In this document: positions 1 to 64,000 of the stretch, in pieces
Numbering within the stretch: the first letter of the stretch is position 1
Layout: every line of letters begins with the position of its first letter
NCBI RefSeq assembly: GCF_026241755.1
Contig: NZ_JAPJDA010000002.1
Span: forward strand, 62,001 to 126,000
Source: Salinimicrobium profundisediminis
GTDB taxonomy: Bacteria > Bacteroidota > Bacteroidia > Flavobacteriales > Flavobacteriaceae
Length of the DNA: 64,000 bases
Direction of reading: 5' to 3'
The notes under the pieces: generated by a model
Seen by the model: only the letters and a program-made list of their open reading frames with translations
What the model was told of the DNA's origin: nothing
The model's database searches: none
Translations under genes and position numbers: made by a program

Positions 1-1854
1 TCGTTTGGCTCCAACCTCAATTACCTTTTTGAGTACCAGATGGGTTACATGTACTGGCGCTATTTTATGTGGAATTTTGTAGGCCGACAAAACGACGTTC
101 AGGGAAAATATACCGACCAGAATGGAAACTGGATAAGCGGGATCGACTTTATTGACGAGGCCCGCCTGGGGAATCAGGATCAGCTTCCTTCAGACGCACT
201 GAATAATCCTGCAAGAAATACTTATTACTTCCTCCCGCTGATTTTAGGAGTGCTGGGGCTCGTTTTTCAGTATACAAAAGACAAGAAGAATTTTTGGGTG
301 CTGCTCGTTTTCTTCCTCTTTACGGGTATTGCGCTAAAAATTTATCTCAACGAACGGCCTTTTGAGCCACGGGAAAGAGATTATGCACTGGTAGGATCTT
401 TCTACGTATTTGCTATTTGGATAGGCTTTGGGGTTTATGCCCTTTTTGACATCCTTAAAGATTACCTGAAACCAAAGATCGCAGTACCCATTGTGGTCAC
501 GGCTTCCCTGCTCGCAGTACCTGCAGTACTTGCAAGCGAAAACTGGGACGATCATAACAGGGCTAACCGTTATACAGCGCTGGCCATGGCAAAAATGTAC
601 CTTGACAGCCTTGACGAGGATGCCATACTCTTCACTATTGGAGACAACGATACTTTTGCCCTATGGTATGCCCAGCAGGTAGAAGGCTACCGTACCGATG
701 TACGTATAGTGAATACCAGCCTGTTTATGACCGATTGGTATATTGACCAAATGAAACGGCAGGCATGGGAAAGCGAGCCCATACCGGGGCAGCTTGTTCA
801 CGAGCAGTACACTTATGGAACAAGAGATGCAGTGTGGTTTCAACCTGTAACCCAGGACACCATGAACATTCAAACCTGGATGAACTGGATTGCGAGCGAT
901 GACCCCCGCACCAAAGCAGATCTTATGAGCGGCCAAAGTGTGAGCACCTTCCCTACCAAACATGTGAGAATTCCTGTGAACAGGGAAAATGTGCTGGAAT
1001 ACGGTATTGTAAAACCGCAAAATGCTGATGAGATCGTAGATGAGATCGTGATTGAGCTCAACGAAGATATCTTATACAAAAACCGTTTGTTGATGCTTGA
1101 TATTGTAGCCAACAACGACTGGAAACGCCCAATATACTTTACCGGCGGAAGCTTTGGAGATGATGATTACCTGTGGATGAAAGATTACCTGCAACTGGAT
1201 GGCGTGGCCTACAAACTGGTTCCTATTAAGACTCCGGTGAATCCGCGGAACCCGTTTGATATGGGACGTTTAGATGCCGATAAGATGTACGACATCGTGA
1301 TGAACTGGTACTGGGGTAATTCGGGAGACCCGGGCTTATATTATGATCCTGAAACCCGCAAAAATGCCATTACATACCGCAGCAACCTAGCACGTCTTGC
1401 CGAAGCATTGATGAATGAAGGAAAGATGCAAAGGGCAGAAGAGGTTATGGATCTTGCGATGGAAAAAATGCCTGTAGCACATTTTGAATACTACACCCTA
1501 CTTGAACCTTTTATACAGGGTTATTATGAAGTAGGCCAAAAGGAAAAAGCAAGGGAGTTGTGGCAACAGGTAGCGAAAAAGTACCAGGAGAACCTCACCT
1601 ATTTTAGTTCCCTTGAACTGGACAGGCAATTCTCACGCGGCAATGAAATAGTTACAGACATTGAGCGGTACCGAAGCCTTGTAGATGTGTTGATTATTAA
1701 TGATACTGAAGAAATAGCCCGGGAAGAGGCCGATAAATTCAACCAGTACCTAATGCTGTTCCAGCACTTCTACGCAAGGCCTGAAGAGACGCCCGAAGAA
1801 ATCCCTGCCAGGGAAGCAGAGCTGCTTCAGCAAGAGATCAGGGATTCGCTGTAA
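1..1854 (+). CDS. DUF2723 family membrane protein (protein O-mannosyltransferase-like), C-terminal part
   Basis: The frame is open from base 1, so the gene starts upstream of the window; 617 residues are visible. After about 60 soluble residues come several hydrophobic segments (around residues 70-180 of the visible part), then a long soluble region containing FTIGDNDTFALWYAQ and TDVRIVNTSLFMTDWYI, and an alpha-helical C-terminus (RLAEALMNEGKMQRAEE, GYYEVGQKEKARELW) that looks like TPR helices. The layout fits the DUF2723 family of Bacteroidota, named in databases as protein O-mannosyltransferase or GT117 glycosyltransferase. A role in O-glycosylation of exported proteins is known only for the family and is inferred here. 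It is followed after 18 bases by a polysaccharide deacetylase, probably in the same transcript. The active-site region would lie in the missing N-terminus. Confidence 0.8.
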   Translation, partial: SFGSNLNYLFEYQMGYMYWRYFMWNFVGRQNDVQGKYTDQNGNWISGIDFIDEARLGNQDQLPSDALNNPARNTYYFLPLILGVLGLVFQYTKDKKNFWVLLVFFLFTGIALKIYLNERPFEPRERDYALVGSFYVFAIWIGFGVYALFDILKDYLKPKIAVPIVVTASLLAVPAVLASENWDDHNRANRYTALAMAKMYLDSLDEDAILFTIGDNDTFALWYAQQVEGYRTDVRIVNTSLFMTDWYIDQMKRQAWESEPIPGQLVHEQYTYGTRDAVWFQPVTQDTMNIQTWMNWIASDDPRTKADLMSGQSVSTFPTKHVRIPVNRENVLEYGIVKPQNADEIVDEIVIELNEDILYKNRLLMLDIVANNDWKRPIYFTGGSFGDDDYLWMKDYLQLDGVAYKLVPIKTPVNPRNPFDMGRLDADKMYDIVMNWYWGNSGDPGLYYDPETRKNAITYRSNLARLAEALMNEGKMQRAEEVMDLAMEKMPVAHFEYYTLLEPFIQGYYEVGQKEKARELWQQVAKKYQENLTYFSSLELDRQFSRGNEIVTDIERYRSLVDVLIINDTEEIAREEADKFNQYLMLFQHFYARPEETPEEIPAREAELLQQEIRDSL

Positions 1855-1872
1855 AGCCGTTAAAAGAGCAGA

Positions 1873-2514
1873 ATGAGGGAGCGTATACCCCGGGTGATAA
1901 AACTTCTGTATCCAAAAAGGATATGGGATGTTGCCACCTGGGAGAAAAGCCTTTACCTCAGCTTTGATGACGGCCCTATTCCTGAAATTACGCCCTGGGT
2001 TTTAGACCAGCTTAAAAAATACAATGCCCGCGCGAGTTTTTTCTGTATTGGTGACAATGTTCGCAAACATCCCGATATTTTCAGGATGGTGGTTGAGCAA
2101 GGCCATACGGTTGGAAACCACACCCACAATCATTTGAATGGCTGGAGAACTTCTGTCGCAACCTATCTTGAAAATGTGCGGCAGGCACAGGAGGTGATAG
2201 AAAAAGAACTTCCGCAGAGAACAGGTCTCAAAAATGCCATTTTTCGCCCCCCGTATGGGAAGATCAGAAATGTGCAGGCCAAAAAGCTTCAGCAGGAAGG
2301 TTACAGCGTTGTGATGTGGAGCATTGTGAGTATGGATTATGACCAGCGGCTCTCTTCAGAAAAAGTCCTTCAGAATGTACTTAAAAATGCCGTGCCCGGA
2401 AGCATTATCGTCTTCCACGACAGCATAAAGGCCGAAAAAAACCTGAAAGCAGTCTTACCACAGGTGCTGGAACATTTTCAGAAGCAGGGCTACTCCTTTA
2501 AAGCGCTGAAATAA
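1873..2514 (+). CDS. Polysaccharide deacetylase (NodB homology domain)
   Basis: This 213-residue protein is little more than a NodB domain. Motif 1 is LYLSFDDGP near residue 30, the zinc motif is GNHTHNH near residue 80, motif 3 is FRPPYGK near residue 120, and the C-terminal motif IIVFHDS is near residue 180. Family members remove N- or O-acetyl groups from chitin-like, peptidoglycan or capsule sugars using a metal bound by Asp-His-His. No signal peptide is evident: the N-terminus MRERIPRVIKLLYPKRI is basic and amphipathic, so the protein is cytoplasmic or loosely membrane-bound. It lies 18 bases after the DUF2723 gene, so a joint role in surface glycan or glycoprotein modification is plausible but inferred. 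The exact substrate cannot be read from the sequence. Confidence 0.9.
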   Translation: MRERIPRVIKLLYPKRIWDVATWEKSLYLSFDDGPIPEITPWVLDQLKKYNARASFFCIGDNVRKHPDIFRMVVEQGHTVGNHTHNHLNGWRTSVATYLENVRQAQEVIEKELPQRTGLKNAIFRPPYGKIRNVQAKKLQQEGYSVVMWSIVSMDYDQRLSSEKVLQNVLKNAVPGSIIVFHDSIKAEKNLKAVLPQVLEHFQKQGYSFKALK

Positions 2515-2574
2515 AGAATAATACGCTAATATTTTTCAGAATCAGGTTTGTTTTTAGATTATATTTATCTAAAA

Positions 2575-3783
2575 ATGAGCAGCATGAAAAAAGTTACCCT
2601 TTTTCCCCTTTTACACCGGAACGAATGGCAGATAGGTATAAAATTCCCTTTTGATCAGGAAATAAAAACCAAATTACAGAAGCTTGACGTTGTGAAATGG
2701 ACCCGCACGCACAGTTGCTTTTACAGCCTTTACACGCCAGACAATAAACAGCTGCTTTACAACAAACTGCGCGAGGGCAAAATATTTGTTGATTACAGCG
2801 AACTTCAAAATTTTAAGCTGCCGGCAAAGGAAGCCAAACAACCACAACCTGTATTGGAATTCAGCCCCGCCCAGAAGAAGATCATGCATGAATACGTGAA
2901 TTACCTAAGAGGTCAGCGCCTTAGTGAAAGCAGTGTGCGCACCTATTATAGTTTTGTACTGAAGTTTGTACACTACGTTGGAGACAGGCAGGTTTCAGAA
3001 TTAAGAAAACGGGATATTGAGCTCTTTGTAGAGCAGTACATTGCAGCCGAAAATTATGCCCTTAGCACCCACAGGCAGTGGATAAGTGCCCTAAAACACT
3101 TTTTACAGCTTTACGACACTGAACATATTGATGTCAACAAAATCAAGCGACCTTCTAAAAGCAGGTATTTACCGGTGGTGCTCTCCAGCCAGGAGATCAT
3201 GAAGCTGCTGCAAGCCACCAGGAACCTGAAACACCGCGCCATTTTGGCCATGATCTACTCGGGCGGACTTCGCATTGGAGAGCTGCTCAATCTAAAGCTG
3301 GCTCATATAGATATTCACAGGCGGCAAATTTTTGTAAAGAATTCGAAAGGTCGTAAAGACAGGATGGTGGTGCTTGCCGAAAGTATGTTGCCATTGCTGA
3401 AGAACTACCTTAGCACCTATGTGCCTCGTGTGTTTTTTGCTGAAGGCCTTTACGGCGGAGCTTACAGCCCACAAAGTATAAGAACATTTCTTGCCGACTC
3501 CTGCCGCCGTGCCGGGATCAAAAAAAGGGTTACCCCACATACCCTAAGGCACTCCTATGCAACACATATGCTGGAGAACGGCGTAGACATACGTTACATA
3601 CAGGAGCTACTGGGGCACTCCAAACCCGAAACTACCATGATCTACACCCATGTCTCCCGAAAAGATATCCTGAAAATTGAGAGCCCCTTAGACGTGATGG
3701 TCAAGCAAATCTACAAATCTGACTTAGAAGAAGACCACCTGTTACTGCCACCACAGCATATTGCTGATAAACAGCTATATTAA
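2575..3783 (+). CDS. Tyrosine recombinase/integrase, XerD/IntI-like
   Basis: A 402-residue protein counted from ATG 2575; another ATG lies at 2584, and a TTG at 2548 would only add residues lacking family features. Residues 1-95 form an N-terminal domain (PLLHRNEWQIGIKF, KWTRTHSCFYSLYTP) typical of Bacteroidota integrases. A SAM-like core-binding domain follows (LRGQRLSESSVRTYYSF), then the catalytic domain. The catalytic set is complete: R233 (GGLRIGELL), K258 (NSKGRKDR), H322 and R325 (TPHTLRHSYATHML), H348 (LLGHSK) and nucleophile Y357 (TMIYTHVS). The end IYTHVSRKDILKIESPLD resembles the IntI C-terminus (IYTHVL...SPLD) more than XerC/D, but the IntI-specific insertion between K and HxxR is absent. 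It stands at the left edge of a toxin/defence-like island with attC-like hairpins, so cassette or site-specific recombination is a plausible role. Confidence 0.9.
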   Translation: MSSMKKVTLFPLLHRNEWQIGIKFPFDQEIKTKLQKLDVVKWTRTHSCFYSLYTPDNKQLLYNKLREGKIFVDYSELQNFKLPAKEAKQPQPVLEFSPAQKKIMHEYVNYLRGQRLSESSVRTYYSFVLKFVHYVGDRQVSELRKRDIELFVEQYIAAENYALSTHRQWISALKHFLQLYDTEHIDVNKIKRPSKSRYLPVVLSSQEIMKLLQATRNLKHRAILAMIYSGGLRIGELLNLKLAHIDIHRRQIFVKNSKGRKDRMVVLAESMLPLLKNYLSTYVPRVFFAEGLYGGAYSPQSIRTFLADSCRRAGIKKRVTPHTLRHSYATHMLENGVDIRYIQELLGHSKPETTMIYTHVSRKDILKIESPLDVMVKQIYKSDLEEDHLLLPPQHIADKQLY

Positions 3784-3856
3784 TGGGGATAAACATATTG
3801 AGCGTAATTATTCAGAAAAATTCTGCTCCATTCTTAAGATATACGTATATTTTAAT

Positions 3857-3864
3857 TAATTTTG
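3857..3864 (+). promoter_or_regulatory. Bacteroidota -7 element upstream of the VapBC-type module
   Basis: The octamer TAATTTTG matches the TAnnTTTG element of Bacteroidota sigma-A promoters and lies 20 bases before the start codon of the antitoxin gene. No convincing -33 TTG is visible. Transcription would begin only about 10 bases upstream of the ATG, giving a very short leader. Confidence 0.4.
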
Positions 3865-3883
3865 CACGTATAATTATTTTGTT

Positions 3884-4132
3884 ATGGATACAAAGCTGAC
3901 ATTAAAACTTAACCAGGAAATAATCGAACGAGCGAAAAAATATGCTTCAGATAATAAAATGAGCTTATCAAGAATTGTAGAAGCATATTTACAATCGTTG
4001 ACAACCGACAAGAAAAATTCAGATTTTGAAATTTCTCCTTTCATTAAAAGTCTGGCTACTGGAACAAAAATTCCGATCAATTTAGATTATAAAAAAGAAT
4101 ACACAGATTCATTATGGGAGAAATATAAATAA
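3884..4132 (+). CDS. Antitoxin, DUF6364/VapB-like ribbon-helix-helix protein
   Basis: An 82-residue protein. Its N-terminus MDTKLTLKLNQEIIERAKKY followed by ASDNKMSLSRIVEAYLQSL has the beta strand plus two helices of a ribbon-helix-helix DNA-binding domain and matches the DUF6364 family, which accompanies PIN toxins. The C-terminal part (PFIKSLATGTKIP...) is probably the segment that binds and blocks the toxin. The stop codon directly abuts the ATG of the PIN gene, a usual VapBC arrangement, and the antitoxin is expected to repress the shared promoter. Assignment as antitoxin rests on the RHH pattern and gene order. Confidence 0.85.
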   Translation: MDTKLTLKLNQEIIERAKKYASDNKMSLSRIVEAYLQSLTTDKKNSDFEISPFIKSLATGTKIPINLDYKKEYTDSLWEKYK

Positions 4133-4555
4133 ATGAAAAAGAGATTATTTCTAGATACAAACGTTATCCTTGATTTACTTGGAGAACGGGATCCTTTCTA
4201 TGACTCAATTGCTAAAGTAGCTTCACTAGCTGACAAAGAAGAACTAACCTTACTTGTTTCCCCAATTTCATTTGCTACACTAAATTATTTTATTTCAAAA
4301 TTTGAGTCTGCAAAAATTGCTCAGGAGAAACTGAGAAAATTTAAAATCATATGTGAAATCTGCAAACTGGATGCACACATTATCGAAAAAGGACTGAACT
4401 CTGATTTTAAAGATTTTGAAGATACTTTACAATATTTCAGTGCTACAGATTCCAATTGTGATATTATAATCACTAGAAATGGAAAAGATTTCAAAAAGTC
4501 TTTGTTACCTGTTATGAGTGCAGATGAATATTTGCAGAGTATAAAACCAAAATAA
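4133..4555 (+). CDS. PIN-domain ribonuclease toxin (VapC-like)
   Basis: A 140-residue protein with the PIN-domain opening RLFLDTNVILDLLGERDPF; D8 is the first metal-binding acidic residue and a second acidic cluster follows near DFKDFEDTLQYFSATDSNCD. The end DIIITRNGKDFKKSLLPVMSADEYL matches the conserved PIN C-terminus (TRN.KDF). PIN toxins are Mg2+-dependent RNases that cleave tRNA, rRNA or mRNA; the target here is unknown. It immediately follows the RHH antitoxin with no intergenic base. An attC-like hairpin begins 5 bases after its stop codon, so the two-gene unit looks like a mobile cassette. Confidence 0.9.
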   Translation: MKKRLFLDTNVILDLLGERDPFYDSIAKVASLADKEELTLLVSPISFATLNYFISKFESAKIAQEKLRKFKIICEICKLDAHIIEKGLNSDFKDFEDTLQYFSATDSNCDIIITRNGKDFKKSLLPVMSADEYLQSIKPK

Positions 4556-4559
4556 CTCC

Positions 4560-4693
4560 GCCTAATTTCGGTTATAGCAAATAGCGGGTTTTGCCGAGAA
4601 AGTGTAATTTAGAAAACCAAGAAACAAAAGGTTAAGCCGACAACTGCGCGTCCCTATTCCCGCTACTTGTCAATAACCGTAACAATTATGAGC
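4560..4693 (+). other. attC-like long imperfect hairpin A, downstream of the VapC-type gene
   Basis: The left arm at 4569-4588 (CGGTTATAGCAAATAGCGGG) is almost the reverse complement of the right arm at 4659-4679, differing by one extra base and two or three mismatches around a 70-base central region. The outer boxes GCCTAAT (4560-4566) and ATTATGAGC (4685-4693) can also pair in part and resemble the RYYYAAC and GTTRRRY boxes of integron attC sites. The arm begins 13 bases after the stop codon. The same design, spacing and motifs recur at 8690-8816. Identity as a recombination site is inference. Confidence 0.5.
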
Positions 4694-4809
4694 AATTGCC
4701 AGCCATCACTATAACGGCACTCGGGGGACAAAACCACGATCATTATAAATTAAAGATGAAACAATTAGAACTAAATGAAAGAAACATTGCTGGCTTAACC
4801 TTTATCGAT

Positions 4810-6168
4810 ATGTCTTCAGTAAAATTACTTTTGTTACTCACGCTTTTCTGCTGCAGCAGCATCTCTTCTTCCCAAACGCTGCACGGGGTAATAAAAGATT
4901 TTGACACCAAAAAACCCCTAAGTGATGTGCATATTACCTCTTCAGCCATTACAAATATTACAATTTCTGGAGAAGAAGGCGAATTCATATTAGTACTAAA
5001 GGAGTTGGTTTCACCAACAGATTCTATTTCCTTCTCCTATATAGGCTACACAACTCTTGCTATGAGTCTGAAGGAATTAGGAAGATCCGGTAATGAAATT
5101 TTCCTTAGGCCTGAAGTGGACCAACTATCTGAGGTGAACCTGGATTCGAAGAGACTGCTCAGCAAGACCTTGAAGTTTTCTGAGATAGCTTCACTAAAAA
5201 AAGGAGTTAATTCTTTTGGTTCAATAGACCTAGGAAACAAGATTTACGTCATAGCAGGGGATGCTTCAGTTGTTGAGGAACCAATCAAAGAAGCAATGGC
5301 GACGACCTTAGGGGAGCCAACTCTTTCTGACATCATGAGCATATCGCGAGCAAATTTCTCGATGCCTGAATATTCGGAGGATGTACAGGTCTACAATGAG
5401 TTAACGGATGAATGGACAATTTCTCCCATCAAAGTAAGTAAGAGAGCCGGTCATAATGCAGTGCTACATAAAAATAAAATTTATGTGCTTGGCGGCAAAC
5501 ATCTTAATCACTCCGGCCAAAAGGTCCTACTTTCTACAACGATCGAAGTTATTGATTTACAGAAGGACACATTACTAGTGGACCGTGTTTATCCTCATCA
5601 AGCTTCAGGCGCCGCTGTGGTCATTCATGGGAATGATCTACTGGTATTAGGTGGCTCCACCCGCTTAAACAGCAGGAGAAAAAAGATCTTTACTGATGAA
5701 GTTCATCTTTTTAATTTTCTGACGGGACTTTGGTTTGAAGCAGGAAAATTACCCGAAAGAAAGGAAATTAAAGCTGTTAATATTCAAGGTAAAATTTTCA
5801 TCATCGGTGGGAGTGATGGAAGCGTTCCTAACAGCATCGAATCGTTAGATCTAACTACAGGTAAATATAAAACTGAAGCTAAGTTGCAGTATGGTTTTAA
5901 TAATCCGGGGGTGGTTTCTAACGGGAATATAATTTATGTATATGAAAGTGGAAAATTTCATACCATTGATGTAGAAAAGAGAGAGATGAGAACCTATAGG
6001 ATTGATCTTCAGGTTGAAGAACCGAATCTTCATATTTTGAATCACAAATTATTCGTTATAGGCGGATATAAAGAGCAACTTTATACGAAAACTCCAATTA
6101 CTATGTGCTACAAGATAGCTCTAGAGGAGTTCAATAAAACTAAGGTTAAAGAAAATGTTTTTTTCTAG
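4810..6168 (+). CDS. Exported Kelch-repeat protein with N-terminal CarboxypepD_reg-like domain
   Basis: The start is placed at ATG 4810 because it gives a clean signal peptide (MSSVKLLLLLTLFCCSSISS, then SQTLHG), leaving 452 residues. Residues about 21-105 form a carboxypeptidase-regulatory-like beta-sandwich (TLHGVIKDFDTKKPLSDVHI, SFSYIGYTTL), common at the N-terminus of Bacteroidota outer-membrane proteins. The rest contains Kelch-type blades, seen as repeated NKIYVLGGK, NDLLVLGGS, GKIFIIGGSDGS and HKLFVIGGY. Kelch propellers bind proteins or sugars, but no catalytic residues are visible and the ligand is unknown. No T9SS C-terminal sorting domain is apparent. It stands alone between the attC-like hairpin and another outer-membrane protein gene. 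Upstream in-frame start candidates lie partly in the hairpin and are unlikely. Confidence 0.75.
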   Translation: MSSVKLLLLLTLFCCSSISSSQTLHGVIKDFDTKKPLSDVHITSSAITNITISGEEGEFILVLKELVSPTDSISFSYIGYTTLAMSLKELGRSGNEIFLRPEVDQLSEVNLDSKRLLSKTLKFSEIASLKKGVNSFGSIDLGNKIYVIAGDASVVEEPIKEAMATTLGEPTLSDIMSISRANFSMPEYSEDVQVYNELTDEWTISPIKVSKRAGHNAVLHKNKIYVLGGKHLNHSGQKVLLSTTIEVIDLQKDTLLVDRVYPHQASGAAVVIHGNDLLVLGGSTRLNSRRKKIFTDEVHLFNFLTGLWFEAGKLPERKEIKAVNIQGKIFIIGGSDGSVPNSIESLDLTTGKYKTEAKLQYGFNNPGVVSNGNIIYVYESGKFHTIDVEKREMRTYRIDLQVEEPNLHILNHKLFVIGGYKEQLYTKTPITMCYKIALEEFNKTKVKENVFF

Positions 6169-6309
6169 TAATTGGTTTCGATAAAAAAAAGAATTCACCA
6201 CAAAATGAAAAGATACTTCAGTTCTAAAGTATGGTGATCAAAACTTCAAGCTGCACCTTTTAAAGGGTCAGAATCTAGTGTAAAGGATGTGCCTTTAACT
6301 TTGTAAAAT

Positions 6310-6921
6310 ATGTGCCTTAACAAACATTACATATTAGTGTTAATTCTCACTTTTTTCCTAAGCAGTTTTACTTTCGCTCAAGGATTAAATGATCAGGAAA
6401 AAAACAGATCTGCCAATAAGATTGAAATCAGTTTCAAACCACAATTTTCGGCCATTATGGTCCCTTTTGAAGATTATCCAGCCAGCAGAAACCCTGATTA
6501 TGAGATAGGCAGTAACTCACGAATATATGGCCTGGAAATTTCAGCTACCTTAAATTACAAATCTATAATTGGTATTGGAGCAGGAATTGGTTCAGAAAAC
6601 CTTTTACTGGAAAATGAAAATATAGAATACCTACCTGTATTTTTAGAGGTTACTCCTTTCCCCGCAGCCAATCCTAAAAAAGGTTTCGCTTCATTTTCTG
6701 GTAGAGTCGGGACACACCTGGGGGATCTTGATAAAAAAGGTATTTATTTAAGAGCAGATTTAGGTTATTACATTCCTTTGATAGATCATATTACTCTTTA
6801 TTTTAAAGTCTTATTTACACATCAAACCCTGTATAAAAGTTTCCCTGATATTGAGAGGCTCTCAAACAAGTATTCATTTAATGGAATAGGTTTCGGATTT
6901 GGTTTAGAATTTTATCTGTGA
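6310..6921 (+). CDS. Exported protein, probable small outer-membrane beta-barrel, function unknown
   Basis: A 203-residue protein with a strong signal peptide (MCLNKHYILVLILTFFLSSF, then TFAQG). The mature part alternates polar and hydrophobic residues with many Gly and aromatic residues (GLEISATLNYKSIIGIGAGI, GIYLRADLGYYIPL, HITLYFKVLF) and ends GIGFGFGLEFYL with a terminal aromatic pattern typical of outer-membrane barrels. I recognise no specific family. It is 141 bases downstream of the Kelch gene; the gap carries no obvious promoter. A barrel of about eight strands is the best reading of the length; it could also be a lipocalin-like periplasmic protein. Confidence 0.65.
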   Translation: MCLNKHYILVLILTFFLSSFTFAQGLNDQEKNRSANKIEISFKPQFSAIMVPFEDYPASRNPDYEIGSNSRIYGLEISATLNYKSIIGIGAGIGSENLLLENENIEYLPVFLEVTPFPAANPKKGFASFSGRVGTHLGDLDKKGIYLRADLGYYIPLIDHITLYFKVLFTHQTLYKSFPDIERLSNKYSFNGIGFGFGLEFYL

Positions 6922-6943
6922 AAGCCTGGGCTTCCAAAACTAA

Positions 6944-7025
6944 ATAACTCCACCTATAGAATACCCTCCAAAAATGTCATTTTTGACTACCTTTAAATCA
7001 AATCTGTAGCTGATTATTTGAGTTT
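6944..7025 (+). repeat. Direct repeat copy 1 (about 82 bp) before the mntA-hepT block
   Basis: From about 6944 to 7025 the sequence nearly repeats at 8823-8907: both contain CTCCACCTATAGAATACC, then the palindrome CAAAAATGTCATTTTTG (6969-6985), then GACTACYTTTAAA, and end GCTGATTATTTGAGTTT or one base longer. The two copies face the same way and bracket the MntA-HepT genes and the 7800 gene. A shorter related stretch, ATTACCTCCTATAGACAC, lies at 7071-7088. Confidence 0.75.
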
Positions 7026-7030
7026 AAAGC

Positions 7031-7093
7031 CCCCATCCTGTGTTATGGGGAAGTATGGTGTAAAGTTTCTATTACCTCCTATAGACACTTTAC
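7031..7093 (+). promoter_or_regulatory. Two stem-loops upstream of the MntA-type gene
   Basis: The first hairpin is CCCCAT (7031-7036) with ATGGGG (7045-7050). The second pairs GTAAAGTTTCTAT (7060-7072) with ATAGACACTTTAC (7081-7093), matching at 12 of 13 positions. Together they sit 32 bases before the start codon of the nucleotidyltransferase gene. They could be an operator for autoregulation, a terminator for the gene upstream, or part of the repeat element just before them. Confidence 0.4.
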
Positions 7094-7124
7094 TTCCCAA
7101 TATTAAATTGATTATCTTAGTCTT

Positions 7125-7460
7125 ATGAGAATTAAGGAGAGTATTCGAGCAAGGTTTTCAGACTTTACCACATTGTGCAGGTCATACAATGTGAAAACCC
7201 TGTATGCCTTCGGATCAGCTACTACAGATGAGTTTGATGAGAATAGCAGTGATATTGATTTACTCATTGAAATTGAAGAAAATGACCCTTTAGAAAGAGG
7301 AGAAAAATTACTGGCCATTTGGGATAAACTGGAAGAATTCTTTCAGAGGAAAGTTGATTTACTAACTCAGAATTCTGTAAAGAACCCCGTATTGAAAAAA
7401 AATATAGATGCCACAAAAGTGCTAATCTATGACGGACAAAAGCAAAAAATATCTGTCTGA
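7125..7460 (+). CDS. mntA: MntA-like nucleotidyltransferase antitoxin
   Basis: A 111-residue minimal nucleotidyltransferase. The motif lies at residues 29-45: FGS (G30, S31), eleven residues, then D43-I-D45, followed by LLIEIEE; this is the GS...DxD pattern, one residue longer than the usual ten-residue gap. MntA-type antitoxins AMPylate a tyrosine in the partner HEPN toxin and so silence it. Its 3' end overlaps the next gene by 32 bases, as is common for MNT/HEPN pairs. The segment DKLEEFFQRKVDLLTQNSVKNPVLKKNI is the typical C-terminal part of the family. Antitoxin function is inferred from family and context. Confidence 0.85.
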   Translation: MRIKESIRARFSDFTTLCRSYNVKTLYAFGSATTDEFDENSSDIDLLIEIEENDPLERGEKLLAIWDKLEEFFQRKVDLLTQNSVKNPVLKKNIDATKVLIYDGQKQKISV

Positions 7461-7761
7461 CATAATGATGGCTATTGACTTGGTTCAAAATTTCATAGCC
7501 GACACCCCTAATTTCGATTCTTACCAGAGTGACTTCAAGACCCAAAGTGCCGTAGAAAGACAGCTGGCAATAATAGGTGAAGCACTTAATAAACTCAGAC
7601 AATTGGAATCGGACCTCTCAATTAAAAATGACAAACAAATCATTGGATTAAGGAACAGACTGATACACGGTTATGATAGTCTTGACAATTCAATACTGTG
7701 GGTAATCATAAGAAGACACCTACCTGAATTAAAAAAAGAAATCCAGAATCTTTCCAACTAA
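7429..7761 (+). CDS. hepT: HepT-like HEPN ribonuclease toxin (DUF86)
   Basis: A 110-residue all-helical protein with the HEPN catalytic motif RNRLIHGY: R75-x4-H80 and Y82, matching the Rx4HxY signature of HepT, in which the tyrosine is the residue AMPylated by MntA. The N-terminus KKYLSDIMMAIDLVQNFI and the middle SAVERQLAIIGEALNKLR are characteristic of DUF86. The start overlaps the MntA gene by 32 bases; other in-frame starts would lose the first helix. HEPN toxins are RNases acting on tRNA or other RNA. The next gene, 38 bases downstream, encodes an unrelated Rossmann-like protein and may be part of the same cassette. Confidence 0.88.
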   Translation: MTDKSKKYLSDIMMAIDLVQNFIADTPNFDSYQSDFKTQSAVERQLAIIGEALNKLRQLESDLSIKNDKQIIGLRNRLIHGYDSLDNSILWVIIRRHLPELKKEIQNLSN

Positions 7762-7799
7762 AAAGAACAGTTGGGCATAATTTTAAAGAATAATCGAAT

Positions 7800-8684
7800 A
7801 TGCAACAGACTGAAAAAAATTGTTTTATAATCACTCCAATTGGAAATAATGATTCCCAAACCAGAAGAAATACTGATGGATTAATAAATACAGTTTTAAG
7901 ACCCTTATTAGAAAAAGATTTTAATTTTCAAACAATTGTTGCTGCGCATGAAATAAATGCATCAGGTTCAATAAATAATCAAATAATGAAAAAGATTATT
8001 TATGATGATCTTGTTATTGCAAACTTAACTGGGGTTAATCCTAATGTAATGTACGAAGTCGCTGTAAGACATGCTACAAGAAAACCTATCATCCATATTT
8101 GCGAAGAAGGAACTAAATTACCATTTGATATAATTGATCAGAGAACGATTTTCTATAAAAATGATATGCTGGGCGTAAAAGAATTAAAAACAGCATTAAC
8201 TTCAATGATAAAGGAGGCTTTAAAAGAAAAGCAATCTTCAGATAATCCAATATATAACGCTACTCAAAGTAAGATATTTATAGATTCAATTGCAGATAAA
8301 CCAGAGAAAAATTTTGAAAAGTATTTATTAGAAAGATTTGAAAGCTTGGAAACAAGAATAATGTCATTAAAATCCGCACAACGAGATTTCTCTACAATTC
8401 ATAGTGAACCATTCGTTATCCGACTTACATCGAAGGAAAAACTCGACGAAGGTCTTTTTTATACAGAACTCAAATCAAACCTTCAAAACGAAAAAAGCAA
8501 ATTATCTTACTTCAATATCAACAATATAGAAAAGATCAAATCGGAATATCAAACTGTAATTAATATAGTTCTTGAAAATGAGGTTTTTGTCCCAACCAGA
8601 GAAGAAATTATTAATTCTTTAAAAAATATTAGATTTAATAATCTAGAAAGTTTTCAAGTAGAAGGAAATGATGTTCCGTTTTAA
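7800..8684 (+). CDS. Nucleoside 2-deoxyribosyltransferase/TIR-like protein with C-terminal extension, putative defence effector
   Basis: A 294-residue protein. Residues 1-120 have a recurrent prokaryotic pattern: NCFIITPIG at the start, RRNTDGLINTVLRPLL, DDLVIANLTGVNPNVMYEVA, RKPIIHICEEG and LPFDIIDQRTIFY. This resembles nucleoside 2-deoxyribosyltransferase and TIR-like Rossmann folds; E in NPNVMYEVAVRHA is in the place of a catalytic glutamate. Residues 150-294 are charged and partly helical (KNFEKYLLERFESLETRIMS) and unknown to me. Such proteins are often found near antiphage and toxin systems, where they could hydrolyse NAD+ or nucleotides; that is inference. The gene is very A+T-rich, follows the MntA-HepT pair by 38 bases, and is itself followed by an attC-like hairpin and a direct repeat. 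Confidence 0.6.
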   Translation: MQQTEKNCFIITPIGNNDSQTRRNTDGLINTVLRPLLEKDFNFQTIVAAHEINASGSINNQIMKKIIYDDLVIANLTGVNPNVMYEVAVRHATRKPIIHICEEGTKLPFDIIDQRTIFYKNDMLGVKELKTALTSMIKEALKEKQSSDNPIYNATQSKIFIDSIADKPEKNFEKYLLERFESLETRIMSLKSAQRDFSTIHSEPFVIRLTSKEKLDEGLFYTELKSNLQNEKSKLSYFNINNIEKIKSEYQTVINIVLENEVFVPTREEIINSLKNIRFNNLESFQVEGNDVPF

Positions 8685-8689
8685 AATAC

Positions 8690-8816
8690 GCCAAAATCGG
8701 TTAACACAAATGCGGCAGACCAGACAGAAATAGCATTTTTGGATACCTTTAAAAACAGTAATTAAAAGATCAATTTCGTGCCCCAATCCGCACTTGTGTT
8801 ATTCGGGACGTTATCA
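8690..8816 (+). other. attC-like long imperfect hairpin B, downstream of the 7800 gene
   Basis: The left arm CGGTTAACACAAATGCGG (8698-8715) pairs with CCGCACTTGTGTTATTCGG (8788-8806); the inner 14 bases match except for one A/G difference, at the same place as in hairpin A. The central region is 72 bases (70 in hairpin A). Outer boxes are GCCAAAA (8690-8696) and GTTATCA (8810-8816). The arm starts 13 bases after the stop codon, exactly as in hairpin A. The shared left flank CGCCnAAnnTCGGTTA supports common origin. Function as a recombination site is inference. Confidence 0.5.
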
Positions 8817-8822
8817 TAACTG

Positions 8823-8907
8823 AATACCTCCACCTATAGAATACCTCCCAAAAATGTCATTTTTGACTACTTTTAAAATTACATCTACAGCTGATTTATT
8901 TGAGTTT
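8823..8907 (+). repeat. Direct repeat copy 2 (about 84 bp) after the attC-like hairpin B
   Basis: This is the second copy of the repeat at 6944-7025, in the same orientation and starting within ten bases of the end of hairpin B. It contains CTCCACCTATAGAATACC, the palindrome CAAAAATGTCATTTTTG (8849-8865) and the end CTGATTTATTTGAGTTT. Copies differ by a few substitutions and small indels. From 8908 to 9030 I see no gene and no clear signal. Confidence 0.75.
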
Positions 8908-9030
8908 CCCAGGCCGCAACTTACTTGATATATGAGACTAAGTACAGCTTTAAAAAGATGAAAACTGCAAAAAATAATTAACAAAATGAATTTTTTGCAG
9001 ACATATAGTACAAACGTCTAGACTAAAATT

Positions 9031-9510
9031 ATGAAAGACTGGAATTTTCAAGTGAATACTAGTCCTGAAGAGATTAGCAAAAAGTTAGAATCTTCCCTTG
9101 GTGACAGGAATAGATTTGTTTTCAAAACAAGTCGTGAAAAAATAGATTCAATAAAATTTAAAATACGCAAAAGGCTTCTCCTGGCATTTGAAGTAAATGT
9201 TCAGAATAACATTATTGTCAATGGCAGAATATTAAGAAGGGAGCCTAACACCGCAACCAACGTAAAAATTTCCTTTACCCACCACCCCTTAGCAAAATTG
9301 TTGATGTATGGCCATGTAATTCTGGGGTTGGGTTTGTTAGCCGGAATAATTTTCGAAATCAATAGAAGTTCCTATGCATATCTGGTGGTAGGGATATTGT
9401 TGATAACAGGAATTCTTACAGGGATGCATTTAAAAAGCAACTTCAATAAGAATGTTGAGGACTATAAAAAACTCATTGGGGAAATTCTGGAACCAAAAAC
9501 CCTGAAATAG
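9031..9510 (+). CDS. Small membrane protein of unknown function (two transmembrane segments)
   Basis: A 159-residue protein. Residues 1-90 are soluble and mixed alpha/beta (WNFQVNTSPEEISKKLESSL, AFEVNVQNNIIVNGRILRRE). Two hydrophobic segments follow: LLMYGHVILGLGLLAGIIF and YAYLVVGILLITGILTGMHL. A short charged tail ends the protein. This N-terminal soluble domain plus hairpin anchor is seen in many Bacteroidota hypothetical proteins; I do not recognise a family. It has its own upstream gap and no partner gene. The ATG at 9031 is the only start giving the complete N-terminal helix-strand unit. Confidence 0.6.
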   Translation: MKDWNFQVNTSPEEISKKLESSLGDRNRFVFKTSREKIDSIKFKIRKRLLLAFEVNVQNNIIVNGRILRREPNTATNVKISFTHHPLAKLLMYGHVILGLGLLAGIIFEINRSSYAYLVVGILLITGILTGMHLKSNFNKNVEDYKKLIGEILEPKTLK

Positions 9511-9621
9511 TTATTTTGAAGATGTGCTGCAAAACTTTCAGCATCGAGATTGGGCAGCTTCTGAAATTCTCTAAACTCTTTACTTTAAAATATTATTTTA
9601 GCCTTATTAATTACTAATTCA

Positions 9622-10893
9622 ATGCGATTTTTTCATCTTTCTCTTAAAATGGTCAAAAATTTATATCACTACCTTGCCCTCGTATTTGTATTACTATTGT
9701 CATCCTGCCAAAAAGACGATACCCCAAAAACTGATTACTCTATTGAATCCAACAAATATTTTGAGCTTATTAGTCAGCACGAAAATGGCTGGATAAAAGA
9801 GGCACGCTACGGTAGCGATGAACCTACAAAAGAATATGAGTACTATGAAAATGGTTTTATAAAATCAGCAAAAATATACTCTGGCATCCCCAACCATCAT
9901 CTATATATGGAAGTAAGCCGCAGTGAGGACAACAAACCACTTTGGTCTAAATATTATAACCCTGACGGGAGCCTATGGTTTGAAACCATTTATGAAAATG
10001 GACAGCCGTTAACCAAGAAGGTTTTTAGTGAAGATGGCACAACTATTTACAACTATAATGACGGCGGAGATCTCATTTCGGTCAATTTTACCTCGAGCGA
10101 CAATTTAAGCTCCAGCGAGATGGTTTTCAATTCAGCTTCAGAAGAACGAACTCTCACCGTCATTAAGAACGGAAAAACCCTTCTGCAACAGCATCTCCCT
10201 TATCAGGAAAAGTTTGGATCTGGAATGAACACAAATACTTATATGCCTCTGGGTAATCCATTCGGTATTTCTGAAACTTCTTACATTGACAAAAATGAAT
10301 CTTTATCTCAAAGCCCCGTCTGGCAGTTCAGTGTAAATCCGCTGGAATATATGTACCCTTACCGCTTATTCGACGGATTCTTTTACAATAATTACCGGCC
10401 GCAAGCCGGGATCAGCCTTGCCATTACCGATGAGCTTTACCAGTCGATCATTGAACAATACCCGGTGACCGAAGATGTTGTTCTCGTAGGCGGCGTGAAA
10501 TACCCGCATGGCTACGATAACTTTACTGCTGTAGGTAAGGTGGGAGATTCGCTTAAAGACGCATGGGAAGAAAACAAAGAGGTGTTTGAGCTTAAGTATG
10601 GCAACCAGTATGTTTCTAAAGTGGGTTATGGAAAGACTTACATAATTGTTGGAGCTATCAGGAATCTGCCTACCCATAGTAATGCAGCCAATGACATTAA
10701 GGAGTTGGCCCGTCTACAAATGCAGCACATCATCTACGATCATGAAAGCTTAAATCCCCAGGAGCAAAGAATGCTGGGTAAAGTATGGTTCGAAATAAAG
10801 TTCTTCTCAACTTTAAAGGAGCATAGAAATGGAATTCCTTTAAATTCTTATGAAAATTATCTTGACGCTGTGCAGCAAGTGGAGAATGCCTAA
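9622..10893 (+). CDS. Lipoprotein with YD/MORN-variant-like repeats, function unknown
   Basis: A 423-residue protein with a type II signal peptide ending LVFVLLLSSCQKDD; the lipid-carrying Cys is at residue 29 (or 20 if the ATG at 9649 is used). Residues about 50-150 contain short beta repeats of the form YYENGFIKSAKIY, YNPDGSLWFETIYENGQPL and FSEDGTTIYNYNDGGDLISV, like the antitoxin YwqK/MORN-variant type repeats. The C-terminal half (VVLVGGVKYPHGYDNFTAVG, KYGNQYVSKVGYGKTYIIVG) resembles the mixed domain seen in surface or cholesterol-dependent-cytolysin-like proteins, but I cannot assign it. It is probably anchored in the outer membrane. A monocistronic unit. Confidence 0.6.
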   Translation: MRFFHLSLKMVKNLYHYLALVFVLLLSSCQKDDTPKTDYSIESNKYFELISQHENGWIKEARYGSDEPTKEYEYYENGFIKSAKIYSGIPNHHLYMEVSRSEDNKPLWSKYYNPDGSLWFETIYENGQPLTKKVFSEDGTTIYNYNDGGDLISVNFTSSDNLSSSEMVFNSASEERTLTVIKNGKTLLQQHLPYQEKFGSGMNTNTYMPLGNPFGISETSYIDKNESLSQSPVWQFSVNPLEYMYPYRLFDGFFYNNYRPQAGISLAITDELYQSIIEQYPVTEDVVLVGGVKYPHGYDNFTAVGKVGDSLKDAWEENKEVFELKYGNQYVSKVGYGKTYIIVGAIRNLPTHSNAANDIKELARLQMQHIIYDHESLNPQEQRMLGKVWFEIKFFSTLKEHRNGIPLNSYENYLDAVQQVENA

Positions 10894-11042
10894 CCATCAG
10901 TAATTCAGCTTTTATATAGCAGCTTCGAATATTTGTAGATGCAGACAATTTCAAAACTGAATTCTAGAATAAAGAAACCGGGAAACTCTCTGCCAGTAAC
11001 AGCATATTATAACTAGAAGTACCACATTTAAAACCATCAAAA

Positions 11043-11243
11043 GTGAACAAATTAACCAGAACCAGAACGCTACTACTCATTTCTGCAGGAATATTTATCA
11101 TCGCAATCGCCCAACTGGTGAGCCACTTTATAAATATTTCTGAAAAATACGATTTCGCAATCGGCCTTATTGAAGGCTTAGGTTTGGGACTCATGGTGAT
11201 TGCTTTAATAAAAGGAAGTTTCAGGAAAAAACTTTCTCACTGA
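11043..11243 (+). CDS. Small two-helix membrane protein, function unknown
   Basis: A 66-residue protein starting with GTG. A basic N-terminus (NKLTRTRT) is followed by hydrophobic segment LLLISAGIFIIAIAQLVSHF, a short linker, and a second, less hydrophobic segment DFAIGLIEGLGLGLMVIALI ending in basic FRKKLSH. The regular charge distribution suggests a real inner-membrane hairpin with both ends in the cytoplasm. No family is recognised. The GTG start and small size lower the confidence. No terminator is visible after it, and about 200 bases of apparently empty sequence precede the PLP enzyme. Confidence 0.5.
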   Translation: MNKLTRTRTLLLISAGIFIIAIAQLVSHFINISEKYDFAIGLIEGLGLGLMVIALIKGSFRKKLSH

Positions 11244-11451
11244 TTTTAAGCCGATACAAAGCATCGAAGTCAGTACATCAACAATGCATAATTTTCCTTC
11301 TGAAAAAGCCCTGTATTTTTTTTAAAATGAAATGCAGATAGTGGAGACTGTCTTCATCCTGGCCCGGGAACAGGAGTAACAATTCTGCATCATCTCTTTT
11401 GTAATAAGTCCAATTCGGTCTATCTTGCAGGTCCATTTGAAAGTAAAGACC

Positions 11452-13293
11452 ATGAAAGAGAAAAACGTGCTAAATTACCTTGAAGCAGTTTTAAAAAATA
11501 TGCCCAATGACTGGGTAACACTCACTACCCACAGGCTGGACATCTACAATGAAGAACAGGCAAAAACCCAGTTCTTAAGACAGTTCGAAAATTTATACCA
11601 GAATAATAATTCAAAAAAAGAAGCACTTAGTGCCCTACCTACCGCTTTTGATTATATCCGGCTGGGACATCCACTGTCCAGTATCCTTGAATGGACCATT
11701 GCCCGCCTGAATGATCTAAAGCCACAAAATGTGATCAGTTTTTCATCCAGGACAGTTCCCGTACTGGCCGTGCTTAGAAAAAATCTTTTCACTAAGAAGA
11801 ACACCCGCATTCTTTATACTGAAGAATTACCCGGCTTTTTTGATGCCGATGTTGTTAAACGGGTTTACGGATATAACTTCGAAATAAAGCAGATCAACAA
11901 TCTGGAAGAAATCCCTGAATTTGATGGCAGCACAATCCTCATTTCCCAAAAAACGGATTTTGGTACTGTTGACCTTCCGGCAACTGTCGACTTTTTTATC
12001 CAGATCCATCCACAGCTTGGTAGTATCTTACTGGTAAATGGAGATCAAAATGACGATTACGTCTCCGAAATTCAGCATGTGCGAAGAAGGGAAACCATAG
12101 CCATGACCCCGGCCGATTCTTTTGCTGCCTTACAGCTTATAACAGGGAAATCATATAAACGCTCACAAAATGATCTTGCAGTCAATAAAGCCAGTGTGCT
12201 AAAGTCTATTAAAGAGATTACCGCTACCGGTTCTAAGGCATTACTGGCGTCATCTGGGCTTTCTATGCAGTACGCTATCATGATGGGGCTTGTTGACAGT
12301 GCTCTTGAAAAACATCCGGGTAAAGACATAAAATTCATTGTGCCACCTAACTGTTATGGCGGCACAAACGACCAGGCACGAAGGGTTGCCGCCTGTCTTG
12401 ATCATGTTGAAGTAGTAGATTTACTTGTTGACGGGAACAACAATATGGTAGATAGCATTGATGCGGTTTTAGAAAAGATCGCACAGCAGGATGCCGTTCC
12501 TTATATCATTGCTGAAATACCCACCAATCCACGGGTAGAAGTGCCCAATTTTGATAACCTAAAGGCAGTTCTCGGGAAAGCACGCGAAACCGCAAATGGC
12601 CAGCCTGCTATTGACCCTGTTTTTATTTTAGATCAAACCTTCTGCCCAAATGTGCAGTTCCCGGCTAAAGATGGCATCCTTTCTAATACGCGAGTCATAT
12701 CTTATGTGAGCGGATCAAAATTTCCCAGTGGCGGAAAATGTACTGCGGGCTATTGTGTTGCCAATGAAAAAGCCGAAGGATTGCTTGATAAAATTGACAG
12801 GCATCTAAAACTTTGTGACAATGAGGCTACCCATCTTCAGGTTGAAATACTGGCTGAGCAACTTCCGTCAATGAACCAAAGGATCAAGGAGGCTTACAAA
12901 AACACGCGGGAATTTGTCAATTACATCCACGAAACCTTACCCGGAGCAAAAATAAATTTTGTTTCAGAAGAACTTGCGAGCCAGGGATTCACCCCATCAG
13001 TATTTTCACTTGATCTTCCTACAAAAGGCGACACTGCCGAAGAAAGGGAAACTTATAAAAGGGCATTAAATCAAAAGCTAATTGGCATGATGATTAGCGA
13101 GATCCCCAATGAGAGCAAGTACTGCGTAAGCTATGGGCAATTAAAAGGCTGTTACTGGACTATTCCTGCAACATCTACACAGGGAACTACTAAAGAAGAC
13201 GATAAAGACTACATTGCGCGAGTTTCTGTATCGCCAGATCTTGATCTTGAACGCCATAAGCAGGTTTTTTCAGATTTTGTAGCGCAGATCTAA
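11452..13293 (+). CDS. PLP-dependent enzyme, Cys/Met metabolism (cystathionine gamma-synthase-like) family, long form
   Basis: Counting from ATG 11452, the protein has 613 residues, about 200 more than a typical cystathionine gamma-synthase or lyase. The C-terminal two thirds carry the fold-type I PLP pattern: ALLASSGLSMQYAIMMGL (cofactor phosphate region), IIAEIPTNPRVEVPNFDNLK, FILDQTFCPNVQF with the Asp contacting the pyridine nitrogen, and YVSGSKFPSGGKCTAGY with Lys423 as the likely Schiff-base lysine. The first 200 residues (TLTTHRLDIYNEEQAKTQFL, ILEWTIARLN) form an N-terminal extension of unknown role. Members act on sulfur amino acids or related substrates; the reaction here is not determinable. 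It is monocistronic with a strong bidirectional terminator downstream. Confidence 0.75.
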   Translation: MKEKNVLNYLEAVLKNMPNDWVTLTTHRLDIYNEEQAKTQFLRQFENLYQNNNSKKEALSALPTAFDYIRLGHPLSSILEWTIARLNDLKPQNVISFSSRTVPVLAVLRKNLFTKKNTRILYTEELPGFFDADVVKRVYGYNFEIKQINNLEEIPEFDGSTILISQKTDFGTVDLPATVDFFIQIHPQLGSILLVNGDQNDDYVSEIQHVRRRETIAMTPADSFAALQLITGKSYKRSQNDLAVNKASVLKSIKEITATGSKALLASSGLSMQYAIMMGLVDSALEKHPGKDIKFIVPPNCYGGTNDQARRVAACLDHVEVVDLLVDGNNNMVDSIDAVLEKIAQQDAVPYIIAEIPTNPRVEVPNFDNLKAVLGKARETANGQPAIDPVFILDQTFCPNVQFPAKDGILSNTRVISYVSGSKFPSGGKCTAGYCVANEKAEGLLDKIDRHLKLCDNEATHLQVEILAEQLPSMNQRIKEAYKNTREFVNYIHETLPGAKINFVSEELASQGFTPSVFSLDLPTKGDTAEERETYKRALNQKLIGMMISEIPNESKYCVSYGQLKGCYWTIPATSTQGTTKEDDKDYIARVSVSPDLDLERHKQVFSDFVAQI

Positions 13294-13396
13294 TTTTGGC
13301 AGAAGTAGTGCTTTGCGTTTTTCTACGGAAATCATCTTCATGAACTGAATAACTTTTTGAAGCAATTTCCTTCAGAAGTAAAGCCGAACAAAAACT

Positions 13397-13435
13397 AAAA
13401 TAGGTTCCAAAAATGCCATTTTTGGAACCTATTTT
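13397..13435. terminator. Bidirectional terminator, perfect 39-base palindrome
   Basis: A 19-base arm starting AAAATAGGTTCC pairs perfectly with its complement around a single central base, with A and T runs at the ends. It lies between the convergent PLP-enzyme and thioredoxin-like genes and touches the stop codon of the latter. Its core is the CAAAAATGCCATTTTTG palindrome that recurs elsewhere in the window. Confidence 0.85.
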
Positions 13436-13731
13436 TATACATATTCTTTAATAAGGCCAATCAGCGTGTTGGCATCCTGTTCTCCGCTCTGCCTCCACTT
13501 CATCTCCCCTTCCTTATAGATCATTAGCGTAGGCAGGCCTTTTATTCGCAAAGCTTCAGCAAGTTCAGAATTCTTATCAACATCAATTTTGATGACCCTG
13601 GCCCTGTCGCCCAATGCCGCTGCAACATCTTTTAAAACCGGATTCATAGCTTCGGAAGCTTCATGCCAGTGGGTGTAGAACTCCAGCAGGACCGGCACCT
13701 GCAAATCGATTAACTCTCCAAATTTCGACAT
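13435..13731 (-). CDS. Thioredoxin-fold protein lacking the CxxC motif
   Basis: A 98-residue protein counted from ATG 13731 (an in-frame ATG at 13764 would add 11 residues). It has the thioredoxin layout: VPVLLEFYTHW at the first strand, RARVIKIDVDKNSELAEALR, and the cis-proline motif GLPTLMIYKEGE. In place of W-C-G-P-C it reads W-H-E-A-S, so both redox cysteines are missing; no other cysteine is present. It can therefore not act as a dithiol reductase and may serve as a chaperone-like or binding protein. It is convergent with the PLP enzyme and 74 bases downstream of the metallophosphoesterase on the same strand. Confidence 0.85.
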   Translation of the reverse strand: MSKFGELIDLQVPVLLEFYTHWHEASEAMNPVLKDVAAALGDRARVIKIDVDKNSELAEALRIKGLPTLMIYKEGEMKWRQSGEQDANTLIGLIKEYV

Positions 13732-13805
13732 ATACCTGAAATTTATAGTCGGCTGCAGAAACATGAGCTCCTGCAGCCTTTCTCAAATATAGTCAAAAGT
13801 TTGTT

Positions 13806-15026
13806 TCATGCGGGTTTTGGCCCCTTCCGAAGTTCAATTACCGAAACTTCAGGCCAAATCCCTACCCGACCCGGGTAAGCCAAAAATCCGAAGCCACGGT
13901 TCACATTGAGAAAACGTCCGGCTTCATTATAGATCCCCGCCCAGTGTTCATACCTGTACTGTGCCGGACTCCATTTAAACCAGCCCGGAATTTCTATTCC
14001 AAACTGCATTCCGTGGGTATGTCCGCTTAACGTAAGATGAAATTTCTTTTGATCTTTCTTCACCTTTTCCTGCCAGTGAGACGGGTCGTGCGACAGGAGG
14101 ATCTTGAATTCCTCTTCCGAAAGTTCCCTGGCGGCTTTATTAAGATCTCCCACCTGCTTAAACCCGGCGCCCCAGTTCTCTACTCCCACAATTGCAATAG
14201 CATCACTGCCACGGGTAATTTTCTTGTGTTCATCAAGCAAAAGGTTCCAGCCCATCTCCCGGTGCACTCCTTTAAGAGCCTCCAAATTTGCCTTTTTTGC
14301 CGTTGCAGATTCCCAGTTCACATAATCGCCATAATCGTGATTTCCCAAGACCGAGAAAACACCATCGGGCGCAGAGATCGTGGAAAAAACTTCCTTCCAC
14401 GGGTCCATTTCAGATGCTGTATTGTTCACCAGGTCTCCCGTAAACATCACGGCATCGCTCTTTTGCTCATTAATTAGATCTATTCCGTAGCGGATCTTTT
14501 CAGGATTGTCAAAACTTCCGGAGTGAATGTCGCTTATCTGGGTGATCCTGTAGCCGTCAAATGCTTCGGGCAGGTCGTCAAAATTTAAAACGTACTTTAA
14601 AACCTTATAGTTGTATCGCCCCTGGTACATTCCGTAGAGCAGCGAAGCGAAGGGAATAGCTGCAATCCCCATGGCTATCTGGCTCACAAACTTACGCCGA
14701 GACGGTAATGAATAATCTGCATTTGAATGTGCCAGTTTTTGAAAACCACTCACCACCAACCTTACCAGATCTTCGCCAAATAAAAGCACAAAAAGGATAA
14801 GTTTAGGCACAAAAAAAGCGAGAAAGAACCCAATCGCATAACTACGCGCCCCGGTAAGCCCCTGTTTTTCGGGCACATTGAACTGGTACAGCAAATACCC
14901 CAAAACTCCAAGAGAAAGGGCGAGATAGATAAAGTAGATCCAGGAATGGCGGGTAACGGTTTTAAAAGCCTGATATGCGTATATATCGAGAATGACGTAA
15001 ATAACTACAAAAATGATCCAGCGCAT
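13806..15026 (-). CDS. Membrane-anchored metallophosphoesterase (YkuE-like)
   Basis: A 406-residue protein starting at ATG 15026 (MRWIIFVVIYVILDIYAYQA). About four N-terminal hydrophobic segments span residues 1-145, including one after the basic stretch SRRKFVSQIAMGIAAIPF. The calcineurin-like phosphoesterase domain follows with all metal motifs: ITQISDIHSGSF (DxH), VMFTGDLVNN (GDxxN), VLGNHDYGDY (GNHD), LLSHDPSHW and LSGHTHGMQFG (GHTH). These coordinate two metal ions for phosphoester hydrolysis; YkuE-like relatives have been linked to phospholipid or UDP-sugar substrates, but the substrate here is unknown. The active site probably faces the periplasm. Same direction as the thioredoxin-like gene; possible two-gene unit. 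Confidence 0.88.
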   Translation of the reverse strand: MRWIIFVVIYVILDIYAYQAFKTVTRHSWIYFIYLALSLGVLGYLLYQFNVPEKQGLTGARSYAIGFFLAFFVPKLILFVLLFGEDLVRLVVSGFQKLAHSNADYSLPSRRKFVSQIAMGIAAIPFASLLYGMYQGRYNYKVLKYVLNFDDLPEAFDGYRITQISDIHSGSFDNPEKIRYGIDLINEQKSDAVMFTGDLVNNTASEMDPWKEVFSTISAPDGVFSVLGNHDYGDYVNWESATAKKANLEALKGVHREMGWNLLLDEHKKITRGSDAIAIVGVENWGAGFKQVGDLNKAARELSEEEFKILLSHDPSHWQEKVKKDQKKFHLTLSGHTHGMQFGIEIPGWFKWSPAQYRYEHWAGIYNEAGRFLNVNRGFGFLAYPGRVGIWPEVSVIELRKGPKPA

Positions 15027-15607
15027 GTAAAAATTTTTAAGCTGCAAAGGTACTGCGAAAGCCCTGCCAAAAGTTGCGGCCTGCCAAATCTTTCATTTAT
15101 AGCACAATTAATATTTTGCATAAGTAAGTACTTCAGCATTTTAAAATGTAATGATCTGGCGCAAAATTTCTGCGGAAGAGAATTGCATTGGCCTAACTTC
15201 AGCAAAAATATATGCTCCGAGCTTGTAAAATGGTCTTAAACAGGCTAATAAATTTTCAGCTTAAAACATGAGCATTCTTATACAGCCGCAGCTTTACAGG
15301 CACACAATTTCTGGATCAGTTTTCATACATTTACGGCAGATTTTTCTTTAACTGTGCTTTAGCTAATTTGAAAACACATCATTTTACAAAGAACACCTCA
15401 CGTGGTGCAGCCAAAGCAACTACAGTTTCCCTTTATAATGATTGCGCTAACCTGTCAAAAATGGCATTTTATCAACGTGTTTACGACACCCCCACCGGGG
15501 AATATCTTTTTCGGCCCTTGCCGCTACAACGTTTTCTGGCGCTAAGAGAAGTGTGGCAAAAAAAGGCAACCAATAGCAAACATCCCTACTAAACCCTACA
15601 TTTAAAA
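15027..15607. other. Intergenic region of about 580 bp between divergent genes
   Basis: This stretch separates the divergent metallophosphoesterase and sugar-transporter genes. It has short open frames on both strands, but none has a plausible start, family signature or protein-like composition. A half-copy of the recurrent palindrome, CAAAAATGGCATTTT, is at 15456-15470. Promoters for both neighbours should be here, but I see no clear TAnnTTTG element with good spacing. Confidence 0.5.
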
Positions 15608-16918
15608 ATGGAACAAAAAAAATCCTATCGTACCGCATTTATCTTTCTTACTGTCCTCTTCTTTTTATGGGGCTTTATTACCGTGCTGGTTGACTCGCTA
15701 ATCCCAAGGTTACGAGAAGTCTTTACGCTTTCTTACTTCCAGGCAGGGATGGTTCAATTTGCCTTTTTTGGCGCCTATTTCTTATTGTCAATCCCGGCGG
15801 GCTGGCTGCTCTCTAAAATAGGATATAAAAAAGGGATTGTACTGGGGCTTTTCACCATGGCTACAGGGTGCCTCCTGTTTTGGCCTGCGGCATCTTACCG
15901 CGTGTTTGGAGTATTTATGCTGGGTTATTTTATACTGGCGGGTGGGATCACCATCCTACAGGTGGCAGCCAACCCATACGTAACTATACTGGGCCCGGCA
16001 AAGACTGCATCCAGCCGTCTTAACCTTTCGCAGGCTTTTAATTCCCTGGGAACTGCTATCGCTCCGGCTTTGGGAGCTTTATTGATTTTAAGCGACAAGG
16101 TAATGACCAAAGAAGAGATCGCTTACATGACCGAAGCTGAACAGGTAAAATACTATGCTTCGGAAGCTGCAGCCGTACAAACGCCTTTCGTGGGAATTGC
16201 AATTTTTATCATCCTTATCGCACTGGTATTCCTTTTTGTAAACCTTCCGAAGGTAACAGATACCGAAGCTTCTAATGATTATGGCGTAGTTCTTAAAGAC
16301 CGAAATCTTATTATGGGTGCCTTTGGTTTGTTCTTCTACGTGGGTGCCGAAGTAGCGATAGGTTCATATATGGTCAACTATTTCCTGACTCTTAACCTGC
16401 CCGACGTGATTCGGGAAACGCCATTTATGCGAACCCTCGCCGAATGGATCCTGTCTTCGGGCGTTACCACGTCTACAGATATGGCCGTAGTGGGTGTTTT
16501 TGTTACCTTCTATTGGACCGGTGCCATGATTGGCCGCTTTATTGGTTCCTATCTTACCAAAATTCTTAATCCGGCAATGGTATTGAGCACCTTTGCTGTC
16601 TGTGCTATTGGGTTGGTATTCATTTCAAATATTACCACGGGGCTGGTAGCCATGTGGACGCTTATCGCGGTAGGGCTGTTCAATTCTATCATGTTTCCCA
16701 CCATTTTTAGTCTTGCACTTGACGGGCTTGGCGACAACAAACCACAGGGCTCGGGGGTATTGTGTACCATGATTGTGGGTGGTGCCATTATTCCTCCTGC
16801 TTTTGGATACCTTACAGATTCCTTCGGATTTAATCTTGCCCTTATCCTGGTCATGTTATGTTATGGGTATATCTTTTTCTACGGATTTAGAAACAGGAAC
16901 AGAGAATTATCCGTGTAA
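15608..16918 (+). CDS. Sugar MFS transporter (FucP/GluP family)
   Basis: A 436-residue protein with twelve hydrophobic segments. The start YRTAFIFLTVLFFLWGFIT followed by LIPRLREVFTLSYFQAGMVQ is the hallmark of the fucose/glucose/galactose:H+ symporter family. Other conserved parts are AGWLLSKIGYKKGIVLGL, QVAANPYVTILGP and SRLNLSQAFNSLGTAIAPAL. The inserted loop LSDKVMTKEEIAYMTEAEQV is common in Bacteroidota members. The protein would import a hexose or similar sugar with protons across the inner membrane; the exact sugar cannot be read. It is monocistronic, followed by a strong hairpin terminator. No sugar-metabolism gene adjoins it. Confidence 0.92.
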   Translation: MEQKKSYRTAFIFLTVLFFLWGFITVLVDSLIPRLREVFTLSYFQAGMVQFAFFGAYFLLSIPAGWLLSKIGYKKGIVLGLFTMATGCLLFWPAASYRVFGVFMLGYFILAGGITILQVAANPYVTILGPAKTASSRLNLSQAFNSLGTAIAPALGALLILSDKVMTKEEIAYMTEAEQVKYYASEAAAVQTPFVGIAIFIILIALVFLFVNLPKVTDTEASNDYGVVLKDRNLIMGAFGLFFYVGAEVAIGSYMVNYFLTLNLPDVIRETPFMRTLAEWILSSGVTTSTDMAVVGVFVTFYWTGAMIGRFIGSYLTKILNPAMVLSTFAVCAIGLVFISNITTGLVAMWTLIAVGLFNSIMFPTIFSLALDGLGDNKPQGSGVLCTMIVGGAIIPPAFGYLTDSFGFNLALILVMLCYGYIFFYGFRNRNRELSV

Positions 16919-16959
16919 AAGTCAGGTTACTCCTGAAGTTTATAGATAAAAAAGCGTTG

Positions 16960-17002
16960 TGCCGGTATGTTTTTCAGAAAAAGCATACCGGCATACTTTT
17001 TT
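16960..17002 (+). terminator. Rho-independent terminator after the sugar transporter
   Basis: TGCCGGTATG (16960-16969) pairs with CATACCGGCA (16984-16993); the stem can continue through the T and A runs between the arms, and a run of six T follows shortly after. No gene lies from 16919 to 17139; the rest of this gap shows no clear signal. Confidence 0.85.
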
Positions 17003-17139
17003 GAGGGCGCAGGGTTATTGGCTTTAAACTTACAATTCACTGCTATTGGATTAACACTGAATACATAAACCTCACTCCCGTGCAAGGCACCTTAATACTC
17101 ATTTAAGTTTCGTAAATTTATCCTCTTAAAATTTAATTC

Positions 17140-19965
17140 ATGCCCGAACAAAAACGCCTATTCCTTCTCGATGCTTACGCCCTGATTTTTAGGGGATATT
17201 ACGCTTTTATCAACAATCCCATTGTGAACTCCAAGGGTCTTGACACCTCGGCCATTATGGGCTTTATGAATTCGCTGTTTGACGTTATAAGGCGTGAGCA
17301 GCCCGATCATTTGGCCGTGTGTTTTGACAAGGAAGGAAGTGTTGCCCGCACCGAATTGTTTGAGGCTTACAAGGCGCACCGCGATGCCACGCCCGAACCT
17401 ATTTTAAAAGCTATTCCTTACATCCAGGAAATATTGACTGCCATGCACATTCCCGTGGTGGTGCTGCCCGGCTGTGAGGCCGATGATATTATTGGCACCC
17501 TGGCAAAACAGGCAGAAAAAGAAGGTTATAAAGTCTTCATGGTAACGCCCGATAAAGATTTTGCGCAGCTGGTCTCCGAAAACATCTTTATGTACCGCCC
17601 GGCCCGCATGGGTAACGGAATTGAAATTTGGGGAATCCCCGAAGTACAGAAGAAATTTGCTGTAGAACGCCCCGAGCAGGTGATAGATTTCCTCGGAATG
17701 ATGGGCGATGCAGTAGATAATATTCCGGGACTGCCGGGAGTGGGTGAAAAAACTGCCAAGAAATTCCTGAAAGAGTTTGGCAGCATGGAAAACCTGCTGG
17801 CAAATACCGACAAGCTCAAAGGGAAGATGCGCGAAAAAGTGGAGGCCCATGCCGAACAGGGTATGATGTCTAAACAATTGGCCGCCATTATGACCGACTG
17901 TGATGTGAAATTTCACGCTGAAGATTATGAACTTTCTATACCCGATGCCGAAAAGGTACAGGAGATCTTTGAAGAACTGGAATTCAGGCGTCTAAAAGAG
18001 CAATTTTTGAAGTTGTTTTCGGGAGAAGAAACAGCCAGGCCTACCCAGGTAACCAGCACAGCTACCGCAAAAGCCCAGGAACGGGAAGCAGGAGCCGGAC
18101 AATTTTCCCTTTTTGGCACCGAAGCAGCCGAAAGTGTGGAGAAATTTTCAGGAAGAAAGACCATTAAAGATGTACCTCATGTTTACCAGAGCGTAAATTC
18201 CGGTTTTGCAATGGAGCTTTTCCTTCAGAATTTAATGAAGCAAAAGTGCGTTTGTTTTGAGTTCACCACCACCGGATCGAACCCTCTTTCCGCAGAAATT
18301 ATTGGTGTTGCATTTTCATGGGAAGCCGGAAAAGGATTTTATCTTCCGGTACCCGAAGATCGGGCCGCAGCACAGGAAGTCATGGAAAAACTCCGTCCTT
18401 TCTTTGAAGCTGAAGACATTGAAAAAGTAGGGCAAAACTTAAAACACGATATTAAAGTACTGGCCAAGTACAACATCAGGTTCAAAGGGCCGCTGTTTGA
18501 TACCATGATCGCGCATTACCTTATCAACCCCGATATGCGCCACAGTCTGGATGTACTTGCAGAAACCTATTTAAATTATTCTCCCGTTTTTGTGGAAGAA
18601 TTGCTGGGAAAAGGAAAGAACCAAAAATCCATGCGTGATATTTCGCTGGAGCAGCAAACCGAATTTAGTGCTGAAGATGCCGATGTGATCCTTCAGCTGA
18701 AACAGCATTTTACACCTGAATTAAAGGAGGCCAATACTGAAAAACTTTTCAATGAGATTGAGATTCCGTTGGTACGGGTGCTGGCCGATATGGAGCTGGA
18801 AGGGATAAGACTGGATAAAGACTTTTTGGCGAGCCTTTCCGAAGCATTAGATAAAGATATAAAGCAGCTTGAAAATGCCATTTTTGAGACCGCAGGAGAA
18901 GAGTTTAATATAGGCTCTCCAAAACAGCTCGGTATTATTTTATTTGAAAAACTGAAACTGGTAGAGAAGCCAAAAAAAACAAAATCTGGACAATATTCTA
19001 CGGGCGAAGAAATTCTATCGGCCCTGGCGCCGCAGCATGCAATAGTGCGGCAGGTACTCGACTACCGCGGACTCGTAAAACTCAAGAACACCTATATTGA
19101 TGCCCTGCCCCTGCAGGTAAATGAGAATACGGGCAGAGTGCATACAGATTATATGCAGACGGTTGCAGCTACAGGAAGATTGAGCTCAACAAACCCCAAT
19201 CTTCAAAATATTCCAATTCGTACAGAGAGAGGGCGACAGGTGCGACAGGCATTTGTCCCCAGAGATGAAGACCATATTTTACTGGCGGCAGATTATTCCC
19301 AGATAGAACTAAGAATTATCGCAGCCTTGAGCCAGGAAGATAATATGATCTCTGCATTTCAACAGAATCAGGATATTCACGCTTCTACGGCTGCAAAAGT
19401 TTTTAATGTTCCTATAGAAGAGGTGACCCGGGAACAACGGAGCAATGCAAAAACTGTGAACTTCGGAATTGTATACGGGGTTTCAGCTTTTGGATTAAGC
19501 AATCAAACCGAACTTTCAAGAGGAGAAGCAAAAGAACTTATAGACACTTATTATAAGACCTATCCAAAGCTCCGGAATTTTATTAGTGAACAGGTAGAAT
19601 TTGCCCGCGAACATGGGTATGTGCAAACAGTGCTTGGCAGAAGAAGGTATTTGCGGGATATTAATTCCCGTAACCAGATGGTGCGGAGTGCAGCCGAAAG
19701 GAATGCTGTAAACGCCCCCATACAGGGAAGTGCCGCCGATATCATTAAGCTGGCTATGATCAATATCCACGAAAAGCTACAGGAGGGCAATTACCGAACA
19801 AAAATGTTGCTACAGGTTCATGATGAACTTGTTTTTGATGTGTACCGTCCCGAATTGCAGGACATTGAAAAAATGGTGAAACATGAAATGGAGAACGCCT
19901 TTAAGATGGAAGTACCCCTGGAAGTAGAACTTGGCCTGGGAGAAAACTGGCTGGAAGCACATTAA
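17140..19965 (+). CDS. polA: DNA polymerase I
   Basis: A 941-residue protein with the three PolA domains. The 5' nuclease (residues 1-290) has LFLLDAYALIFRGYYAF, LPGCEADDIIGTLA and PGLPGVGEKTAKKFLKEFG. The 3'-5' exonuclease domain (about 340-530) has lost part of its active site: the DxE of motif I reads E374-F-T376, while D437 (QNLKHD) and D513 (FSAED) remain, with F509 in place of the usual Tyr. The polymerase domain is intact: motif A LLAADYSQIELRIIAAL, the O-helix region REQRSNAKTVNFGIVYG and motif C LLQVHDELVFDV. It replaces RNA primers and fills repair gaps; proofreading is likely weak or absent. Monocistronic. Confidence 0.97.
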   Translation: MPEQKRLFLLDAYALIFRGYYAFINNPIVNSKGLDTSAIMGFMNSLFDVIRREQPDHLAVCFDKEGSVARTELFEAYKAHRDATPEPILKAIPYIQEILTAMHIPVVVLPGCEADDIIGTLAKQAEKEGYKVFMVTPDKDFAQLVSENIFMYRPARMGNGIEIWGIPEVQKKFAVERPEQVIDFLGMMGDAVDNIPGLPGVGEKTAKKFLKEFGSMENLLANTDKLKGKMREKVEAHAEQGMMSKQLAAIMTDCDVKFHAEDYELSIPDAEKVQEIFEELEFRRLKEQFLKLFSGEETARPTQVTSTATAKAQEREAGAGQFSLFGTEAAESVEKFSGRKTIKDVPHVYQSVNSGFAMELFLQNLMKQKCVCFEFTTTGSNPLSAEIIGVAFSWEAGKGFYLPVPEDRAAAQEVMEKLRPFFEAEDIEKVGQNLKHDIKVLAKYNIRFKGPLFDTMIAHYLINPDMRHSLDVLAETYLNYSPVFVEELLGKGKNQKSMRDISLEQQTEFSAEDADVILQLKQHFTPELKEANTEKLFNEIEIPLVRVLADMELEGIRLDKDFLASLSEALDKDIKQLENAIFETAGEEFNIGSPKQLGIILFEKLKLVEKPKKTKSGQYSTGEEILSALAPQHAIVRQVLDYRGLVKLKNTYIDALPLQVNENTGRVHTDYMQTVAATGRLSSTNPNLQNIPIRTERGRQVRQAFVPRDEDHILLAADYSQIELRIIAALSQEDNMISAFQQNQDIHASTAAKVFNVPIEEVTREQRSNAKTVNFGIVYGVSAFGLSNQTELSRGEAKELIDTYYKTYPKLRNFISEQVEFAREHGYVQTVLGRRRYLRDINSRNQMVRSAAERNAVNAPIQGSAADIIKLAMINIHEKLQEGNYRTKMLLQVHDELVFDVYRPELQDIEKMVKHEMENAFKMEVPLEVELGLGENWLEAH

Positions 19966-20028
19966 GGCAAGGATTAAGGAGATACATGATTCAAAAATGT
20001 TACTTATGATGTAATCTCATCTACAAAA

Positions 20029-20046
20029 GTTTCCATATATAGAAAC
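20029..20046 (+). promoter_or_regulatory. Upstream palindrome near the higBA promoter
   Basis: GTTTC (20029-20033) and GAAAC (20042-20046) flank CATATATA; 8 of 9 half-site positions are symmetric. It lies just upstream of the -7 element of the toxin-antitoxin operon, a suitable place for a repressor site. Function is inferred. Confidence 0.35.
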
Positions 20047-20053
20047 TTTGCAT

Positions 20054-20081
20054 TAGCTTTGTTGTTGGAGAACAACAAAGC
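20054..20081 (+). promoter_or_regulatory. Promoter -7 element and overlapping 11-bp inverted repeat (operator candidate) of higBA
   Basis: TAGCTTTG (20054-20061) matches TAnnTTTG. Overlapping it, GCTTTGTTGTT (20056-20066) and AACAACAAAGC (20071-20081) form a perfect 11-base inverted repeat around GGAG, ending 7 bases before the toxin start codon. Because the operon encodes an HTH antitoxin, this is the most likely site of autorepression. The GGAG in the loop could also serve as ribosome-binding site, so RNA folding might limit toxin translation. Confidence 0.6.
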
Positions 20082-20088
20082 AATCTGA

Positions 20089-20421
20089 ATGGAGAAAAAG
20101 TTTGAAGTCGTTTTTCTAGAGCAGGCAATTGACTTTCTTGAAAACCTGGACGAGAAAACGAGAAAGAAAATTTATTACAATTTAGATAAAGCGAAACTTG
20201 TAAACGACCCAAAATTATTCAAGAAACTTACAGATGATATATGGGAATTCAGAACCAAATTCAGAGGACTACAATATAGATTATTTGCCTTCTGGGATAA
20301 AACGGGAAAAACTGAAACACTTGTAATTTCCACACACGGCATTATCAAAAAAACCGATAAAGTGCCAAAAGAAGAAATTGAAAAAGCAAAACAGATAAAG
20401 AAAGAATATTTTGAGCAATAA
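20089..20421 (+). CDS. higB: RelE/HigB-type toxin
   Basis: A 110-residue basic protein with the RelE/HigB phage-derived Gp49-like layout: KKFEVVFLEQAIDFLENL, KIYYNLDKAKLVNDPKLFKKL, then IWEFRTKFRGLQYRLFAFWD and LVISTHGIIKKTDKVPKEEI. The pattern WEFR.....YR.....F and the end HGI.KKTDKVP..EI..A are characteristic of HigB-type ribosome-dependent mRNA endonucleases. The toxin gene precedes the antitoxin gene, as in higBA systems, with 12 bases between them. It lies behind a promoter overlapped by a perfect inverted repeat. It directly follows polA, with no terminator seen. Confidence 0.88.
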   Translation: MEKKFEVVFLEQAIDFLENLDEKTRKKIYYNLDKAKLVNDPKLFKKLTDDIWEFRTKFRGLQYRLFAFWDKTGKTETLVISTHGIIKKTDKVPKEEIEKAKQIKKEYFEQ

Positions 20422-20433
20422 AAATCAAAGGTT

Positions 20434-20766
20434 ATGGACACCCCAAAGGAAAAAATGAAAATGATGACGCTCGATCAAATGAAAGACAAACATATTGGTG
20501 AAGTTGGAACAAAGGAGCGTGACAAATATGAGTTTGACCTGAAATTGGAAGTTTTAGGAGAAATGATAAAATCTGCCAGAAAAGAAAGACAACTGACTCA
20601 AGAACAGCTCGGAGAATTGGTAGGTGTTCAAAAATCGCAAATTTCCAAACTAGAACGAAATGCAAAAAACGTAACTATTGAGACGATTTTGAAAGTATTC
20701 CGAGCTTTAAAAGCTAATATCAAATTTAGTGTTGAATTGAAAGATGAGGATTTTAAAGTAGCATAA
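20434..20766 (+). CDS. higA: HigA-type antitoxin, XRE-family HTH protein
   Basis: A 110-residue protein. The N-terminal 40 residues are charged (MTLDQMKDKHIGEVGTKERD), and residues 45-100 form an XRE-type helix-turn-helix: IKSARKERQLTQEQLGELVG followed by QKSQISKLERNAKNVTIETI. The recognition helix is QKSQISKLER. It follows the HigB-type toxin gene by 12 bases, so it should be the partner antitoxin and the operon repressor acting on the inverted repeats at 20029-20081. Translation from the ATG at 20434 is supported by conservation of the DKHIGEVGTKER motif seen in this antitoxin subfamily. Confidence 0.88.
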   Translation: MDTPKEKMKMMTLDQMKDKHIGEVGTKERDKYEFDLKLEVLGEMIKSARKERQLTQEQLGELVGVQKSQISKLERNAKNVTIETILKVFRALKANIKFSVELKDEDFKVA

Positions 20767-20848
20767 GCACTGCAGGTATAACAAGGGTTTTAAATACTAA
20801 CTTTTGTTTGCCAAAACCATATTCCTTAAACATTATTCCTTATACCTT

Positions 20849-20891
20849 AAAAAAGAATCCCCAAAAATGACTTTTTTGGGGATTCTTTTTT
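20849..20891. terminator. Bidirectional terminator between higA and the lipocalin-like lipoprotein gene
   Basis: AAAGAATCCCCAAAAA pairs with TTTTTTGGGGATTCTTT around a short loop, with A and T runs outside. It serves convergent genes. Its core resembles the dispersed AAAAATGnC...TTTTTG palindrome. Confidence 0.85.
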
Positions 20892-20906
20892 GGGGCAAAA
20901 ATTACT

Positions 20907-21512
20907 TTATTCAGCTCTTTGGTATACCATATCAATTTGCTTGATATCGGAAGCTACAGTGTTTCCCGGATCTTTGGCTACATAAACAGCCGAATCGGTC
21001 TCTGCTTCAGTCAGTGTTACTTTTAAATATTCTTTCCCATTTTCACTGAAGCGGGAAACGGTTTTAGACTGGGTATACTCCACACCATTCACTGTAAAAG
21101 TAACGGTAAGGTCATTCCCACTTATTTGATATGTCGCAGCGTACTGGCCTGTGGTAGCGCAGGTAAATTTTCCAGAAGTACCGTCAAAAAACAGTCTGGC
21201 ATTTTCGGTCAAAACATCACCATCGGTTTCAAAAACAAAAAACATATTGTCAAAACAATCGGTTTCTTTAAGGAGATCATAAGTAGAATTCCCATCCAGA
21301 TCAAAATCTACAGTCTTTCCTTCTCCAACAGAGGTCATGGAATACATGTTCCAGGTGCCGGCCAAATCATTCATAGTAAGATTTTGGGTGGGCACAGTAG
21401 AGGTTGTGGCATTAAGGGATAGCGCATCATCATTCACACTATCTGCAGAACAGGAAATTAGCATACTTAGTCCTACTCCGCCAATCATCATTCTTTGTAA
21501 CATTTTTTTCAT
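20907..21512 (-). CDS. Lipoprotein with lipocalin-like domain
   Basis: A 201-residue protein with a lipoprotein signal: basic MKKMLQRMM, then IGGVGLSMLISCSADSVN with the lipobox Cys near residue 22. From residue 48 on, LAGTWNMYSMTSVGEGKTVD resembles the start of lipocalin-like lipoprotein domains (LxGxW), followed by beta strands DNMFFVFETDGDVL, YAATYQISGNDLTVTF and KEYLKVTLTEAETD. Likely located in a membrane facing the periplasm or surface; the ligand is unknown. A minus-strand promoter element TATCTTTG lies at 21547-21554, 35 bases upstream of the start. Confidence 0.7.
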   Translation of the reverse strand: MKKMLQRMMIGGVGLSMLISCSADSVNDDALSLNATTSTVPTQNLTMNDLAGTWNMYSMTSVGEGKTVDFDLDGNSTYDLLKETDCFDNMFFVFETDGDVLTENARLFFDGTSGKFTCATTGQYAATYQISGNDLTVTFTVNGVEYTQSKTVSRFSENGKEYLKVTLTEAETDSAVYVAKDPGNTVASDIKQIDMVYQRAE

Positions 21513-21900
21513 TTCTTATCCTTTTCTTTTTCATTGAAACAGGGTGCAAAGATAAATGCAGTTAATCTTTTTTAATAATTTTTTAACACAAAAAAATCCG
21601 TTAATCGGTGATTATGTGCTTTTTAACGACTAAACCCTTTAGGCAAGCGGCCAGAGGAAGGGAAAATTCATTCAAAAAAAGTTTCTGAAAGAAGAAGGCG
21701 GGGCAGTTGGTTTCACTAATCCCATTATGAAGAGAAAAAAGGCTCTTATTATATAAAAGTAAATACTCCTGAAAATCAGTTTATTTAAACCTTTTAAATT
21801 ATTGAAAGTGCCATTTGTAATATAAATTTATAGTTGTACATTTGCACCCCTGTTTTATGCAGGGAATGGAATGTTTAATTATTAAGTAAATTTAATTAGT
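21513..21900. other. Divergent intergenic region with promoters for the lipoprotein and rplM
   Basis: This 388-bp region has no gene. It holds the minus-strand -7 element CAAAGATA (read as TATCTTTG) at 21547-21554 for the lipoprotein, and the rplM promoter and leader at its right end. Between 21600 and 21800 I see no clear feature beyond A+T-rich sequence. Confidence 0.5.
21814..21844 (+). promoter_or_regulatory. rplM-rpsI promoter (-33 TTTG, -7 TACATTTG)
   Basis: TTTG at 21814-21817, 19 bases, then TACATTTG at 21837-21844 match the Bacteroidota housekeeping promoter well. Directly downstream the leader has a small hairpin CCCTG...CAGGG (about 21848-21864), which may belong to a ribosomal-protein leader; that is inference. 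Confidence 0.7.
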
Positions 21901-22356
21901 GTGGACACATTAAGCTACAAAACGGTTTCTGCCAACAAAGCCACTGTAAATAAGGAGTGGGTTGTTGTAGACGCTGAAGGACAGGCCCTGGGCCGCCTTT
22001 CTTCTGTAGTAGCAAAGCTACTAAGAGGAAAGTACAAAGCTAATTTTACCCCACACGTTGATTGCGGTGATAACGTAGTTGTTATCAATGCCGAGAAGAT
22101 CAACTTAACAGGAAAGAAATGGGACTCTAAAGAGTACATTCGCCACACCGGCTATCCTGGGGGTCAAAGAAGTTTAACTGCAACGGAATTATTCACAAAA
22201 GGTCCTGAGAGACTTGTGGAAAATGCAGTAAAAGGAATGTTACCAAAGAATAAACTTGGAGCAGATCTTTTCCGTAACCTAAGAGTTTTTGCTGGATCTG
22301 AGCATGACGTTCAGGCGCAAAAGCCAAAAACTATTAACTTAAACGATCTTAAGTAA
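21901..22356 (+). CDS. rplM: 50S ribosomal protein L13
   Basis: A 151-residue protein starting with GTG (MDTLSYKTVSANKATVNKEW, the usual flavobacterial N-terminus, which fixes the start). Conserved L13 parts are VVDAEGQALGRLSSVVAKLL, NFTPHVDCGDNVVVINAEKI, YIRHTGYPGGQRSLTATEL and AVKGMLPKNKLGADLFRNL. It is an early-assembling protein of the large subunit. Its last base overlaps the first of rpsI (TAATG), so the two are translationally coupled. A clear promoter and a hairpin-bearing leader precede it, suggesting control at the mRNA level as for L13 in other bacteria. Confidence 0.97.
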   Translation: MDTLSYKTVSANKATVNKEWVVVDAEGQALGRLSSVVAKLLRGKYKANFTPHVDCGDNVVVINAEKINLTGKKWDSKEYIRHTGYPGGQRSLTATELFTKGPERLVENAVKGMLPKNKLGADLFRNLRVFAGSEHDVQAQKPKTINLNDLK

Positions 22357-22742
22357 TGGAAGTTATTCACAAAATTGGCCGTAGAAAAACGGCTGTTGCA
22401 CGTGTGTACGTTTCTACAGGAAGCGGGAACATCACTGTAAACAAAAAAGACGTTAAGGATTACTTCTCTACAAGCACGCTTCAGTACAAGGTAAGACAGC
22501 CTCTTAACATGACCGGAAACAACGAAAGCTTTGACATCAAAGTAAATGTTTACGGTGGTGGGATCACAGGACAGGCCGAAGCTATTCGCCTTGCCCTTTC
22601 AAGAGCTATGGTAGAGTTAGACGCCGAGAACAGAAGCACTCTTAAGCCAGAAGGATTACTTACCAGAGACCCAAGAATGGTTGAACGTAAGAAATTCGGT
22701 CAGAAGAAAGCTCGTAAGAAATTCCAGTTCTCTAAACGTTAA
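22356..22742 (+). CDS. rpsI: 30S ribosomal protein S9
   Basis: A 128-residue protein with the canonical S9 sequence: HKIGRRKTAVARVYVSTGSG at the start, VYGGGITGQAEAIRLALSRA in the middle, and the basic end RDPRMVERKKFGQKKARKKF ending QFSKR. The C-terminal Lys-Arg tail reaches the ribosomal P site. It overlaps rplM by one base, the standard bacterial L13-S9 pair. A 182-bp gap separates it from rpsB. Confidence 0.98.
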   Translation: MEVIHKIGRRKTAVARVYVSTGSGNITVNKKDVKDYFSTSTLQYKVRQPLNMTGNNESFDIKVNVYGGGITGQAEAIRLALSRAMVELDAENRSTLKPEGLLTRDPRMVERKKFGQKKARKKFQFSKR

Positions 22743-22924
22743 TATTATTTGGTGTTTAAAGACACTAAAAGTTCATTTAAATCATTAGATTTTTGTTGTT
22801 ACTCCGGAATCACACTAAGCTCGTCGAAGTGCCGGTGGTTAGTTTAGCATCTAAACGGTCAGGGCCTGATATTGTATCGCCACCTGGTTGTTGCTATCTC
22901 AACAGAACGTAAACTATTACAAAA
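22743..22924 (+). promoter_or_regulatory. rpsI-rpsB intergenic region, possible rpsB leader
   Basis: The 182-bp gap contains CACTAAGCTCGTCGAAGTG (about 22813-22831), partly self-complementary at its ends and similar to the CTTCGACnAGCT type dispersed sequence of Bacteroidota genomes, followed by CGGTGG and a G+C-richer stretch. No TAnnTTTG promoter or clear terminator is visible. It may be a structured leader for S2 autoregulation or just a repeat remnant. Confidence 0.3.
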
Positions 22925-23824
22925 ATGGCAAACAAAGTAGAAGTAAAAGAATTACTTGATGCAGGTGTACATTTTGGACACCTCACAAGAAGATGGAACC
23001 CGAACATGGCGCCTTACATATACATGGAGCGCAATGGGATTCACATCATCAACCTATACAAGAGTGCTGCTAAAATGCAGGAAGCCGGTGAGGCTCTTAG
23101 CAAAATTGCAGCCAGTGGTAGAAAAATACTCTTCGTAGCTACCAAGAAACAAGCAAAAGAAATTGTTGCTGAACAAGCCGAAAGAGCTAACATGCCTTAC
23201 ATCACCGAAAGATGGCCTGGTGGTATGTTGACCAACTTCGTTACTATTCGTAAAGCTGTTAAGAAAATGGCTTCTATCGATAGAATGAAGAAAGACGGTA
23301 CTTTCAACACACTTTCTAAGAAAGAACGCTTACAAGTAGATCGTTTAAGAGCTAAGTTGGATAAAAACTTAGGTTCTATTGCCGATATGAGCCGCCTTCC
23401 AGGTGCCCTATTCGTAGTAGACATCACTCGTGAACACATCGCGGTTAAAGAAGCTCAAAAATTAAACATTCCAATTTTTGCAATGGTTGACACCAATTCA
23501 GATCCAAGAGATGTGGATTATGTTATCCCTGCAAACGATGATGCTTCCAAATCAATTAGCAAAGTAGTTTCTTACGTGGCCGACTCTATCGTAGAAGGCC
23601 TTTCTGAAAGAAAAGCTTCAGGAAAAGAAGGTAAAGAAGAAGATTCTGCAGAAGACAAACCTGCAAAAAAAGCTCCTAAGGCAAGAAAGCCAAGAGTAGA
23701 AGCTGAAGTTCCGTCTACAGATCCACAGGATAAAAAAGACATGAAAGAAGCTCAGCAGGATGTAAAGCTGGAGTCTAAAAAAGAGACTTTAGCTAATGCA
23801 AGCTCTAACGACGAAGAAGAATAG
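22925..23824 (+). CDS. rpsB: 30S ribosomal protein S2 with extended acidic/basic C-terminus
   Basis: A 299-residue protein. Residues 1-225 are ordinary S2: VKELLDAGVHFGHLTRRWNP, YIYMERNGIHIINLYKSA, NMPYITERWPGGMLTNFVTI and LPGALFVVDITREHIAVKEA. The last 70 residues are a low-complexity charged tail (EDKPAKKAPKARKPRVEAE, VKLESKKETLANASSNDEEE), a common extension in Flavobacteriia. S2 binds late to the small subunit and interacts with S1. It is followed by tsf, as in most bacteria, although a hairpin with a T run lies between the two. Confidence 0.97.
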   Translation: MANKVEVKELLDAGVHFGHLTRRWNPNMAPYIYMERNGIHIINLYKSAAKMQEAGEALSKIAASGRKILFVATKKQAKEIVAEQAERANMPYITERWPGGMLTNFVTIRKAVKKMASIDRMKKDGTFNTLSKKERLQVDRLRAKLDKNLGSIADMSRLPGALFVVDITREHIAVKEAQKLNIPIFAMVDTNSDPRDVDYVIPANDDASKSISKVVSYVADSIVEGLSERKASGKEGKEEDSAEDKPAKKAPKARKPRVEAEVPSTDPQDKKDMKEAQQDVKLESKKETLANASSNDEEE

Positions 23825-23844
23825 AAGTTAATAATATTGATCTG

Positions 23845-23898
23845 TAAGTCGTTTGGTTGCATTCATTTGAATTTAACTAAACGACTTATTTTTTTTTT
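23845..23898 (+). terminator. Hairpin with T run between rpsB and tsf
   Basis: TAAGTCGTTT (23845-23854) pairs with AAACGACTTA (23879-23888) around a 24-base loop whose ends can extend the stem (GGTT/AAC), followed by ten T. It could be a partial terminator that lowers tsf expression relative to rpsB. Confidence 0.75.
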
Positions 23899-23918
23899 AA
23901 TAAAATACATTTAAGACT

Positions 23919-24743
23919 ATGGCTAATATAACCGCCGCAGAAGTAAATAAATTGAGAAAAGCAACCGGTGCCGGTATGATGGACTGTAAAAAGGCATTGG
24001 TTGAAGCCGAAGGAGATTACGAAAAAGCTATTGAAGTACTTCGTAAGAAAGGCCAAAAAGTTGCTGCCAATCGTGCCGACAGAGAATCTTCTGAAGGAGC
24101 CGTAATTGCTACAGTGAATGAAGGCAACACCAGAGGTGTGATCGTTTCCCTTAACTGTGAGACAGATTTCGTTGCTAAGAATGAATCTTTCATTCAACTT
24201 GCTCAAGACTTCGCTGATCTTGCTTTGAACGTAAATTCAAAAGAAGAACTACTTGCAAAAGATTACAAAGGCATCACTGTACAGGAGAAATTAACTGAAC
24301 AAACTGGTGTTATTGGTGAGAAAATCGAGATTGGTGACTTCAGGACTCTTGAAGCTCCTTTCGTAGGTTCTTACATCCACGCAGGTAACAAGATTGCTGT
24401 TTTGACAGGACTTTCTGAACAAACAGAAAACGCTGACGAAATTGCCAAGAACGTTTCTATGCAGGCAGCTGCCATGAACCCTGTTGCTCTTAATGAAGAA
24501 GGTGTTGACCAGTCTGTGATCGAGAAAGAAATAGAGATCGCTAAAGATCAACTAAGACAGGAAGGTAAGCCAGAAGGTATGCTTGACAATATCGCTAAAG
24601 GTAAGATCAAGCGTTTCTTTAAAGACAACACTCTTGTAAACCAGGATTTCATCAAAGACAGTAAAATGTCTGTTGCTGAATATGTAAAGTCTGAGAATGC
24701 CAATCTTTCTGTAGTTGCTTTTGAAAGAGTTGCTTTAGGATAA
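23919..24743 (+). CDS. tsf: Translation elongation factor Ts
   Basis: A 274-residue protein with the N-terminal UBA-like segment TAAEVNKLRKATGAGMMDCK, the EF-Tu-contacting core VSLNCETDFVAKNESFIQLA (TDFV motif), and the dimerisation/coiled-coil region IEIAKDQLRQEGKPEGMLDN. The end YVKSENANLSVVAFERVALG is typical. It exchanges GDP for GTP on EF-Tu. The gene follows rpsB by 94 bases with an intervening hairpin, and a strong terminator ends the unit. Confidence 0.97.
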   Translation: MANITAAEVNKLRKATGAGMMDCKKALVEAEGDYEKAIEVLRKKGQKVAANRADRESSEGAVIATVNEGNTRGVIVSLNCETDFVAKNESFIQLAQDFADLALNVNSKEELLAKDYKGITVQEKLTEQTGVIGEKIEIGDFRTLEAPFVGSYIHAGNKIAVLTGLSEQTENADEIAKNVSMQAAAMNPVALNEEGVDQSVIEKEIEIAKDQLRQEGKPEGMLDNIAKGKIKRFFKDNTLVNQDFIKDSKMSVAEYVKSENANLSVVAFERVALG

Positions 24744-24764
24744 GCATTAAACTTTTTATACAAT

Positions 24765-24798
24765 AAAAAACCCGCTTCCAAAAAGGAGCGGGTTTTTT
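24765..24798. terminator. Bidirectional terminator between tsf and a lipoprotein gene
   Basis: AAAAACCCGCT...AGCGGGTTTTTT form a G+C-rich stem with the arms CCCGCTTCC and GGAGCGGG around AAAAA, and A and T runs outside. It separates convergent genes. Confidence 0.9.
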
Positions 24799-24815
24799 GC
24801 CTTTTTTGAGACCCA

Positions 24816-25181
24816 TTATTGTCGTTCAAAGATCATAAAAGCACCTTCAACCTCAGGATTGGTGGTGTAAAAATTTCCTATCTGGAACCTTGCGGGATCA
24901 AGTTTCTTAAAGAAAAATCTACGCATATCTTCCTGTCCGGGTTTACTCAAATGAATTGAATCTCCTTTAATTTCATAAGAGAAATTCTCTTCATTGCCCT
25001 CTCCATCTATTTTTACCATTTTATTTTCCGAAGAAAACAAAAGTGTGGTGCGTTCATATACAGGTTGCACTTCAATCCATGTGCCCGGCAGGGTTCCTTC
25101 AATAGCATCATTCTTATCACAGGAAAATCCTAAAAAGATACTCAAGACCAGTAAAGCCTTTAAAACAACTGTTTTCTTCAT
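24816..25181 (-). CDS. Small lipoprotein, lipocalin-like, function unknown
   Basis: A 121-residue protein with a lipoprotein signal MKKTVVLKALLVLSIFLGF followed by SCDKND; the lipobox is LGFSC. The mature part begins EGTLPGTWIEVQPVYERTT (LPGTW, as in lipocalin-like domains) and continues as beta strands ENKMVKIDGEGNEENFSYEI and MRRFFFKKLDPARFQIGNFY. It is shorter than a full lipocalin. Ligand and role are unknown. It is convergent with tsf and divergent from pyrH. Confidence 0.65.
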   Translation of the reverse strand: MKKTVVLKALLVLSIFLGFSCDKNDAIEGTLPGTWIEVQPVYERTTLLFSSENKMVKIDGEGNEENFSYEIKGDSIHLSKPGQEDMRRFFFKKLDPARFQIGNFYTTNPEVEGAFMIFERQ

Positions 25182-25296
25182 TGTGAAATTTAATTTGAAG
25201 TAATTATTTCTTCATGGTTAAAAATAGGAAAATCATCTTCCCTGCCGGCACGTGCCAATAATCTTTTTTATCGCTATATCACATTAATAAATTCCT

Positions 25297-25304
25297 TAGT
25301 TTTG
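25297..25304 (+). promoter_or_regulatory. -7 element of the pyrH-frr operon
   Basis: TAGTTTTG matches TAnnTTTG and lies 22 bases before the pyrH start codon. No good -33 TTG is seen at the expected distance. Confidence 0.5.
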
Positions 25305-25326
25305 CACAACCCATCAAATCACGTAG

Positions 25327-26034
<708 letters not shown>

Positions 26035-26076
26035 ACGAACAAGACTTATATAATTTTTAAAAATTAATTTTTAGAA

Positions 26077-26631
26077 ATGGACGACGAGTTAGATTTTATA
26101 ATCGATAGCACAAAAGAAGCAATGGATCAAGCCATTCTTCACCTTGAGAAACAATTACTCAACATTAGGGCCGGGAAAGCCACCCCGGCAATGCTTGGTA
26201 GCGTAAGAGTAGATTACTACGGAAGCCAGACCCCGCTTAACCAGGTGGCCAACGTAAACACGCCCGATGCGCGCACCCTTACCATTCAGCCATTTGAGAA
26301 GAACATGATCACTGCCATTGAAAAAGGCATTATGCAGGCAAACCTCGGATTCAACCCAATGAATAACGGAGACAGCGTGATCATTAATGTTCCCCCTTTA
26401 ACAGAGGAGCGTCGTCGCGAATTGGCAAAACAGGCCAAAGCCGAAGCTGAAGATGCAAAAATTGGAGTAAGAAACGACCGCAAAAATGCCAACCAGGACA
26501 TTAAAAAGCTTGATATTTCTGAAGACCTTCAAAAAACAGGAGAAGCCGAAATCCAAAAGCTTACAGATACCTATATCGAGAAGATTGAGAAGGTGCTGGC
26601 CGTAAAAGAAAAAGAGATCATGACCGTCTAA
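26077..26631 (+). CDS. frr: Ribosome recycling factor
   Basis: A 184-residue protein with the full RRF sequence: MDQAILHLEKQLLNIRAGKA, LGSVRVDYYGSQTPLNQVAN, LTIQPFEKNMITAIEKGIMQ and NVPPLTEERRRELAKQAKAE. It forms a three-helix bundle plus a small beta domain and, with EF-G, splits post-termination ribosomes. It lies in an operon with pyrH and ends at a hairpin terminator. Confidence 0.98.
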   Translation: MDDELDFIIDSTKEAMDQAILHLEKQLLNIRAGKATPAMLGSVRVDYYGSQTPLNQVANVNTPDARTLTIQPFEKNMITAIEKGIMQANLGFNPMNNGDSVIINVPPLTEERRRELAKQAKAEAEDAKIGVRNDRKNANQDIKKLDISEDLQKTGEAEIQKLTDTYIEKIEKVLAVKEKEIMTV

Positions 26632-26655
26632 TAAGACAGTTGAACCATACCTTTC

Positions 26656-26684
26656 AAAAAGCGGCTTTTTAAGTCGCTTTTTTT
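26656..26684 (+). terminator. Terminator after frr
   Basis: AAAAAGCGGC and GTCGCTTTTTTT pair (one G-T or mismatch) around a short loop, ending in a run of T. Confidence 0.8.
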
Positions 26685-26706
26685 GTCCTTTTTCGGGATC
26701 GCTACG

Positions 26707-26738
26707 TTGGAAAAAGTTTACATGCTTTCATACCTTTG
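26707..26738 (+). promoter_or_regulatory. Promoter of the RND/MMPL-type transporter
   Basis: TTG at 26707-26709, 21 bases, then TACCTTTG at 26731-26738 fit the Bacteroidota promoter pattern; the start codon is 17 bases further on. Confidence 0.6.
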
Positions 26739-26755
26739 CAAAACAAATTTTTCCC

Positions 26756-29176
26756 ATGTCTAAAATCCTCGGCTTTGAGTTCTGGAATACTGTTGCACGC
26801 ACTATTCTTCGGAACAGGATCCTCATCCTGGTATTAATTACTGCCTGTACCGTATTTCTCGCTTTACAGTGGAAGAACATGAGGTTTTCCTATACTGAAG
26901 CCAACCTCCTGCCCGATGATGATCCCATTAACCTCCAGTACCAGGAATTCCTGAATAAATTTGGGGAAGAAGGGAATGTTATTGTCATGGCTGTTAATGA
27001 TACAGCACTCTTTACCCCCAGGAATTTTACCGCCTGGAATGAACTGGCCGACAGCTTAATCAATTTTCAGGAAGTTGAGTTCACTGTAGCCTTAGGCAAC
27101 TTAAAAAAACTTGAAAAATTTGAAGATCCGGGGCGTTTTGAGATGGTTCCGTTTATCAAAGAGGCTAACCCCAATGACCAGCAGGTAAAAGAATACCGGG
27201 AAAAATTGTTTCAGGATTTGCCATTTTACGAAGGTCTTGTTTACAGCAGGCATTCCAATACCGTGCAAACTGCGGTGTACCTGGACCAGGAAATAGTGAA
27301 CACCGGCCAGCGCAAGACTTTTGTAGTAGAAGAGCTTATCCCGTTAGTAGAAAAGTTTAAAGAGGAGTATGGGCTAAATGTTTATGTATCGGGCATGCCG
27401 TATATACGCACCCTCAACTCCCAAAATATTATTGATGAAATAGGATTGTTCATTGGCGCAGCCTTACTGGTGACCTCCCTTATCTTCTTCTTTTTCTTTA
27501 GAAGTGTGCGCGCTACCGTAATTTCAATGATTACCGTAGTTATAGGTGTAATGTGGGCTTTTGGCGTGCTGGGGCTTTTACATTATGAGATCACCGTGCT
27601 TACCGCTATCATTCCGCCATTAATTATTGTAATAGGAATTCCCAACTGCATTTTCTTCATCAATAAATATCAGCAGGAGATCCAGAAACACGGCAACCAG
27701 GCAAAGTCACTGCAGCGGGTAATTACCAAAGTGGGGAATGCCACTTTGATGACCAATCTTACCACAGCCTCAGGGTTTGCCACCTTTATTCTTACTGAAA
27801 GCACCCTGCTCAAGGAATTTGGGATAGTAGCTTCAATAAACATCATTGCGATCTTTATTCTAAGTCTGCTCATCATCCCCATTATCTACAGTTACATGAA
27901 TGTGCCGCGGGAAAAACACCTCAAGCACCTCAATAAAAGATGGATTGGTGGCTTTGTAAACTGGATGGAAAGAATGGTGAAGCACCACCGCATTGCCATT
28001 TTCATTATCTCCCTTATTTTACTCGTATCGAGTATCATTGGAATTTATACCATAAAGGTTTCGGGAAGCCTGCTGGAAGATATGCCACAGGAGGCAGCAT
28101 TCTTTAAGGACATTAAGTTCTTTGAAGAAGAATTTGATGGTGTAATGCCATTAGAAATTGTTATTGACACTAAGCGGGAGCAGGGAGTGATGAAACTGCC
28201 AACCTTAAAGAAAATGGAGGAACTCCAGGAACTTATTGCCGAAGAAGATGAACTTTCCCCTCCCCTTTCTATAGTCAACCTGGTGAAGTATGCCAAGCAA
28301 GCGTATTACAATGGCAACCCAAAATACTACCAGCTGCCCACCTCCCAAGAAAGAACTTTTATTTTGCCTTATGCAAAGGGGCTGGATGCCAGCGGTGATA
28401 ACCTGCTCACCTCTTTTGTAGACAGCACAGGCCGCTACGCCCGTATGACAAGCTTTATGAAAGATATTGGCACCCAGGAGATGGAGGAGATCGAAGAAGA
28501 CCTGTGGCCAAAGATCAGGGAGATTTTTCCTGAAGACCGGTTTTCGATAGAAATGACCGGGAAGGCCTTAATATTTCAGAAAGGGACCAATTATCTTGTA
28601 AAGAATCTTGTCATCTCCTTAAGCCTGGCTATTTTTCTGATTGCTGTGATCATGGCCTGGATGTTCCGTTCGTTTAAAATGATCCTAGTTTCTCTAATCC
28701 CGAATTTACTGCCGTTGCTGGTAACTGCCGGAATGATGGGCTTTCTTGGTGTACCTATAAAACCCTCGACCATTCTTGTATTTAGTATTGCCTTTGGAAT
28801 TTCGGTAGATGATACCATACATTTTCTCGCCAAGTACCGGCAGGAGCTTAAGGCGAATAACTGGAAGGTAAAAAGATCGGTTTATGCGGCACTGCGGGAG
28901 ACGGGTGTAAGCATGTTCTATACCTCAATTGTGCTTTTCTTTGGCTTTTCGGTATTTATGATAAGTAGTTTTGGAGGCACCGTTGCTCTTGGCGGACTGG
29001 TTTCGGCAACTCTTTTATTCGCCATGCTTTCTAACCTGCTACTGCTTCCGGCTTTACTTCTTTCACTTCAGAAGGAAATCGCTAACAAAGATGTACTGCG
29101 GGAGCCAACGATAAATATTATTCCGCAGGAAGAGGATTCCGAAGAAATTTCAGAAGAAGAGGATCCAAAAATGTGA
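26756..29176 (+). CDS. RND/MMPL-family transporter (patched-like)
   Basis: An 806-residue protein with two repeats, each a hydrophobic segment, a large exported loop and five more membrane segments. The first block starts RNRILILVLITACTVFLAL, has an exported loop with YTEANLLPDDDPINLQYQEF, and a sterol-sensing-like block beginning IGLFIGAALLVTSLIFFFF. The second begins HRIAIFIISLILLVSSIIG and contains FSIAFGISVDDTIHFLAKY with the Asp pair used for proton relay. The family exports lipids, hopanoids or other hydrophobic molecules; the substrate is unknown. The C-terminal tail is acidic (EEDSEEISEEEDPKM). The stop codon lies inside a copy of the dispersed palindrome. Confidence 0.88.
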   Translation: MSKILGFEFWNTVARTILRNRILILVLITACTVFLALQWKNMRFSYTEANLLPDDDPINLQYQEFLNKFGEEGNVIVMAVNDTALFTPRNFTAWNELADSLINFQEVEFTVALGNLKKLEKFEDPGRFEMVPFIKEANPNDQQVKEYREKLFQDLPFYEGLVYSRHSNTVQTAVYLDQEIVNTGQRKTFVVEELIPLVEKFKEEYGLNVYVSGMPYIRTLNSQNIIDEIGLFIGAALLVTSLIFFFFFRSVRATVISMITVVIGVMWAFGVLGLLHYEITVLTAIIPPLIIVIGIPNCIFFINKYQQEIQKHGNQAKSLQRVITKVGNATLMTNLTTASGFATFILTESTLLKEFGIVASINIIAIFILSLLIIPIIYSYMNVPREKHLKHLNKRWIGGFVNWMERMVKHHRIAIFIISLILLVSSIIGIYTIKVSGSLLEDMPQEAAFFKDIKFFEEEFDGVMPLEIVIDTKREQGVMKLPTLKKMEELQELIAEEDELSPPLSIVNLVKYAKQAYYNGNPKYYQLPTSQERTFILPYAKGLDASGDNLLTSFVDSTGRYARMTSFMKDIGTQEMEEIEEDLWPKIREIFPEDRFSIEMTGKALIFQKGTNYLVKNLVISLSLAIFLIAVIMAWMFRSFKMILVSLIPNLLPLLVTAGMMGFLGVPIKPSTILVFSIAFGISVDDTIHFLAKYRQELKANNWKVKRSVYAALRETGVSMFYTSIVLFFGFSVFMISSFGGTVALGGLVSATLLFAMLSNLLLLPALLLSLQKEIANKDVLREPTINIIPQEEDSEEISEEEDPKM

Positions 29177-29217
29177 TTTTTGACACCTAATTTTGTCAGA
29201 AGCCTTTATTTTATTAC

Positions 29218-29248
29218 TTGTAAGGCAAGTGCGGAAAAATTATCTTTG
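29218..29248 (+). promoter_or_regulatory. asnS promoter (TTG, 20 bases, TATCTTTG)
   Basis: TTG at 29218-29220 and TATCTTTG at 29241-29248 are separated by 20 bases, an almost ideal Bacteroidota promoter; the asnS start codon follows 18 bases downstream. Confidence 0.7.
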
Positions 29249-29266
29249 CTCTTCAAATAGAAAAAG

Positions 29267-30709
29267 ATGATCACAGGAAAAGTTGCAGAACTTTTAGAAA
29301 GCACTCAGTATTTGCAGGAAGTTGAAGTAAAAGGTTGGGTACGTTCCTTTAGGAGCAACCGGTTTATAGCTTTAAATGATGGCTCTACCATCAACAACAT
29401 GCAATGTGTGGTAGACTATGAAAAGCTAAGCGAAAATACCTTAAAGCGCATCACTGTTGGTGCTGCGATAAAGGTGACAGGAACCCTGGTAGAGAGTCAG
29501 GGTAGCGGGCAAAAAGTGGAAGTACAGGCAAACGCCGTAGAAATTCTTGGAGATGCAGATCCCGAAGAAGTGAAGTACACCATTCTTTCTCCAAAAAGGC
29601 ATTCTCTCGAGAAACTTAGGGAGCAGGCGCACCTTAGGGTGAGAACCAACACTTTTGGAGCCGTGATGAGGCTAAGGTCTAAACTCGCTTTTGCCATTCA
29701 CAGCTATTTTCAGCAAAACAATTTTCACTATGTGAACACTCCAATTATTACCGGAAGTGATGCTGAAGGTGCAGGAGAAATGTTTAGAGTAACTTCTTTT
29801 GATCTTGATAATGTGCCGCGTAACGAAGATGGTTCTATTAACTATAAAGAAGATTTCTTCGGAAAAGAAACCAATCTTACCGTATCTGGCCAACTCGAAG
29901 GGGAGACTTATGCTCTAGGTTTAGGTCAAATCTATACTTTTGGCCCTACTTTTAGAGCTGAAAATTCAAACACATCACGCCACCTTGCCGAGTTTTGGAT
30001 GGTAGAGCCAGAAATGGCATTTTGTGACCTTGCCGGAAATATGGACATTGCTGAAGACTTCATCAAATATGTGCTGAAGTATGTGCTGGACAACTGCAAG
30101 GATGATCTTGCTTTTCTTGAAGAACGCCAGGCAAATGAAGATAAGGCAAAACCGGAAGCCGAACGTAGTGCTATGAGCCTTAGCGATAAGCTGAGATTTG
30201 TGGTTGAGAACAACTTCAAAAGAGTAAGCTATACCGAGGCGATCGATATCTTAAAGAGCTCTAAGCCTAATAAGAAGAAAAAATTCAATTACATCATTGA
30301 AGAATGGGGAGCCGATCTTCAAAGTGAGCATGAACGATACCTTGTTGAAAAGCACTTTAAATGTCCTGTAATATTATTTGATTACCCCGCCAACATAAAA
30401 GCGTTTTACATGCGTTTAAATGAAGACGGAAAGACCGTACGCGCAATGGACATCCTTTTCCCCGGAATTGGAGAGATTGTGGGTGGCTCGCAACGGGAAG
30501 AACGCCTTGATGTCTTAAAACAAAAGATGCAGGCGCTTGATATAGATGAAAAAGAACTTTGGTGGTATCTTGATACCCGAAAGTTTGGAACCTGTGTACA
30601 CAGTGGGTTTGGACTTGGGTTTGAAAGACTGGTGCAGTTTGCTACCGGTATGGGGAACATTAGAGACGTGATCCCTTACCCAAGAACACCTCTAAACGCC
30701 GAGTTCTAA
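29267..30709 (+). CDS. asnS: Asparaginyl-tRNA synthetase
   Basis: A 480-residue class IIb synthetase. The N-terminal OB-fold anticodon-binding domain has [20 protein letters not shown]; the catalytic core has motif 1 near [20 protein letters not shown], motif 2 at [20 protein letters not shown] and motif 3 at [17 protein letters not shown]. The asparagine type, rather than aspartate, is supported by [20 protein letters not shown] and by a separate aspS at 55976. It charges tRNA-Asn. It has its own promoter and terminator and is followed by rpoN. Confidence 0.96.
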
Positions 30710-30738
30710 AAAGCCTTTCATCCTAAAGTACTCATAAA

Positions 30739-30778
30739 ACAATCTGCGTTCGTTTACGTTTGTAGATTGTTTTTTTTA
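30739..30778 (+). terminator. Terminator after asnS, overlapping the rpoN promoter
   Basis: ACAATCT (30739-30745) pairs with AGATTGT (30764-30770), and the stem extends inward with G-T pairs; a T run follows. The loop contains TACGTTTG, a candidate rpoN -7 element. Confidence 0.75.
30755..30762 (+). promoter_or_regulatory. Candidate rpoN -7 element
   Basis: TACGTTTG matches TAnnTTTG, 40 bases before the rpoN start. It lies inside the loop of the asnS terminator, so both signals share the same sequence. Confidence 0.45.
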
Positions 30779-30802
30779 TTTTTATAAAAAGCCAGTAAGA
30801 AT

Positions 30803-32263
30803 ATGCTAAAACAGCAGTTAAATTTTAAATTATCTCAAAAGCTTTCTCCTCAGCAAATACAGTTGATGAAGCTTATCCAGCTGCCTACACAGGCTTTTGA
30901 GCAACGGCTTAAGCAGGAGATGGAGGAAAACCCCGCGCTTGAAGGCGGTAAAGAAGAGAGTGACGAGTACGAAGAAGATTTCAAGACAGACGATTACCAG
31001 GATGAAGACCCGGGCAATGAGAGCATTGAAGCCGATATTGATGTTGATGAGTACCTGAGTGATGACGAGATACCCAATTATCGTTTGCAGGCAAACAATT
31101 ACAGTGCAGATGACGAAGACAGACAGGTACCCTATGCTTCCGGAACTTCTTTCACCCAATATTTAAAAACGCAGTTAAGTACGCTTAGACTTGACGAATC
31201 TGAAGAAGAGATTGCTGAATTTCTTGTAGGAAGTGTTGATGAGAGCGGCTACATAAGAAGATCTGTTCAGGATATTGTTGATGATCTCGCTTTCACACAA
31301 AATGTATATACCGACGAGGAAACTGTAGAGAAAGTACTTAAATATGTTCATGAGCTCGACCCTGCAGGGGTAGGTGCCAGAAGTCTTCAGGAATGCCTGT
31401 TAATACAGTTAAACAGAAGGGACCAGACAAGACCTGTAAGCCTGGCAAAAGACATTATTGAGAAGTCTTTTGACCAGTTTAGTAAAAAACACTACCAGAA
31501 ACTTCTTTCAAAGCATGATATTTCTGAAGAAGACCTTCGAAATGCCATAGAGGTCATTGAACATCTCAACCCTAAACCCGGTGGTGCCTATGCCGGCAAC
31601 ACCAGGGCTGTGGAACATGTGATCCCCGACTTTACAATTAAAATAGCAGAAGGCGAACTTGAGTTGAGCCTTAATGGCCGAAATGCACCCGAAATGCACG
31701 TCTCCAAAGATTACAGTGAGATGCTTAAAGGCTATAAGGAATCACGGGAGAAGAGTAAAGCCCAGAAGGATGCGGTCATGTTCATCAAACAAAAGCTGGA
31801 TGCTGCAAAGTGGTTCATAGAAGCCATAAAACAGCGACAAACCACACTCTTTGTTACGATGAGCGCCATCATGAACTATCAAAAAGAGTATTTTCTCACC
31901 GGCGATGAAAGAAATTTAAGACCAATGATCTTAAAGGATATTGCCGATGAGATCGATATGGATGTCTCTACGGTTTCCCGTGTTGCCAACAGTAAATACG
32001 TAGATACTCCCTACGGAACAAAGCTGATAAAGGATTTCTTTTCTGAATCTATGAAGAACGATCAGGGAGAGGATGTTTCGACAAAGGAGATCAAGAAAAT
32101 TCTTGAGATGACCATTGACGATGAAAACAAGAGAAAACCCCTTACAGACGAGAAACTTGCGAAGATGCTGAAAGAAAAGGGATACCCTATTGCGCGGCGT
32201 ACCGTTGCTAAATACCGGGAGCAACTGGATATTCCCGTTGCCCGCCTTCGAAAAGAAATTTGA
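30803..32263 (+). CDS. rpoN: RNA polymerase sigma-54 factor
   Basis: A 486-residue protein with the three sigma-54 regions. Region I, glutamine-rich, is LKQQLNFKLSQKLSPQQIQL plus MKLIQLPTQAFEQRLKQEM. Acidic region II follows (residues 45-110). The core-binding domain contains LDPAGVGARSLQECLLIQL, and region III the HTH DIADEIDMDVSTVSRVANSK and the RpoN box ARRTVAKYREQLDI, which reads the -24 element. It directs transcription at -24/-12 promoters with AAA+ activators. The stop codon overlaps the next start (TGATG), so the downstream membrane protein is co-translated. Confidence 0.97.
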   Translation: MLKQQLNFKLSQKLSPQQIQLMKLIQLPTQAFEQRLKQEMEENPALEGGKEESDEYEEDFKTDDYQDEDPGNESIEADIDVDEYLSDDEIPNYRLQANNYSADDEDRQVPYASGTSFTQYLKTQLSTLRLDESEEEIAEFLVGSVDESGYIRRSVQDIVDDLAFTQNVYTDEETVEKVLKYVHELDPAGVGARSLQECLLIQLNRRDQTRPVSLAKDIIEKSFDQFSKKHYQKLLSKHDISEEDLRNAIEVIEHLNPKPGGAYAGNTRAVEHVIPDFTIKIAEGELELSLNGRNAPEMHVSKDYSEMLKGYKESREKSKAQKDAVMFIKQKLDAAKWFIEAIKQRQTTLFVTMSAIMNYQKEYFLTGDERNLRPMILKDIADEIDMDVSTVSRVANSKYVDTPYGTKLIKDFFSESMKNDQGEDVSTKEIKKILEMTIDDENKRKPLTDEKLAKMLKEKGYPIARRTVAKYREQLDIPVARLRKEI

Positions 32264-32868
32264 TGAAGCTACTCGTAAGGTCAGCTTCCTTCCTCTTCCA
32301 CCCCATTTGGATGCCTTTTGCGGGTACTTTAATCTATTTCCTGATAACACCAAGGTTTTTCCCGATAGAAGTGGTAAAAGCCAAGTTACTGGCCATAGCC
32401 ATTATTACCATCTTCATTCCCATTGTCTATGTTTACATGCTAAAAACTTTAGGCAAGGTAACAGATCATCATCTAAGGGATATAAGGGAGAGAAAATGGC
32501 CGCTATTACTCTATGCGGGGCTGGATTTTGTGGTGCTCAAATATGTACTCAACACCTTTGATTACCCGGCGTTATATTACTTCTTTGCCGGCATCATGGC
32601 CTCTGCGATATTTGGGTTGTTCTTTCTACTGGCAAAGGTTAAGGTAAGTCTGCACATGATGGGACTGGCAGGGTTACTGGGATTTATGATCCTGCTAAGT
32701 GTACACTTTAATCTCAACCTGGTTTACAGCGTAAGCTTCCTGATAGCCATTACCGGCCTCACAGCTTCGTCCCGACTCCTTTATGCCGCCCACTCGTATA
32801 ACGAATTAAGTATAGGGTTTATTCTTGGTCTACTGCCCCAGGTTATAGCTGCCCTGGTTTGGCTATAG
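32263..32868 (+). CDS. Polytopic membrane protein, function unknown
   Basis: A 201-residue protein with about six hydrophobic segments: ASFLFHPIWMPFAGTLIYFL, LLAIAIITIFIPIVYVYML, LLLYAGLDFVVLKYVL, LYYFFAGIMASAIFGLFFLL, LLGFMILLSVHFNLNLVYSV and LLPQVIAALVWL. The pattern PIWMPF near the N-terminus and RDIRERKWPLLL in the first loop is common in Bacteroidota proteins of this size, sometimes compared with PAP2-type phosphatases, but no phosphatase motif (KxxxxxxRP, SRxxxxxH) is complete. Its start overlaps the rpoN stop. Its 3' end overlaps the convergent PorT-like gene by 6 bases. Confidence 0.8.
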   Translation: MKLLVRSASFLFHPIWMPFAGTLIYFLITPRFFPIEVVKAKLLAIAIITIFIPIVYVYMLKTLGKVTDHHLRDIRERKWPLLLYAGLDFVVLKYVLNTFDYPALYYFFAGIMASAIFGLFFLLAKVKVSLHMMGLAGLLGFMILLSVHFNLNLVYSVSFLIAITGLTASSRLLYAAHSYNELSIGFILGLLPQVIAALVWL

Positions 32869-33570
32869 CAGGTAAAAAGTGAGCCCAACCTGAAATGTTT
32901 TAAGATCAAGATCCTCATTATTTACTGTAACATCTTTAAAGAAGGAATTGAGACTGTAGTAAAAGGAGAAATTAAAGGTATTATATCCAAAAGTAAAGGT
33001 CGCCCCTAACCGCAATCGCTCGAATTCAGAAACATTGGTCTCCTTAAAAGTATTTCCATCCTGAACAAATTTAGATTGGAAGTAATAGACATATGATGGC
33101 CGTATCCCGGTATATATGCGCCAGAATTTGTAACTCTCGGGCGTGGATGTACGCCATCTAAACTGCACAGGGAGATCAATAGACTGCGTGGTAAAGCGAT
33201 TGGCATCAAAGTCTACCCTGTCCCTGTTAAGTACTACAAACCGGGTCGCTTCGCCTCCCGGGTCTTCCCCTATAAAAAGGTTTTGGCCAAAAGTATCAAT
33301 TGACCAGCCCAGTCCCACTCCAACACCAATATTCCGACGGGCGTTAAGCGGAAAATCCCTTATAAATCCGGCATGAAAACCTCCTGAAAACTGTGAACTC
33401 TTTATTTCTGAAGGGCTTCCGGTAACGATGTTATACGTAAAGCCAAAATAGACCTGGTCTTCCCGATACAAACTATCTACAACCGAAGGGATCTCATTCC
33501 TTTCCTGCCCCTGTAAAAAAAGCGGGAAGAAAATTAAGAGAAGAAAATGCCATTTTTGGATGTTGTGCAT
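32863..33570 (-). CDS. PorT-family outer-membrane beta-barrel protein
   Basis: A 235-residue protein with a signal peptide (HFLLLIFFPLFLQGQERN) and a mature part of alternating beta strands with many Gly, Phe and Tyr: DQVYFGFTYNIVTGSPSEIK, NIGVGVGLGWSIDTFGQ, SIDLPVQFRWRTS and GATFTFGYNTFNFSFYYSL, ending VGLTFYLL. This layout and its position downstream of ExbB/ExbD genes fit the PorT/SprT-type protein described in gliding and type IX secretion studies of Bacteroidota. Naming it sprT or porT would need alignment. It is the last gene of the minus-strand envelope group, after a 102-bp gap containing a terminator. Confidence 0.7.
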   Translation of the reverse strand: MHNIQKWHFLLLIFFPLFLQGQERNEIPSVVDSLYREDQVYFGFTYNIVTGSPSEIKSSQFSGGFHAGFIRDFPLNARRNIGVGVGLGWSIDTFGQNLFIGEDPGGEATRFVVLNRDRVDFDANRFTTQSIDLPVQFRWRTSTPESYKFWRIYTGIRPSYVYYFQSKFVQDGNTFKETNVSEFERLRLGATFTFGYNTFNFSFYYSLNSFFKDVTVNNEDLDLKTFQVGLTFYLL

Positions 33571-33616
33571 TGAAGTATTTTAACCAAAGATAATACGAAG
33601 CAAAACAGCATTCAAA

Positions 33617-33652
33617 AAAAATCCCCTTTCAAAAGACTTGAAAGGGGATTTT
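33617..33652 (-). terminator. Terminator downstream of the ExbD genes
   Basis: AATCCCCTTTCAA and TTGAAAGGGGATT form a perfect 13-base stem around AAGAC, with A and T runs on both sides. It lies between the second ExbD gene and the PorT-like gene, so the latter may be transcribed mostly by read-through or from its own promoter. Confidence 0.85.
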
Positions 33653-33672
33653 CAAAAAATAATGAATTGATT

Positions 33673-34155
33673 TTAGTCAAAGTTTTGCGACGCCTTACCG
33701 GAACGGGTAGTGTAGTTGATTTTAAGAGCTTCAGCTTTTCTAAGCTCCATTTTTATATCAGATACAAGACCCATGTTGGTTTCGTGGTCAACTTTAAGCG
33801 CTGTTGTAAGGAAAGGAACAAGCTCCTCTCTCTTAGTTTCTCTTTCGGCATAAATGAACTGTTGAATATCAGTAACCTCTGCGAAGTTATCATTTAGCTG
33901 TATCCTGGCTTCGGTACCAAAATTTTGTTGAAACCTGGAACTCGGTTTACCTGCATAAATGTACATCACAAGATCTTTCTTATCAAGCTTTTCCACCTGG
34001 TCGGCATAAGGCAATGTGTTTTGCACTTTCAGCGTGGTCTCCCTCATTGTTGTAGCAACCATGAAGAAGAAAAGAAGCATAAATACGATATCAGGCAGAG
34101 CCGAAGTATTGATCGCGGGCAGTTCACTACCTTTTTTCTTATTGAATTTTGCCAT
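33673..34155 (-). CDS. ExbD/TolR-family protein (second copy)
   Basis: A 160-residue protein. The short N-terminus MAKFNKKKGSELPAINTSA is followed by the single membrane helix LPDIVFMLLFFFMVATTM, in which the Asp of LPDIVFML is the conserved proton-carrying residue. The periplasmic part (KVQNTLPYADQVEKLDKKDL onward) includes a longer than usual insertion and NMGLVSDIKMELRKAEALKI, the typical end of the family. ExbD/TolR with ExbB/TolQ converts the proton gradient into mechanical work on envelope partners. It lies 18 bases downstream of another ExbD gene. Confidence 0.92.
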   Translation of the reverse strand: MAKFNKKKGSELPAINTSALPDIVFMLLFFFMVATTMRETTLKVQNTLPYADQVEKLDKKDLVMYIYAGKPSSRFQQNFGTEARIQLNDNFAEVTDIQQFIYAERETKREELVPFLTTALKVDHETNMGLVSDIKMELRKAEALKINYTTRSGKASQNFD

Positions 34156-34173
34156 AGTTCTTAGTTTTCGCGA

Positions 34174-34782
34174 TTAATTTTTAGGATCGGCTTCAGAAAG
34201 TTTTTGAGGCCACATATCTTTAACTTCCTCAATTTGTTCCTTCAACCTATCTTTATTTCCGGTATAATTGACACTGTTGTAATCAGCTTCCATCTGAGTA
34301 AATGACTTGCCGTACAACCTTTGGGCGGTACGATCACGCAACTCGTTATATGCTCCTACCAGTTCGTTTTGAACTGCAATGTAAGTACCATATTCGGTTT
34401 GCCTGTCATTTACAAGCATAATTACTGCTTTGATAGGATTATCTGAAGAAGTAGGATCTCCGGAGCCCTGGCAATAGTCACATGCCTCGGGGCCTACCCC
34501 GCCACCATTGTCTAAAAAGGCAACAGCAGCTTCTCTAAGATCTTTAAGCTCCATGAGCTCATCTTCTACTAACAGATCATTATTTCGGTTTACAATTACC
34601 TTGAAAATGTTCTTTTCTTTGATAATTGGCGGTTCCACATTTTCATCCTGCATTGGAGGCAACTTTCTGCTGATACCGCTATCTGTCTCAATAGTTGTGG
34701 TCACCAGGAAGAAGATCAAAAGCAAGAAGGCGATGTCGGCCAATGAACCGGCATTAACTTCAGGTGTAGATCGTCTGGCCAT
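34174..34782 (-). CDS. ExbD/TolR-family protein (first copy)
   Basis: A 202-residue protein. The N-terminus MARRSTPEVNAGSLADIAFL leads into helix LADIAFLLLIFFLVTTTI with the conserved Asp. The periplasmic domain is longer than in standard ExbD (about 140 residues) and has two cysteines close together (EACDYCQGSGD), an unusual feature that could form a disulfide. The region IKAVIMLVNDRQTEYGTYIA matches the family. Two ExbD paralogues in tandem after ExbB are common in Bacteroidota. It forms part of the energy-transducing complex with the ExbB at 35246-36046. Confidence 0.92.
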   Translation of the reverse strand: MARRSTPEVNAGSLADIAFLLLIFFLVTTTIETDSGISRKLPPMQDENVEPPIIKEKNIFKVIVNRNNDLLVEDELMELKDLREAAVAFLDNGGGVGPEACDYCQGSGDPTSSDNPIKAVIMLVNDRQTEYGTYIAVQNELVGAYNELRDRTAQRLYGKSFTQMEADYNSVNYTGNKDRLKEQIEEVKDMWPQKLSEADPKN

Positions 34783-34789
34783 AGTTTCT

Positions 34790-35227
34790 TTAGTTTATAA
34801 GTTTTCTTACTCCCGAAAGTACCATTAGCAATACTGCAGCTCCGGCAAGGATGTAGAAGGTCACAAGACCTGCTCCTACCCAGTGGTCTGCACTTGCTGA
34901 AAGCATTGTTCCATCACTAAGAGTTTTCTCGGTACCATCTGTAAGTACATAGGCAATTGCCACTACGATAATAAAAGATCCGACTGCAATAAGGGTCCTT
35001 TTAATATCCCCTGAAAACAAACCTTTTATTACGAAGAACAAAACCAGCAGTACAATTATAGCAAACACAAGATATGCAACATATAAGAATGGAGATACCA
35101 CGCTTGCCTGTACATCGGCTGAATTTTCTATAGCATCATCACCAGCCATGAGCACTCTCCCCCAAAGGATGAGCCCAACCACTCCGATGACGAGCGCTAG
35201 ATATTTTAATATTTTATGTAAGGTCAT
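34790..35227 (-). CDS. Membrane protein between ExbB and ExbD, function unknown
   Basis: A 145-residue protein with four hydrophobic segments: LKYLALVIGVVGLILWGRVL, VSPFLYVAYLVFAIIVLLVL, TLIAVGSFIIVVAIAYVL and GLVTFYILAGAAVLLMVLSG. It lies 7 bases from the ExbD gene and 18 from the ExbB gene, so it is in the same operon. I know of this gene in flavobacterial ExbB-ExbD clusters but of no demonstrated function. It might be an accessory subunit of the motor. Confidence 0.8.
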   Translation of the reverse strand: MTLHKILKYLALVIGVVGLILWGRVLMAGDDAIENSADVQASVVSPFLYVAYLVFAIIVLLVLFFVIKGLFSGDIKRTLIAVGSFIIVVAIAYVLTDGTEKTLSDGTMLSASADHWVGAGLVTFYILAGAAVLLMVLSGVRKLIN

Positions 35228-35245
35228 AATTAAATCTTGGTATTA

Positions 35246-36046
35246 TTATACTCTTCTTTTATTCTTGTACTCTACAAGTATATCCATCAAAGTGATAGAA
35301 GCATCTTCCATATCGTTTACAATACGGTCAATCTTAGCAATGATGTAGTTGTAGAAGATTTGAAGAATAATAGCTACGATCAAACCAAATACTGTAGTAA
35401 GAAGTGCGATTTTAATACCACCTGCAACAAGTGAAGGCTGCATATCTCCCGCTGCTTCAATTCTATCGAAAGCTTCGATCATACCAATTACCGTACCCAT
35501 GAACCCAAGCATAGGAGCAAGAGCGATAAACAGAGATACCCATGATACGTTTTTCTCAAGAAGTCCCATTTGAACACCACCGTAAGCTACAACCGCTTTT
35601 TCAGCAGCTTCTGTACCTTCTTCGGCACGGTCAAGACCTTGATAGTAGATAGAAGCAACAGGACCTTTTGTGTTACGACAAACATCCTTAGCAGCTTCAA
35701 TACCACCTGTGTTTAGTGCATCCTCAACATCTTGCGCCAATTTTTTTGTATTGGTAGTAGCAAGGTTAAGGTATATAATTCTTTCAATTGCAATTGCCAG
35801 ACCTAAGATCAAACAAAGAAGTACAATTCCCATAAAGCCAGGTCCACCTTCAATGAAGCGCCTTTTCAGCTCCTGGTGAAATCCTACATCTTCGGTTTCT
35901 GCTTCTTCAGCAACAGCCTGATCTTCATCCTGAACAAAGTTCACCATGGTAGCCGGCAGGGCATTCACGTTATTTGTCGCATTCACATCTACGGCTCCGA
36001 ACACCATAATTGTAGCGATCACCAAAATTGAAAATAATCTTTTCAT
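35246..36046 (-). CDS. ExbB/TolQ/MotA-family proton channel
   Basis: A 266-residue protein with an N-terminal signal-like segment (LFSILVIATIMVFGAVDVNA) before the three-helix ExbB core. The first core helix is FMGIVLLCLILGLAIAIERI, the cytoplasmic loop contains EAAKDVCRNTKGPVASIYYQ, and the last two helices are VSWVSLFIALAPMLGFMGTV and IALLTTVFGLIVAIILQIFY; the pattern APMLGFMGTVIGMIEAF is the family signature. It opens the operon ExbB, membrane protein, ExbD, ExbD. Proton flow drives envelope functions such as TonB-dependent uptake or gliding. Confidence 0.94.
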   Translation of the reverse strand: MKRLFSILVIATIMVFGAVDVNATNNVNALPATMVNFVQDEDQAVAEEAETEDVGFHQELKRRFIEGGPGFMGIVLLCLILGLAIAIERIIYLNLATTNTKKLAQDVEDALNTGGIEAAKDVCRNTKGPVASIYYQGLDRAEEGTEAAEKAVVAYGGVQMGLLEKNVSWVSLFIALAPMLGFMGTVIGMIEAFDRIEAAGDMQPSLVAGGIKIALLTTVFGLIVAIILQIFYNYIIAKIDRIVNDMEDASITLMDILVEYKNKRRV

Positions 36047-36116
36047 TACTTTTTGTCTTAATTTAATTAGTTAACGGGTTAAAGATATAAATATTTATTC
36101 AAATAAAAATAACTAG

Positions 36117-36204
36117 CAGAGAGGAAGGGATTCGAACCCTCGATACCCTTGTGGGGTATACACACTTTCCAGGCGTGCGCCTTCGACCACTCGGCCACCT
36201 CTCT
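36117..36204 (-). tRNA. tRNA-Ser (anticodon GGA)
   Basis: Read on the minus strand the gene runs AGAGAGGTGGCCGAGTGGTC, anticodon arm GCCTGGAAAGTG with GGA, a long variable arm ACCCC/GGGGT as required for tRNA-Ser, T arm GAGGGTTCGAATCCC, and acceptor CCTCTCT with discriminator G. The acceptor stem pairs 7 of 7. The 3' CCA is not encoded (CTA follows). It reads UCC and UCU codons. Confidence 0.95.
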
Positions 36205-36300
36205 AGTAAAAATACAATCCAGTGCTTTTTTTAACTTTTTCTGAACAGTTCGCCAAATAACGAAAAAAAAGAGAAGCTGGTCAAGTAACAGCAGCAAAAA

Positions 36301-37329
36301 TTACGACATTTCCCCACGTAAAGATGTTTCAAAAATTGTTCTGAAAACTTTTGGGCTAAGTTCCTTTGCCAGGAGGTACATCATTTTAGTCACAGCAGCC
36401 TCAGTAGTAATGTCTTTACCCGACACTACGCCAATCTTTTTAAGCTGCGTACTGGTTTCATACTGTCCCATGGCCACACTGCCCCCAATACACTGCGTAA
36501 CATTAACAATGACCACCCCGCGGGAGATGGTATCTTTTAAAAGCTGAACAAACCAGTCTTGAGTAGGCGCATTTCCGCTACCATAAGTTTCCAGTATCAC
36601 CCCTTTCAAACCTTCTTTGGCCAATATGTGCTCCAGCAGGCTCCTGTTGATACCCGGAAATATCTTTATCAAGGCAATCTCATCGTTAAGCCCCTTGTGG
36701 AGTTTCATCTTTCGGCGGTTGTGCGGCTGCCATAGATAAGCATCGTTCACAGCCAAATGCACACCGGAATTTACCAGCGGCGGATAATTTGGGGAAGCAA
36801 AAGCCTGAAAGTGTTCTGCATTGATCTTCGAAGTACGGTTACCGCGGTAAAGCTTGTACTCAAAATAAAGACCTACCTCAGTAATGACCGGCTTACCGTT
36901 CTTCTGAAGCCCGGCAATTTGTATGCTGGTAATAAGATTTTCTTTAGCATCTGTCCGCAGGTCTCCAATAGGCAGTTGTGAACCGGTAAAAATCACGGGT
37001 TTAGACAAATTTTCAAACATAAAACTCAGGGCCGAGGCGCTGTAAGACATAGTATCACTGCCATGCAAAACCACAAACCCGTCATACATCTCAAATTTTT
37101 CCTCAATGATTTCAGCCATCTGCAGCCAGGAAGCCGGGTTCATGTTAGAAGAATCTATAGGACGTTCAAAACTTATGGTATCTATGTTATGTTCAAGAAG
37201 TTTTAATTCGGGGATATTTTGAAGCAGCTCACTAAAATTAAAGGCTTTAAGAGCTCCTGTCTCAAAATCCTTCACCATACCAATAGTTCCACCGGTGTAA
37301 ATAAGGAGAATATTAGCGCTGGTTTTCAT
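36301..37329 (-). CDS. ansA: Type I L-asparaginase (cytoplasmic)
   Basis: A 342-residue protein. The N-terminal catalytic signature ANILLIYTGGTIGMVKDFE contains the nucleophilic Thr of TGGTIG; the second triad region is GFVVLHGSDTMSYSASALSF (HGSDT), and PVIFTGSQLPIGDLRTDAKE is the conserved third part. It has no signal peptide, as expected of the cytoplasmic AnsA type, which deaminates asparagine to aspartate. Its start overlaps the end of the acyltransferase gene by 17 bases, so both are in one minus-strand transcript. Confidence 0.95.
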   Translation of the reverse strand: MKTSANILLIYTGGTIGMVKDFETGALKAFNFSELLQNIPELKLLEHNIDTISFERPIDSSNMNPASWLQMAEIIEEKFEMYDGFVVLHGSDTMSYSASALSFMFENLSKPVIFTGSQLPIGDLRTDAKENLITSIQIAGLQKNGKPVITEVGLYFEYKLYRGNRTSKINAEHFQAFASPNYPPLVNSGVHLAVNDAYLWQPHNRRKMKLHKGLNDEIALIKIFPGINRSLLEHILAKEGLKGVILETYGSGNAPTQDWFVQLLKDTISRGVVIVNVTQCIGGSVAMGQYETSTQLKKIGVVSGKDITTEAAVTKMMYLLAKELSPKVFRTIFETSLRGEMS

Positions 37330-38455
37330 GCTGATTCTTCTGATTTATTACCGGATTGGCATACATAAGGAGGTAACTGTTCACCTCAAGGGCGTTTTTA
37401 AAGTTGACCCGTCGGGTAAGACGCCTTTCAAATTGCCGTTTTTGCTTTGAAGTATAATTTTCCTGAAACATGCTGCTACCGTTCAAAAGGTCAAAGGCAA
37501 TATAATTGGCAGGCCACAGCTTGTAGTTCTGGTGCACGCGATAATCTATGCTGGCGGTTATCTTCTGAAGCTGCTCGTTCATTGAACCTGCTTTTGCTTC
37601 AATTTCACCCAGTGCCGCTGCACTAATAGGTTCCCCGGCCGAGATATGTATTCTTCCCTTATTCCCCAGAGCACCCTTCAGGATAGATTTAAAATCTTCG
37701 TTTGCCGATTTAATGTAGATCTGCTCCATTCTTTTTGCTAGAATTTCGGGCAGTTTAAGCACATCTGTAGGATCAAATTCATAAGAGATTGCCACAGGGA
37801 CTATCTTCAGTTTTGTAAAATATTCAGCAACAGAGTCATCTCCTTTAGCCATGGCCAGCATTTTCAACACTCCCTGCTGGGTATTATCATTTCCGTCTTT
37901 GGTTCTTCCCTCCCGCTGCGCCATCCATACCGAACGTTTATCTTCAAGCAGCAGCTTTCTTATATATTCTGAAAGCTTTTGAGAACTCTTCAGCATTTCT
38001 CTCGGACTAATTCCCCTTTTTACAAGAAAATTTCGATTGAGGCGTGAAAGGGCCAGTAAAAATGGCTTTTTTACGAGGTTATCACCAATGGCTGAAGCAG
38101 TCATTCGCAAATCACTCTCATATAACACACAGTTTAAGAGAGAAGTATCTAGAACGATATCGCGGTGGTTGGAAATATAAAGGTAAGATTCGTCTTTATC
38201 AAGGGAATCGAAGCCGGAGTAAGTTAGCCCTTCAGAACTTTTACTCAACACCTTTTGCACGGTGTGATAAATAATCCCGGTTTGAAAATCCCTGATGGAG
38301 TTGCACTGTACTACCTTCTCCTCTATTTTTTCATAAGCAACATTCGGAAAAGTAAAAGTTAATAGCCCTTTTATCATAGGATGCCTAACATAATCTTTTA
38401 GAGCATCCTGCACTTCGTCATCATTATAAAACCGAATATCGTCGTAATTTGTCAC
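37313..38455 (-). CDS. PlsC-like phospholipid/glycerolipid acyltransferase
   Basis: A 380-residue protein starting at GTG 38455 (MTNYDDIRFYNDDEVQDALK); a longer TTG start would overlap TatD and adds hydrophobic residues of no clear use. The acyltransferase motif is YISNHRDIVLDTSLL (H followed by acidic residues), with the second block NRNFLVKRG and the third SVWMAQREGRTKDGNDNTQ (the Glu-Gly-Arg motif). The C-terminus is basic (KQKRQFERRLTRRVNFKNAL). Members transfer acyl chains to lysophosphatidate or similar; the acceptor is not certain. It lies between TatD and asparaginase genes on the same strand. Confidence 0.8.
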   Translation of the reverse strand: MTNYDDIRFYNDDEVQDALKDYVRHPMIKGLLTFTFPNVAYEKIEEKVVQCNSIRDFQTGIIYHTVQKVLSKSSEGLTYSGFDSLDKDESYLYISNHRDIVLDTSLLNCVLYESDLRMTASAIGDNLVKKPFLLALSRLNRNFLVKRGISPREMLKSSQKLSEYIRKLLLEDKRSVWMAQREGRTKDGNDNTQQGVLKMLAMAKGDDSVAEYFTKLKIVPVAISYEFDPTDVLKLPEILAKRMEQIYIKSANEDFKSILKGALGNKGRIHISAGEPISAAALGEIEAKAGSMNEQLQKITASIDYRVHQNYKLWPANYIAFDLLNGSSMFQENYTSKQKRQFERRLTRRVNFKNALEVNSYLLMYANPVINQKNQHENQR

Positions 38456-38507
38456 TGTTTCATCATTAGAGTTAGCAAAAAAACAAAAATATAAGCACAA
38501 GTCTCTG

Positions 38508-39275
38508 CTATATCCCAAAAATCTCCCGGGAGTTACGGGTAGTAACTTCAGCTATTTCTTCGGGACTCGTGTTGTAAACCTCTGCCGCTTTTTTAAGTAC
38601 TTCAACAATATACAGACTTTCATTCCTTTTTCCTCTATAAGGCACCGGTGCCAGATATGGTGCATCGGTTTCCAGCACAATTTCACTAAGCGGAATTTCA
38701 CTTAAGAACCTGTCAATTTTGCCATTTTTGAAGGTTAATACCCCGCCTATACCCAGCTTCATATTGTAAGAAAGGGCTTTTTGGGCTTGCTCCAAGGTTC
38801 CGGTAAAGCAATGAAAGATACCAAAAAGGCCTTCTTCTTTTTCCTGTTCCAGGACTTCAAAAACTTCATCAAAAGCATCGCGGCAGTGAATAACTATCGG
38901 TAATTTATGCTTTTTAGCAAGCTGAATTTGATACCTGAAGGCTTCCTGCTGAATTTTCAGTGTAGATTTATCCCAATAAAGGTCAACACCGGTCTCGCCA
39001 ACGGCATAAAACTTCCTTTCCTCAAGTTGCTTTTCAACTATAGCCAATTCTTCCTTATAATTCTCCTTTACATGAGTGGGATGTAAACCGGCCATGAGAA
39101 AAATATGCTCCGGAAATGCCTTTTCCAGGGCGTACATATCCTGAATATATGTCGAATCTATTGCAGGAATAAAGAATCTGGTAATATTGGCTGCTATGGC
39201 TCTTTCAATCATTTCCTTACGGTCGTCATCAAAAGATTCACTGTAGAGGTGCGTATGTGTATCGGTAATTGTCAT
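38508..39275 (-). CDS. tatD: TatD-family metal-dependent hydrolase/DNase
   Basis: A 255-residue protein with all TatD metal motifs: ITDTHTHLYSESFDDDRKEM (HxH), YAVGETGVDLYWDKST (Glu), LPIVIHCRDAFDE (His), GIFHCFTGTLEQA (His) and VLETDAPYLAPVPYRGKRNE (Asp). The TIM-barrel family acts as a 3'-5' exonuclease/DNase and has been linked to DNA repair. It is first in a minus-strand group with the acyltransferase and asparaginase genes, 52 bases before the GTG start of the next one. Confidence 0.93.
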   Translation of the reverse strand: MTITDTHTHLYSESFDDDRKEMIERAIAANITRFFIPAIDSTYIQDMYALEKAFPEHIFLMAGLHPTHVKENYKEELAIVEKQLEERKFYAVGETGVDLYWDKSTLKIQQEAFRYQIQLAKKHKLPIVIHCRDAFDEVFEVLEQEKEEGLFGIFHCFTGTLEQAQKALSYNMKLGIGGVLTFKNGKIDRFLSEIPLSEIVLETDAPYLAPVPYRGKRNESLYIVEVLKKAAEVYNTSPEEIAEVTTRNSREIFGI

Positions 39276-39328
39276 AACGGCAAAATTAATTTATTTTATA
39301 CAGCTATCTTTGTCAAAAAAAGAAAAGA

Positions 39329-39766
39329 ATGGCATCTCTCAAGAAGTTACTCAAGGAAAAAGGATATAAAAAAATTCCACTTACCTATACCGCCACTCAG
39401 CATTTAGAATTAAAAGCGAAAATAAACCAGATAGAAGGGAATTTCATTCTTGACACAGGCGCATCAAGTACCTGTGTAGGCCTGGAAGCCGTTTCCCATT
39501 TTGAACTCCTGGCCGAAGACAGCGACATTAAAGCTGCCGGTGCGGGTGCCACCAATATGATGACCCAAATCGCCCAGAAGAATATCATTGAAATTAAAGG
39601 CTGGAAAAAAAAGAAGGTCGACCTGGTACTGTTCGATTTAAGACATGTAAATGATGCCCTGGTAAAACACAAAGCCGAAAAGGTACAGGGAATCATTGGA
39701 GCCGACATTCTAAAAAAAGGAAAAGCTATTATTGATTACAAATCAATGAACCTTTATCTCAAGTAA
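39329..39766 (+). CDS. Retropepsin-like aspartic protease (clan AA)
   Basis: A 145-residue protein with the aspartic-protease motif GNFILDTGASSTCVGLEAVS (D-T-G-A) near residue 42 and a hydrophobic-Gly motif VQGIIGADILKKGKAIIDY near residue 120. This single-domain size means it must dimerise to form an active site, as retroviral and bacterial retropepsin-like enzymes do. No signal peptide is present, so it is cytoplasmic. The substrate is unknown. It is divergent from tatD and stands alone. Confidence 0.82.
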   Translation: MASLKKLLKEKGYKKIPLTYTATQHLELKAKINQIEGNFILDTGASSTCVGLEAVSHFELLAEDSDIKAAGAGATNMMTQIAQKNIIEIKGWKKKKVDLVLFDLRHVNDALVKHKAEKVQGIIGADILKKGKAIIDYKSMNLYLK

Positions 39767-39844
39767 TTTAAAATTGGGGGATTCTCCCCATATGTGAGCG
39801 GTAGTGTTTTTTCTAACTTACAGTCACCAAAAAAATCTATCGCT

Positions 39845-39949
39845 ATGAATTTCTTCAACCTAAAGCACCTGCCGGTGTTTCCGGCTTTAATGGCAGCATT
39901 GATTATTTTTGTACTACTGCTCAACATCTACACCCTGTTGGCTTATTAG
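39845..39949 (+). CDS. Very small single-span membrane protein (34 residues)
   Basis: The frame starts MNFFNLKHLPVFPALMAALI and continues IFVLLLNIYTLLAY, a single membrane helix behind a short basic-polar head. It is preceded by an A-rich ATCGCT stretch without a strong ribosome-binding site and followed after ten bases by a clear terminator. The composition and the terminator placed right behind it support a real gene, but it is short. Confidence 0.45.
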   Translation: MNFFNLKHLPVFPALMAALIIFVLLLNIYTLLAY

Positions 39950-39959
39950 TACAAAAAAA

Positions 39960-39996
39960 GAAAGGCAATGATCCTGAAATCATTGCCTTTCTTTTT
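39960..39996. terminator. Bidirectional terminator before the 2-oxoglutarate dehydrogenase genes
   Basis: GAAAGGCAATGAT pairs with ATCATTGCCTTTC around CCTGAA, with A and T runs outside. It ends both the small plus-strand gene and the minus-strand E1-E2 operon. Confidence 0.9.
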
Positions 39997-40012
39997 TACT
40001 ATTTTAGAGACC

Positions 40013-41299
40013 CTAGAGCTCCAAAGCTCTTTTCACGTCGTTATCCATCAGCAGTTCTTCAGGATTTTCCAGAGCTTCTTTTACTGCCACAAGGAATCCT
40101 ACAGATTCTTTACCATCAATAATCCTGTGATCATACGAAAGGGCAACGTACATGATAGGACGAATTTCTACGTGACCGTCAATTGCCACCGGACGGTCTA
40201 CAATATTGTGCATCCCGAGAATTCCACTTTGTGGAGGATTGATAATTGGAGTTGAAAGCATAGACCCAAACACTCCACCGTTGGTAATGGTAAACGTTCC
40301 GCCGGTCATTTCATCTACAGTGATCTGCCCATCCCTCACCTTTATTGCAAGGCGTTTGATCTCAGCTTCCACAGCTCTAAAACTCATGTTTTCGACATTT
40401 CTCAACACCGGAACCATAAGACCTTTTGGGCCAGATACAGCAATACTGATATCTTTATAGTCGTACTTCACCTGGAAATCTCCATCAATCATTGAATTCA
40501 CTCCGGGGTAAAGATCAAGTGCGCGAACCACGGCAAGAGTAAAGAAAGACATAAAACCTAGGCTTACCCCATGCCTGTCTTTAAACTCATCTTTGTATTG
40601 TTTGCGAAGCGAGAAGATTGCAGACATATCTACTTCATTAAAAGTAGTAAGCATGGCGGTATCATTCTTAACCTCTACTAAACGTTCGGCTACACGGCGG
40701 CGCAGCATAGACATTTTCTTACGCTCTTCCCCGCGCTTACCATTCCCGGGAGTACCCATTGAAGGCTTGGCATTGGTCGCATCCTCTTTGGTGATCCTGC
40801 CGTCACGACCGGTTCCCTTCACAGACTTCGCGTCCATTCCTTTTTCATCGAGGATCTTTTTAGCAGCCGGCGAAGGACTACCTGTAGCATAAGTATCCTG
40901 CTTTTGGGCCGGTGTACTTGGTTTTGAAGACGATTCAGTTTTGGCTTCAGCCTTTTTATTGTCTTTCTTTGAAGATTCAAGTTCTTCTTCTTTAGCCGAA
41001 GACGCTTCCTTCTCTTCTTTTACCACTTCTTTAGAATCACTCTCTCCACCTCCGGGTTTTGGAGCATCGGTATCAATAAGGCAAACCACCTGCCCTACAG
41101 CTACAGCATCGCCTTCTTCTGCCTTAAGGGTAATGATCCCACTCGCTTCTGCCGGAAGTTCAAGGGTTGCCTTGTCACTATCTACTTCGGCAATTGCCTG
41201 ATCTTTTTCTACATAATCTCCGTCTGAAACCAGCCACTGTGCGATTTCAACTTCGGTAATTGATTCTCCCGGAGAAGGGACTTTCATTTCTAAAGCCAT
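40013..41299 (-). CDS. odhB: Dihydrolipoyl succinyltransferase, E2 of 2-oxoglutarate dehydrogenase
   Basis: A 428-residue protein starting at ATG 41299 ([14 protein letters not shown]) behind AAGAAGAAA; an upstream TTG is unlikely. It has one lipoyl domain with the modified Lys in [17 protein letters not shown], a 90-residue charged linker, a peripheral-subunit-binding domain ([20 protein letters not shown]), and the catalytic domain ending in [18 protein letters not shown] with the active His and Asp. It transfers succinyl groups to CoA in the TCA cycle. E1 lies 52 bases upstream on the same strand; the shared E3 is not in the window. Confidence 0.96.
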
Positions 41300-41351
41300 G
41301 ATTTCTTCTTTTTTATTTTTATACGCCAACTACTGTTGGCAAATTTTCTAA

Positions 41352-44150
41352 TTACTTAACAGTGACCTCTAAGGTCTTATCAAAAACAGATTCTATTACT
41401 TTTTCGTGACGTTTTTTAAACCTCACCGAGCTTCCTGCCGCCGGCGAACCGTAAAACTTCCTGCTACATACTCTAAAGTTCTTTGTCTCCTCTAAATGTA
41501 GCAACAAATGGCTATAAGCTCCCATGTTTCTTGGCTCTTCCTGTGCCCATACTACATCATCGGCATTTTTGTACTTGCTAATTACAGCCTTTATTTGTTC
41601 TGCCGGTAGCGGGAACAACTGCTCAATTCTAACCAGAGCCACATCATCACGTTCTAATTCCTCTCTACGCTCAAGAAGATCATAGTAGAATTTACCGGTA
41701 CAAAATACTAAAGATTTTACTTTATCGGCTTTAGCTTCAGCATCATCTATAAGCGGCTGAAAAGTTCCGTTAGCAAACTCTTCTTTTGTAGAGACTACTT
41801 TTGGGTGCCTAAGCAAACTTTTTGGAGTAAAGATAATTAATGGTTTTCTATAGTTCACCTTCATCTGCCTTCTCAACAGGTGAAACATATTCGCAGGCGT
41901 GGTAACATCGGCTACAAACATATTGTCTTTAGCACATAATTGCAGGTATCGCTCCATTCTTCCTGAAGAATGCTCTGCACCCTGACCTTCATAACCATGA
42001 GGCAGGAACATCACCAATCCATTCTGAAGCTTCCATTTATCTTCGGCTGCCGAAATATACTGGTCAATCATAATTTGAGCTCCATTACTGAAGTCCCCAA
42101 ACTGTGCTTCCCAAATAGTTAAGCAGTTAGGACTTGCCATGGCATAACCATAATCAAACCCTACAACCCCATATTCAGATAAAAGCGAATTATATACTTT
42201 AAAGTCACACGAAGAACCTTTTCTGGTATCGCAGATTGTGCCTTTGATCTGGTTCAACAGGATGATCTCTTCTTCACTGTCTTCTACCTTAACTACGGCG
42301 TGACGGTGAGAAAAAGTTCCTCTTTCAACATCCTGCCCGCTCATTCTTACATAGTAACCCTCTTTAATAAGAGTACCGTAGGCCAGTAATTCGGCCATAC
42401 TCCAGTCAAGGCTATTGCTTTCAAAGAACATGGTGCGACGAAGCTCCACCAGTTTCTTAATTTTTCTAAGGAATTTTTTATCTGAAGGAAGCTCTGATAC
42501 GGCCTGGGCCACTTCGGTAAGCACTTCCATATCAATGGTAGTATCTACCTCTTCCATCATGCGGGATTCATCTACATGCTCAAAACCTTCCCACTCATCC
42601 TGCATAAAAGGAGTGATCCTGGTCTTTTCCTCTTTACGGGAATCCTCGAGATTCTCTTCCAGCTTTGCCTTATACTCTTCTTCCAGTTTCTTCACATGAG
42701 AATCATCAATAATTCCCTGTTCCTGAAGTTTTTCAGCATAAATATCCCGTGGGTTACTATGGCTGGCTATGGCTTTGTAAAGTTTTGGCTGGGTAAATCT
42801 TGGCTCATCACCTTCGTTATGCCCGTATTTTCTATATCCCAGAAGATCTATAAAGACATCTTTCCCAAATTGCATCCTAAAGTCCAGTGCAAAAAGTACG
42901 GCATGTACCACAGCTTCCACATCATCGGCATTAACGTGCAGTACAGGAGACTTGGTAACCTTAGCCACATCTGTACAATAAGTGGATGAGCGGCCATCAA
43001 GATAGTTGGTAGTAAAACCTATCTGGTTATTCACTACAATATGAATGGTACCGCCGGTGGTATAACCTTCCAGCTGTGACATTTGAACAATCTCATAGAC
43101 AATACCCTGCCCGGCAATTGCTGCGTCACCATGTACAATAATAGGCAGAACAGCATCGGCCTTATTTTTATAGTGTCGGTCTTGTTTACCACGGGTAATT
43201 CCCTGCACCACGGCCCCTACTGTCTCCAGGTGGGAAGGGTTGGGGGCGATGTTTATGTTGATCTCTTTCCCGTTATCGGTCTTGCGACAGGAAGTCCATC
43301 CCAGGTGATATTTTACATCCCCGTCAAAAACATCTTCTTCATAATCTTTGCCGTCAAATTCAGTAAAAATGTCTTTCGCACTTTTTCCGAAGATATTGGT
43401 AAGGGTACTAAGACGCCCTCTGTGGGCCATCCCCATCACAAAATCTTTCACACCCAGGTCGGCCGCTTTTTCAATGATAGCATCGAGCGCCGGAATCAAA
43501 CTTTCTCCTCCTTCGAGAGAAAACCTTTTCTGCCCAACATATTTAGTATGAAGAAAATTCTCAAAAGAAACTGCTTCGTTGAGTTTCTTTAGAATATGCT
43601 TCTTTTGCGGCGCAGTAAAAGCAGGTTGATTTTCATTTATATTTAGCCTGTCCTGTATCCACTTTACCTGTTCAGGATTTCTAATGAACATATATTCTAC
43701 GCCAATAGAATCACAATACACCTTGCGAAGGTGCGCTACAATCTCTCTAAGGGTAGAAGGTCCTAATCCTAAAATATCGCCCGCATTAAAAACAGTATCG
43801 AGGTCACTCTCACTGAGGTCAAAATTCTGAATATCTAACGTGGGGCTATATTTTCTTCTTTCCCGTACCGGGTTGGTCTTTGTAAAAAGGTGGCCGCGAC
43901 TGCGATATCCTTCGATCAACTTTACCACCCTGAATTCCTTAAGTACAGAATCGGACATTTCTACCGGCTCACCGCTTTCGGGGTGTTCAACGTATGTCTG
44001 TCCATTCCCCGAAGTCTCCAAACCAAAGTCAAAACCCTGGAAAAAAGCTCTCCAGCTGGGTTCTACACTATCGGGATATTGCAGGTACTGGTCGTAAAGT
44101 TCAGCGAAATATGCTGTATGTGCAGCATTTAAAAATGAAAATTTATCCAT
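41352..44150 (-). CDS. odhA: 2-oxoglutarate dehydrogenase E1 component
   Basis: A 932-residue protein, the usual length for OdhA/SucA. Conserved parts: SFLNAAHTAYFAELYDQYLQ at the N-terminus, FVMGMAHRGRLSTLTNIFG, IVHGDAAIAGQGIVYEIVQM and VVNNQIGFTTNYLDGRSSTY (thiamine diphosphate and Mg binding), QDVERGTFSHRHAV, and FLPHGYEGQGAEHSSGRMER. It decarboxylates 2-oxoglutarate and succinylates the E2 lipoyl group. It is the first gene of the minus-strand odhA-odhB operon, with a candidate promoter at 44188-44195. Confidence 0.97.
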   Translation of the reverse strand: MDKFSFLNAAHTAYFAELYDQYLQYPDSVEPSWRAFFQGFDFGLETSGNGQTYVEHPESGEPVEMSDSVLKEFRVVKLIEGYRSRGHLFTKTNPVRERRKYSPTLDIQNFDLSESDLDTVFNAGDILGLGPSTLREIVAHLRKVYCDSIGVEYMFIRNPEQVKWIQDRLNINENQPAFTAPQKKHILKKLNEAVSFENFLHTKYVGQKRFSLEGGESLIPALDAIIEKAADLGVKDFVMGMAHRGRLSTLTNIFGKSAKDIFTEFDGKDYEEDVFDGDVKYHLGWTSCRKTDNGKEININIAPNPSHLETVGAVVQGITRGKQDRHYKNKADAVLPIIVHGDAAIAGQGIVYEIVQMSQLEGYTTGGTIHIVVNNQIGFTTNYLDGRSSTYCTDVAKVTKSPVLHVNADDVEAVVHAVLFALDFRMQFGKDVFIDLLGYRKYGHNEGDEPRFTQPKLYKAIASHSNPRDIYAEKLQEQGIIDDSHVKKLEEEYKAKLEENLEDSRKEEKTRITPFMQDEWEGFEHVDESRMMEEVDTTIDMEVLTEVAQAVSELPSDKKFLRKIKKLVELRRTMFFESNSLDWSMAELLAYGTLIKEGYYVRMSGQDVERGTFSHRHAVVKVEDSEEEIILLNQIKGTICDTRKGSSCDFKVYNSLLSEYGVVGFDYGYAMASPNCLTIWEAQFGDFSNGAQIMIDQYISAAEDKWKLQNGLVMFLPHGYEGQGAEHSSGRMERYLQLCAKDNMFVADVTTPANMFHLLRRQMKVNYRKPLIIFTPKSLLRHPKVVSTKEEFANGTFQPLIDDAEAKADKVKSLVFCTGKFYYDLLERREELERDDVALVRIEQLFPLPAEQIKAVISKYKNADDVVWAQEEPRNMGAYSHLLLHLEETKNFRVCSRKFYGSPAAGSSVRFKKRHEKVIESVFDKTLEVTVK

Positions 44151-44187
44151 AATATGAAACTACCTGTTTCTTTTTTGTAAAACGTTA

Positions 44188-44195
44188 CAAAAGTA
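44188..44195 (-). promoter_or_regulatory. Candidate -7 element of the odhA-odhB operon
   Basis: Read on the minus strand the octamer is TACTTTTG, a match to TAnnTTTG, 37 bases upstream of the odhA start. No clear -33 box is visible. Confidence 0.45.
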
Positions 44196-44263
44196 CAATT
44201 TTTAAAAAAGAAGCACAGGAGCATTTAATATATTTACCTTATACCTTAAAAACTTTTAACATT

Positions 44264-44800
44264 ATGAACTTCTTTCTCAGTAACAAAAAGAAGCTTTTGC
44301 TTTTAATTATAGCGCTATATTCCACTCATTCATATTTGGTTGCACAGGAGAGAGAGGTGCCAAAAAGGACATTTTTGGAAGATGTTCGTTTTGGGGGAAG
44401 TTTGGGCCTAAATGTTAATAATGGTTACTTCAGCGGATACATAGCTCCAAAAGCCATCTATGATTTTAATTCTTATGCTTCTGCAGGAGTTGGCCTTTTG
44501 GGTTCTTATAACAATACTTCCCGCTACTCCTCTTATACAACCGGCGGCAGCCTTATTGGCTTACTTCGGCCTTTAAACCCGTTACAGCTTTCCGCAGAAT
44601 TTGAAGAACATTATGTCTCGCGAAATTTTGAGCTGGTCGGGGCGAATAAAAGCGATTCCTACTGGTATCCGGGGCTTTTCCTGGGTTTGGGCTATGTTAC
44701 AGGCCCCGTGAGCATAGGCGTGCGATATGATGTGCTGCACAATGATGAAAAAAGCATTTACGCAAACGCTTTAATGCCATTTGTCACCGTATATTTCTAA
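44264..44800 (+). CDS. Exported protein, probable outer-membrane beta-barrel, function unknown
   Basis: A 178-residue protein with a signal peptide (KKKLLLLIIALYSTHSYLVA then QEREV). The mature chain is beta-rich with glycine and aromatic residues: DVRFGGSLGLNVNNGYFSGY, ASAGVGLLGSYNNTSRYSSY, WYPGLFLGLGYVTG and GVRYDVLHNDEKS, ending FVTVYF. The end with an aromatic residue suggests a small outer-membrane barrel. Similar flavobacterial proteins are sometimes labelled alpha-ketoglutarate decarboxylase only because they lie next to odhA; nothing in the sequence supports that activity. It is divergent from odhA and convergent with the prenyl synthase. Confidence 0.7.
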   Translation: MNFFLSNKKKLLLLIIALYSTHSYLVAQEREVPKRTFLEDVRFGGSLGLNVNNGYFSGYIAPKAIYDFNSYASAGVGLLGSYNNTSRYSSYTTGGSLIGLLRPLNPLQLSAEFEEHYVSRNFELVGANKSDSYWYPGLFLGLGYVTGPVSIGVRYDVLHNDEKSIYANALMPFVTVYF

Positions 44801-44805
44801 TATTT

Positions 44806-45780
44806 TTAGACCTGCCGATCCATCAGGCCTTTTCCGAAATTGTAGAGCGGCTTTTTTCTTTCTTCCGGAATTTGCAATTCTTCGAGCACCTCAAATGCCT
44901 TTGTAGTGTACTTCTCAATTTCTTTACGCGTAAGTTCAGCCGCACCACTACTCTCAAAAAGGCCTTTTACAGTCTCCACTTTTGAGCTGGGGTCGGGCGG
45001 ATTTATTGAATAAAGATGTTCCAGCTGCATAGCTTCACGTGAAGCTGCATGTTGTAGAGAAGACAGGTAGAGGAAGGTCTTTTTATTTTCAATAATGTCA
45101 CCCCCAACCTGTTTTCCGAAAGAATCGGGATCTCCAAAAGCATCGAGATAATCATCCTGCAATTGAAATGCGATGCCCAAAAGACGCCCAAATTCATAGA
45201 TCCTGTCACAATTTTCTGCGGAAGCTTCAGCAACAATAGCCCCCATTTTTAAGGAAGCCCCTACAAGCACAGCGGTTTTGTATTCTATCATTTTAAGATA
45301 GTCATCGATGCTGACTTTCTCCTGAACTTCAAAATCCATATCATACTGCTGGCCCTCACAAACTTTTATGGCTGTGCTCGAAAACAACTCTGCCAGTTGC
45401 CTGAAGGTTTCTCCCGGATACTTCTCAAATAACTGGTAAGCCTTAATAAGCATGGCATCGCCTGAAAGTATACCGGTATTGATATCCCAGCGTTCGTGCA
45501 CCGTTTGCTCTCCCCTTCTCAAGGGAGCGTCATCCATAATATCGTCGTGCACCAGGGAAAAATTATGAAAAACCTCTATAGCCAAAGCAGCATCAAGCGC
45601 TTTTTTACTGTCACTGCCAAGAATCTCTGCCGCCATTAAAACCAGCACAGGCCTTACCCTTTTGCCTCCCAGCCCCAAAATGTAGACCATAGGATCATAC
45701 AAATTTGCAGGTTCCTGTTTAACGATGTTCTGGGATAAGTAATCTTCAAATTCCTGACGATAGCGGTCTACTGTGAGCAT
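44806..45780 (-). CDS. Polyprenyl diphosphate synthase (trans-isoprenyl type)
   Basis: A 324-residue protein with both aspartate-rich motifs: FSLVHDDIMDDAPLRRGEQT (first, DDxxD) and LGIAFQLQDDYLDAFGDPDS (second, DDYLD). Other conserved parts are MVYILGLGGKRVRPVLVLMA and the KKTFLYLSSLQHA region. The two residues before the first motif (V-H) and general length fit a farnesyl/geranylgeranyl or octaprenyl-type synthase; chain length cannot be judged safely. It provides precursors for quinones and cell-wall lipid carriers. It is convergent with the 44264 gene, with only five bases between the ends. Confidence 0.92.
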   Translation of the reverse strand: MLTVDRYRQEFEDYLSQNIVKQEPANLYDPMVYILGLGGKRVRPVLVLMAAEILGSDSKKALDAALAIEVFHNFSLVHDDIMDDAPLRRGEQTVHERWDINTGILSGDAMLIKAYQLFEKYPGETFRQLAELFSSTAIKVCEGQQYDMDFEVQEKVSIDDYLKMIEYKTAVLVGASLKMGAIVAEASAENCDRIYEFGRLLGIAFQLQDDYLDAFGDPDSFGKQVGGDIIENKKTFLYLSSLQHAASREAMQLEHLYSINPPDPSSKVETVKGLFESSGAAELTRKEIEKYTTKAFEVLEELQIPEERKKPLYNFGKGLMDRQV

Positions 45781-45909
45781 AAATAGATTTTGTGCTAAAA
45801 TACCAAAACAAGAAGAAAAATATCAACAGCCGCAAAATTTACTTTTCTGCCCAGGCAAAGATCATCTGTAAACTAAGGAAACTTTAACTGTTTTTAAAGT
45901 TTCCATTAT

Positions 45910-45917
45910 TATCTTTG
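45910..45917 (+). promoter_or_regulatory. -7 element of the TetR-efflux operon
   Basis: TATCTTTG matches TAnnTTTG and lies 20 bases before the TTG start of the regulator. The gene product probably binds around here to repress its own operon; no obvious palindrome longer than six bases is visible. Confidence 0.5.
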
Positions 45918-45937
45918 CGGCCTTATAATATCCTCTT

Positions 45938-46546
45938 TTGAAGAATAAAATTGTAGAAAAAGCGGCCGACATGTTTATCACTCTGGGAGTGAAAAGCGTG
46001 ACTATGGACGAGATTGCTGCCGAACTTGGTATCTCCAAGAAGACCATTTACACTCATTTTCCCACCAAAATCAAACTAATTGACGCCACAGCCGATTTTG
46101 TATTTCAAAATATTGCTGAAGGGATTGAGCAAATTAAAGCTAAAGACAAAGATCCCATAGCCGAATTATACGCTATTAAAGAATTTGCCTGCGCTCATTT
46201 AAAGCACGAAAAAACTTCACCCCAGCACCAATTGCAGAAATATTATCCGAAAGTTTTCTTAAAGGTAAGAGAGAAGCAGGGTGAAATGCTCAAGGAAATT
46301 ACTAGAGACAACCTCAAAAAAGGGATTGAAAAAGGCATTTATCGCAGCGACCTTCCCGTAGAGTTCATTAGCCGAATTTACTTTGTAGGTATTCTTGGAA
46401 CCAAGGATCACGAATTTTTTCCCGAACCTCAATTTGCTCCACATCAACTTACAAATATGCATTTAGAGTACCACCTAAGGGCCATTGTAAGCCCAAAAGG
46501 CCTTAAAAAACTGGAAAACTATATAACCGCAAGCAGCACAACATGA
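45938..46546 (+). CDS. TetR-family transcriptional regulator
   Basis: A 202-residue protein beginning with TTG. An in-frame TAA at 45926 excludes earlier starts, and the next ATG (45971) would cut the first helix, so the TTG is well supported. The HTH domain is KIVEKAADMFITLGVKSVTM, DEIAAELGISKKTIYTHF; the rest is the helical ligand-binding domain. The gene overlaps the following TolC gene by four bases (ATGA). Its position at the head of a TolC/HlyD/RND operon makes it the likely repressor, with the inducer unknown. Confidence 0.93.
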   Translation: MKNKIVEKAADMFITLGVKSVTMDEIAAELGISKKTIYTHFPTKIKLIDATADFVFQNIAEGIEQIKAKDKDPIAELYAIKEFACAHLKHEKTSPQHQLQKYYPKVFLKVREKQGEMLKEITRDNLKKGIEKGIYRSDLPVEFISRIYFVGILGTKDHEFFPEPQFAPHQLTNMHLEYHLRAIVSPKGLKKLENYITASSTT

Positions 46547-47904
46547 AACACTTGATATTCTTATTCAGCAGTCTGCTCTATATTCAAGCCTGGACTCAGG
46601 AACCCCCGGCGCAGCCGCTACCCCTTTCGCTGGAAGAAGCTATCGCTATTGGCCTGGAAAACAATTATTCTTCCCTGAAGTCTGAAAAAGAGGTTGAAAA
46701 AGCTCTCGCTCAAAAATGGGAAATCATTTCACAGGGTTTACCACAAATATCTGCTAACGCCGATTATCAGAACTTCGTCAAGCAACCGGTCACGCTTATT
46801 CCGGGGGAGATTGGCGGCGGTGAACCTGGAACATTTGTTCCGGTACGCTTTGGCACCAAACAAAACCTGAGTGCCACTGCTACCTGGCAGCAGCTTATTT
46901 TTGACGGCTCCTATATTGTGGGCGTGCAATCGGCCCGCACCCTGCTTCAAATCTCCAAAAATGCCAAAATCAAGACCGATTTAGAAGTGAGAAAGGCTAT
47001 TATCAACGCCTACGGGAATGTGCTCATGGCCCGCGAAAGCGTTGAGATCCTTGAGAACAATCTCGAGAATGTGACAAAGAATCTCAATGACACCCAAAAA
47101 ATCTTTGAAAATGGCCTTACCGAAGAGGAAGATGTGGAACAGCTAAAGATCACCCGGCTTAGCCTTGAAAACAATCTAAACCGTAACAGACGCATGCTGA
47201 GTATATCCCACCAATTGCTTAACATGGCCATGGGGCTTCCGGTAGAACGTAAAATAATTCCTACAGATGACCTTAACACTCTTGCACTTCAGTTTTATGA
47301 TTTACAATTGCTGGAAGAAAGCATTCCGGTAGAAGAGAATATCGATGTACGCATCGCTCAGAATTCCGCAGAAGCCGCAAGGATCTATGTGAGATTAGAA
47401 AAGGCCAAAGCGCTGCCAAGCCTCACCGGTTTTATTAACTACGGCACCAACGGCAACAGCGACTCCTTCACCTTTTTCAATGATGATCAGGTATATTACC
47501 AGCAATCTATTTTAGGGATAAGCCTTAACGTGCCTGTGTTTAGCAGCGGGATGAGAAACGCCCGCACCAAGCAAAAACAACTGGAATACGACCAGGCCAT
47601 GCTGGATCTTGAGGAAACCAGGAACCAGATCTCTCTGGAAATAGATGCCGCAAAAGCCGATTACCGCTACAGTCTTGAAAATTTTGAAACCCAGCAGGAA
47701 AGCCTGACCCTGGCCGAACGAATTGAGAACAAGAACCAGATCAAATTCTTTGAAGGCCTTGCCAGTAGCTTTGAGCTCAGCGAGGCGCAGCGGCAACTAT
47801 ACACTGCACAACAAAACCTGTTACAGGCCATGCTTGAGGTGATTAATGCTAAAGTAGAACTTGAAAACGTGCTGAGCACAAAAAAATATTCTGAAGAAGA
47901 ATAA
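46543..47904 (+). CDS. TolC-family outer-membrane efflux protein
   Basis: A 453-residue protein with signal peptide (KHLIFLFSSLLYIQAWTQEP) and the duplicated TolC fold. The first half has LSLEEAIAIGLENNYSSLKS and the periplasmic helix ENLENVTKNLNDTQKIFENG with LTEEEDVEQLKITRLSLEN; the second half has VRIAQNSAEAARIYVRLEKA, SISLNVPVFSSGMRNARTK-type barrel strands and NQIKFFEGLASSFELSEAQR. It forms the outer-membrane exit duct. The gene overlaps the regulator by four bases and precedes the adaptor by 22 bases. Confidence 0.94.
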   Translation: MKHLIFLFSSLLYIQAWTQEPPAQPLPLSLEEAIAIGLENNYSSLKSEKEVEKALAQKWEIISQGLPQISANADYQNFVKQPVTLIPGEIGGGEPGTFVPVRFGTKQNLSATATWQQLIFDGSYIVGVQSARTLLQISKNAKIKTDLEVRKAIINAYGNVLMARESVEILENNLENVTKNLNDTQKIFENGLTEEEDVEQLKITRLSLENNLNRNRRMLSISHQLLNMAMGLPVERKIIPTDDLNTLALQFYDLQLLEESIPVEENIDVRIAQNSAEAARIYVRLEKAKALPSLTGFINYGTNGNSDSFTFFNDDQVYYQQSILGISLNVPVFSSGMRNARTKQKQLEYDQAMLDLEETRNQISLEIDAAKADYRYSLENFETQQESLTLAERIENKNQIKFFEGLASSFELSEAQRQLYTAQQNLLQAMLEVINAKVELENVLSTKKYSEEE

Positions 47905-47926
47905 CCAACAACGAACAGTCAAAAAA

Positions 47927-49099
47927 ATGAAAAAGATAAACCTGATACCCGTAATCTTACTACTCCTAATTTCCTGCGGAAAAAGTGATTCTGTCGAAGG
48001 AATTATTGAAAGTGGCGACCTCAGCGAAATAAGGGCCAAAAAAGCCGATTTAAGTGCCAGGCAAAGTGAACTGTCTTCCCAGATCACAAAACTGGATGCC
48101 GCCATAGAAAAACTGGCCGGGAATAACGAATTTACCCTGGTAAGCACAAGAAAAGTCTCCGATTCCCTCTTTAAACATTATGTTGAGCTGCCGGGCGATG
48201 TAGAAACCCGCCAGAATATCATCATTTACCCCGAATTTTCTGGAATCCTTGAAAACATAACTGTAGAGGAAGGCGACAGGGTTCAAAAAGGGCAAATTTT
48301 GGCACGCATTGATGAAGGCGGCCTGTCAAGCCAGCTGGCACAAATGGAAGCCCAGGCATCCCTTGCCAAAACCACTTTTGAGAGACAACAAAGACTGTGG
48401 AACCAGAACATAGGTAGTGAAATACAATACCTGGAAGCAAAAACCAACTATGAGGCACTACAAAACTCGGTGCAACAAATGCGCTCGCAACTGGCCAAAA
48501 CAGTAGTAAGAGCTCCTTTTAGCGGGGTAATAGATGAAATCTTTTCAGAACAGGGAGAAGTAGTTAATCCGGGGCAAAGCAGGCTTTTCAGGCTCATTAA
48601 TTTGTCTGATATGTACATCACCGCCGCAGTACCTGAATCTTACCTGGGAACCATTAAAAAAGGAACCGAAGTAATGGTAGACATAGCGGCCACCGGCACT
48701 TCGTTTACCAGCACGGTGAGGCAGGTAGGAAATTTTGTGAATCCGGACAACAGGACCTTCGAGATCCAGATCGCAGTACCACCCAGCCAGGAGCAGGTAA
48801 AACCCAACCTTATTGCCAATGTAAGGATCAACGATTACACTTCTGAAAATGCTATTATTATTCCCGAAAATCTGATTCAGAAGAATTCTGCCGGCGAGAA
48901 TGTTGCTTTCGTTGTTCAAAAAGAAACCGACAGTACAGGAGTAGCCCAAAAAAGGGTTTTAAAAACAGGAATGGCCTATGACAATGCTGTAGAAGTACTT
49001 TCAGGCCTTCAGGTGGGAGATCTACTTATTACCAGTGGCGCTCGCAGCATTCAGGAAGGGGAAGAGGTAGAGATAGCTAACCGCAAAGCATTGAACTAA
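47927..49099 (+). CDS. RND efflux periplasmic adaptor (membrane fusion protein), lipoprotein
   Basis: A 390-residue protein. Signal NLIPVILLLLISCGKSDS ends in a lipobox with Cys near residue 17. A coiled-coil follows (LSEIRAKKADLSARQSELSS), then the biotinyl-lipoyl-like part EFSGILENITVEEGDRVQKG and VVRAPFSGVIDEIFSEQGEV, split by a long alpha-hairpin, and the C-terminal beta-barrel domain. It links the inner-membrane pump to the TolC duct. It lies between the TolC and RND genes, one base before the latter. Confidence 0.94.
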   Translation: MKKINLIPVILLLLISCGKSDSVEGIIESGDLSEIRAKKADLSARQSELSSQITKLDAAIEKLAGNNEFTLVSTRKVSDSLFKHYVELPGDVETRQNIIIYPEFSGILENITVEEGDRVQKGQILARIDEGGLSSQLAQMEAQASLAKTTFERQQRLWNQNIGSEIQYLEAKTNYEALQNSVQQMRSQLAKTVVRAPFSGVIDEIFSEQGEVVNPGQSRLFRLINLSDMYITAAVPESYLGTIKKGTEVMVDIAATGTSFTSTVRQVGNFVNPDNRTFEIQIAVPPSQEQVKPNLIANVRINDYTSENAIIIPENLIQKNSAGENVAFVVQKETDSTGVAQKRVLKTGMAYDNAVEVLSGLQVGDLLITSGARSIQEGEEVEIANRKALN

Positions 49100-49100
49100 G

Positions 49101-52100
49101 ATGAAATTAGATAAAGAATTTAAACTTTCTTCCTGGGCTATAGACAACCGCATGACGGTGTATGTCATCGTCGCCATCATTCTTATTGGCGGCCTGATGT
49201 CTTACTACAGCATGCCGCGGGAGTCTTTCCCAGAAGTTGTAGAAACCAAGATCTACGTGAGTTCGGTGAACCCCGGGAATTCCGCAGAAGACGTAGAGAA
49301 ATTCATCACCGAGCCTCTCGAGGAAGAATTCAACAACATTGCCGGTGTGCAGGACATCTCTTCTACTACCCTTCAGGATTACTCCCTGGTGATCGTGGAA
49401 TTTGACGAGGATATTTCGGTAGATGCAGCAAAGCAAAAGGTGAAAGATAAGGTTGACCAGCAAAAAGCAGCAACCACCTGGCCCACGCTCGATAATGGCG
49501 CCAAGGTAGAACCAAACGTCTTCGACCTGAATATTTCCGAAGAAATGCCCATCCTAAACGTAAACCTTACGGGTGATTATCCGGTGCAGCAATTAAAGGA
49601 ATATGCAGAATACCTGCAGGACAGGATCGAACTTCTTCCGCAGATAAAAGAAGCTTCTGTTAGGGGTGCCGAGGAGAAAGAGGTGGAGATCGCGGTAGAC
49701 ATTTATAAGATGACTGCTTCAAAAGTGAGCTTTCAGGATATTATAAGTGCCGTGAGCACAGAGAACCAAACCATCTCTGGCGGAAATGTGATCACAGGAG
49801 GAATTCAAAAGAATATTCGCATACTTGGAGAAATAACCAATCCCGATGAACTTAAGAATGTCATTGTAAAAAGGGAAGACGGAAATGTCTTTTTACGGGA
49901 TATAGCAGAGATCAGGTTCCAGGAACAGGAACCCACCACTTTTGCACGGGAGCATGGAGAACCCGTGGTGATGCTCGATATCAAGAAGCGCGGGGGTAAG
50001 AACATGATCGAGGCCATTGAAAATATTAAGGCCATAGTTAAAGAAGAGCAGGAAACAAGCCTTCCCGACGATCTTCATATCTCCTTTACCAACGACCAGT
50101 CTACCACTACAGAAAATATGGTAGACGACCTGGTGAACAACATTATATTTGGGATCATCCTGGTAGTAGTGGTGCTCATGTTCTTTCTTGGTTTCCGAAA
50201 CGCCCTTTTTGTGGGGTTTGCCATACCACTTTCCATGTTCCTTTCCTTTATTATTCTGTCAAGCATAGGCTTTACACTGAACACCATGGTGCTTTTTGCG
50301 CTGGTAATGGGGCTGGGAATGCTGGTAGATAATGGGATTGTGGTGGTTGAAAACGTGTACAGCCTCATGGACCAGGGCGTGCCAAGAATAAAAGCAGCAA
50401 AACAAGGGGTGGGTGAAATTGCCTGGCCTATTATTGCTTCAACCGCAACAACTCTTGCAGCCTTTTTCCCACTGGCATTGTGGCCGGGAACCATAGGAAA
50501 GTTCATGGTCTACTTCCCCATCACTTTATCTATTGTACTGGGTTCTTCCCTCTTTGTGGCATTAATTATCAATTCGATGCTGACTTCAGAATTTATGAAA
50601 ACTGAAGAAAAGGAGCTCACAAAAAAGAAGCTTATTCGCATAAGTGCAATTTTGACCGGGGTGGGAATAATACTTCTCATCGCCGGATTTGTGCTTGACA
50701 TGGGTGGCCTTAGGGCAGCGGGGAATCTCTCTATTCTTGCCGCTATTTTGCTGTGGGCTTATAAATATTTTCTAAGCAGCTGGGTAGATTTTTTCCAGTA
50801 CAGGGCGTTAAAGAAACTGGAGAAAAAGTATGAAGCTACCCTGCGTTTTTCTCTCCGCGGAAAAAATTCTTACCTGGTTTTCTTCGGAACTTTAGCCATG
50901 CTCATCCTGTCCTTTATCTTGGTGAGTATTGTACAGCCGAAGGTGCTCTTTTTCCCTGAAAATGAGCCTAACCAGATCATTACCTATATAGAACTGCCTG
51001 AAGGAACCGATATCAAAAAGACCAATGAGATCACCAAGCAAGTTGAGCAGCAGGTTTATGAGGTGATAGAAAAGTATGAAGACGAAGACGGATACAATTT
51101 CATGGTAGAATCGGCCATCTCACAAGTGGGCCGGGGTGCCGGAAATCCGCAGACTGACGGGGGCCAGCAGAACGATATGCCTCACAAGGGGAAAGTCACC
51201 CTCACCATGCGGGAGTTTAAAGACCGCCGAGGGGTGAAGAGTAGCCATGTACTTTCGGAGGTTCGCGATGCCGTACAGGATTTTCCCGGGGCTTCGATCA
51301 TTGTTGAAAAAGATGCTGCCGGGCCACCTGTTGGTTATCCTATCAACATCGAATTAAAAGGTGAAGATTATGAGCAAATGCTTATTACTGCCGAAAACCT
51401 GAGGAAGCAAATTGGGGAAATGAACATCCCCGGCATTGAAGAGCTGCAAATAGATGTGAACAAATCTAAACCTGAGCTCAACGTGCAGGTAGACCGCGTA
51501 AAGGCAGGGCAGCTTGGCGTCTCTACAGGTACAGTGGGACAAACTTTGCGAAGGGCAATTTATGGCGAAGAGATCTCTACCTTTAAAGAAGGTGATGAAG
51601 ATTACCCAATTAATGTGCGGTTCAATGAAGATCTAAGGTATAACGAAAATGCCCTTTTTAACCAGCCCATCACTTTTAAAAACCAAAGCACCGGAAACAT
51701 TGTACAGGTACCAATATCTTCGGTGACAAAAACTGAGCTGACTTCTTCCTTTAGTGCCATAAAACGGAAAGATCTAAAGCGTGTGATCACTCTGTATTCC
51801 AATGTTCTGGAAGGCTATAACGGAAACGCCATTGTAGAGCAGCTTCAAAAGGAACTCGCTTCTTACGATCTTCCAGAAGGGATTTCTCTTGAATTTACGG
51901 GAGAGCAGGAAAAACAGCAGGAAAATATGTCGTTCCTTCTAAAAGCCCTTTTAATTGGGTTAGGCGGAATTCTACTTATCCTGGTTGCCCAGTTCAACTC
52001 AATTCCAAAACCATTGATCATTCTCATAGCAGTATTCCTGTCTTTAGCAGGAGTCTTTCTTGGGCTGGTAGTATTCCAGATGGATTTTATCATAATTATG

Positions 52101-52553
52101 ACCATGATGGGGATCATTTCGCTGGCAGGAATTGTAGTGAACAATGCTATTGTACTGGTAGATTATACCCAGATACTTATTGACCGCAAAAAAGACAGTC
52201 TTGGAATTGACGATAAAGACCTACTGACAAAAGGCCAGTATTTTGAGACGATTGTTGAAGGAGGCAAGTCAAGATTGCGGCCTGTACTTTTAACTGCCAT
52301 TACGACAGTGTTAGGTCTCATTCCTCTCGCTATAGGACTCAACATAGATTTTTTCTCACTTTTCACAAATTACGATCCTCAAATATACATTGGTGGTGAT
52401 AACGTAATCTTCTGGGGTCCACTGGCCTGGACGGTTATCTTCGGGCTTATCTTCGCTACCTTCCTAACACTGGTGGTGGTTCCCGCAATGCTTTATCTGG
52501 TGAACAGAGGCCGCGTAAAAGTGAGGAATAAGAGAGAAAAATTAACTGCTTAA
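49101..52553 (+). CDS. RND efflux transporter permease (AcrB/MexB-type)
   Basis: A 1150-residue inner-membrane pump, longer than AcrB (1049) mainly through an insertion between membrane helices 6 and 7 (about residues 500-570, KTEEKELTKKKLIRISAILT). Twelve membrane helices and two large periplasmic loops. Helix 4 has FALVMGLGMLVDNGIVVVEN with the Asp of the proton relay; the start NRMTVYVIVAIILIGGLMSY leads into SMPRESFPEVVETKIYVSS. It completes the tripartite exporter with the two upstream genes. The sequence is hydrophobe-efflux-like (HAE1-type) and not metal-specific by visible motifs; substrates unknown. A copy of the dispersed palindrome lies at its stop codon. Confidence 0.95.
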   Translation: MKLDKEFKLSSWAIDNRMTVYVIVAIILIGGLMSYYSMPRESFPEVVETKIYVSSVNPGNSAEDVEKFITEPLEEEFNNIAGVQDISSTTLQDYSLVIVEFDEDISVDAAKQKVKDKVDQQKAATTWPTLDNGAKVEPNVFDLNISEEMPILNVNLTGDYPVQQLKEYAEYLQDRIELLPQIKEASVRGAEEKEVEIAVDIYKMTASKVSFQDIISAVSTENQTISGGNVITGGIQKNIRILGEITNPDELKNVIVKREDGNVFLRDIAEIRFQEQEPTTFAREHGEPVVMLDIKKRGGKNMIEAIENIKAIVKEEQETSLPDDLHISFTNDQSTTTENMVDDLVNNIIFGIILVVVVLMFFLGFRNALFVGFAIPLSMFLSFIILSSIGFTLNTMVLFALVMGLGMLVDNGIVVVENVYSLMDQGVPRIKAAKQGVGEIAWPIIASTATTLAAFFPLALWPGTIGKFMVYFPITLSIVLGSSLFVALIINSMLTSEFMKTEEKELTKKKLIRISAILTGVGIILLIAGFVLDMGGLRAAGNLSILAAILLWAYKYFLSSWVDFFQYRALKKLEKKYEATLRFSLRGKNSYLVFFGTLAMLILSFILVSIVQPKVLFFPENEPNQIITYIELPEGTDIKKTNEITKQVEQQVYEVIEKYEDEDGYNFMVESAISQVGRGAGNPQTDGGQQNDMPHKGKVTLTMREFKDRRGVKSSHVLSEVRDAVQDFPGASIIVEKDAAGPPVGYPINIELKGEDYEQMLITAENLRKQIGEMNIPGIEELQIDVNKSKPELNVQVDRVKAGQLGVSTGTVGQTLRRAIYGEEISTFKEGDEDYPINVRFNEDLRYNENALFNQPITFKNQSTGNIVQVPISSVTKTELTSSFSAIKRKDLKRVITLYSNVLEGYNGNAIVEQLQKELASYDLPEGISLEFTGEQEKQQENMSFLLKALLIGLGGILLILVAQFNSIPKPLIILIAVFLSLAGVFLGLVVFQMDFIIIMTMMGIISLAGIVVNNAIVLVDYTQILIDRKKDSLGIDDKDLLTKGQYFETIVEGGKSRLRPVLLTAITTVLGLIPLAIGLNIDFFSLFTNYDPQIYIGGDNVIFWGPLAWTVIFGLIFATFLTLVVVPAMLYLVNRGRVKVRNKREKLTA

Positions 52554-52581
52554 AATGCCATTTTTGAACCTGAATATTAGA

Positions 52582-52610
52582 AACCTCCGGATAAATCTGG
52601 AGGTTTTTTT
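52582..52610 (+). terminator. Terminator after the RND efflux operon
   Basis: AACCTCCGGA pairs with TCTGGAGGTT around TAAA (one mismatch), followed by seven T. Confidence 0.88.
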
Positions 52611-52629
52611 ATATATAGGCAGTCTGGCA

Positions 52630-52645
52630 AAGTGTTTGGACACTT
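52630..52645 (+). promoter_or_regulatory. Short palindrome upstream of proA
   Basis: AAGTGT (52630-52635) and ACACTT (52640-52645) flank TTGG, 39 bases before the proA start. It could be a regulator site for the proline operon. It is short, so chance is possible. Confidence 0.25.
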
Positions 52646-52684
52646 AAGGCAGGAACAATTTAATTATTAATTAAAATTCAACGA

Positions 52685-53881
52685 ATGAACACTCAGTTAA
52701 CCATTGATGAACGTAACGCAGTTTTGGTCTCAATGGCAAATCTTGTGGAAAAGGAAAAAGACAATATTTTAAAAGCAAATAAGATCGACCTCGACAGCTA
52801 TTCCGGGGAAGATCTGGCCATGGAAGACCGGTTAAAAGTTGATGATGCCAAAATTGAAGGTATGATAGGCTCCCTAAAACACCTGGCTTCCCAGGAAGAC
52901 CCGGTAGGAGTGGAAAGATTCAGCTTTAAGCATGAAAACGGCATGCAGGTTTACAACCGCACCGCATCTTTTGGTACCGTAATGATCATTTATGAATCAA
53001 GACCCGATGTAACTGTTGAAGCTGCAGGGATCGCCTTTAAATCGGGAAACAAGATCCTTCTTAAAGGAGGAAAAGAATCCCTTAATTCAAACCTGGAAAT
53101 TGTGAAACTTTGGCACCAGGCTCTTGAAGAAAACAATATTTCTCCAAACTGGGTAGAATACCTTCAGTTTGACAGAAAACAAACTCAGGAATTTCTCGCT
53201 AACCCAAATCAGCAGGTAGACCTTGTGGTACCACGTGGTGGGGAACGCCTTATCAAATTCGTTAAAGAAAATTCTTCGGCACAGGTGATTGTGAGCGGAC
53301 GCGGAAACAACTTCGTCTACATTCACGAAAATGCCGATACAGATATTGCTATTGATGTGATCTTAAACGGAAAAACAGGGAAAATTTCTGCCTGTAACGC
53401 CGTAGACAAAGTATTGATCGATTCAAGGCTTCCGAATAAAAAAGAGTTCATAAACGAACTTTTAAGCACCCTGAAGAAGCACAATGTAGAAGTAATTGCC
53501 GACAAGTCTCTTGAAGATCTAGATGGCACCCGACCTCTTAAAAGTGAAGATGAATGGTATGAAGAATTTCTCGACTATAAAGCATTGATTGGGGAAGTAG
53601 ATTCGGTCACTGAAGCTATTGCCAAGATCAACAAATATTCTGGCGGGCATTCGGCATCTATTATTTCAAAAGATGACAAGGAAGCACAGAAATTCATGGA
53701 AAATGTTGATAATGCAGCGGTTTACCACAATGCTTCAACAAGATTTACTGATGGCGGACAATTAGGACTTGGTGGAGAACTTGCCATTAGTACAGATAAA
53801 CTACACCAGCGGGGGCCAATAGGGCTTCAGCATCTAGTAACCAACAAATGGTATATTCACGGAAATGGACAAACTCGATAA
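52685..53881 (+). CDS. proA: Gamma-glutamyl phosphate reductase (glutamate-5-semialdehyde dehydrogenase)
   Basis: A 398-residue aldehyde-dehydrogenase-fold protein. Key parts: YNRTASFGTVMIIYESRPDV and VEAAGIAFKSGNKILLKGGK (cofactor region), DLVVPRGGERLIKFVKENSS, and the catalytic Cys in NGKTGKISACNAVDKVLIDS. The end FTDGGQLGLGGELAISTDKL, HQRGPIGLQHLVTNKW is conserved. It makes glutamate semialdehyde in proline synthesis. The gene overlaps proB by 17 bases; the proA-proB order is the reverse of the enterobacterial one but usual in flavobacteria. Confidence 0.96.
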   Translation: MNTQLTIDERNAVLVSMANLVEKEKDNILKANKIDLDSYSGEDLAMEDRLKVDDAKIEGMIGSLKHLASQEDPVGVERFSFKHENGMQVYNRTASFGTVMIIYESRPDVTVEAAGIAFKSGNKILLKGGKESLNSNLEIVKLWHQALEENNISPNWVEYLQFDRKQTQEFLANPNQQVDLVVPRGGERLIKFVKENSSAQVIVSGRGNNFVYIHENADTDIAIDVILNGKTGKISACNAVDKVLIDSRLPNKKEFINELLSTLKKHNVEVIADKSLEDLDGTRPLKSEDEWYEEFLDYKALIGEVDSVTEAIAKINKYSGGHSASIISKDDKEAQKFMENVDNAAVYHNASTRFTDGGQLGLGGELAISTDKLHQRGPIGLQHLVTNKWYIHGNGQTR

Positions 53882-54686
53882 AATTTTAGAACAGAATAAT
53901 ATACAAATGGAAACTCCAAAGAAGAAAAAGAGGATACTTTTAAAATTAGGTTCTAATACACTAACCAAAGAAACCGACCATATTTCGAGAGGAAAAATTG
54001 AAGATATAGGCCGGCAGATTGCCGCCTTAAAAGACGATTACGAGTTCGTAATCATCAGTTCGGGGGCTGTAGCTGTAGCCAAGCAATTTGTGAACCTGGA
54101 ACGCAGTGGCGAGAACATAGATGTAAAGCAGGCTTTAGCATCTATTGGCCAGCCGCACCTTATGCGTATTTTCCAGGAAAGCTTCAGGGAACTTGGGTTG
54201 TTGATAGGGCAGTGTTTGCTATCGCCAAACGACTTTAGCAATGAAGATTCCCGTCAAAATATCATCAACACTGTAAATGTGCTGGTAAAGAATGATTACA
54301 TTCCTATTATTAATGAGAATGACACTTCTTCTACCGATGCTATAAAGTTTGGTGACAATGACAATCTTGCTGCGCAAACAGCGGCTTTACTTGATGTAGA
54401 TTTATTTATCATTGCCACTAATACGCATGGTGTCTACAAAAAAGGTACAATTGAAGCTAAAACTCCGGAAACCATCCGTAAGGTAAGCGATTTGGCAGAG
54501 CTCAAGAAGGAAGTAATGAGCGAGACAAAATCAACTCACGGTACCGGCGGAATGGAATCAAAAGTTTCGGCTGCCGAGATCACTCAAAAAGCCAAAATTG
54601 AAACCTGGATCGTGAATGGTCTTGATGACAACTTTATCCTTAATGCTATTAATGATAAGGTGCATTTCACAAGAATTCACCACTAG
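53865..54686 (+). CDS. proB: Glutamate 5-kinase (short form without PUA domain)
   Basis: A 273-residue amino-acid-kinase-fold protein. Motifs: RILLKLGSNTLTKETDHISR, FVIISSGAVAVAKQFVNLER, IPIINENDTSSTDAIKFGDN and MSETKSTHGTGGMESKVSAA. It phosphorylates glutamate as the first step of proline synthesis. E. coli ProB has about 367 residues with a C-terminal PUA domain; that domain is absent here. The start overlaps proA by 17 bases; an alternative in-frame ATG is at 53907 (METPKKKKRILLKLGS), which would remove the overlap and still keep the whole kinase fold. Confidence 0.95.
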   Translation: MDKLDKILEQNNIQMETPKKKKRILLKLGSNTLTKETDHISRGKIEDIGRQIAALKDDYEFVIISSGAVAVAKQFVNLERSGENIDVKQALASIGQPHLMRIFQESFRELGLLIGQCLLSPNDFSNEDSRQNIINTVNVLVKNDYIPIINENDTSSTDAIKFGDNDNLAAQTAALLDVDLFIIATNTHGVYKKGTIEAKTPETIRKVSDLAELKKEVMSETKSTHGTGGMESKVSAAEITQKAKIETWIVNGLDDNFILNAINDKVHFTRIHH

Positions 54687-54705
54687 ATTATATTGATATT
54701 AATAG

Positions 54706-54736
54706 AAAAGCTGCGCAGTGATGTGCAGCTTTTTTT
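54706..54736 (+). terminator. Terminator after proA-proB
   Basis: AAAGCTGC and GCAGCTTT flank GCAGTGATGT, followed by a T run. Confidence 0.85.
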
Positions 54737-54782
54737 ATGCTGAAATTTTAGCTGAAAAAATCCAATTCACTTCCTGTCCCAA

Positions 54783-55755
54783 GATTGTACACGGCCCGGA
54801 TTGCAAAGAAAAAATTCGTGGATTCGTGGCAAATAAAGATTGTGCTCGGCACGGATTACAAATCCGCGCCAACCTCACGTAATAAATAAGAAATAGTCAA
54901 GCACCAAATTCCAATCTAGATCCTTTCCCGCAGGAACGAAACAAAAAATTCTAAATAAAATCATCTGTGCATCTGTGGCAGAAATTTCACAAGAGCCCAA
55001 AGTTTTCGTTCACAATAAACTTCAGAAGAAAACAGAAAATTCGTGGATTCGTGGCAAAGAAATGTTTGTACACGGCACGGATTACAAATCCGCGCCAACC
55101 TCACATAATAAATAAGAAATATACAAGCACCAAATTCCAATTTATGCCTTGTCACAGGCAGGAACGAAATAGAAATTTTTAAATAAAATCATCTGTGCAT
55201 CTGTGGCAGAAATTTCTCAAGAGTCCAAAGTTTTGTTCACAAAAAACTTCAGAAAAAAAACAGAAAATTCGTGGATTCGTGGCGAAAAAATGTTTGTACA
55301 CGGCACGGATTACAAATCCGTACCAACCTCACATAATAAAGAGAAATACTCAAGCACCAAATTCAAATTTATGCCTTGTCACAGGCAGGAACGAAATAGA
55401 AATTTTTAAAAAAAATCATCTGTGAATGTGTGGTAAAAATTTCACAAGAGCCCAAAATTTTCATTCACAAAAAACTTCAGAAAAAACAGAGAAAATTCAT
55501 GGATTCGTGGCAAATAAAGATTGTACACGACACGGATTGCAAATCCGCGCCAACCTCACGTAATAAATAAGAAATAGTCAAGTACCAAATTCCAATTTAT
55601 GCCTTGTCACAGGCAGGAACGAAATAGAAATTTTTAAATAAAATCATCTGTGCATCTGTGGCAGACATTTCTCAAGAGCCCAAAGTATTCATTTACTAAA
55701 AACTTCAGAAAAAAACAGAAAATTCGTGGATTCGTGGCGAAAAAATGTTTGTGCT
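54783..55755 (+). repeat. Tandem direct repeat array, about 227-bp period, 4 to 5 copies
   Basis: The marker ATTCGTGGATTCGTGGC begins at 54814, 55039, 55267, 55495 (one change) and 55722, giving periods of 225, 228, 228 and 227. Each unit also has CGGATTACAAATCCG and TGCCTTGTCACAGGCA, two small hairpins, then ATCTGTGCATCTGTGGCAGA, whose wording resembles the marker itself. The first copy is truncated on its left, the last on its right. Short open frames run through units because periods are near multiples of three, but all are interrupted and show no protein-like composition. No gene lies between 54687 and 55975. Confidence 0.9.
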
Positions 55756-55852
55756 CTAAATGATCAGCGGGAAAAAATTATAATCATTGGCAATTAATTC
55801 CACGTTAAAAGCCAAAAGCCTGAAAGCCAAAATCATTTTCGGGAAGACCTCC

Positions 55853-55869
55853 CAAAAATGCCATTTTTG
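55853..55869 (+). repeat. Copy of the dispersed CAAAAATGnCATTTTTG palindrome upstream of aspS
   Basis: A perfect 17-base palindrome, CAAAAATGCCATTTTTG, within the longer context ACCTCCCAAAAATG...TTTTTGGCACCTCTTTAAAT, which closely matches the cores of the direct repeats at 6944 and 8823. Other copies or close relatives are at 13408, 29166 and 52552. Confidence 0.75.
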
Positions 55870-55943
55870 GCACCTCTTTAAATTTAGATTCAAATTTTCT
55901 CGATTACTTTTTCCAATCTTCTTTCAATCCCGTGAGTTCTTCT

Positions 55944-55951
55944 TATTTTTG
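55944..55951 (+). promoter_or_regulatory. -7 element of aspS
   Basis: TATTTTTG matches TAnnTTTG, 24 bases before the aspS start codon. No clear -33 box. Confidence 0.5.
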
Positions 55952-55975
55952 CCCCTCTAAAAGATCAAAACGATT

Positions 55976-57730
55976 ATGTACAGAAGTCATACCTGCGGGG
56001 AATTAAGAATAGAAGACCAAGGAAAGCAAGTAACCCTCTCAGGATGGGTACAAAAGACCAGGGATAAAGGATTTATGGTGTGGGTTGATCTACGGGACAG
56101 GTATGGCCTTACCCAGCTTATTTTTGACGAGAAACGCACCCCAAAAGAGATCATGGAAAAAGCTTCCCAGCTGGGTCGTGAGTTTGTGATTCAGGTGAAA
56201 GGAGAAGTCATTGAGCGGGAATCCAAAAACCCAAACATGCCGACTGGTGATGTGGAGATCCTGGTTTCAGAATTAAATATTCTTAATTCGGCTCAACTTC
56301 CGCCGTTTACTATAGAAGATGAAACTGATGGAGGCGAAGACCTTAGGATGAAGTATCGCTACCTCGACATAAGACGTAACCCGGTGAAGAACAAACTCAT
56401 CTTCCGCAGTAAAGTGGCTATGGAAGTGCGTAAACTTTTATCAGAAAAAGGATTTATTGAGGTTGAAACTCCCGTATTAATTAAATCTACGCCCGAAGGT
56501 GCGAGAGATTTTGTGGTGCCCAGCCGCATGAATGAAGGACAGTTTTACGCTTTACCGCAATCGCCACAAACTTTTAAGCAACTGCTTATGGTAGGCGGAA
56601 TGGATAAATATTTCCAGATCGTAAAATGTTTTAGAGATGAAGATTTGCGTGCAGACAGGCAGCCGGAGTTCACACAAATTGACTGTGAAATGGCTTTTGT
56701 GGAGCAGGAAGATATCTTAAACATGTTTGAAGATTTTACACGTAACCTCATCAAAGCAGTTAAAGGCGTTGAGATTACCAAATTCCCGCGCATGACCTAT
56801 GAGCAGGCCATGAAGAAATACGGAAATGACAAACCCGACATTCGTTTTGGAATGGAATTCGGCGAACTTAATGACCTGGCCAAGAACAAAGGCTTCAATG
56901 TTTTTGATCAACAGGAACTGGTAGTAGGAATTGCGGTTCCCGGTGCTGCTTCCTATACAAGAAAAGAGATCGATAAACTTATTGACTGGGTAAAAAGACC
57001 TCAGATTGGTGCTAACGGATTGGTTTGGGTAAAATACAACGAAGACGGATCTCTAAAATCTTCGGTTGACAAATTTTATTCGGAAGAAGATCTAAAAGCA
57101 TGGGCAGAGAGAACAGGAGCAAAAGCAGGAGACCTTATCCTGGTAATGGCAGGTGATGCCGATAAAACCCGAACCCAGTTAAGTGCACTAAGAATGCACC
57201 TGGGCAATGAACTGGGATTAAGAAAAGCCGACGAATTTGCACCGCTATGGGTGGTTGATTTTCCCCTTTTGGAGTGGGATGAAGAAACAGGAAGGTATCA
57301 CGCCATGCACCACCCTTTCACTTCCCCAAAACCCGAAGACATCAAATTACTTGACACCGAACCCGGGAAAGTTAGAGCCAATGCCTATGACCTGGTGCTC
57401 AATGGAAACGAGATTGGAGGAGGCTCCATAAGAATTCATGACAAGAATACGCAGGCAATGATGTTTAACCATCTTGGATTTACACCCGAAGAAGCTAAGG
57501 CTCAATTTGGCTTCCTCATGGATGCATTTCAATATGGCGCACCACCACATGGCGGTATAGCCTTTGGTTTTGACAGGCTTGTTGCCATACTGGGTGGACA
57601 GGAAACTATACGTGATTACATCGCTTTCCCTAAAAACAACTCGGGCCGCGATGTGATGATAGATGCTCCGGCAAGAATAAGTGAAGATCAACTTAAAGAG
57701 CTAAACTTAAAGTTACAAGTTAATTCCTAA
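55976..57730 (+). CDS. aspS: Aspartyl-tRNA synthetase
   Basis: A 584-residue bacterial-type class IIb synthetase. The OB-fold has [20 protein letters not shown]; motif 1 region [20 protein letters not shown]; flipping-loop/motif 2 [20 protein letters not shown]; the GAD insertion domain lies between about residues 290 and 420; motif 3 is [16 protein letters not shown]. The large GAD insertion marks the bacterial form. It charges tRNA-Asp. The repeat array and its own promoter lie upstream, and a strong terminator follows. Confidence 0.97.
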
Positions 57731-57734
57731 TATA

Positions 57735-57763
57735 AATGTCCTGCCTGTCAGGACATTTTTTTC
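57735..57763 (+). terminator. Terminator after aspS
   Basis: AAATGTCCTG and CAGGACATTT form a perfect ten-base stem around CCTGT, followed by T. Confidence 0.92.
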
Positions 57764-57772
57764 TTTATTACT

Positions 57773-59566
57773 ATGAGTACTAAAAGCAGGAATCCGTTAT
57801 TTACAAGGTTTTTGATTTGGAGAACCAAACACCTTTCTTTGCAGCAGTTTGTAATGATACTGGCGGCCCTCATAGGTTTTACTGCAGGTTTGGCAGCTGT
57901 GGTGATCAAGAACCTCACCCACTTTATTCAGCGTTTACTTGAAGGGGAGCTAATTGTAAACTATCATCATGCTTTCTACTTCATCTTTCCTATAGTTGGG
58001 CTGGCACTTACACTATTCATAGCAAGGTATGGGATAAGACATCCCATAGGGCACGGTATACCTTCAACTTTGTACGCCATTTCAAAGAAAAAAGGGCTTA
58101 TGAAGCCCATGCAAATGTATGCCTCCATACTCACAGCACCTATCACGGTAGGGTTTGGAGGATCTGTAGGGCTTGAAGGCCCCACAGTAGCAACAGGAGC
58201 GTCCCTGGGTTCAAATATCTCGAGAGCTTTTAACATGAACCAGGCGACCCGCACCTTACTCATTAGTTGTGCGGCAGCCGGTGCCATGTCAAGTATCTTC
58301 AAGGCTCCCATTGCGGCAATTGTATTCGCCATTGAAGTTTTTAGCCTGGACCTCACCCTGGCCTCCCTTCTACCTTTGTTACTGGCTTCAGTTTCTGCTA
58401 TACTTACTTCATACTTTTTCTTTGGTTCAGATATTATTTTGCCTTTTAGCCTTAAAGACAGCTTTGAAATGAGTGATGTGCCTTATTACATCCTCCTGGG
58501 CGTATTGGCAAGCCTCTGCTCCATCTACTTTACAAAAGTTTATTTCTGGATCAATAAATTATTTAAACGGCTGGATTCTCCTTTTCACCGCTTACTTGTG
58601 GGAGGAGGAGCACTGGGAGTGCTTCTTTTTCTCATTCCGCCGCTGTATGGAGAAGGTTATAATGTAATAAATAATTTGCTGCAAGAAGATTATCTTGAAG
58701 CTTTGGGCAGTAGCTTATTCAATGAATACCTAGACAATTTTTGGGTAATCATTGCGCTCCTTGCCGGGCTGGTGATCTTCAAAATTGTGGCCACTTCGCT
58801 TACTTTTAACGCCGGTGGAATTGGAGGGATATTTGCTCCCGTTCTATTTATGGGAAGCACCATGGGGCATTGCTTTGCTTTGTTCATGAACCACATTAAT
58901 GTATTAAGAAGTCCATTATCGGTAAGTAATTTTACCCTCGTGGGAATGGCCGGGCTAATGGCGGGAGTGCTTCACGCACCTCTTACTGCCATCTTCCTGA
59001 TTGCTGAGCTCACTCATGGATACGAACTTTTTGTGCCGCTCATGATCACTTCAGCAATATCTTTTATGATCACTACCAGGTTCCTGCCACATTCAGTATA
59101 CACCAGTGAACTGGCAAAACGCGGAGAGCTGATCACACATAATAAAGATCATGCAGTACTTACCCTCATGAATATAAAGCAGGTTATAGAAAGGAACTTT
59201 GTTACTTTAAAGACAGGCATGACTTTGGGTGAGATTGTGAAGGAAGGTGTGGTAAAATCATCGCGGAATATTTTTCCCGTGGTAGATAGCGACAATAACT
59301 TTATGGGTGTGCTATTGCTGGACGACATAAGACCAATAATGTTTGACAAAAAACTTTACGACAGCGTAAAGATTGAAGAACTTATGCAGGCAGCACCCGA
59401 TATTATTGATGAAGAAAAAGACAGCCCAAAAACCATAATGAAAAAATTTCAGGAAACTGATGCCTGGAACCTTCCGGTAGTGCGAAAGAATAAGTATCTT
59501 GGGTTTGTATCAAAATCTAAGCTTCTTACTGCCTACAGGAAGAAGTTAATAGAAGTAACCGTATGA
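57773..59566 (+). CDS. ClC-family chloride channel/antiporter with CBS domains
   Basis: A 597-residue protein. The membrane part (about residues 25-440) holds the ClC motifs GHGIPSTLYAISKKK (in place of GSGIP), FGGSVGLEGPTVATGASLG with the gating Glu, and NAGGIGGIFAPVLFMGS. A C-terminal CBS pair follows (NFVTLKTGMTLGEIVKEG, NIFPVVDSDNNFMGVLLLDD; DAWNLPVVRKNKYLGFVSKS). The family exchanges Cl- and H+ or conducts Cl-; the glutamate of the antiporter-type gate is present. Its stop overlaps the next start by four bases. Confidence 0.93.
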   Translation: MSTKSRNPLFTRFLIWRTKHLSLQQFVMILAALIGFTAGLAAVVIKNLTHFIQRLLEGELIVNYHHAFYFIFPIVGLALTLFIARYGIRHPIGHGIPSTLYAISKKKGLMKPMQMYASILTAPITVGFGGSVGLEGPTVATGASLGSNISRAFNMNQATRTLLISCAAAGAMSSIFKAPIAAIVFAIEVFSLDLTLASLLPLLLASVSAILTSYFFFGSDIILPFSLKDSFEMSDVPYYILLGVLASLCSIYFTKVYFWINKLFKRLDSPFHRLLVGGGALGVLLFLIPPLYGEGYNVINNLLQEDYLEALGSSLFNEYLDNFWVIIALLAGLVIFKIVATSLTFNAGGIGGIFAPVLFMGSTMGHCFALFMNHINVLRSPLSVSNFTLVGMAGLMAGVLHAPLTAIFLIAELTHGYELFVPLMITSAISFMITTRFLPHSVYTSELAKRGELITHNKDHAVLTLMNIKQVIERNFVTLKTGMTLGEIVKEGVVKSSRNIFPVVDSDNNFMGVLLLDDIRPIMFDKKLYDSVKIEELMQAAPDIIDEEKDSPKTIMKKFQETDAWNLPVVRKNKYLGFVSKSKLLTAYRKKLIEVTV

Positions 59567-59808
59567 AAGTTTTATCCATTCTTACCCAGATAGTGGCCAT
59601 TTTAATCGGGATCTCCTTTTTAGCGGGGTTTTATATTATGCAGGATGATCAGGCATTAGGAGACAGGATTGTTGGGCTCTCTGTGCTTGCAACAGTTTTC
59701 TTTCTCTTACCCATGTTCCTGGTACTTCGCTGGCGTGGAAAAAAATTAAAAGATTACACGCTTTCCGATGAAAATTTGAAGAAAATGAACGATCGGAAAA
59801 AGAAGTAA
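59563..59808 (+). CDS. Small membrane protein coupled to the ClC gene, function unknown
   Basis: An 81-residue protein with two hydrophobic segments, LSILTQIVAILIGISFLAGF and LSVLATVFFLLPMFLVLRW, and a basic C-terminal tail (RGKKLKDYTLSDENLKKM, NDRKKK). The ATG overlaps the ClC stop (ATGA), so it is translationally coupled. Whether it is a subunit of the channel is unknown. No family is recognised beyond similar small flavobacterial proteins. Confidence 0.75.
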   Translation: MKVLSILTQIVAILIGISFLAGFYIMQDDQALGDRIVGLSVLATVFFLLPMFLVLRWRGKKLKDYTLSDENLKKMNDRKKK

Positions 59809-59874
59809 CTGCCACGTTTTAAAATTTTTAGAAATAAATAACAATTTGATTAACCCCTGTTTCAATAATTGGAT

Positions 59875-59882
59875 TATGTTTG
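59875..59882 (+). promoter_or_regulatory. -7 element of the cold-shock gene
   Basis: TATGTTTG matches TAnnTTTG, 27 bases before the csp start codon. The leader is short, unlike the long structured leaders of E. coli cspA. Confidence 0.5.
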
Positions 59883-59909
59883 TACTTTATTAATTATTAT
59901 TTTTTTACA

Positions 59910-60104
59910 ATGGAAGGTACAGTTAAATTTTTCAATGAATCAAAAGGTTACGGATTCATCACCAACGACGACACAGGAAGAGACATCTTTGTTCACGTTA
60001 CAGGACTTAACGGAGAAACTCTTAATGAAGGAGACAAAGTTGAGTATGAGGAAGAAGAAGGAAGAAAAGGATTGACCGCAACTAGAGTGCGCGTAATCAA
60101 CTAA
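59910..60104 (+). CDS. Cold-shock domain protein
   Basis: A 64-residue protein starting at ATG 59910 (MEGTVKFFNESKGYGFITND); a possible earlier start at 59880 lies upstream in the leader and adds unrelated residues. RNP1 is KGYGFIT and RNP2 is DIFVHV, the nucleic-acid-binding motifs of the five-strand OB-fold. It binds single-stranded RNA or DNA and may act as RNA chaperone. It has its own promoter and a strong terminator; whether it is cold-induced cannot be told from sequence. Confidence 0.95.
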   Translation: MEGTVKFFNESKGYGFITNDDTGRDIFVHVTGLNGETLNEGDKVEYEEEEGRKGLTATRVRVIN

Positions 60105-60127
60105 TCATATTAGTTTTTAGCTCAATC

Positions 60128-60158
60128 AAAAAGTCCTGCACACTGTGCAGGACTTTTT
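60128..60158. terminator. Bidirectional terminator between csp and threonine dehydrogenase
   Basis: AAAAAGTCCTGCACA pairs perfectly with TGTGCAGGACTTTTT with overlap at the centre (loop of about three), flanked by A and T runs; the genes are convergent. Confidence 0.93.
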
Positions 60159-60164
60159 TTGGTT

Positions 60165-61118
60165 TTATACATGATGTACTTCCTTGATTCCTTCCAACAT
60201 TTGGGAAGTCATTTTCTCGAGGTCAAATTCATGCCTCCAGCCCCAGTCCTGGCGGGCAGCAGAATCATCAATGCTTGATGGCCACGAATCGGCTATTGCC
60301 TGTCTAAAATCGGGATCGTAAGAAATTTCAAAATCAGGAATATGTTTTTGTATTGAAGCAGCAAGTGTCTCTGGAGTGAAGTTAAGAGCAGAAAGATTGT
60401 AAGAAGATCTTATTTTCACATTCTCAGCCGGGGCTTCCATTAAAGAAATCGTGGCTCTAATAGCATCATCCATAAACATCATAGGCAGCTCGGTATCCTC
60501 TTTTAGGAAAGAGGTATATTTTTCGGTTTTCAGGGCCTCATGGTAAATCTCCACAGCATAATCTGTAGTACCACCGCCGGGCAGTGTCTTATAACTAATC
60601 AACCCCGGATAACGGATACTTCTTACATCAACGCCAAATTTCCTGTGATAATATTCACACCAGCGCTCCCCGGCCTGTTTGCTTATTCCATAAACCGTAG
60701 TTGGCTCCATGATAGTGGTTTGAGGAGTATTTTGTTTAGGCGTGGTAGGCCCAAATACAGCAATACTTGACGGCCAAAAAACCTTGCTCACTTTTCCATC
60801 TTTTGCAAGGTTAAGAACGTGGAACAAAGAATCCATGTTCAATGCCCAGCCTTTCATGGGAAACTTTTCGGCTGTAGCACTCAGCATTGCTGCCATTAAG
60901 TATACTTCATCAATATCATATTGAATAACAAGGTCTTCAATTTGATGATAGTTGGTAGCATCGGCGATCTCAAAAGGGCCAGAAGCCATCAGCTCTTTGC
61001 TTCCTTCCCTAATGTCACAGGCAATTATATTATCTTTTCCCTGTTTTTCCCGCAGGGCCATAGTAAGTTCGGTTCCTATTTGCCCGCAAGCACCAATTAT
61101 CAATATCTTTGAAGCCAT
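60165..61118 (-). CDS. L-threonine 3-dehydrogenase, SDR type (NAD-dependent)
   Basis: A 317-residue extended short-chain dehydrogenase. The NAD-binding motif is KILIIGACGQIGTELTMALR (GxxGxxG) at the N-terminus; VFWPSSIAVFGP and YGISKQAGERWCEYYHRKFG contain the catalytic Ser/Tyr/Lys; SIRYPGLISYKTLPGGGTTD and LPMMFMDDAIRATISLM are typical of the SDR-type threonine dehydrogenase, known from flavobacteria and animals, which makes 2-amino-3-oxobutyrate. A UDP-glucose 4-epimerase-like function is less likely. A minus-strand -7 element TATCTTTG lies at 61144-61151. It stands alone; a 2-amino-3-ketobutyrate CoA ligase gene is not in the window. Confidence 0.9.
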   Translation of the reverse strand: MASKILIIGACGQIGTELTMALREKQGKDNIIACDIREGSKELMASGPFEIADATNYHQIEDLVIQYDIDEVYLMAAMLSATAEKFPMKGWALNMDSLFHVLNLAKDGKVSKVFWPSSIAVFGPTTPKQNTPQTTIMEPTTVYGISKQAGERWCEYYHRKFGVDVRSIRYPGLISYKTLPGGGTTDYAVEIYHEALKTEKYTSFLKEDTELPMMFMDDAIRATISLMEAPAENVKIRSSYNLSALNFTPETLAASIQKHIPDFEISYDPDFRQAIADSWPSSIDDSAARQDWGWRHEFDLEKMTSQMLEGIKEVHHV

Positions 61119-61143
61119 AAAAGTTTCTTTTTTTAAGTAGCAG

Positions 61144-61151
61144 CAAAGATA
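61144..61151 (-). promoter_or_regulatory. -7 element of the threonine dehydrogenase gene
   Basis: Read on the minus strand the octamer is TATCTTTG, 25 bases upstream of the start codon. Confidence 0.5.
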
Positions 61152-61250
61152 TTCAATTCAGGAAAGATGAGAAATTCCCTGGTCCTAAATCCGGGGCCAT
61201 TTTGGATATAATGACTTAAAAAAACTGTACGAAAAGCATATCTTTAGAAA

Positions 61251-61832
61251 ATGAGAAAAATTGTTCTGTTATTGAGTTTTGTCTCCTTCTTTTCCTGCGG
61301 AGAAAAACAGGAAGCACCGGTTTCTCCAATTGATTCTGAAAAATCATTTTTAGATCCTTTGGAGGTAAACACTACCCGCTCGGTAAATCTTTTACCTAAA
61401 GCCAGGGAGGTTGCCGGAGAGTGGCTCGCATACGCCACTGCACAGAACGAAATTCAGAATTTAGAAAACAGTACAGGGCAGGAAATACTCAGCTCGGCAA
61501 ATAATCTCGTACAGATCATGGAAAACCTGCGTACCACCATTCCTGATTCTTTAAAAAGCACAGCGGTTGAAGCCCGTGCCAATGTTCTCTATACCAAAGC
61601 ACAGATACTCCATCAACTTTCAAATAAAAAACAAAAGAACCCCGACGAAATACTTGATCTTGCTGAAGACATGATCACCGAATTTGATAATTTCAAGTTG
61701 CAGCTCAACGAACTTTTCCTGAAGACCCCTGAAAATTTTGAAACGGAACTTGACCGGGAATTTCAAGAGCCCCTGGAACCCGACAGTACCGGAACCATTC
61801 CCCTATTTCGCAGAAATGTTGAAAGGCAGTGA
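61251..61832 (+). CDS. Helical lipoprotein, function unknown
   Basis: A 193-residue protein with a lipoprotein signal KIVLLLSFVSFFSCGEKQEA (lipobox Cys near residue 17). The mature part is predicted helical and polar: SVNLLPKAREVAGEWLAYAT, SANNLVQIMENLRTTIPDSL, VLYTKAQILHQLSNKKQ and MITEFDNFKLQLNELFLKTP. I recognise no family. It lies alone, divergent from the threonine dehydrogenase gene. A likely outer-membrane anchored helical protein. Confidence 0.65.
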   Translation: MRKIVLLLSFVSFFSCGEKQEAPVSPIDSEKSFLDPLEVNTTRSVNLLPKAREVAGEWLAYATAQNEIQNLENSTGQEILSSANNLVQIMENLRTTIPDSLKSTAVEARANVLYTKAQILHQLSNKKQKNPDEILDLAEDMITEFDNFKLQLNELFLKTPENFETELDREFQEPLEPDSTGTIPLFRRNVERQ

Positions 61833-62046
61833 TTTAAACGGAAACAAGAATCACGAGACTAAAGGCAAGACTTTTTTAAATATTCAAACACCAAATTCAC
61901 AACAATTTTTCAAAAAACATCTTGGCGAATCTGTGCAATAAGCGGTAAACCTTTTAAAGGAAAAAGGTATATTAAATATTGTATAATCTAAAATAAAACT
62001 GCCTCCTGGAACTTTACTAAGCATTGATCACCTGAGCGGTAAATAA

Positions 62047-63558
62047 CTATTCTTTCTCCCTCGCTGCAGGATCCTTAGGCGCCAGCGGTAAAAAGGCAGG
62101 ACCTTCAATCACTTCTCCTGTTGCCTTGAACCTGCTTCCGTGACAGGGGCAATCCCAGCTTTTCTCGGCATCGTTCCAGTCTACTATACAATCCATATGG
62201 GTACAAACGGCCGACTGGCAATGTACCTGTCCCTTTTCATCTTTAAAAACAGCCCATTTTTCATTCTCTACTTCCACTACTTTTCCCTGGTCGGCAGCAA
62301 TTTCATCAAAAGAACCGGCTTCAGCTTTTCCAGGCAGGTCTTTGATGTATTGTTTGGCTACATTGAGGTTTTCCTTGATGAAATTCTTTGCCGACTTAAC
62401 AGGGGTGAACCTGGATGCTTTATAGAGATCACTCCACTCATTTTCCCTGTTATTAAGCTGGTCATTTAAGATCATAGCCGAAAGCACCCCATACGTAAGT
62501 CCATCTGTAGAAAAACCTGTGGCGATATAAATATTGTCATCAGAACTTTCGCCTATATACGGCAACCCATCTGCAGGTTTGTAATGCTGTGCACTCCACT
62601 CATAATCTATTGAAGCAACATCAAAATGTTTTCTGGCATTCTGTTCCAACTTTTTGAAGAAACAGCTGTAATCATCCTCCTGTCCAACTTTGTGATGGCC
62701 ACCTAACACCAGCACATAATTATCTTCTCCCTTGCTGTATGTGCGCATTGAAGTATGAAAGTCGGCCTCTGTGTCCCAGTAAATACCATCGGGAAAATCA
62801 CCTGAGTTTAATTTAGCTGCAATTGCATATTCCCGGTAAGGATAAAGTGCGGTTTGCAAGCCATAAATTCCCTTGGGAGTATGGGTGGCTAAAATGACCT
62901 TTTTGGCAGTTACTTTAGCGCTATCGGTTGAAAGTACAAGATCTTCCTCCTTTTCAATATGGTGGACCTCCGAATTTTCGAAGATCCTGCAATTTGCACT
63001 GTCAATTTTTTCTGCAAGCCCCCTCACAAACGCAGCAGGATTGAACTGGGCCTGCCCTTCTACCTTTATCGCCATACTCACTTTTACAGGTATGGGTAAG
63101 TCGTGTACTTCTTCTACCGGCAACCTGTAATGAGCAGCAGCTTTGATCTCCTTCTCTATGGTCTCGTCCTTTTTTTCTGTCTCGCTAAATAGATACCACG
63201 GCACGCGCTTAAAACTGCAATTAATCTGGTATTTATTTACCAGTTCCTCTACCAGGTTTACTGCCTGTCCCCGCGATTGCGCCACTCTTGAAGCTGTATC
63301 TTCATTCCATTTGCTTTGAATGTGATGCAGGCGCTTATCTACCATAGCGTAGAGGTTTCCTGTAGAATCGCCAGTGGTTCCTCCACTTATAGTACCTGCT
63401 TCAAGAAGCACTACCTTTTTACCCGATTTTGCCAAAAGGTATGCGGTTGTAATGCCGGTAATCCCTCCCCCAATAATGGCTATTTCGGCACTAATATTTT
63501 CATTCAGTTTGGGGAAGTTCGTGTTCGGGGCGGCTGATTTCCAGAAAGATCGTGTCAT
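62047..63558 (-). CDS. FAD-dependent oxidoreductase (DAO type) with C-terminal Rieske domain
   Basis: A 503-residue protein starting at ATG 63558 ([20 protein letters not shown]); an upstream start at 63606 is less likely. FAD is bound at [20 protein letters not shown] (GxGxxG) and [17 protein letters not shown]. The end carries a Rieske [2Fe-2S] domain with both ligand pairs: [11 protein letters not shown] (CxH) and [20 protein letters not shown] (CxxH). This architecture is found in DadA-like oxidoreductases of bacilli and Bacteroidota; the substrate is not established. It is monocistronic, divergent from the last gene. Confidence 0.9.
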
Positions 63559-63696
63559 AAAAAAAGGTGTTTTTCTAAAGGTAACAACCCTTGTTCCTGC
63601 TGCCAATTGTATTAAGTTAGTTTTTTGTTAATCCTGCCACCGCTAAAATTTTGTAACAATTGCTTCAGAATGACGTCTATAAACAAAACATTCTCA

Positions 63697-64000
63697 ATGA
63701 AATCCCTCTTAGTATTCTTTCTGTTTCTCCAGGCTGCTTTTGTTCAGGCACAGGAAATCAAAGCCAAAGTGCTTGATGCCGGTACTAAACAACCTATCCC
63801 TTACGCGAATGTTGTTTTTGGTGAAAACCGCGGACTCGTTACCAATGAAGAAGGCTACTTCAGCTATAATGCCGAAGAAGATAAACTTCCCGAAATAGTG
63901 AAGATCTCCTCTTTAGGGTACGAACTCCTTGAGGTTACCCCCGCTGAAATTTCCGAAGGAATTATTTACCTAAAACCCGCATCTATTGAACTGGGCGAAG
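63697..64000 (+). CDS. Exported CarboxypepD_reg-like protein, N-terminal part (runs off the window)
   Basis: The frame is open to the end of the window. The start is put at ATG 63697, which gives a clean signal peptide (MKSLLVFFLFLQAAFVQAQE); an in-frame ATG at 63670 would add nine residues. Residues 20-100 form a carboxypeptidase-regulatory-like domain: IKAKVLDAGTKQPIPYANVV, RGLVTNEEGYFSYNAEEDKL and VKISSLGYELLEVTPAEISE. In Bacteroidota this domain opens TonB-dependent receptors and other outer-membrane or surface proteins. Which type cannot be decided from 101 residues. Confidence 0.85.
   Translation, partial: MKSLLVFFLFLQAAFVQAQEIKAKVLDAGTKQPIPYANVVFGENRGLVTNEEGYFSYNAEEDKLPEIVKISSLGYELLEVTPAEISEGIIYLKPASIELGE

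Follow-up and report, generated by a model that had tools for sequence, protein, structure and literature searches.

A 64,000-nucleotide stretch of the Salinimicrobium profundisediminis genome (the window) most probably contains the integrase-bearing end of a sedentary chromosomal integron that belongs to a lineage occurring in Bacteroidota; on sequence evidence, we put the probability of this reading at about nine in ten. The locus itself is worn out, whereas relatives have intact systems, some with dozens of cassettes. In the mechanism proposed here, the recombinase would bind both the double-stranded attI that follows immediately after its own gene and the folded bottom strand of attC, and circular one-gene cassettes would be inserted or excised by cutting at G^TT. 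New cassettes would join the arrays at attI, and the arrays would extend in the direction of the integrase gene. At the window locus, decay has affected attI and most attC sites, and toxin-antitoxin and TIR-type cargo has been left behind. An earlier sequence-only reading had proposed an integron-like cassette system in the window, and that proposal gains its support from the arrays of relatives, the window's own array being decayed.

Results

Organization and state of the window locus

The features of the locus are listed in Table 1. The two long hairpins to which the sequence-only reading drew attention are both present, start at the stop codons at 4555 and 8684, and have asymmetric arms in common, CAA-A-T(N)GCGG...CCGC(N)A-C-TTG. 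That reading had taken these hairpins, behind vapBC and the TIR-like gene, for attC-like elements, and a covariance model trained on 32 sites from relatives finds both (60 and 87 bits). The model also matches 6926-7068 and 8839-8914, which correspond to a 63-nt repeat (D1) and were missing from the earlier list, and, weakly, a loop-only stretch at 55843-55918 (27 bits). Folded singly, the window hairpins do not outperform shuffled sequences (z -0.5 and -0.9); because single-sequence folding is uninformative, the hairpin evidence is comparative.

Table 1. Features of the probable integron locus, in window coordinates
Feature	Position	Strand	Basis
Integrase, tyrosine recombinase, 398 aa	2587..3783	+	Domain searches, catalytic residues, comparison with relatives
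Decayed attI, GGGATAAACATATT	3785..3799	+	Comparison with relatives; G of G^TT gone
Relic of cassette 1: start 3797, vapBC-type pair, attC	3797..4699	+	
Antitoxin-like gene, DUF6364	3884..4132	+	Domain search
PIN-domain toxin, VapC-type	4133..4555	+	Domain search
attC relic 1, 60 bits, E 9e-12	4554..4699	+	Covariance model
Kelch-repeat protein; cargo or later insertion	4756..6168	+	Domain search
Secreted or outer-membrane-like protein, without family match	6310..6921	+	
attC relic 2, decayed, 44 bits	6926..7068	+	Covariance model
MntA-like nucleotidyltransferase antitoxin	7125..7460	+	Below NCBIfam cut-off
HepT-like toxin	7429..7761	+	Below NCBIfam cut-off
Relic of last cassette: junction near 7770, TIR-like gene, attC	7770..8824	+	Weak junction
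TIR-effector-like protein	7800..8684	+	PADLOC TIR effector, E 2.7e-11
attC 3, 87 bits, E 2e-18, R' box ACGTTATC kept	8683..8824	+	Covariance model
attC relic 4, loop part only, 50 bits	8839..8914	+	Covariance model

At the place of the decayed attI, intact relatives read ...GATATAACnA^GTT. The start and end of the first cassette relic are complementary at 12 of 16 positions, the best place within 3600-4550. The presence of several genes between the two hairpins, listed earlier as a departure from classical integrons, stands as an observation and fits eroded sites (6926-7068) plus a lost one near 7770; the latter junction is weak, with 84 other places in the window scoring no lower. The R-box bases are mostly gone from the window sites, and a model-free chain test of 2501-11400 gives a chain of 1, its own shuffles reaching a maximum of 3; we therefore regard the window array as a relic. 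Synteny with the nearest relative (G009, 83%) stops at 3812, just behind attI, and picks up again at 11379.

The integrase lacks the IntI-specific domain

The integrase consists of an N-terminal domain (residues 1-78), a core-binding domain and a catalytic domain, with PF00589 and a SAM-like domain found by domain search and the catalytic residues kept (R229, K254, H318, R321, H344 and Y353). It passes the NCBIfam XerA/integron integrase model NF040815 (222.3 bits, cut-off 220), falls below the cut-off of IntI (195 against 265 bits, with the match split in two), and does not reach the XerD and XerC cut-offs of about 330 (184 and 174 bits). The IntI-specific domain is absent from this integrase family: the region measures 57-63 residues in 61 relatives, two of them non-Bacteroidota (L156 and L166), against 100 in 17 IntI (thinned from 32; two rows left out), and positions about 180-239 of TIGR02249 are skipped in the recombinases of the genus. 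Thus the missing IntI insertion, observed earlier for the window protein, is general to the whole family.

The claim that the recombinase is closer to integron integrases than to XerC/D was borne out by a phylogeny with IntI and Xer, in which it falls together with IntI and with XerA-like proteins of archaea, separated from XerC/D, without being nested in IntI. In the best tree, 54 Bacteroidota integrases form their own clade (83/89), archaeal XerA-like proteins and one Firmicutes protein join IntI (96/80 and 99/86), and the XerC/D-like genes, which are separately present, branch apart with 100/100. L177, an array-bearing lineage, branches outside both IntI and the 54.

The N-terminal domain may be HARP-like. 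Its likeness to HARP (PF07443, SMARCAL1) is weak, at 2 of 35 members with a best E of 5.8e-7, and the window protein's own domain has no PF07443 match (in this set, A10, the L023 row is a slice from the other end and matched Phage_integrase). Against solved structures, the N-terminal profile ranks HARP 4o66 first, but with an E of 0.62. For the catalytic part, the closest solved sequences and folds are XerA/Xer (PDB 5hxy and 4a8e); the VIA structure comparison of the whole integrase model covered residues 93-364. The name of NF040815 covers "site-specific tyrosine recombinase/integron integrase".

Cassettes and attI in relatives

Searching related genomes with a covariance model, as the sequence-only reading had recommended, revealed gene-plus-hairpin arrays directly behind the recombinase. 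Zunongwangia mangrovi (L133) and Algibacter onchidii (L137) are examples of environmental relatives whose array is intact. Across 80 recombinase-centred loci, 29 of 30 matches lie downstream on the recombinase strand, spread over 11 loci; the model finds no site in 69 of these loci, nor in 8 of 20 stretches from other genera. The tandem cassettes mostly comprise one gene plus attC and run in a single direction. In units of up to 1.5 kb (219 of 242), the longest frame is sense in 176 and antisense in 18, with none of 50 aa in 25. The cargo includes toxin-antitoxin and phage-defence-like genes.

The ends of each unit belong together. Over 162 units, 5.99 of 7 variable bases at the start are complementary to the end, compared with 2.94 in shuffles (sd 0.10, maximum 3.31 of 5000) and 2.96 across one hairpin, and this complementarity is what G^TT recombination demands (the window and L062 were left out of the cassette-unit counts). 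A test that uses no hairpin model yields chains of up to 28 units, with at most 3 in 20 shuffles.

In 15 loci the integrase gene is immediately followed by an attI, at a GTT 30-303 nt past the stop codon. There, the first cassette start agrees with the R'' box of the first attC at 8-10 of 10 positions (mean 9.5), and 210 mismatched pairs average 6.8 (p 6e-12). These were the loci with a plausible first site, examined together with G009 and the window; L143, L144, L146, L163 and others were left out. G009 scores 6/10 and the window has none at the right place, attI being decayed in both. The attI sequence differs between the two main branches of the integrase.

That the recombinase gene points the same way as the cassettes had been noted as an anomaly; the orientation is as described, and co-orientation proves to be the rule in this lineage, with divergent arrays at L115 and L117. 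Sites cluster in arrays and are not scattered genome-wide. In G009, a single contig, every match listed falls within 2920490-2947281 or beside the integrase, the 27-kb array lying 0.93 Mb from that integrase; no recombinase match was found in the two stretches examined. Cassettes also move between species: 27 cassette pairs are common to different species, with breakpoints at the attC edges (the earlier reading had proposed comparing strains for precise gain or loss at the outer boxes), and none of the 27 is conserved past the neighbouring attC within the 150-nt flank examined. Candidate arrays behind plasmid-borne relatives from Chryseobacterium, Rufibacter and Persicobacter are not supported, since their chains (3, 1 and 2) fall inside or near the range of shuffles.

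Strand asymmetry of the attC sites

Sites of relatives have R''/R' and L''/L' boxes, a spacer, G^TT and a foldable single strand, the bottom strand being favoured. Both boxes were located in 290 distinct sites, and in 272 of these the bottom strand gives the better fold, as in attC; a gene-stretch control gave 71 of 242, and is not neutral because it is biased the opposite way. Antisense twins of palindromic sites were removed (227 to 187; 310 sites left in the later set), and from 177 matches the best 150 were kept in the site alignment. Of five covariation measures, two are not above shuffles, and no Rfam family exceeds threshold in L061, L069 or L075.

Discussion

Alternative explanations

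The hairpins might instead be dispersed palindromic repeats of REP or MITE type, spread by a transposase, with the recombinase a chance neighbour. A well-conserved loop, a decayed loop-only copy at 55843 and some copies outside arrays would suit such elements, but the start of each unit complements its own end and not that of a neighbour, the first unit begins where a conserved site follows the recombinase gene, and 29 of 30 matches share its downstream strand. The end complementarity of 162 units refutes scattered repeats, and we consider this explanation extremely improbable. It is also very unlikely that these are ordinary integron arrays whose cassettes are moved by a canonical IntI encoded elsewhere in the genome or in a former host, with the neighbouring recombinase doing another job such as dimer resolution. 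Arrays without a nearby integrase do exist (G009), 18 genomes have sites and no recombinase match, and canonical IntI occurs elsewhere in the phylum, in 46 of 148 genomes. However, IntI exceeds the cut-off in none of 12 genomes of the genus, on which basis we reject a hidden copy there, and in none of 14 other family genomes; the attI directly behind the recombinase gene in 15 loci differs between the two main branches; and the XerC/D-like genes are present separately.

The history of the enzyme is a closer matter. Integrons may have arisen once, the Bacteroidota integrases being an IntI branch in which the IntI-specific domain was lost or was never acquired; we judge this slightly better than an even bet. 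Crossover at G^TT, the logic of the R boxes and the asymmetry in favour of the bottom strand are those of attC, forcing IntI and the 54 Bacteroidota integrases into one clade is not rejected (p-AU 0.227), and the position of L177 would fit an old common cassette function; the best tree speaks against it, placing archaeal XerA-like proteins and one Firmicutes protein with IntI and the 54 apart. Somewhat short of even odds, in our estimate, is an integron lineage that works without the IntI-specific domain, in which an XerA-like recombinase with an N-terminal HARP-like, structure-specific DNA-binding domain reads attC, either as a second invention or as an older form preceding IntI's insertion. 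L177, outside both groups, fits the older form, from which IntI would have arisen by gaining the insertion. Under the integron reading, the recombinase would catalyze the cassette reaction, the bottom strand would be its substrate, and the N-terminal domain (perhaps HARP-like) could replace the missing IntI domain in hairpin recognition.

Comparison with known systems and distribution

Sedentary chromosomal integrons (e.g. of Vibrio and Xanthomonas) share with these loci an integrase, an attI, a long array of one-gene cassettes with foldable attC ends, the G^TT crossover, a more stable bottom strand, toxin-antitoxin and defence cargo, and satellite site clusters without integrase. In contrast, the Bacteroidota integrase is without the IntI-specific domain and carries an additional one at the N terminus, its attI and attC have distinctive sequences, and its gene mostly points towards the array. 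The title of a 2001 article by Messier and Roy reportedly gives the IntI-specific domain as necessary for integron recombination. Passages of two papers describe it in the same way (PMC9668308, PMC8138268), and the standard integron finder is described as taking it as a marker (PMC9668308). The reverse integrons of Spirochaetota, as portrayed in part of one source, also have the integrase gene in reverse orientation (PMC9668308), but their enzymes are IntI by domain; the likeness is by description. Xer enzymes are presented as dimer resolvases in a section of PMC8138268; unlike XerA/Xer, the Bacteroidota gene is adjoined by attI and cassette arrays and has the N-terminal domain added. A published survey gives a single complete integron for Bacteroidetes, that of Salinibacter (PMC9024848), and our searches of the open literature showed no description of the present lineage. 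If the reading is correct, a lineage without the IntI-specific domain shows another way of recognizing single-stranded attC, and the purpose of that domain becomes directly testable.

A large gene-exchange platform would also be added, as the recombinase was found (at E 1e-40) in 126 of 199 sampled Flavobacteriaceae genomes. Recombinase and sites occur together in 86 of the 199, recombinase only in 40, sites only in 18 and neither in 55 (odds ratio 6.6, p 2.5e-9). The recombinase on G000:C40 has a neighbourhood that appears IS91-like, so we did not count it as another integrase of this genome. When viral contigs were scanned for the core pattern, 22 stretches matched, each of them once.

Cassette units and attI

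Judged from their sequences, the array units in relatives of the window's recombinase are cassettes. A circular integron cassette holds its whole attC, the hairpin site that ends it, and the start of a unit, after the G^TT crossover, must therefore complement its own R'' box and not that of its neighbour. Across 162 units, the start and the R'' box before the unit's own attC stem were complementary at 5.99 of 7 variable positions, as compared to 2.94 for shuffled pairings of units (sd 0.10, maximum 3.31 among 5000) and 2.96 for the two sides of one hairpin. A model-free test, which counts chains of complementary unit ends and uses no hairpin model, was applied to 17 stretches with 20 shuffles. 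Eight stretches yielded chains of 28, 20, 20, 20, 16, 13, 13 and 13 units, versus at most 5 in shuffles; at two loci (L073 and L118), and in the window, the chain was no longer than in the corresponding shuffles. The longest reading frame was sense in 176 of 219 units and antisense in 18. Such a system is undescribed in the portions covered of the open literature, including PMC9024848, PMC8138268, PMC9668308, PMC8618304, PMC8352920 and PMC8946536, with subscription journals and preprints outside this scope.

In integrons, the first cassette joins at attI. At each of 15 loci that have both a recombinase and a first attC, the complement of the first attC's R'' box (8-10 of 10) was present at a GTT lying 30-303 nt downstream of the recombinase stop codon, where R'' boxes taken from other loci matched at a mean of 6.8 of 10. 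The bases preceding the junction are conserved, as ...ATATAACnA^GTT or ...ATAAACnA^GTT in one branch and as another motif in a second, and those 3' of it are variable. The attI is decayed in G009, the window's nearest relative (6/10), and also in the window, where the complement was not found at the expected place.

Distribution of attC sites and linkage to the recombinase

A gapped core motif gave 48 matches in 9 of 40 genomes of the order, and a control pattern gave none in the same 40. All nine are among the 12 genomes that represent the genus of the window; many matches form rows on one strand, spaced by a few hundred bases. That the hairpins recur in relatives and near the recombinase, a check that the sequence-only reading had asked for, was borne out by a covariance model built from 32 sites, which matched in 22 of 40 genomes (18 matches in the window's own), and by rows of sites 3' of the recombinase that extend over more than 30 kb in G005 and over about 50 kb in G024. 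In the attC alignment, 93.8% of cells were paired at 23 tested pairs versus 89.2% when shuffled (0 of 500 as high) and 21-37% when the pairs were slid; cells changed on both sides numbered 37 versus 18.7 in shuffles, and two other covariation measures were no higher than shuffles. Conserved A.C mismatches on the top strand are G.T pairs on the bottom strand. The bottom strand was the more stable one in all 8 sites that were folded alongside controls, and in a set of 290 distinct sites it was so in 272 (17 opposite; mean difference 3.3 kcal/mol). Recombination of attC is known to use the bottom strand (PMC8946536). Arrays at L066, L071, L075 and L222 mix two attC subfamilies, with GCGG...CCGC arms and ATAAAAACAATGC...GCACTGTTTTTAT arms, and 22 viral contigs (L227-L248) carry one core-pattern match apiece.

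Among 80 recombinase-centred loci, 29 of 30 model matches lay downstream on the recombinase strand, in 11 loci that include Zunongwangia, Algibacter, Winogradskyella, Algoriphagus and Seonamhaeicola. The covariance model matched no site in the other 69, many of which are non-Bacteroidota or short contigs, and which also include Mesonia with 10 kb downstream. In 199 Flavobacteriaceae genomes, with recombinase presence called at E up to 1e-40, 86 had recombinase and sites, 40 the recombinase alone, 18 sites alone and 55 neither. At L115, whose enzyme lacks the N-terminal domain, and at L117, the array is divergent and leads away from the gene of the recombinase, the arrangement of classical integrons.

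Coordinates of features in the window and in compared loci
Feature	Position	Strand	Remark
Recombinase gene	window 2587-3783	+	intact
TIR-effector-like gene (7800 gene)	window 7800-8684	+	
Synteny with G009, end of left block	window 3812		just 3' of attI
Synteny with G009, resumption	window 11379		
Weak attC-model match	window 55843-55918		27 bits; loop only; far from island
attC cluster (L063, L064)	G009:C1:2920490-2947281		27 kb; no recombinase match in the two stretches covered; 0.93 Mb from integrase
Shared cassette, differing attC type	L075:10554, L069:9530		positions after minus-to-plus orientation
Rufibacter tibetensis plasmid	L250:10264-15859		8 small co-directional genes behind recombinase relative (7/8 annotated hypothetical or by family alone); cassette chain looked for, none found

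The window island

The window gene retains the catalytic residues conserved in the recombinase's alignment, whose roles are those known for the family. The genes behind it are a vapBC-type pair, one for a Kelch protein, one whose product has no family match, a MntA/HepT-type pair and the TIR-effector-like gene. As had been claimed, the two hairpins lie at one distance from stop codons, both starting at them (vapC and the 7800 gene), and have an arm motif in common; this motif is asymmetric. Folded alone, the hairpins were no more stable than shuffles. The covariance model places four sites in the island (60, 44, 87 and 50 bits). Between the blocks syntenic with G009 (83%), the window holds 7.6 kb versus 1.0 kb in G009.

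Cassette movement between species

Twenty-seven same-cassette pairs (gene part more than 90% covered at 80% identity or above; 150 nt of flank compared) were found in different species. Left ends of similarity fell at the junction in 16 pairs; in the other 11 they lay at the distal edge of the attC before the cassette (-112 to -132). Right ends fell within 14 nt of the junction in 13 pairs, 29-34 nt beyond it in 3, and at the near edge of the cassette's own attC in the other 11 (-82 to -122), in which the gene is therefore common and the attC is not. Gene identity reaches 98% with a different attC type, between L075 and L069 and in 10 further pairs; in these 11 pairs it looks as if the attC had been exchanged.

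Relationship of the recombinase to IntI and Xer

By domain, the recombinase is not IntI, the canonical integron integrase (TIGR02249). The missing IntI insertion was confirmed, since the interval between two conserved motifs is 57-63 residues in 61 relatives, versus 100 in 17 of 17 IntI and 62-66 in XerC/D. Positions about 180-239 of TIGR02249 are skipped in all genus matches listed; its cut-off is passed in 0 of 12 genus genomes and in 46 of 148 phylum-sample genomes, none of the 46 in the family.

The proposed closeness to integron integrases over XerC/D was supported: in a tree of 103 proteins XerC/D branch apart (100/100), though 54 Bacteroidota integrases form their own clade (83/89). IntI, with L185 and L210, is one clade (100/100), with which archaeal XerA-like proteins group (96/80). 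Outside both clades branches L177 (Bacteroidetes bacterium GWF2_41_31), which has a five-unit array with attI behind a recombinase of a 704-aa frame with a long N-terminal part. Holding IntI and the 54 integrases as one clade was not rejected (p-AU 0.227). Given the tree and this value, integrons may have had one origin, two, or an old origin preceding the IntI insertion.

N-terminal domain

Residues 1-78 are predicted as b-b-a-b-b-a-b (pLDDT about 91). HARP, which binds branched DNA, was guessed ahead of profile searches, and a HARP-like domain is a lead rather than a result. The family profile ranks HARP structure 4o66 first among solved structures, but at E 0.62. The HARP profile, PF07443, matches 2 of 35 N-terminal domains (best E 5.8e-7), and that of L134 at E 0.0012. 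Across the 199 genomes it gave five matches with an E-value of 0.01 or less, all of them short of the cut-off, and two of the five, including the best, fall within array-type recombinases.
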